In this document: piece by piece, positions 1 through 14,255 of the stretch | Layout: the number at the start of each line of letters is the position of its first letter | Numbering within the stretch: position 1 is the stretch's first letter | Source: Candidatus Sodaliphilus fimicaballi | GTDB taxonomy: Bacteria; Bacteroidota; Bacteroidia; Bacteroidales; Muribaculaceae | Length of the DNA stretch: 14,255 nucleotides | Direction: 5' to 3' | Assembly (NCBI GenBank): GCA_018065165.1 | Contig: JAGHTV010000446.1 | Span: forward strand, 1 to 14,255 | Notes under the pieces: model-generated | Told to the model about the DNA's origin: nothing | What the model saw: only the letters and a program-made list of their open reading frames with translations | Databases searched by the model: none | Program-made: the position numbers and the translations under genes

Positions 1-10
1 GATGTTTTAG

Positions 11-85
11 GCCCCCTACGGGGAGAGCGGTATGGCTTCGCCATATCTTCTATACCCCCACCGCCGCTACGCTCGGCGGTGGGGG
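11..85. repeat. Cluster of GC-rich palindromes (hairpin modules)
   Basis: Three perfect inverted repeats lie side by side: a 4-bp stem at 13-16/20-23 with loop TAC, a 6-bp stem at 31-36/40-45 with loop TTC, and a 12-bp stem at 55-66/74-85 with a 7-base loop. They share the loop style (TAC or TTC between C and G) of the hairpins in the tandem repeat that follows. I see no open frame that makes sense here. The block may extend left of the window. It looks like a REP/BIME-type palindromic element, but no family is recognised. Confidence 0.6.
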
Positions 86-382
86 TTATCAACATAGCGG
101 CTTGCCGCTATGTATATTGCCCTACGGGCAAGTCTGGGATTACCATAGCATGTCTCGTGTCGACAACTATAGCCGCCAGCTCACTCCATCCAGCTCGCTC
201 TGCTCGGTTATCAACATAGCGGCTAGCCGCTATGTATATTGCCCTACGGGCAAGTCTGAGATTACCATAGCATGTCTCGTGTCGACAACTATAGCCGCCA
301 GCTCACTCTCTCCAGCTCGCTTTGCTCGGTTATCAACATGGCGGCTAGCCGCTATCTATATTGCCCTCTGGGCAAGTCTGAG
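85..382. repeat. 122-bp tandem repeat, 2.4 copies, each with two hairpins
   Basis: Copies start at 85, 207 and 329, an exact 122-bp period. The first two are full length and differ at about 5 of 122 positions. The third stops after 54 bases at 382, where unrelated AT-rich sequence begins. Each copy has an 8-bp palindrome with a 2-base spacer (94-101/104-111, 216-223/226-233, 338-345/348-355) and a 6-bp hairpin (117-131, 239-253, 361-375). Copies 1 and 2 also carry the 8-bp palindrome TGTCGACA. Because 122 is not a multiple of three, the long plus-strand frame running through the repeat reads each copy differently, so it is very unlikely to encode protein. The role is unknown. Confidence 0.85.
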
Positions 383-475
383 AAATGTCCATTATATACG
401 CTATGGAAGAAATCATCTCTATAGATATAGACTTCCTGCTATTGTAACAACTACAGGTTTATTTCTTGTTTTTTG

Positions 476-603
476 CCTTGACGAGGATGTGAGCCTTCGG
501 CAGGAAGGTGATGGCATGAGCGCATGGTTTTATCTGGTAGCTTGCTTATGGGTAAAACTTGCGCTCATGCCGTCAGAGGCGATAGCCTCCATCCTCGTCA
601 AGG
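476..603 (+). ncRNA. Candidate structured RNA, long interrupted hairpin
   Basis: Positions 476-489 pair perfectly with 590-603 (14 bp). Inside, 513-524 pair with 560-571 (12 bp), extended outward by 509-512/572-575 with one G-T wobble, and inward by 527-532/553-558. The central bubble has about 19 unpaired bases on the 5' side and, on the 3' side, a small hairpin (577-581/586-590 region, GAGGC/GCCTC). A T-rich run from 606 would terminate a plus-strand transcript. No good TAnnTTTG promoter is visible upstream. The shape (closing stem, asymmetric bubble with a 3' hairpin, long apical stem) recalls 6S RNA, but at 128 nt it is short and I recognise no signature. A MITE-like palindromic element is the main alternative. 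Confidence 0.5.
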
Positions 604-676
604 GGTTTTTATTGGTTTTTGTTATTTTTTTCGTTAGAAAACAGCGACTACCCCCGCCTTTTTTTAGACTGAGCCC

Positions 677-712
677 AAAAAAACAAGGCTCCACAACAAT
701 CGTGTGGAGCCT
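677..712 (-). terminator. Rho-independent terminator of ssb
   Basis: A perfect 10-bp stem (686-695/703-712) with a 7-base loop is followed on the minus strand by a near-continuous T run (677-683). It lies about 30 bases after the ssb stop codon. Confidence 0.85.
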
Positions 713-739
713 GTATCTTTTTAAGCTTACAATCAGGAC

Positions 740-1111
740 TTAGCCCTGCTGTGGCTGTTGTTGCTGCTCTTGCTGACGGGGAGCACCCAGCAGTTCAAAG
801 TTGTCAACATAAATCTCGGTGACATAACGCTTGATTTGGTTATTGTCTTCCCAAGCACGAGTACGGAGCTTACCCTCGATGTAAAGTTGAGTGCCTTTCT
901 TTATATAGTTAGCAGCCACCTCGGCATTGCGTCCCCACATCACGATGTTGTGCCACTCGGTGCGCTCAGGCACTTGTGTGCCATTGGCAGCGGTGTAGCC
1001 ACGGTCGGTGGTAGCAAGAGGGAACGAAACTACGGTTTGGCCCTGCGAGGGGTAGCGAACGTCGGGATCCTTGCCCGCACGTCCTAGTAAGATAACTTTG
1101 TTAATCGACAT
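740..1111 (-). CDS. ssb: Single-stranded DNA-binding protein, short form without acidic tip
   Basis: This 123-residue protein is an SSB, which coats single-stranded DNA during replication, repair and recombination. The OB-fold runs over residues 1-110 with family signatures: MSINKVILLGRAGKDPDVRY at the start, RTEWHNIVMWGRNAE near the middle, and KGTQLYIEGKLRTRAWEDN followed by RYVTEIYVDNFELL. The remaining tail is only a dozen residues, Gln-rich, ending PQQG. Bacterial SSBs normally end in an acidic DDDIPF or DDLPF tip that recruits partner proteins. It is absent here, and no other frame just beyond the stop encodes it. The start ATG is preceded by an A-rich leader typical of Bacteroidetes. 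The gene lies 86 bases after argR on the same strand and has its own terminator. It may be a secondary SSB paralog. Confidence 0.95.
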   Translation of the reverse strand: MSINKVILLGRAGKDPDVRYPSQGQTVVSFPLATTDRGYTAANGTQVPERTEWHNIVMWGRNAEVAANYIKKGTQLYIEGKLRTRAWEDNNQIKRYVTEIYVDNFELLGAPRQQEQQQQPQQG

Positions 1112-1173
1112 AGTATTTTATTGTTTTTAATTGTGTCAATAACTATAGAGCAAACCTCGTGCCAACCGTCATA

Positions 1174-1189
1174 CTACCTGACACGGTAG
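1174..1189. promoter_or_regulatory. Inverted repeat CTACC-N6-GGTAG between argR and ssb
   Basis: CTACC at 1174-1178 and GGTAG at 1185-1189 form an operator-like dyad in the argR-ssb gap, upstream of ssb. The same half-sites with the same 6-base spacing occur upstream of argR at 1770-1785. I know no regulator with this site. Confidence 0.4.
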
Positions 1190-1197
1190 AATAGTCG

Positions 1198-1683
1198 TCA
1201 GTCCTCCTTGTAAGAGATGAAATTCTCAAAGAAGAGGCGCGCCTGCTCGTGTGTGACACCCTCGCGCAAGATGGCGAAGACGGTGTCGGCACCAGCAATG
1301 GTGCCCAGGATCTCGTCGCTATGACTCATGTCGATGTCATAAGCAAGACCTGTTGCATAACCATTACGAGTCTTGATCACAGCAAAGTTGCCCGAGAATT
1401 CAATAGAAGTGGGACCAGCGTGAGAGGCCACCGACGATGTGGTTTGACCATGTTCGAGCATCTTGTTGTGCACCTCGTTGCTGTCGGGTATCATATACAT
1501 GTAAGTACCCTTGTCGGTCGCGACCTTAGTGGCACGCAACGTTTTCAAGTCACGCGATAATGTTGCTTGAGTAACCTCAATGCCTCGGTTTTCAAGCATC
1601 TTGCACAGTTCTCCCTGACTAGCTATGCAATTGTTATTTATCAGCTCTAATATTATTTGAGCTCTGTTTCTTTTCTTTTTCAC
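1198..1683 (-). CDS. argR: Arginine repressor ArgR
   Basis: This is a hexameric, arginine-responsive repressor of arginine metabolism genes, 161 residues, close to the usual ~150-160. The N-terminal winged helix-turn-helix carries the family signature VTQATLSRDLK (residues 37-47). The C-terminal oligomerisation and arginine-binding domain has LGTIAGADTVFAIL (126-139). The classical motif is GTIAGDDT, so the first of the two ligand-contacting aspartates is alanine here; this may be normal for the lineage. Translation starts at a GTG (1681-1683), preceded by a purine-rich AAAGGG a few bases upstream, an unusually good Shine-Dalgarno match for this genome. No arginine biosynthesis gene is adjacent; ssb follows. 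A promoter candidate lies about 220 bases upstream, which leaves a long leader. Confidence 0.95.
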   Translation of the reverse strand: MKKKRNRAQIILELINNNCIASQGELCKMLENRGIEVTQATLSRDLKTLRATKVATDKGTYMYMIPDSNEVHNKMLEHGQTTSSVASHAGPTSIEFSGNFAVIKTRNGYATGLAYDIDMSHSDEILGTIAGADTVFAILREGVTHEQARLFFENFISYKED

Positions 1684-1769
1684 AACCCTTTCAATTTTTA
1701 TTCTTTACACAATCCTTGGAACACACCTATATAAGGCTATACATGAGGTTTATAAATTACGTTAACACT

Positions 1770-1814
1770 CTACCGTATGCGGTAGACCTTTGTTACAAAC
1801 ATTACAATATGCAT
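1770..1814 (-). promoter_or_regulatory. Possible arginine leader peptide ORF upstream of argR
   Basis: A 14-codon minus-strand frame begins with ATG at 1812-1814 and ends with TAG at 1770-1772. It would encode MHIVMFVTKVYRIR. Two arginine codons (CGC, CGG) sit within the last four sense codons and fall inside the inverted repeat CTACC-N6-GGTAG (1770-1785). It lies in the predicted argR leader, about 90 bases before the GTG start. This could be a leader peptide coupling arginine supply to argR expression, an operator, or chance. No matching terminator/antiterminator pair could be confirmed by eye. Confidence 0.25.
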
Positions 1815-1898
1815 CTTTCAGGACACTATCAAACAACTACTTTGCAGCTACGCTATTCAATAGTAGTCCCATAAAGCTTTCAGCAAGTAATTAGGTTA

Positions 1899-1930
1899 CA
1901 AAATTAAACCATTTGCGCTTACGTTGCAAA
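1899..1930 (-). promoter_or_regulatory. Predicted Bacteroidetes-type promoter for argR
   Basis: On the minus strand, TTTG (1927-1930) is followed after exactly 20 bases by TAATTTTG (1899-1906), matching the -33/-7 consensus TTTG...TAnnTTTG. Transcription would begin near 1892 and give a leader of about 210 nt before the argR GTG codon. Confidence 0.6.
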
Positions 1931-2107
1931 AAAATCGCCTATTTTTTTCACATTTTTTCAACTTTATCATTCTAATGCAAAAAAATATAGGACGAAAGCC
2001 AATATTTATGCGTTTCGGTAGGGGTGTTCACGCTTGCTGCAACAGGGCAACATATGGCTCCACCCACCGTGCATTGTGAACACGCAACACTAGTCACAAA
2101 CTGGTAT
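1931..2107. other. Intergenic stretch, possible folded element at 2024-2083
   Basis: The region between the argR promoter and the tRNA-Lys terminator has no credible ORF. It contains A/T-rich tracts and one GC-richer block, where GTGTTCAC (2024-2031) pairs with GTGAACAC (2076-2083) around 44 bases holding smaller stems such as TTGC/GCAA (2034-2037/2047-2050). Read on the minus strand it shares TGTTCACAA, TGCACG and GCCCT, in that order, with the surE leader. Confidence 0.3.
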
Positions 2108-2149
2108 AAAAAACAAAAACCGACGACTTATTTCTAAATCATCGGTTTT
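2108..2149 (-). terminator. Terminator downstream of tRNA-Lys
   Basis: An 11-bp stem with one G-T wobble (2116-2126/2139-2149) and a 12-base loop is followed on the minus strand by a T-rich run. It begins 4 bases after the tRNA 3' end. Confidence 0.8.
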
Positions 2150-2152
2150 CAG

Positions 2153-2225
2153 TGACCCCGGTGGGACTCGAACCCACGACCCATTGATTAAGAGTCAATT
2201 GCTCTATCAGCTGAGCTACGGAGTC
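2153..2225 (-). tRNA. tRNA-Lys (anticodon CTT)
   Basis: A complete 73-nt cloverleaf is visible on the minus strand. The acceptor stem GACTCCG pairs with CGGGGTC with one G-T wobble, and the discriminator is A. The D arm reads TAGCTCAGCTGATAGAGCA. The anticodon stem ATTGA/TCAAT encloses loop CTCTTAA with anticodon CTT, and the T arm is GTGGG-TTCGAGT-CCCAC. The CCA end is not encoded. It reads AAG lysine codons. Confidence 0.97.
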
Positions 2226-2250
2226 ATGCGTCATTTCGCATTTGTGATTG

Positions 2251-2284
2251 CAAAGGTACTGCTTTTTTTGAACTAACAAGCAAA
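2251..2284 (-). promoter_or_regulatory. Promoter of tRNA-Lys
   Basis: On the minus strand TACCTTTG (2251-2258) matches the -7 element TAnnTTTG. TTG at 2277-2279 (18 bases away) or TTTG at 2281-2284 (22 bases away) can serve as the -33 element. The mature tRNA begins about 25 bases further on. Confidence 0.7.
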
Positions 2285-2398
2285 AACGACAAAAAAATGA
2301 GATTTTTTCGCGATTTTTTTATTTTTGAGCTTCCTCTCGCGCGCGCGAACAATATAATATACATAACACAGGAAATTTGCGCCATCGCAACTCATTTC

Positions 2399-2429
2399 TT
2401 GCTCATTTGCAACTAAAGTTGTACCTTTG
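2399..2429 (+). promoter_or_regulatory. Promoter of the acyl-CoA ligase gene
   Basis: TTG at 2399-2401 is followed after 20 bases by TACCTTTG (2422-2429), identical to the -7 element of the divergent tRNA promoter. Between the elements lies an inverted repeat CAACT-AA-AGTTG (2410-2421) abutting the -7 element, a possible operator. Start would be near 2436, about 20 bases before the ATG. Confidence 0.7.
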
Positions 2430-2455
2430 TAAATCATAAACAAATTCATATTGCT

Positions 2456-4117
2456 ATGTTAAAAGAGAACACGATTAAGTTATACGAGAAAAGCTTTATC
2501 GACAACTGGGAGTTGCCCGCCATAAGCGACTATAACGAGAAAACCACCCTCACCTATGGAGAATTTGCTCGCAACATTGCTCGCATGCATCTGCTGTATG
2601 AGCAATGCGGCATCAAGCAGGGCGACAAGATTGCCCTCATAGGCAAGAACACCCCCAACTGGGTGATCGTGTTCATCAGCACCATCACTTATGGAGCCGT
2701 AATCGTACCCATCTTGCAAGACTTCAACCCCAACGATGCCCAGCACATCATCAATCACAGCGAGGCCAAGTTGCTGTTTGCTAGCAAGAGCATTTGGGAC
2801 ACACTCGACTTTGACCAGCTGCTCAACATACGCGCCGCCATCTCGCTCGACGATCGCAAGATACTTGCCGAGAAGGCCGATGAGAATGTGAGCAAGCACC
2901 TGTATAACCTCACCCGCTCGTTCAACCGCAAGTACAAGAGCGGTTTCTATCGCAACGACATTCGCTACCCCGACATCGCCGGCGACCAGCTCATGGAAAT
3001 CAACTACACATCGGGCACCACCGGCTTCAGTAAGGGTGTAATGATTACAGGCAACAACATTTGCGGCAACCTCGTGTATGGCATGAACTCAGGCTTGTGC
3101 CATCAAGGGTCACGCCACCTGTCATTCTTGCCACTGGCTCACGCCTATGGTTGTGCATTTGACATGCTATGCCCGCTTGCAGCTGGATCACACATCACAC
3201 TGCTGGGCCGCATCCCCTCACCCAAGATTCTGGTCAAGGCAATGAACGAGATAAAGCCCAACCTGGTAATTTGCGTACCACTGGTGCTTGAGAAGATATA
3301 TAGCAAGATGATTGTGCCCATGATAAGCAAGGGCATGCTGCGCTGGGCTCTGGCAGTGCCATTCCTCGACAACAAGATTTATGCACAAATACGCAAAAAA
3401 CTTATCGAGGCCTTTGGCGGCGAGTTTGAAGAGGTAATCGTGGGCGGTGCCGCATTCAATGCCGAGGTCGAGGACTTCCTGTACAAGATCAAGTTCCCCT
3501 TCACCGTGGGCTATGGCATGACCGAGTGTGCTCCACTGGTGAGCCACACCCCCTGGCGTGAGTTTGTACCCCACAGTGCAGGACATGTGCTGCCTGGCAT
3601 CATGGAGTGCAAGATCATAAGCGACGACCCCGAGAACATTCCCGGTGAGATATGCGTGCGTGGCGAGAACGCCATGATGGGCTACTTCCACAACGAGGAG
3701 GCTACCAAGAATGTCATCGACGAGGACGGCTGGTTGCACACTGGCGACATGGGTACACTGAGCGCCGATGGCACAGTATTCATTCGCGGTCGCCTCAAGA
3801 CCATGCTCCTGAGCAGCAACGGACAGAACATCTACCCCGAGGAGATTGAAGCAAAGCTCAACAACATGCTCTATGTGAACGAGAGCCTCGTAATAGAACG
3901 CGAAGGCAAGCTCATAGCGCTCGTTTATCCCGACTACGAGTCAATGGATCAGCTGGGCGTTACACCCGAGCAACTGCCCGAGCAGATGGAGAAAATACGC
4001 GGCGAGCTTAACAAACTCGTTGCTCCCTATGAGCGTATTGCAAAAATCCAACTCATCGCCAACGAATTTGAGAAGACTCCCAAGAAGAGCATCAAGCGTT
4101 ATTTGTACACCAATTGA
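2456..4117 (+). CDS. AMP-forming acyl-CoA ligase (long-chain fatty acid type)
   Basis: This 553-residue member of the ANL superfamily activates a carboxylic acid, probably a fatty acid, with ATP to an acyl-adenylate and then a thioester. Motifs appear in order: ATP/AMP-binding P-loop YTSGTTGFSKG (184-194), GYGMTE (352-357), GWLHTGD (425-431) with the ribose-binding Asp, hinge RGRLK (444-448), and QNIYPEEIE (457-465). The C-terminus reads KTPKKSIKRYLY; it holds several lysines where the catalytic one is expected, but the register against other long-chain ligases is uncertain by eye. No membrane segment or signal peptide is evident, so it is likely cytosolic or peripheral. It is transcribed alone, divergent from tRNA-Lys. 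The exact acyl substrate (membrane lipid recycling, exogenous fatty acids or an aryl acid) cannot be told from sequence. Confidence 0.9.
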   Translation: MLKENTIKLYEKSFIDNWELPAISDYNEKTTLTYGEFARNIARMHLLYEQCGIKQGDKIALIGKNTPNWVIVFISTITYGAVIVPILQDFNPNDAQHIINHSEAKLLFASKSIWDTLDFDQLLNIRAAISLDDRKILAEKADENVSKHLYNLTRSFNRKYKSGFYRNDIRYPDIAGDQLMEINYTSGTTGFSKGVMITGNNICGNLVYGMNSGLCHQGSRHLSFLPLAHAYGCAFDMLCPLAAGSHITLLGRIPSPKILVKAMNEIKPNLVICVPLVLEKIYSKMIVPMISKGMLRWALAVPFLDNKIYAQIRKKLIEAFGGEFEEVIVGGAAFNAEVEDFLYKIKFPFTVGYGMTECAPLVSHTPWREFVPHSAGHVLPGIMECKIISDDPENIPGEICVRGENAMMGYFHNEEATKNVIDEDGWLHTGDMGTLSADGTVFIRGRLKTMLLSSNGQNIYPEEIEAKLNNMLYVNESLVIEREGKLIALVYPDYESMDQLGVTPEQLPEQMEKIRGELNKLVAPYERIAKIQLIANEFEKTPKKSIKRYLYTN

Positions 4118-4313
4118 TGCCAAAAATGCAAGAAAAATATGTTTTTGAACATATAGAGTCTCTTTATAACACAATTTAACATTTCAGATATACTCCAAAA
4201 TTTCCTTAATTATTTCGCTTTATATCAGTTAGTTAATTTGTATTTATAGACAATTTTGCACCAAAATTGGTATTTTTCTCAAATTTTGCAATGAAAAAAA
4301 AGGCAAAAAAAAA

Positions 4314-4343
4314 TTTGCATATAAAAAATTTGACTTAAATTTG
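4314..4343 (+). promoter_or_regulatory. Promoter of the small lipoprotein gene
   Basis: TTTG (4314-4317), 18 bases, then TAAATTTG (4336-4343): a strong match to the Bacteroidetes consensus in a very AT-rich stretch. Start near 4350 leaves an AT-rich leader of about 45 nt. Confidence 0.8.
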
Positions 4344-4393
4344 CACAGTTTTTCAAACAGACAATATTGTTTTATTATTTAAATTTTTAAGAA

Positions 4394-4597
4394 ATGAAGA
4401 AGTTAGTTTTATTACTTGCTGTTGTATTTGGTGTATCTTTCGTATCTTGCAACCAAGCTGAGCAGGCTGCTGAGTCTGTAGACAGCGCTGCTGTTGAGGT
4501 TGTTGATAGCGCTGCTGCTGCTGTTGATAGCGTAGCTGATTCAGCTGCTGCTGTTGTTGATAGCGCTGCTGCTGTTGTTGAAGAGGCTGCTAAGTAA
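4394..4597 (+). CDS. Small Ala/Val/Asp-Ser repeat lipoprotein
   Basis: This 67-residue protein begins with a lipoprotein signal peptide (residues 1-18: MKK, hydrophobic core, FVSC lipobox) with the lipidated Cys at 19. The mature part is only 49 residues, made almost entirely of A, V, D, S and E in a repeating VDSAAAV pattern. The acidic D-S steps recur mainly every 7-8 residues (30, 38, 45, 49, 56), as in a helical heptad-type rod, and the chain ends EEAAK. DNA repeats (GATAGCGCTGCTGCTGTTG-like) underlie this. It has its own strong promoter and terminator, so it is probably abundant and envelope-located. The layout (lipidated N-terminus, short helical body, C-terminal lysine) resembles Braun's Lpp, though homology is not claimed. 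Similar small Ala-rich lipoproteins occur in Bacteroidales, function unknown. Confidence 0.85.
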   Translation: MKKLVLLLAVVFGVSFVSCNQAEQAAESVDSAAVEVVDSAAAAVDSVADSAAAVVDSAAAVVEEAAK

Positions 4598-4650
4598 TTT
4601 GGCATCCCTGCACAAGCAGAGACATCAAAAACAACAAACGAAGAGTTTGG

Positions 4651-4690
4651 AGCTGTTCGCCCGCAAGGGTTTGAACAGCTTTTTTCTTTT
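4651..4690 (+). terminator. Terminator of the lipoprotein gene
   Basis: An 8-bp stem (4651-4658/4673-4680) is topped by CCC/GGG closing a GCAA tetraloop (4660-4669). It is followed at once by a T-rich run from 4680. It lies about 50 bases after the stop codon. Confidence 0.9.
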
Positions 4691-4705
4691 ATAGCCCAGC
4701 CTGTA

Positions 4706-4817
4706 CTAGGCTTTCTAGGTTTTCTAGGCCATCTAGGCCGTCTAGGTTCTCTAGATGTTCTAGATTATCTAGAAATTCTAGGGATTATAGGGATTCTAGA
4801 ATCTCCAGAGAGTATAG
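4706..4817. repeat. CTAG array with exact 9-bp period, 13 units
   Basis: CTAG occurs at 4706, 4715, 4724, 4733, 4742, 4751, 4760, 4769, 4778 and 4796. The in-phase slots at 4787, 4805 and 4814 hold one-base variants (ATAG, CCAG, ATAG). Each unit is three or four variable bases plus TCTAG followed by G or A. The array sits between the terminators of two convergent genes. In one plus frame it would read (x-Ser-Arg)n and in another (Leu-Gly-x)n, but neither has its own start codon, so it is taken as non-coding. CTAG is usually a rare tetramer in bacteria, and strict spacing with variable filler suggests selection on the motif or descent from a slipped 9-mer. Confidence 0.9.
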
Positions 4818-4855
4818 GCTATTAAATCTATCACGGCAATCTTTCCCACTATAAC

Positions 4856-4890
4856 AAAACAAGCTCCACCCTAAGGGCGGAGCTTGTTTT
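4856..4890 (-). terminator. Terminator of nagB, probably bidirectional
   Basis: A 12-bp perfect stem (4856-4867/4879-4890) with A on the left flank and T on the right can terminate in both directions. CCC/GGG pairs inside the loop. It lies about 20 bases after the nagB stop codon. Confidence 0.85.
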
Positions 4891-4909
4891 ATATATAAGA
4901 CTGTTTATA

Positions 4910-5722
4910 TTACAGTTCCATGCTTTGGGGATCGAGGTTCTTGCTCTCGATATCCTTGAAGTAGCGATATGTGCTCACCTTGAGTTCCATTACAGCATTC
5001 TCGTCGGCAATGATGACAGCCTTGCGGTGCATTTGCAGTGCGCTAAGTGTACACATGTGTGATACGCCACCTTCAACAGCAGCTTGCAATGCGCGAGCCT
5101 TGTTGTAACCATTAACGATAATCATGACGCTCTTGGCAGCCATTACAGTGCCTACGCCCACTGTGAGTGCAGTCTTGGGCACCTTGTTAACGTCGTTGTC
5201 AAAGAAACGGCTGTTGGCGATGATTGTATCTTGTGTAAGAGTCTTCTGGCGAGTGAGCGATGTGAGTGATGACATGGGCTCGTTGAAAGCGATGTGTCCG
5301 TCGGGACCTACGCCACCCATAAACAGGTCGATACCACCAGCGGCAGCAATGCGAGCCTCATAGTCGGCACATTCCTTCTCCAGATCCTCGGCGTTGCCGT
5401 TGAGAATGTTTACATTCTCGGGCTTGATGTCGATGTGTGAGAAGAAGTTGTTCCACATGAATGAGTGGTAGCTCTCGGGGTGCTCCTCGGGCAGACCACA
5501 GTACTCGTCCATATTGAATGTAATCACATTCTTGAACGATACCTTACCTGCCTTGTTGAGCTCGATAAGCTTCTTGTACATGCCCAGGGGTGAACTGCCA
5601 GTGGGGCAACCCAGTACGAAGGGCTTCTCGGGTGTGGGATTAGCTGCATTAATGCGTGATGCTACATAGCGTGCTGCCCATTCACTTACCTGCTCGTAAT
5701 TAGGTTCAATAATAAGTCTCAT
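4910..5722 (-). CDS. nagB: Glucosamine-6-phosphate deaminase NagB
   Basis: It converts glucosamine-6-phosphate to fructose-6-phosphate and ammonia, the entry of amino sugars into glycolysis. The 270-residue length fits the E. coli-type enzyme (266). Active-site residues fall at the same numbers as in E. coli: D72 in NMDEY, and D141, H143 and E148 in [13 protein letters not shown]. The phosphate loop [11 protein letters not shown] spans 39-49. Residues known from E. coli as the GlcNAc-6-phosphate allosteric site are also present (S151, R158, K160, T161, Y254), so allosteric activation is plausible. It is monocistronic, convergent with the lipoprotein gene and divergent from surE; a -7 element lies about 55 bases upstream of its ATG. 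No nagA or transport gene is adjacent, but a NagB-like paralog starts at 13586. Confidence 0.97.
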
Positions 5723-5775
5723 AGTCTATATCCGTTTTAAAGTTTTTATTTTTGTATCAGAGTATTTCTACACTG

Positions 5776-5783
5776 CAAAGTTA
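5776..5783 (-). promoter_or_regulatory. Promoter -7 element of nagB
   Basis: On the minus strand TAACTTTG matches TAnnTTTG, giving a start near 5770 and a leader of about 45 nt. A well-spaced TTTG -33 element is not evident. Confidence 0.5.
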
Positions 5784-5953
5784 CTCATTAATCCACATTT
5801 TTCAAACTATTTATTGCGCTTTCTTTTTCTTATAGAAAAAGTTTTGCTCGCTCACTGGTTACAAAAGGCACAAAGTTGCCCTCTTTTATAGTTAAAGTGG
5901 CATAATACAACGATTTTACTCTCTTACCACTTCCTACTTAGTCAAATAATTAG

Positions 5954-5961
5954 TAAATTTG
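5954..5961 (+). promoter_or_regulatory. Promoter -7 element of surE
   Basis: TAAATTTG followed by C matches the -7 consensus, placing the start near 5968 and a leader of about 120 nt. The -33 element is weak. The rest of the nagB-surE gap (5784-5953) holds only an AT-rich 8-bp hairpin at 5823-5841 of unclear meaning. Confidence 0.5.
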
Positions 5962-5967
5962 CAGTGT

Positions 5968-6049
5968 AAAAGCACCACAAAGTGCTTTTGACAGCATACA
6001 GGGTGTGTTCACAAGTTGTGAATGCACGTTGTTACGTGCCCTAGATGCT
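5968..6049 (+). promoter_or_regulatory. Structured 5' leader of surE, possible three-way junction
   Basis: The predicted leader starts with a perfect 8-bp hairpin (5968-5975/5982-5989). Downstream, AGCAT (5993-5997) pairs with ATGCT (6045-6049) and AGGG (6000-6003) with CCCT (6039-6042), enclosing two adjacent hairpins: TTCACAA/TTGTGAA (6008-6014/6016-6022) and CACG/CGTG (6025-6028/6035-6038). This forms a compact junction of about 57 nt ending 40 nt before the surE ATG. It could be a cis-regulatory RNA. It does not match a riboswitch class I recognise, and the folding was done by eye. Confidence 0.35.
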
Positions 6050-6089
6050 ACGATATATGATTGTTGAATTTTAATTTAACTACATTACT

Positions 6090-6863
6090 ATGGAAGAAAA
6101 TAAACGTCCATTAATTCTCGTGAGCAACGATGACGGCGCCGAGTGGCCCGGTATCAGAGCCCTCACGCGCATAGCACGCACCATGGGTGACGTGGTGGTT
6201 GTTGCGCCCACACAGCACCAGAGTGGCAAGTCAAGCGCCATCACCATCATCAATCCATTGCGTTCAACACTTGTCGAGAAACACCACGACCTTATTAAAT
6301 ATGCCGTTCATGGCACTCCCGTTGACTGCGTTAAGATTGCGATGAACGCATTGCTCGACGGTCGCAAGCCCGACCTTATTCTCTCAGGCATCAACCATGG
6401 TCCCAACATGGGCCTGAGCACTACATATAGCGGAACAGTGGGTGTGGTACTCGAGGGTGCCATCCATCACATTCCCAGCGTGGCCTTCTCAATCGACGAC
6501 AACAATCCCAAGGGTAGCCTGCTTTATTGTCTGCCCTATGTTGAGAAGATGATCAAGCAAGTGCTCGAGAAAGGTCTGCCCGACGGCGTATGCCTCAATG
6601 TCAACTTCCCCAAGGGAGCAATCAAGGGCATCAAGGCTACAACCACAGCCATGGGTTACTGGACAGCCGAGTATGACCACCGCGTTGATCCTGCCGGCCG
6701 CGACTACTACTGGCTGCAAGGCGAGTATGTGAGCGAAGACCCCAACGACGACACAACCGACCACTACTGGCTGCAGCGCGGCTATGCAACTGCCACACCA
6801 TGCCATGTAGACATGACCGAGCACAAGGCCCTTGCCCATGTTGCCAATCTGGTAGACTTCTAA
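6090..6863 (+). CDS. surE: 5'/3'-nucleotidase SurE
   Basis: SurE is a metal-dependent phosphatase that removes phosphate from nucleoside monophosphates (and can act on polyphosphate in some species), linked to stationary-phase survival. The 257-residue length is normal. Metal ligands are visible: D14 and D15 in LVSNDDG, S45 in the HQSGKSSA loop, and N102 in [11 protein letters not shown]. Further family signatures are HGTPVDCV (74-81) and [12 protein letters not shown] (113-124). The usual aromatic residue after NDDG is Ala here ([10 protein letters not shown]), a mild variation. The start ATG follows an A/T-rich leader without a Shine-Dalgarno. gltX begins 43 bases after its stop on the same strand, so the two may be cotranscribed. 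Confidence 0.95.
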
Positions 6864-6906
6864 ACGAGCCACCATCATAACGATAACAAAAAAACTACTA
6901 TACGAT

Positions 6907-8442
6907 ATGGAAAGAAAAGTAAGAGTGCGTTTTGCACCATCACCCACAGGTCCACTCCACATAGGTGGTGTGCGCACAGCATTATACAACTACCTCTTTG
7001 CCCGCCAGAACGGCGGTACAATGATACTGCGCATCGAGGATACCGACTCAACACGCTTTGTTCCCGGTGCCGAGGCCTACATCAACGAGGCCCTGCAATG
7101 GCTGGGTATAGGCATTGACGAGGGCGTGCGCGAGGGTGGCCAGTATGGTCCCTACAAGCAGAGCGAGCGTCGCGACATCTACCGCCACTACGTTAAGCAA
7201 CTGCTCGACGCTGGCAAGGCTTACTACGCATTTGACACCCCCGAGGAGCTCGATGCTAAGCGTGCCGAGGTACAAAACTTCCAATACGACGCATCGACCC
7301 GCCTGGGCATGCGCAACTCACTGAGCCTTCCTGCTGAGGAGGTTAAGGCTCTCATCGACGGCGGTCACAAGTATGTGGTTCGCATCAAGATTGAGCCTAA
7401 CCGCGAGGTGCTGGTCAACGACCTCATTCGTGGCGAGGTACGCATCAACTCAAGCGTGCTCGACGACAAGGTGCTCTACAAGAGTGCCGACGACCTTCCC
7501 ACCTACCACCTGGCCAACATCGTTGACGACCACCTGATGGAGGTAAGTCATGTGATTCGCGGCGAGGAGTGGCTGCCCAGCGCACCGCTGCATGTACTGC
7601 TGTACGAGGCATTTGGCTGGACCGACACTATGCCCCAGTGGGTACACCTGCCCCTGCTGCTCAAGCCCGACGGTAAGGGCAAGCTGAGCAAGCGCGACGG
7701 CGACCGCCTGGGCTTCCCCGTGTTCCCCCTCGAGTGGCACGACCCCAAGAGCGGCGAGACCTCAAGCGGATACCGCGAGGCTGGTTATCTCAACAAGGCA
7801 GTCATCAACTTCCTGGCTTTGCTGGGCTGGAACCCCGGTGACGACCGCGAGATGTTCAGCATGGACGAGCTCATCAAGGAGTTCTCATTTGAGCACTGCT
7901 CTAAGAAAGGTGCCAAGTTTGACTACGAGAAAGGCAAGTGGTTCAACCACGAGTACCTTGCTGCCATGCCCGACGACGAGTTGGCCGAGCTGTTCAAGCC
8001 CGTACTGGCCAGCAACGGCGTTGACGCAACTGCATTTGCCCCCGAGTATATCGCTAAGGCTGTAGGTCTGGTCAAGAACCGCTGCAACTTCGTCAAGGAC
8101 TTGTGGGCTAACTGTGCGTTCTTCTTCAAGGCTCCCGAGGCTTATGCCGAGAAGGACATCAAGAAGCGCTGGAAAGAGGGTACTGACAAGCTCATGAACG
8201 AACTCATCGCTGTGCTCGAGGGCATGGACGACTGGAGTGCCGAGGCTAGCGAGCCTGTAGTGCTCGACTGGATCAAGGCTCACGAGTATCACATGGGCAA
8301 TGTGATGAACGCCTTCCGCCTCACCGTTGTGGGCGAGTGCAAGGGTCCCCACATGTTCCTCATCACCGAGTTGCTGGGCAAGGACGAAACCATTGCCCGC
8401 ATCAAGCGTGGTATTGAAAACATCCACCCCGTTGAGGCTTAA
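6907..8442 (+). CDS. gltX: Glutamyl-tRNA synthetase
   Basis: This class I aminoacyl-tRNA synthetase charges tRNA-Glu with glutamate. The 511 residues include the HIGH-type signature [25 protein letters not shown] (begins at 9, HIGG at 18-21), the glutamate/ATP site [10 protein letters not shown] (41-50), and the KMSKS-type loop KLSKR (259-263). The C-terminal half is the anticodon-binding helical domain. The sequence looks full length and intact. An insert after the KLSKR motif ([20 protein letters not shown]) is, as far as I recall, normal for Bacteroidetes. The start ATG follows an A-rich leader. The next gene begins 3 bases after the stop, suggesting translational coupling. Confidence 0.97.
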
Positions 8443-8445
8443 CCC

Positions 8446-9492
8446 ATGCTTCGACGACTGGTAAGCATATTATCTCTCGTGTGTGCGGTGCTGCTGAGTG
8501 CCGCACACGCCCAGGAGGTAGCCTGGAGCGTGGACATGAACGCTACCGTCCAGAATCGTGAGGGCGGCGACGAGCAGTGCCCCGACCAGACCTTCCTCTT
8601 CACCCGCCTCACGCCACAAGTGGGACTGTCGCTCGACGGCGGCACACACAAGGTGATGGGCGGAGTGTCGTGGTATCAACCCATGACCAACGACTGCAAG
8701 GGTTACAAAGTAATTCCTGTGGTCTACTACAAGTATGAGAAAGGGCCATGGACGGCTTCACTGGGCATGCTGCCCCGCACCATGAAGGTGCCCACACTGC
8801 TGTGGAGCGACTCGCTCAACTTCGTCACACCCACGGTGCGTGGCGTGGATGTCGAGTACAAGACACAGCGTGGAGCATCTCGCTTCATGCTCGACTGGCG
8901 ACAGATGCAGAGCGACACCCGTCGCGAGGCATTCAATGTGCTCTACAACGCCCACTATAACATCGCTGGTCCGCTAGGTATTGATGCCTGGGTAGCCTAT
9001 AACCACCTGGCAAAGACCAAGACCAACAAGGAGGGTCAGTATGTCAACGACGACGTTACCCTGCTGCCCATGCTCACCCTTGACCTCACTCGCTATACCC
9101 CAGCCATGAAGGCATTGACAGTGAATGCTGGTGCTGCAGTGCAACTGCAACGTGCACGCGACGAGCATCGCTGGCACACCCCCTGCCGACTGATGGTAAG
9201 TGCCAATGCCCAATGGCGTTGGCTCGAGATTAACGAGGATTTCTCTATGGGCAAGGACGCATTCCCCCTATATGACCGTTACAGCAGCGAACTCAACCTG
9301 GGCGATCCCTACTATCGCCACAAACTGTACAGCCGCACCGATGTCAACGCCCACTTTGTCAGAAACGACTATGTAGACCTCTTTGCAGGACTCACATTTC
9401 ATGCTACCGACAAGATTACGGGTTTCTGGCAAACGGTATCGTGCCGCTTCTACTTTGACCACAACATGTGGAAACGCCATCACAACAAGTAA
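8446..9492 (+). CDS. Predicted outer-membrane beta-barrel protein, function unknown
   Basis: The 348-residue protein has a clear signal peptide (residues 1-22, MLRR then a hydrophobic core, cleavage likely after AHA). The mature part is rich in aromatic residues with alternating hydrophobic/polar strands (for example VIPVVYYKYEKGPWTASLGM, GVDVEYKTQRGASRFMLDW, IDAWVAYNHLAKTKT) and ends in strand-like WQTVSCRFYFDHNMWKRHHNK. This is what one expects of a 12-16 strand barrel, but I do not recognise the family. The last residues are basic, not the classic terminal aromatic, so the final strand may end before the tail. It starts 3 bases after the gltX stop and is followed by glycosyltransferases, so a role in surface glycan or lipid handling is possible but not shown. 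Confidence 0.75.
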   Translation: MLRRLVSILSLVCAVLLSAAHAQEVAWSVDMNATVQNREGGDEQCPDQTFLFTRLTPQVGLSLDGGTHKVMGGVSWYQPMTNDCKGYKVIPVVYYKYEKGPWTASLGMLPRTMKVPTLLWSDSLNFVTPTVRGVDVEYKTQRGASRFMLDWRQMQSDTRREAFNVLYNAHYNIAGPLGIDAWVAYNHLAKTKTNKEGQYVNDDVTLLPMLTLDLTRYTPAMKALTVNAGAAVQLQRARDEHRWHTPCRLMVSANAQWRWLEINEDFSMGKDAFPLYDRYSSELNLGDPYYRHKLYSRTDVNAHFVRNDYVDLFAGLTFHATDKITGFWQTVSCRFYFDHNMWKRHHNK

Positions 9493-9590
9493 ACACACAC
9501 ACATCACCCTGTAAAGCCCGGCAAACATATTGCCATCCATGAATGCAAATGACATCAAACTCAAATAGCAATAAAAAACAATCCACAACA

Positions 9591-10574
9591 ATGTCTGACA
9601 ATACAACTCACACATCGGCACCACTAGTCTCTGTCATCGTTCCTGTCTACATGGTAGAGAGGTACATCGTGCAGTGTGCCGAGAGTTTATTCCGTCAAGA
9701 CTATCCCAATGTAGAACTCATATTTGTTGACAACAACACCCCCGACCGCTCAATAGAGTTGCTCGAGGAACTGCTCAACGACAAGTATCCGCAATGCAAG
9801 GAATATACCCGCATAGTCAAACAGCAGAAACTGGGACTGGGATATGCTCGTGAAGCAGGACTGAGGGTGGCTGGTGGCGAGTACATCATACATGTGGACT
9901 CTGACGACTGGGTAGAGCCCAACTTCATCAGTGCAATGACGGCAAAGGCCATCGAGACCAACGCCGACATCGTCTATTGCAAATACTACAAGGAGTATGA
10001 CGGAGGCAAGCCTGCCAAGGTAAGCAAGGAACCCGACATGACCGGTTGCACCGATGCAGAGTTTGTCTATGCCATACACAACAGCATCTTGCAGGCTTAC
10101 AACTGGAACAAGCTGGAACGACGCTCGCTCTATGGCGATATTGACAAGTTCATCATTCCCATTACCAACATGAACGAGGATATCGTGTTCCAGAGTCAGA
10201 TAGCTTATGGAGCAAAGGTCATCGTACACCTTCCCGAGCCTCTATACCACTACCGCCGCCGTCGCAAGGGAGCCATCACCAAGACCTCGTGGCGTGGCAG
10301 ACGCATGAACTCGGCACAGGGAATGCTCTACTTCTACCGCCAGTTGCCCAAACGCGATAGCGTGCTTGAGTATTGTGAACAAGATGTGGTGATGCGCATG
10401 GCGTGGTATGCACTGAGCACCTTCCACTTCTCGTTCCTGCACAACAACCCCGATGTGATGAAATATCTGCTAGAGATGCAATATGTCAAAGGGCGTCGCG
10501 TGCCCATCTCCAAGCAACGCATCATGAAGGGTTATTGCACAATTTACAAGTGGCTACACCCGCAAGCTAAATAA
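9591..10574 (+). CDS. Family 2 glycosyltransferase (GT-A fold)
   Basis: This inverting sugar transferase, 327 residues from this start, carries the GT2 core at its N-terminus: VSVIVPVYMVERYI (13-26), VDNNTPD (46-52), a GLGYAREAGLRVAGGEYI stretch, and the metal-binding HVDSDDWVEP (101-110). NEDIVF near 195 holds the candidate catalytic acidic pair. The tail is Arg/Lys-rich (YHYRRRRKGAITK), suggesting peripheral membrane contact. An ATG at 9543 adds 16 low-complexity residues (Asn, Ser, Thr); the inner ATG at 9591 puts the conserved domain at its usual distance, so I prefer it. The acyltransferase follows 21 bases downstream. Donor sugar and acceptor are unknown; LPS or another surface glycan is the likely target given the context. 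Confidence 0.88.
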   Translation: MSDNTTHTSAPLVSVIVPVYMVERYIVQCAESLFRQDYPNVELIFVDNNTPDRSIELLEELLNDKYPQCKEYTRIVKQQKLGLGYAREAGLRVAGGEYIIHVDSDDWVEPNFISAMTAKAIETNADIVYCKYYKEYDGGKPAKVSKEPDMTGCTDAEFVYAIHNSILQAYNWNKLERRSLYGDIDKFIIPITNMNEDIVFQSQIAYGAKVIVHLPEPLYHYRRRRKGAITKTSWRGRRMNSAQGMLYFYRQLPKRDSVLEYCEQDVVMRMAWYALSTFHFSFLHNNPDVMKYLLEMQYVKGRRVPISKQRIMKGYCTIYKWLHPQAK

Positions 10575-10595
10575 CAACTACAAAACGATTATAAG

Positions 10596-11474
10596 ATGTT
10601 TGTGATTTCGTTACTCTCTCGATTGCCGCTACGCGTGCTGTATGCGTTTGCCAGTGTTCTGGCATTCGTAGCACACAGGGTGTTGAAGTACCGCCTGCGT
10701 GTGGTGCGTGGCAACATTGACCTGTGCTTTCCACACCTCAGCGTCGAGGAGCGAGAGGAAATCATAGGCAACTACTACAAGCATCTTGCCGACATCATCG
10801 TTGAGGCGGTGTGGTTTGGCGGTTGCAATCGCGAGCGACTGGCCAAGCAGCAGATGGTCACTGCGCTCAACCCCGAGGTGGTCAAGAAACTGAGTGACAA
10901 TGGTCGCAGCATGGTAGTTTTGAGTAGCCATCATGGCAACTGGGAGTTGTCGGGCGGCATCGGAATATATTGCTCGGCACGCGGAGAATCGGCGTTCAAG
11001 GAGTATAACACGATTTATGTCTACAAGAAACTCACTAGCAAGGCATGGAACGAGTTTATGCACCGCAACCGCATAGCACCTCTCGACGCCCCCGAGCAGT
11101 TCCAGGGCTATATTGAAACCAACGAAGTATTGCGTCACGTAATAGCAAACCGCAACGAGCAGAAGTTTTACAACTTCATCACCGACCAGCGTCCTTACAG
11201 GACCGCTAAGGGTTCGGTACCCGTGACCTTCATGGGACAGCAATGCCAGTCGATGGCCGCGGCGGCCAACCTGGCCCTACACTATGGGTTCAACATCGTG
11301 TATCAACGCATGCGCTGGGTGAGCCGTGGGCACTACACCTACGAGTTCATCCCCATAGAGGTCAACGACTCAACTACGGCCCAAGACATAATGAATCGCT
11401 ACTATGAGCTGCTCTCCCAAGACATTATGAGTCAGCCCGAACAGTATTTGTGGAGTCACAAGCGATTTTCATAA
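10596..11474 (+). CDS. LpxL/HtrB-like lysophospholipid acyltransferase
   Basis: This 292-residue protein belongs to the family that adds secondary acyl chains to lipid A (LpxL/LpxM) or related lipids. It has an N-terminal hydrophobic anchor (about 3-27), the catalytic H-x4-E motif in SSHHGNWE (H112, E117), the TDQRPYRTAKGSVPVTFMG stretch (FMG-type acyl-chain loop), and the closing signature EQYLWSHKRF. It acts at the inner face of the cytoplasmic membrane. It lies 21 bases after a GT2 gene and 37 bases before the Stealth gene on the same strand, fitting a glycolipid assembly operon. Which acyl chain and position it modifies, or whether it makes an aminolipid instead, cannot be told from sequence. 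Confidence 0.9.
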   Translation: MFVISLLSRLPLRVLYAFASVLAFVAHRVLKYRLRVVRGNIDLCFPHLSVEEREEIIGNYYKHLADIIVEAVWFGGCNRERLAKQQMVTALNPEVVKKLSDNGRSMVVLSSHHGNWELSGGIGIYCSARGESAFKEYNTIYVYKKLTSKAWNEFMHRNRIAPLDAPEQFQGYIETNEVLRHVIANRNEQKFYNFITDQRPYRTAKGSVPVTFMGQQCQSMAAAANLALHYGFNIVYQRMRWVSRGHYTYEFIPIEVNDSTTAQDIMNRYYELLSQDIMSQPEQYLWSHKRFS

Positions 11475-11511
11475 AACCAAGTTACTAAAAACATTCAAGC
11501 ACTTACCCTTT

Positions 11512-12393
11512 ATGGACATAGTAATTACATATGTTGATGGCAGCGACCCCTTGTGGCAAGCCGACTATGCCCGCTGCATAGGCAAGCAGGCACTCACCAA
11601 GCGCTATCGCGACTGGGGCACCCTGCCCTACCTGTTTCGCGGCATTGAGCAGTGCATGCCATTCATAGACAATGTGTTTCTGGTTGTAGCCCGCGACAGC
11701 CAGGTGCCCAAGTGGATCAACCGCGACGCAGTCAAGGTGGTCCTGCACGAGGACTTCATCCCTGCCGAGTTCCTGCCCACATTCAGTGCATCGGCCATCG
11801 AGATGTTCCTACACCTGATTAAGGGGCTTGATGAACAATACATCTATTTCAACGACGACTTCTACCCACTGTGCGAGAGTTCGGCTACCGACTTCTTCCG
11901 CGACGGCAAGGCAGCTGCCCACATGGCACATCACCTGTGCACCTTTGGCAACCTGTTTCGCCGTTTTGTACGTGGTTCCGACCGCATGGCACGCCGTGCT
12001 GCAGGCGTGAGCAAGTCGCTTAGCTACCTGCGTCCGCAACACTCTTGCCAGCCCATGCTGCGCAGCGTGTGTGCCGAGCTATATGACAATCACAAGGACG
12101 AGATTCACGCCTCGGTAACCCCGTTGCGCGAGCCACACAATTACAACCAGTACCTGTATACCGACTATGCCTACTTTACAGGGCACACCTTCAAGCAGCG
12201 CATTTCCAACAGGCACCTGTCACTCTCAGTGGCAACACCCGACAGCATACACGACTCTATCAACGGTTCGCCCAAGAAGTTTGTATGCATCAACGATGTA
12301 CAGATGAGCGAGGACAAATACGAGCGACTGCACAAGGCCATGCACGACGCCTTCATGCAACGCTTCCCACACAAGTCACGCTTCGAGTTGTAA
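11512..12393 (+). CDS. Stealth-family sugar-1-phosphate transferase
   Basis: The 293-residue protein shows the conserved regions of the Stealth family, which transfers hexose-1-phosphate in making phosphodiester-linked capsular glycans and includes the eukaryotic GlcNAc-1-phosphotransferase alpha/beta subunit. CR1 is MDIVITYVDGSDPLW (1-15). CR2 spans about 36-118, with the IEQCMPFIDNVFLVVA, QVPKWIN and HEDFIP motifs, SASAIEMFLH, and YIYFNDDFY (110-118). CR3-like HSCQPMLRSV lies near 177-186, and CR4 FVCINDVQ near 257-264. Acidic pairs in FNDD and CINDV are expected to be catalytic or metal-binding. No signal peptide is seen, so it is likely cytosolic. Its neighbours (acyltransferase, two GT2 enzymes) suggest a surface glycan with a sugar-phosphate linkage. 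Confidence 0.9.
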   Translation: MDIVITYVDGSDPLWQADYARCIGKQALTKRYRDWGTLPYLFRGIEQCMPFIDNVFLVVARDSQVPKWINRDAVKVVLHEDFIPAEFLPTFSASAIEMFLHLIKGLDEQYIYFNDDFYPLCESSATDFFRDGKAAAHMAHHLCTFGNLFRRFVRGSDRMARRAAGVSKSLSYLRPQHSCQPMLRSVCAELYDNHKDEIHASVTPLREPHNYNQYLYTDYAYFTGHTFKQRISNRHLSLSVATPDSIHDSINGSPKKFVCINDVQMSEDKYERLHKAMHDAFMQRFPHKSRFEL

Positions 12394-12398
12394 CACCG

Positions 12399-12459
12399 CG
12401 TCATTGAAAGGGTGAGCACACAGTATTGCCCTCGTCATTGAAATGACGAGCACACTGCA
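12399..12459 (+). repeat. Two degenerate 27-bp direct repeats with a palindrome
   Basis: Copies at 12399-12425 and 12433-12459 (34-bp offset) match at 22 of 27 positions, sharing CGTCATTGAAA and GAGCACAC. The second copy has gained symmetry and forms a 9-bp inverted repeat, CTCGTCATT/AATGACGAG (12431-12450), with a 2-base spacer. The pair fills most of the gap between the Stealth and second GT2 genes. It could be a regulatory site, an mRNA processing hairpin or a short duplication. Confidence 0.55.
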
Positions 12460-12486
12460 GTTTAGTTATTGTTTTTCGTAAAAAAT

Positions 12487-13431
12487 ATGGTTTCCGTCAT
12501 CATCCCCATATACAACACCCAGTCCACGCTGGCCCGCTGCATCGACAGCGTGCTGGCCCAGACTATGCCAGCCAGCGAGATAATCCTCGTTGACGACGGT
12601 TCGCCCGACGGTGCCGGAGCCATTGCCGACGACTATGCTCGCCGCTACCCCCACATCAAGGTGGTACACAAGACCAATGCCGGACTAGCCGAGGCACGAC
12701 GCACTGGCATCAACACTGCCACACAGCCACTCATAATGCACCTCGACAGCGACGACACCCTGCCGCCCGACGCCATTGAGTTCCTATACAATAAACTCAC
12801 CACCCTCGACCTGGACATAGCCTATGGATGCTACATGCGCATCCCCGATGTGGGCAAGCCTCACCCCCTACACCATAGGCGCGAGGGAGTGATGACGGGC
12901 GAGGAGTTTGTCGAGCTCAACATGTCGCTAGGTTCTCACAACTCATCGTGCTGCAACCTGAGCCGACGCGAGCTGTGGACAGACATCGTTTTTCCACCTG
13001 TCACGCCACGCATGCCCAGCGAGGACATTCTCATCAACATCAACATGGGCTTCAACATCAGGCGTGCCGGACAGTGGAACCATCCCACCTACTGCTATCA
13101 CTACAACCCCAAGTCACTATCGATAGTGGGCAACCTGTGGACTCTTGACGGCTGCAAACGCTACTTCGCCTACCTGGAGCAAGTGCTCACCCAGCATGGC
13201 GTCATCGAGCAATACCGCCGCCACTTGCACATACTCAAAATCGACCGCCTGGCATTCTACATAGCCAGCCTCGACGGTGGCGACGAGTGGGTAAAGTCCA
13301 TCATAGGCAACCATTCACACACCCACCTGCCACTCAAGACTCGCGTGCTGCAACTGCTGCTGCACTGCCCCCGAGTGTGCCGTGCATGCGTGGTGCTCAA
13401 CCGTCGCATGAAACGCCTTTTTAGGCTGTAG
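12487..13431 (+). CDS. Family 2 glycosyltransferase (GT-A fold), second copy
   Basis: This 314-residue protein begins with the GT2 core: MVSVIIPIYNTQSTLARCIDS (1-21), VDDGSPDGAG (35-44), KTNAGLAEARRTGI (62-75), and the metal-binding HLDSDD (85-90). A conserved-looking PSEDI near 178 carries the expected acidic pair for catalysis. The last 40 residues are basic and hydrophobic (LPLKTRVLQLLLHCPRVCRACVVLNRRMKRLFRL), probably a membrane-associating tail. The ATG at 12487 is chosen over a TTG 18 bases upstream because it puts the first beta strand at residue 2, as is usual for the family. It is the last gene of the surface-glycan cluster. It is not a close copy of the GT2 at 9591, so it likely adds a different sugar. 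Confidence 0.9.
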   Translation: MVSVIIPIYNTQSTLARCIDSVLAQTMPASEIILVDDGSPDGAGAIADDYARRYPHIKVVHKTNAGLAEARRTGINTATQPLIMHLDSDDTLPPDAIEFLYNKLTTLDLDIAYGCYMRIPDVGKPHPLHHRREGVMTGEEFVELNMSLGSHNSSCCNLSRRELWTDIVFPPVTPRMPSEDILININMGFNIRRAGQWNHPTYCYHYNPKSLSIVGNLWTLDGCKRYFAYLEQVLTQHGVIEQYRRHLHILKIDRLAFYIASLDGGDEWVKSIIGNHSHTHLPLKTRVLQLLLHCPRVCRACVVLNRRMKRLFRL

Positions 13432-13485
13432 CCCCACGCTTTTGAGTAATTATTGTGCTTTTATGCAAAATTTATGTGTTTAAGG

Positions 13486-13516
13486 TTGTTAATTGGGTAA
13501 CTTTTTATTAACTTTG
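13486..13516 (+). promoter_or_regulatory. Promoter of the NagB-like gene
   Basis: TTG (13486-13488), 20 bases, then TAACTTTG (13509-13516): a good match to the Bacteroidetes consensus. Start near 13523 leaves a leader of about 60 nt before the ATG. Confidence 0.7.
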
Positions 13517-13585
13517 CTCACTGCACTTTTTATTTAGCAATGATTGCAGTACCATTAACATTGCTAGTTAGACTAATACTTCGTC

Positions 13586-14255
13586 ATGAAAGTTGACTTA
13601 AGTTCAAAGATTAGGTTAGACCAGGTATCTGACCGATACTTCAATCCCAGCAGCGAAATCGAGTTGGCTTCGCTCACGAGATTTGAAAAGATTGCGACCC
13701 AAGTCGTAGAATCAAGCTCTAAAGCTGCAGCGACCGCTGCACGCGAGATAGCTCAAATCATCAATGAATGCGTTAAGGATAAGGGACGCTGTGTCATTGG
13801 CCTAGGGTCAGGACGCTGTGTGCTCGATGTATATGACGAACTCGTCAAACTCTACTTTGCCGACAAGGTAAGTTTTGCCAATGTCATCGCCTTCAACACC
13901 TGCGAGCTGGGACTGGGTGTGGTCGACAACAGCGAGACAAGCTGCCCGTTTAATCGCATCAACAAGCACTTGATAAGCAAGGTCGACATCGATCCCTGCA
14001 ATGTGCACACCTTCAGCAACGAGGCTACTAAAGAGAATGTGCAGCAACTGTGCCATGCCTACGAGCAGGAGATTGCAGAGCAAGGCGGTCTCGACATCGC
14101 AATAAGCGAGATAACCAAGAACGGCTCACTGGCACTCAACGAGCCCGGCTCGGCCAGCAACTCTAGCTGCCGCCTGGTGCTCATGGGCAACAACGCTCGC
14201 GCCCACCTCGTTGAGGCTCTGCAAAACGAAAACATCCCTGGCACCGTTGTCACAC
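13586..14255 (+). CDS. NagB-like protein, N-terminal part, catalytic residues altered
   Basis: An open frame starts with ATG at 13586 and runs off the window after 223 codons. The sequence (MKVDLSSKIRLDQVSDRYFN at the start) matches the layout of the large Bacteroidales proteins annotated as glucosamine-6-phosphate deaminase, which I recall as a NagB-like domain followed by a longer C-terminal part. The sugar-isomerase core is visible: CVIGLGSGRCVLDVYDEL (69-86) in the phosphate-loop position, SFANVIAFNTCELGLG (96-111), and NGSLALNEPGSASNS (179-193). Set against true NagB, catalytic D72 becomes Cys (NMDEY to NTCEL), D141-x-H143 becomes N-G-S, and only the Glu of NEP remains. Deaminase activity is therefore doubtful. 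It may be a regulatory or structural paralog, or have another sugar-phosphate activity. It has its own promoter. Confidence 0.8.
   Translation, partial: MKVDLSSKIRLDQVSDRYFNPSSEIELASLTRFEKIATQVVESSSKAAATAAREIAQIINECVKDKGRCVIGLGSGRCVLDVYDELVKLYFADKVSFANVIAFNTCELGLGVVDNSETSCPFNRINKHLISKVDIDPCNVHTFSNEATKENVQQLCHAYEQEIAEQGGLDIAISEITKNGSLALNEPGSASNSSCRLVLMGNNARAHLVEALQNENIPGTVVT

Follow-up and report, generated by a model that had tools for sequence, protein, structure and literature searches.

The window (the whole 14,255-nt stretch analysed) carries two convergent genes, between which lies a regular array of CTAG tetranucleotides. On the plus strand, the reading frame at positions 4394–4597 encodes a small Ala/Asp/Ser/Val-rich protein of 67 aa which, from inspection, we take to be a lipoprotein; similar genes are likewise placed in several relatives. 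On the minus strand, the reading frame at 4910–5722 was named by inspection as a glucosamine-6-phosphate deaminase-like gene, presumably nagB. A terminator-like structure is found 3′ of each gene: on the plus strand a hairpin (4649–4682) followed by a T run (4649–4691 in all, MFE −19.5 kcal/mol, z −3.4) for the lipoprotein gene, and on the minus strand a hairpin (4858–4888) with a T-rich tract beyond (4850–4888 in all, MFE −24.3 kcal/mol, z −6.6) for the nagB-like gene. Neither hairpin was listed by a consensus terminator scan. The array (4706–4817, no strand assigned) starts just downstream of the 4649–4691 structure and is located between the two. Since it sits between two strongly folding hairpins, this copy is probably little transcribed.

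Direct slot reading gave thirteen consecutive slots of 9 bp (4706, 4715 and so on to 4814), occupied by nine CTAGs followed by ATAG, CTAG, CCAG and ATAG; the ten exact motifs and three one-base variants claimed in the first-pass annotation were thus recovered, and the adjoining slots at 4697 and 4823 do not match the motif. Its claim that this arrangement is far from chance also holds, with about 2e-19 starts expected to have at least 10 of 13 slots filled given the dinucleotide composition of the window. The array accounts for 10 of the 27 CTAGs of the whole window, a total which lies below the shuffled mean of 43. It had further been described as a 9-bp CTAG motif with variable filler. Period and cores are as described, but CTAG is not the entire invariant part: all 12 complete units have T in column 9, and a purine occupies column 5, G in 7 units and A in 5, giving the unit T-CTAG-R-NNN.

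Two of the three frames are open and some arrays elsewhere lie within genes, as a repeat encoding L-[GDE]-x or x-S-R peptides would predict. Nevertheless, the window array is located past the stop codon and between the terminator-like hairpins, and most arrays lie outside predicted genes, which leaves a coding repeat with a practically negligible probability. CRISPR arrays consist of repeats of about 20–50 bp separated by unique spacers and lie beside cas genes; with a repeat of 4 bp and a spacer of 5 bp, the window array does not fit this description. Another tandem repeat of the window, at 84–383, has 2.5 copies of a 122-bp unit with 94% matches and contains GGCTAGCC.

Distribution of CTAG arrays and of other cores

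Four CTAGs at 9-bp spacing have 45 placements in the window's own genome (G000, a draft, 80% complete), and the reversed control pattern has none there. Over 101 genomes searched, at least four in-phase CTAGs were observed in 47 of 61 members of the genus (G000 included) versus 1 of 40 genomes from the other families of the order, with a genus maximum of 208 placements in one genome; with the reversed control, two genus genomes had 2 and 1 matches and all other genomes none. The lone positive among the 40 has a nearly uniform filler. The CTAG array was absent from 14 of the 61 genus members, the single-contig genome G060 among them. When arrays were sought in relatives in a check run, many loci of the lineage were positive, which disposes of the case, envisaged in the first-pass annotation, that no other locus carries one. 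The window array thus belongs to a class of short tandem repeats, made of a core plus filler, that occur throughout the genome.

Eight CTAGs in a row at 9 bp were found in at least 117 stretches from named genomes. The 80 matches listed include, by title, 62 Bacteroidales (a sorting of our own, with one Candidatus Colivivens), 10 Verrucomicrobiota-type bins, 6 others and 2 unnamed, where several entries may represent one genome. Among the matches listed, median filler identity is 0.59 for Bacteroidales, 0.55 for the Verrucomicrobiota-type bins and 0.89 for the six others, whose arrays resemble ordinary repeats. Many entries are metagenome bins, and single ones might be contamination. The cultured bearers among the matches listed are Prevotella conceptionensis, Hoylesella shahii and Prevotellamassilia timonensis; their presence in cultured isolates shows that the arrays did not arise from binning. 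In a Verrucomicrobia bin (UBA3783), one CTAG array contains 39 exact cores (locus L175, 5528–5900), and CTAG-N4 arrays of 8-bp period, in which roughly every second filler is AAGC, occur at L170 (4148–4400). A scan of viral sequences gave at least 119 stretches, with cores mostly of a 9-base AGTGG type.

Other cores were found in the same genomes. For TCGA-N4 (8 bp), 87 placements were counted in G000, and 14 of 30 chosen genomes carry this family, its reversed control giving 2 in G041, 5 in G098 and 0 in 28. A motif-free scan, which required four or more adjacent fixed columns together with variable ones, detected ten arrays in the G000 stretches: four had TCGA at 8 bp, another five were CTAG-type and one was CTAT at 9 bp. 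This sample is biased, since most of the contigs had been selected for CTAG. In stretches of G041, G015, G054 and G060, which were not motif-chosen although three of these genomes were picked for high CTAG counts, the commonest core was TAGA/CTAG at 9 bp; GCTA and AACT, both at 7 bp, came next. G015 also has GGGAA at 9 bp, and in G060 a total of 3 short arrays, whatever their core, were found in 400 kb. Among the 30 chosen genomes, GTTTAANN has 186 placements in G106, 110 in G004, 4 in G000 and 0 in 27; TCAAGTTNN has 193 in G022 and 0 in 29; TAGC-N3 has 131 in G054, 123 in G015, 121 in G022, 56 in G115 and at most 18 in the others, its reversed control CGAT-N3 (7 bp) being not clean (71 in G041 and 3, 1 and 1 in three others). 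CGAT-N3 in G041 is probably one more array family. A CCGG-N5 array of 9-bp period, also with a palindromic core, was noted in a Paludibacteraceae bin (L180, 6445). Stretches of G041 (L331 1568–1916, L321 19761–20000 and others) contain many 7- and 8-bp minisatellites, and G060 contains nearly none.

These data bear on a genome-wide cooperative binding array for a putative host protein (RHH of MetJ/CopG type, TrpR-like or nucleoid), in which the core would be under purifying selection and would shift with the specificity of the protein. The palindromic core, its exact spacing and its strong conservation agree with such sites, as do the second palindromic family TCGA and the single examples CCGG-N5 and CTATAG-N4, and species-specific cores are what co-evolution with a changing protein should produce. 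However, non-palindromic cores (TAGC, GGGAA, GTTTAA, TCAAGTT) occur in the same genus, arrays lie inside coding genes and between unrelated genes, and the array-free members of the genus, including G060, indicate that they are not essential. Operators of MetJ, CopG and TrpR are few per genome and located upstream of genes. CTAG arrays share with them short palindromes at a fixed close spacing but, unlike them, are many per genome and occur downstream of and inside genes. Tandem operators precede the gene that they regulate and keep this position at orthologous loci; CTAG arrays were not found to do so, although one array is conserved between G008 and G119 (see below). A binding array is a possible explanation, although we consider it rather unlikely.

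Core conservation, growth and turnover

The first-pass statement that the motif is kept while the filler varies was supported, the core being much less variable than the filler. Interior slots without an exact core amounted to 32 of 1063 in named genomes and 8 of 134 in the genus. Close unit pairs differ by 0.014–0.035 per core site versus 0.24–0.29 per filler site, i.e. 8–17 times less, a contrast inflated, to an extent that these data do not fix, by the picking of arrays through exact CTAG runs with two missing slots allowed. Arrays with a filler identity of at least 0.8 were dropped from the core rates (11 of 133 named, 2 of 30 others), from the lag analysis and from the CTAG side of the comparison with 7/8-bp arrays. 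The proportion of slots with a changed core does not differ between genes (4 of 144) and other DNA (30 of 1011).

Across 136 arrays, fillers at a distance of two units resemble each other more than shuffled ones do (0.638 versus 0.581, P = 9e-9), and those of adjacent units do not (0.574 versus 0.581); lags 5 and 6 are somewhat below shuffles (P = 2e-4 and 0.04, respectively). As judged from these sequence comparisons, an excess at lag 2 without one at lag 1 makes growth by two-unit blocks likely. The lag-2 excess was also observed in 48 non-palindromic 7/8-bp arrays (0.823 versus 0.785, P = 3e-6) and was not seen in 12 TCGA arrays (P = 0.66); it is therefore no property special to CTAG. The same results weigh on hairpin-primed expansion, in which extruded two-unit loops would fold as a CTAG/CTAG stem with a filler loop of 4–5 nt. 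Palindromic cores, filler of 4–5 bases, two-unit steps and independence of context would all be accounted for by this mechanism, but non-palindromic arrays show the same step, TCGA arrays do not, and in some genomes placements of non-palindromic families are comparably numerous. We regard it as very unlikely. Hairpin-driven slippage as a special cause is weakened by the two-unit step of the 7/8-bp arrays. Adjacent inverted duplication was not found among the arrays.

Median filler identity within arrays is 0.59 (65 arrays from the 62 Bacteroidales matches listed), above the pooled-column expectation of 0.31 (named genomes) or 0.47 (genus), as within-array duplication would give. Between unlinked arrays, shared filler words were not above a first-order Markov model (P 0.10–0.59 in four genomes); relative to an independent-column model they were above in G119 (P = 0.001) and G000 (P = 0.02) and borderline in G041 and G008. 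Like long simple sequence repeats, the arrays consist of tandem fixed short units above chance; the whole unit, however, is not repeated, filler identity being far below that of whole-unit repetition, and we therefore class CTAG arrays as a variant of long simple sequence repeats. Of the decayed 9-mer minisatellite proposed at first pass, the minisatellite came nearest the mark among its suggestions, but the decay did not stand, as the core is not decaying.

Several described repeats can be compared. Long simple sequence repeats of 5–11 nt, as summarized in two later papers, abound in scattered lineages; slippage was proposed, and units in multiples of three are tolerated in coding DNA (Mrazek, Guo and Shah 2007, cited in PMC4679880 and PMC4060949). 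In those accounts whole units are repeated, whereas CTAG arrays keep the core only, and surveys requiring exact units would be expected to miss variable-filler arrays. GGGNATC heptamers of Xanthomonas and Nostoc are reported to be genome-wide, over-represented in non-coding DNA and variable in unit number, favouring aligned ORFs and stop-codon proximity and under-represented between divergent ORFs (Rehm et al. 2015, PMC4692102). From this account, they are like CTAG arrays in genome spread, gap placement and variable unit number, but have a near-uniform 7-bp unit, occur preferentially as four units and could form G-quadruplexes, in contrast to a 4-base core plus 5 variable bases at 9 bp without G-tracts. 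TAACTGA heptamer direct repeats are reported from Beggiatoaceae, Cyanobacteria and five Bacteroidetes (MacGregor 2015, PMC4679880). As described there, they are likewise short, patchy across phyla and intergenic, and a close relative may be without an array in a similar gap; their unit is an exact 7 bp and they are mostly located just upstream of starts in the main genome, whereas CTAG arrays have variable filler and lie nearer stops. Judged from titles and abstract lines, no account of CTAG-N5 arrays was found in open PMC papers.

A role tied to the locus, as the first-pass annotation had entertained, was not supported by 29 nagB loci, by the cores found in matching gaps or by the arrays in housekeeping genes. 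In the stretches read, three or more in-phase CTAGs 3′ of nagB were present in none of the 29 loci fetched from relatives, of which 7 have a recognisable lipoprotein neighbour or its terminator and the rest another neighbour or shortened sequence. Locus L291 has three CTAGs on the 5′ side of nagB. In the matching lipoprotein-nagB gap, G115 carries TATAG at 9 bp; 3′ of nagB, next to other neighbours, G004 carries a 10-bp CTATAG run (CTATAG-N4) and G022 carries TCAAGTTNN.

Five gaps with an array in G000 were compared with relatives at about 69–90% DNA identity, and most relatives have another short array or none. In the first, CTAG in G000 is matched by GTTTAANN in G106 and G004, a GTCAAN-like run in G022 and no array in G045. 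In the gap next to it, CTAG in G000 is matched by a TTCCCCGAG run in G004 and GCCATTA in G022, and none was seen in G106 and G045. At locus L381, one gap has five CTAGs in G000 and one CTAG plus one CCAG in G004 with the flanks aligned, i.e. three units fewer, while G106 and G022 have no array and G119 and G008 have 7-bp-type runs; another gap has GTTTAANN alike in G000, G004 and G106, and yet another has an array in G000 and none in G004, G119 and G008. A change of unit number by duplication or deletion was observed directly at one gap only, and the lag-2 likeness agrees with it. Some arrays do not turn over fast. This is the case for the GTTTAANN gap common to three genomes and for a seven-CTAG array identical in G008 and G119, within a 520-bp stretch of 95.6% identity, other stretches of this pair being 80–89% identical.

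Position of the arrays relative to genes

Genes were called with a home-made codon model, with approximate starts. Predicted ORFs are overlapped by 21 of 140 arrays of named genomes; most are intergenic (119 in gaps). The idea of a boundary element between convergent genes, put forward at first pass, does not describe the rule, since 90 of the 119 lie between co-directed genes. Of the 79 arrays in co-directed gaps (array-free length up to 500 bp), 57 have the upstream stop closer to them than the downstream start (P = 1e-4), and in 10 the first bases belong to the stop codon. Divergent genes flank 10 of the 119 arrays, compared with 94 of 574 background gaps (at least 90 bp, gaps with arrays included; P = 0.024). 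The 3′ bias and the scarcity in divergent gaps fit promoter avoidance.

The nearness to upstream stops, the starts on stop codons and the fewer arrays between divergent genes would also be expected of an RNA-level 3′-end element, the transcribed array serving after stops as terminator, stabiliser or protein-binding tract. Consistent with this, none of 200 shuffles folds as well as 4685–4830 of the window (z −3.6). However, the self-complementary core alone would give such a fold, and filler complementarity beats shuffled order (P < 0.05) in 1 of 164 arrays from six sets. Flanking inverted repeats are not above mismatched controls, the window array lies past the terminator-like hairpins of both genes, and the 3′ bias also follows from selection against promoter insertions. 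Such an element seems decidedly unlikely to us. Taken as a class, filler hairpins did not exceed shuffled controls, nor did flanking inverted repeats exceed mismatched ones in any set; single cases of inverted complementarity were seen at gap 1 of L381, at L192 and in the flanks of the window array.

The flanks share repeats: similar flank hits numbered 38 among 42 G000 flanks (TTAACC-type runs) and 23 among 30 G041 flanks (a GGGACAAGGC palindrome), where one pair may count more than once. Arrays may have spread together with a neighbouring element, as far as shared flanks can tell. The palindrome GGGACAAGGC (GTAGGGACAAGGCGYGCCTTGTCC), which we take to be REP-like, is found within 30 bp of 4 of 15 CTAG arrays in G041 (L319 11060, L321 6790 and 11220, L323 10236), and GTAGGGACAAGGCGYGCCTTGTCC has 64 sites in 676 kb of this genome. 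This proximity and the TTAACC-type runs common to several G000 array flanks would suit arrays that arise or travel beside an interspersed palindromic element. Nevertheless, no such palindrome lies within 150 bp of the other 11 of 15 arrays, the palindrome is present in any case in 30 of 255 gaps (minimum length 90 bp), and a second short array is no commoner in gaps with a CTAG array in any of five sets. We consider arrays as passengers of such an element highly improbable.

In-frame arrays were found in genes for AlaRS, RimO, GluQRS, LpxK, topoisomerase and ABC-F proteins. Among 17 array proteins examined, the array is inside the stretch aligned to solved structures in AlaRS and RimO, between two aligned halves in GluQRS, within Pfam matches in LpxK, Topoisom_bac and Acyl_transf_3, and in linkers or tails of ABC-F, UvrD, RlmL-like, histidine kinase and LptF proteins. 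Such places, in housekeeping proteins and in linkers or tails, are hard to reconcile with a local regulatory task. In a Prevotella bin from goat reticulum, a single gene for alanyl-tRNA synthetase has two separate CTAG arrays (L225, 2610–2658 and 3204–3234).

A satellite-like reading and CTAG scarcity

Taken together, a shared core and exact period with unshared filler, the change in unit number and the sharply differing cores between relatives favour a self-expanding, rapidly replaced short-repeat system similar to satellite DNA, in which the amplifying process and not the locus would hold the core constant; we give this reading a probability of roughly 0.53. Amplification would proceed through replication slippage or unequal exchange, in most cases by two units (18 bp) at once. 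Units with an intact core would keep being amplified, and the core would be conserved by amplification rather than by local function. A trans-acting factor of the cell (a property of polymerase or repair, a nuclease or a DNA-binding protein) may set the favoured core and period. Host selection would spare arrays only in harmless places, namely behind stop codons, in intergenic gaps and in the loops of proteins.

A further proposal is that each species has its own repeat 'dialect' over dozens of loci, largely replaced between sister species and driven by a fast-changing sequence-specific factor that accumulates its own target. By analogy with uptake-sequence dialects and recombination-hotspot motifs, this factor might act in DNA uptake, recombination or modification or be a nucleoid protein, and CTAG-N5 would be the dialect of many species in the genus and its kin. 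We find this proposal doubtful.

If gaps are repeatedly refilled by species-specific arrays of fixed core, the satellite-like system would be a prokaryotic counterpart of satellite DNA with a findable trans-acting cause. Genes would then be affected as well, through in-frame linkers in tRNA synthetases, LpxK and topoisomerase. Annotation and strain typing may also be affected, as the arrays vary fast and can break short-read assemblies.

CTAG itself is scarce in some genomes. In the G060 sample (400 kb), its observed/expected ratio is 0.02. Over 37 genomes included in both searches, CTAGAA falls below 40 per Mb in 6 of 8 array-free genus genomes versus 2 of 29 array-bearing ones; this scarcity may be cause, effect or trivial. 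The rarity of CTAG in G060 and of CTAGAA suggests a CTAG-directed purge, e.g. restriction, in some species. CTAGAA is very rare in G005, G012, G013, G016, G022 and G029. Other tetranucleotides are depleted too: ACGT in G000 (0.32) and G015 (0.20), compared to 0.84–0.90 in G041, G054 and G060, and GATC in all five of these genomes (0.30–0.49).
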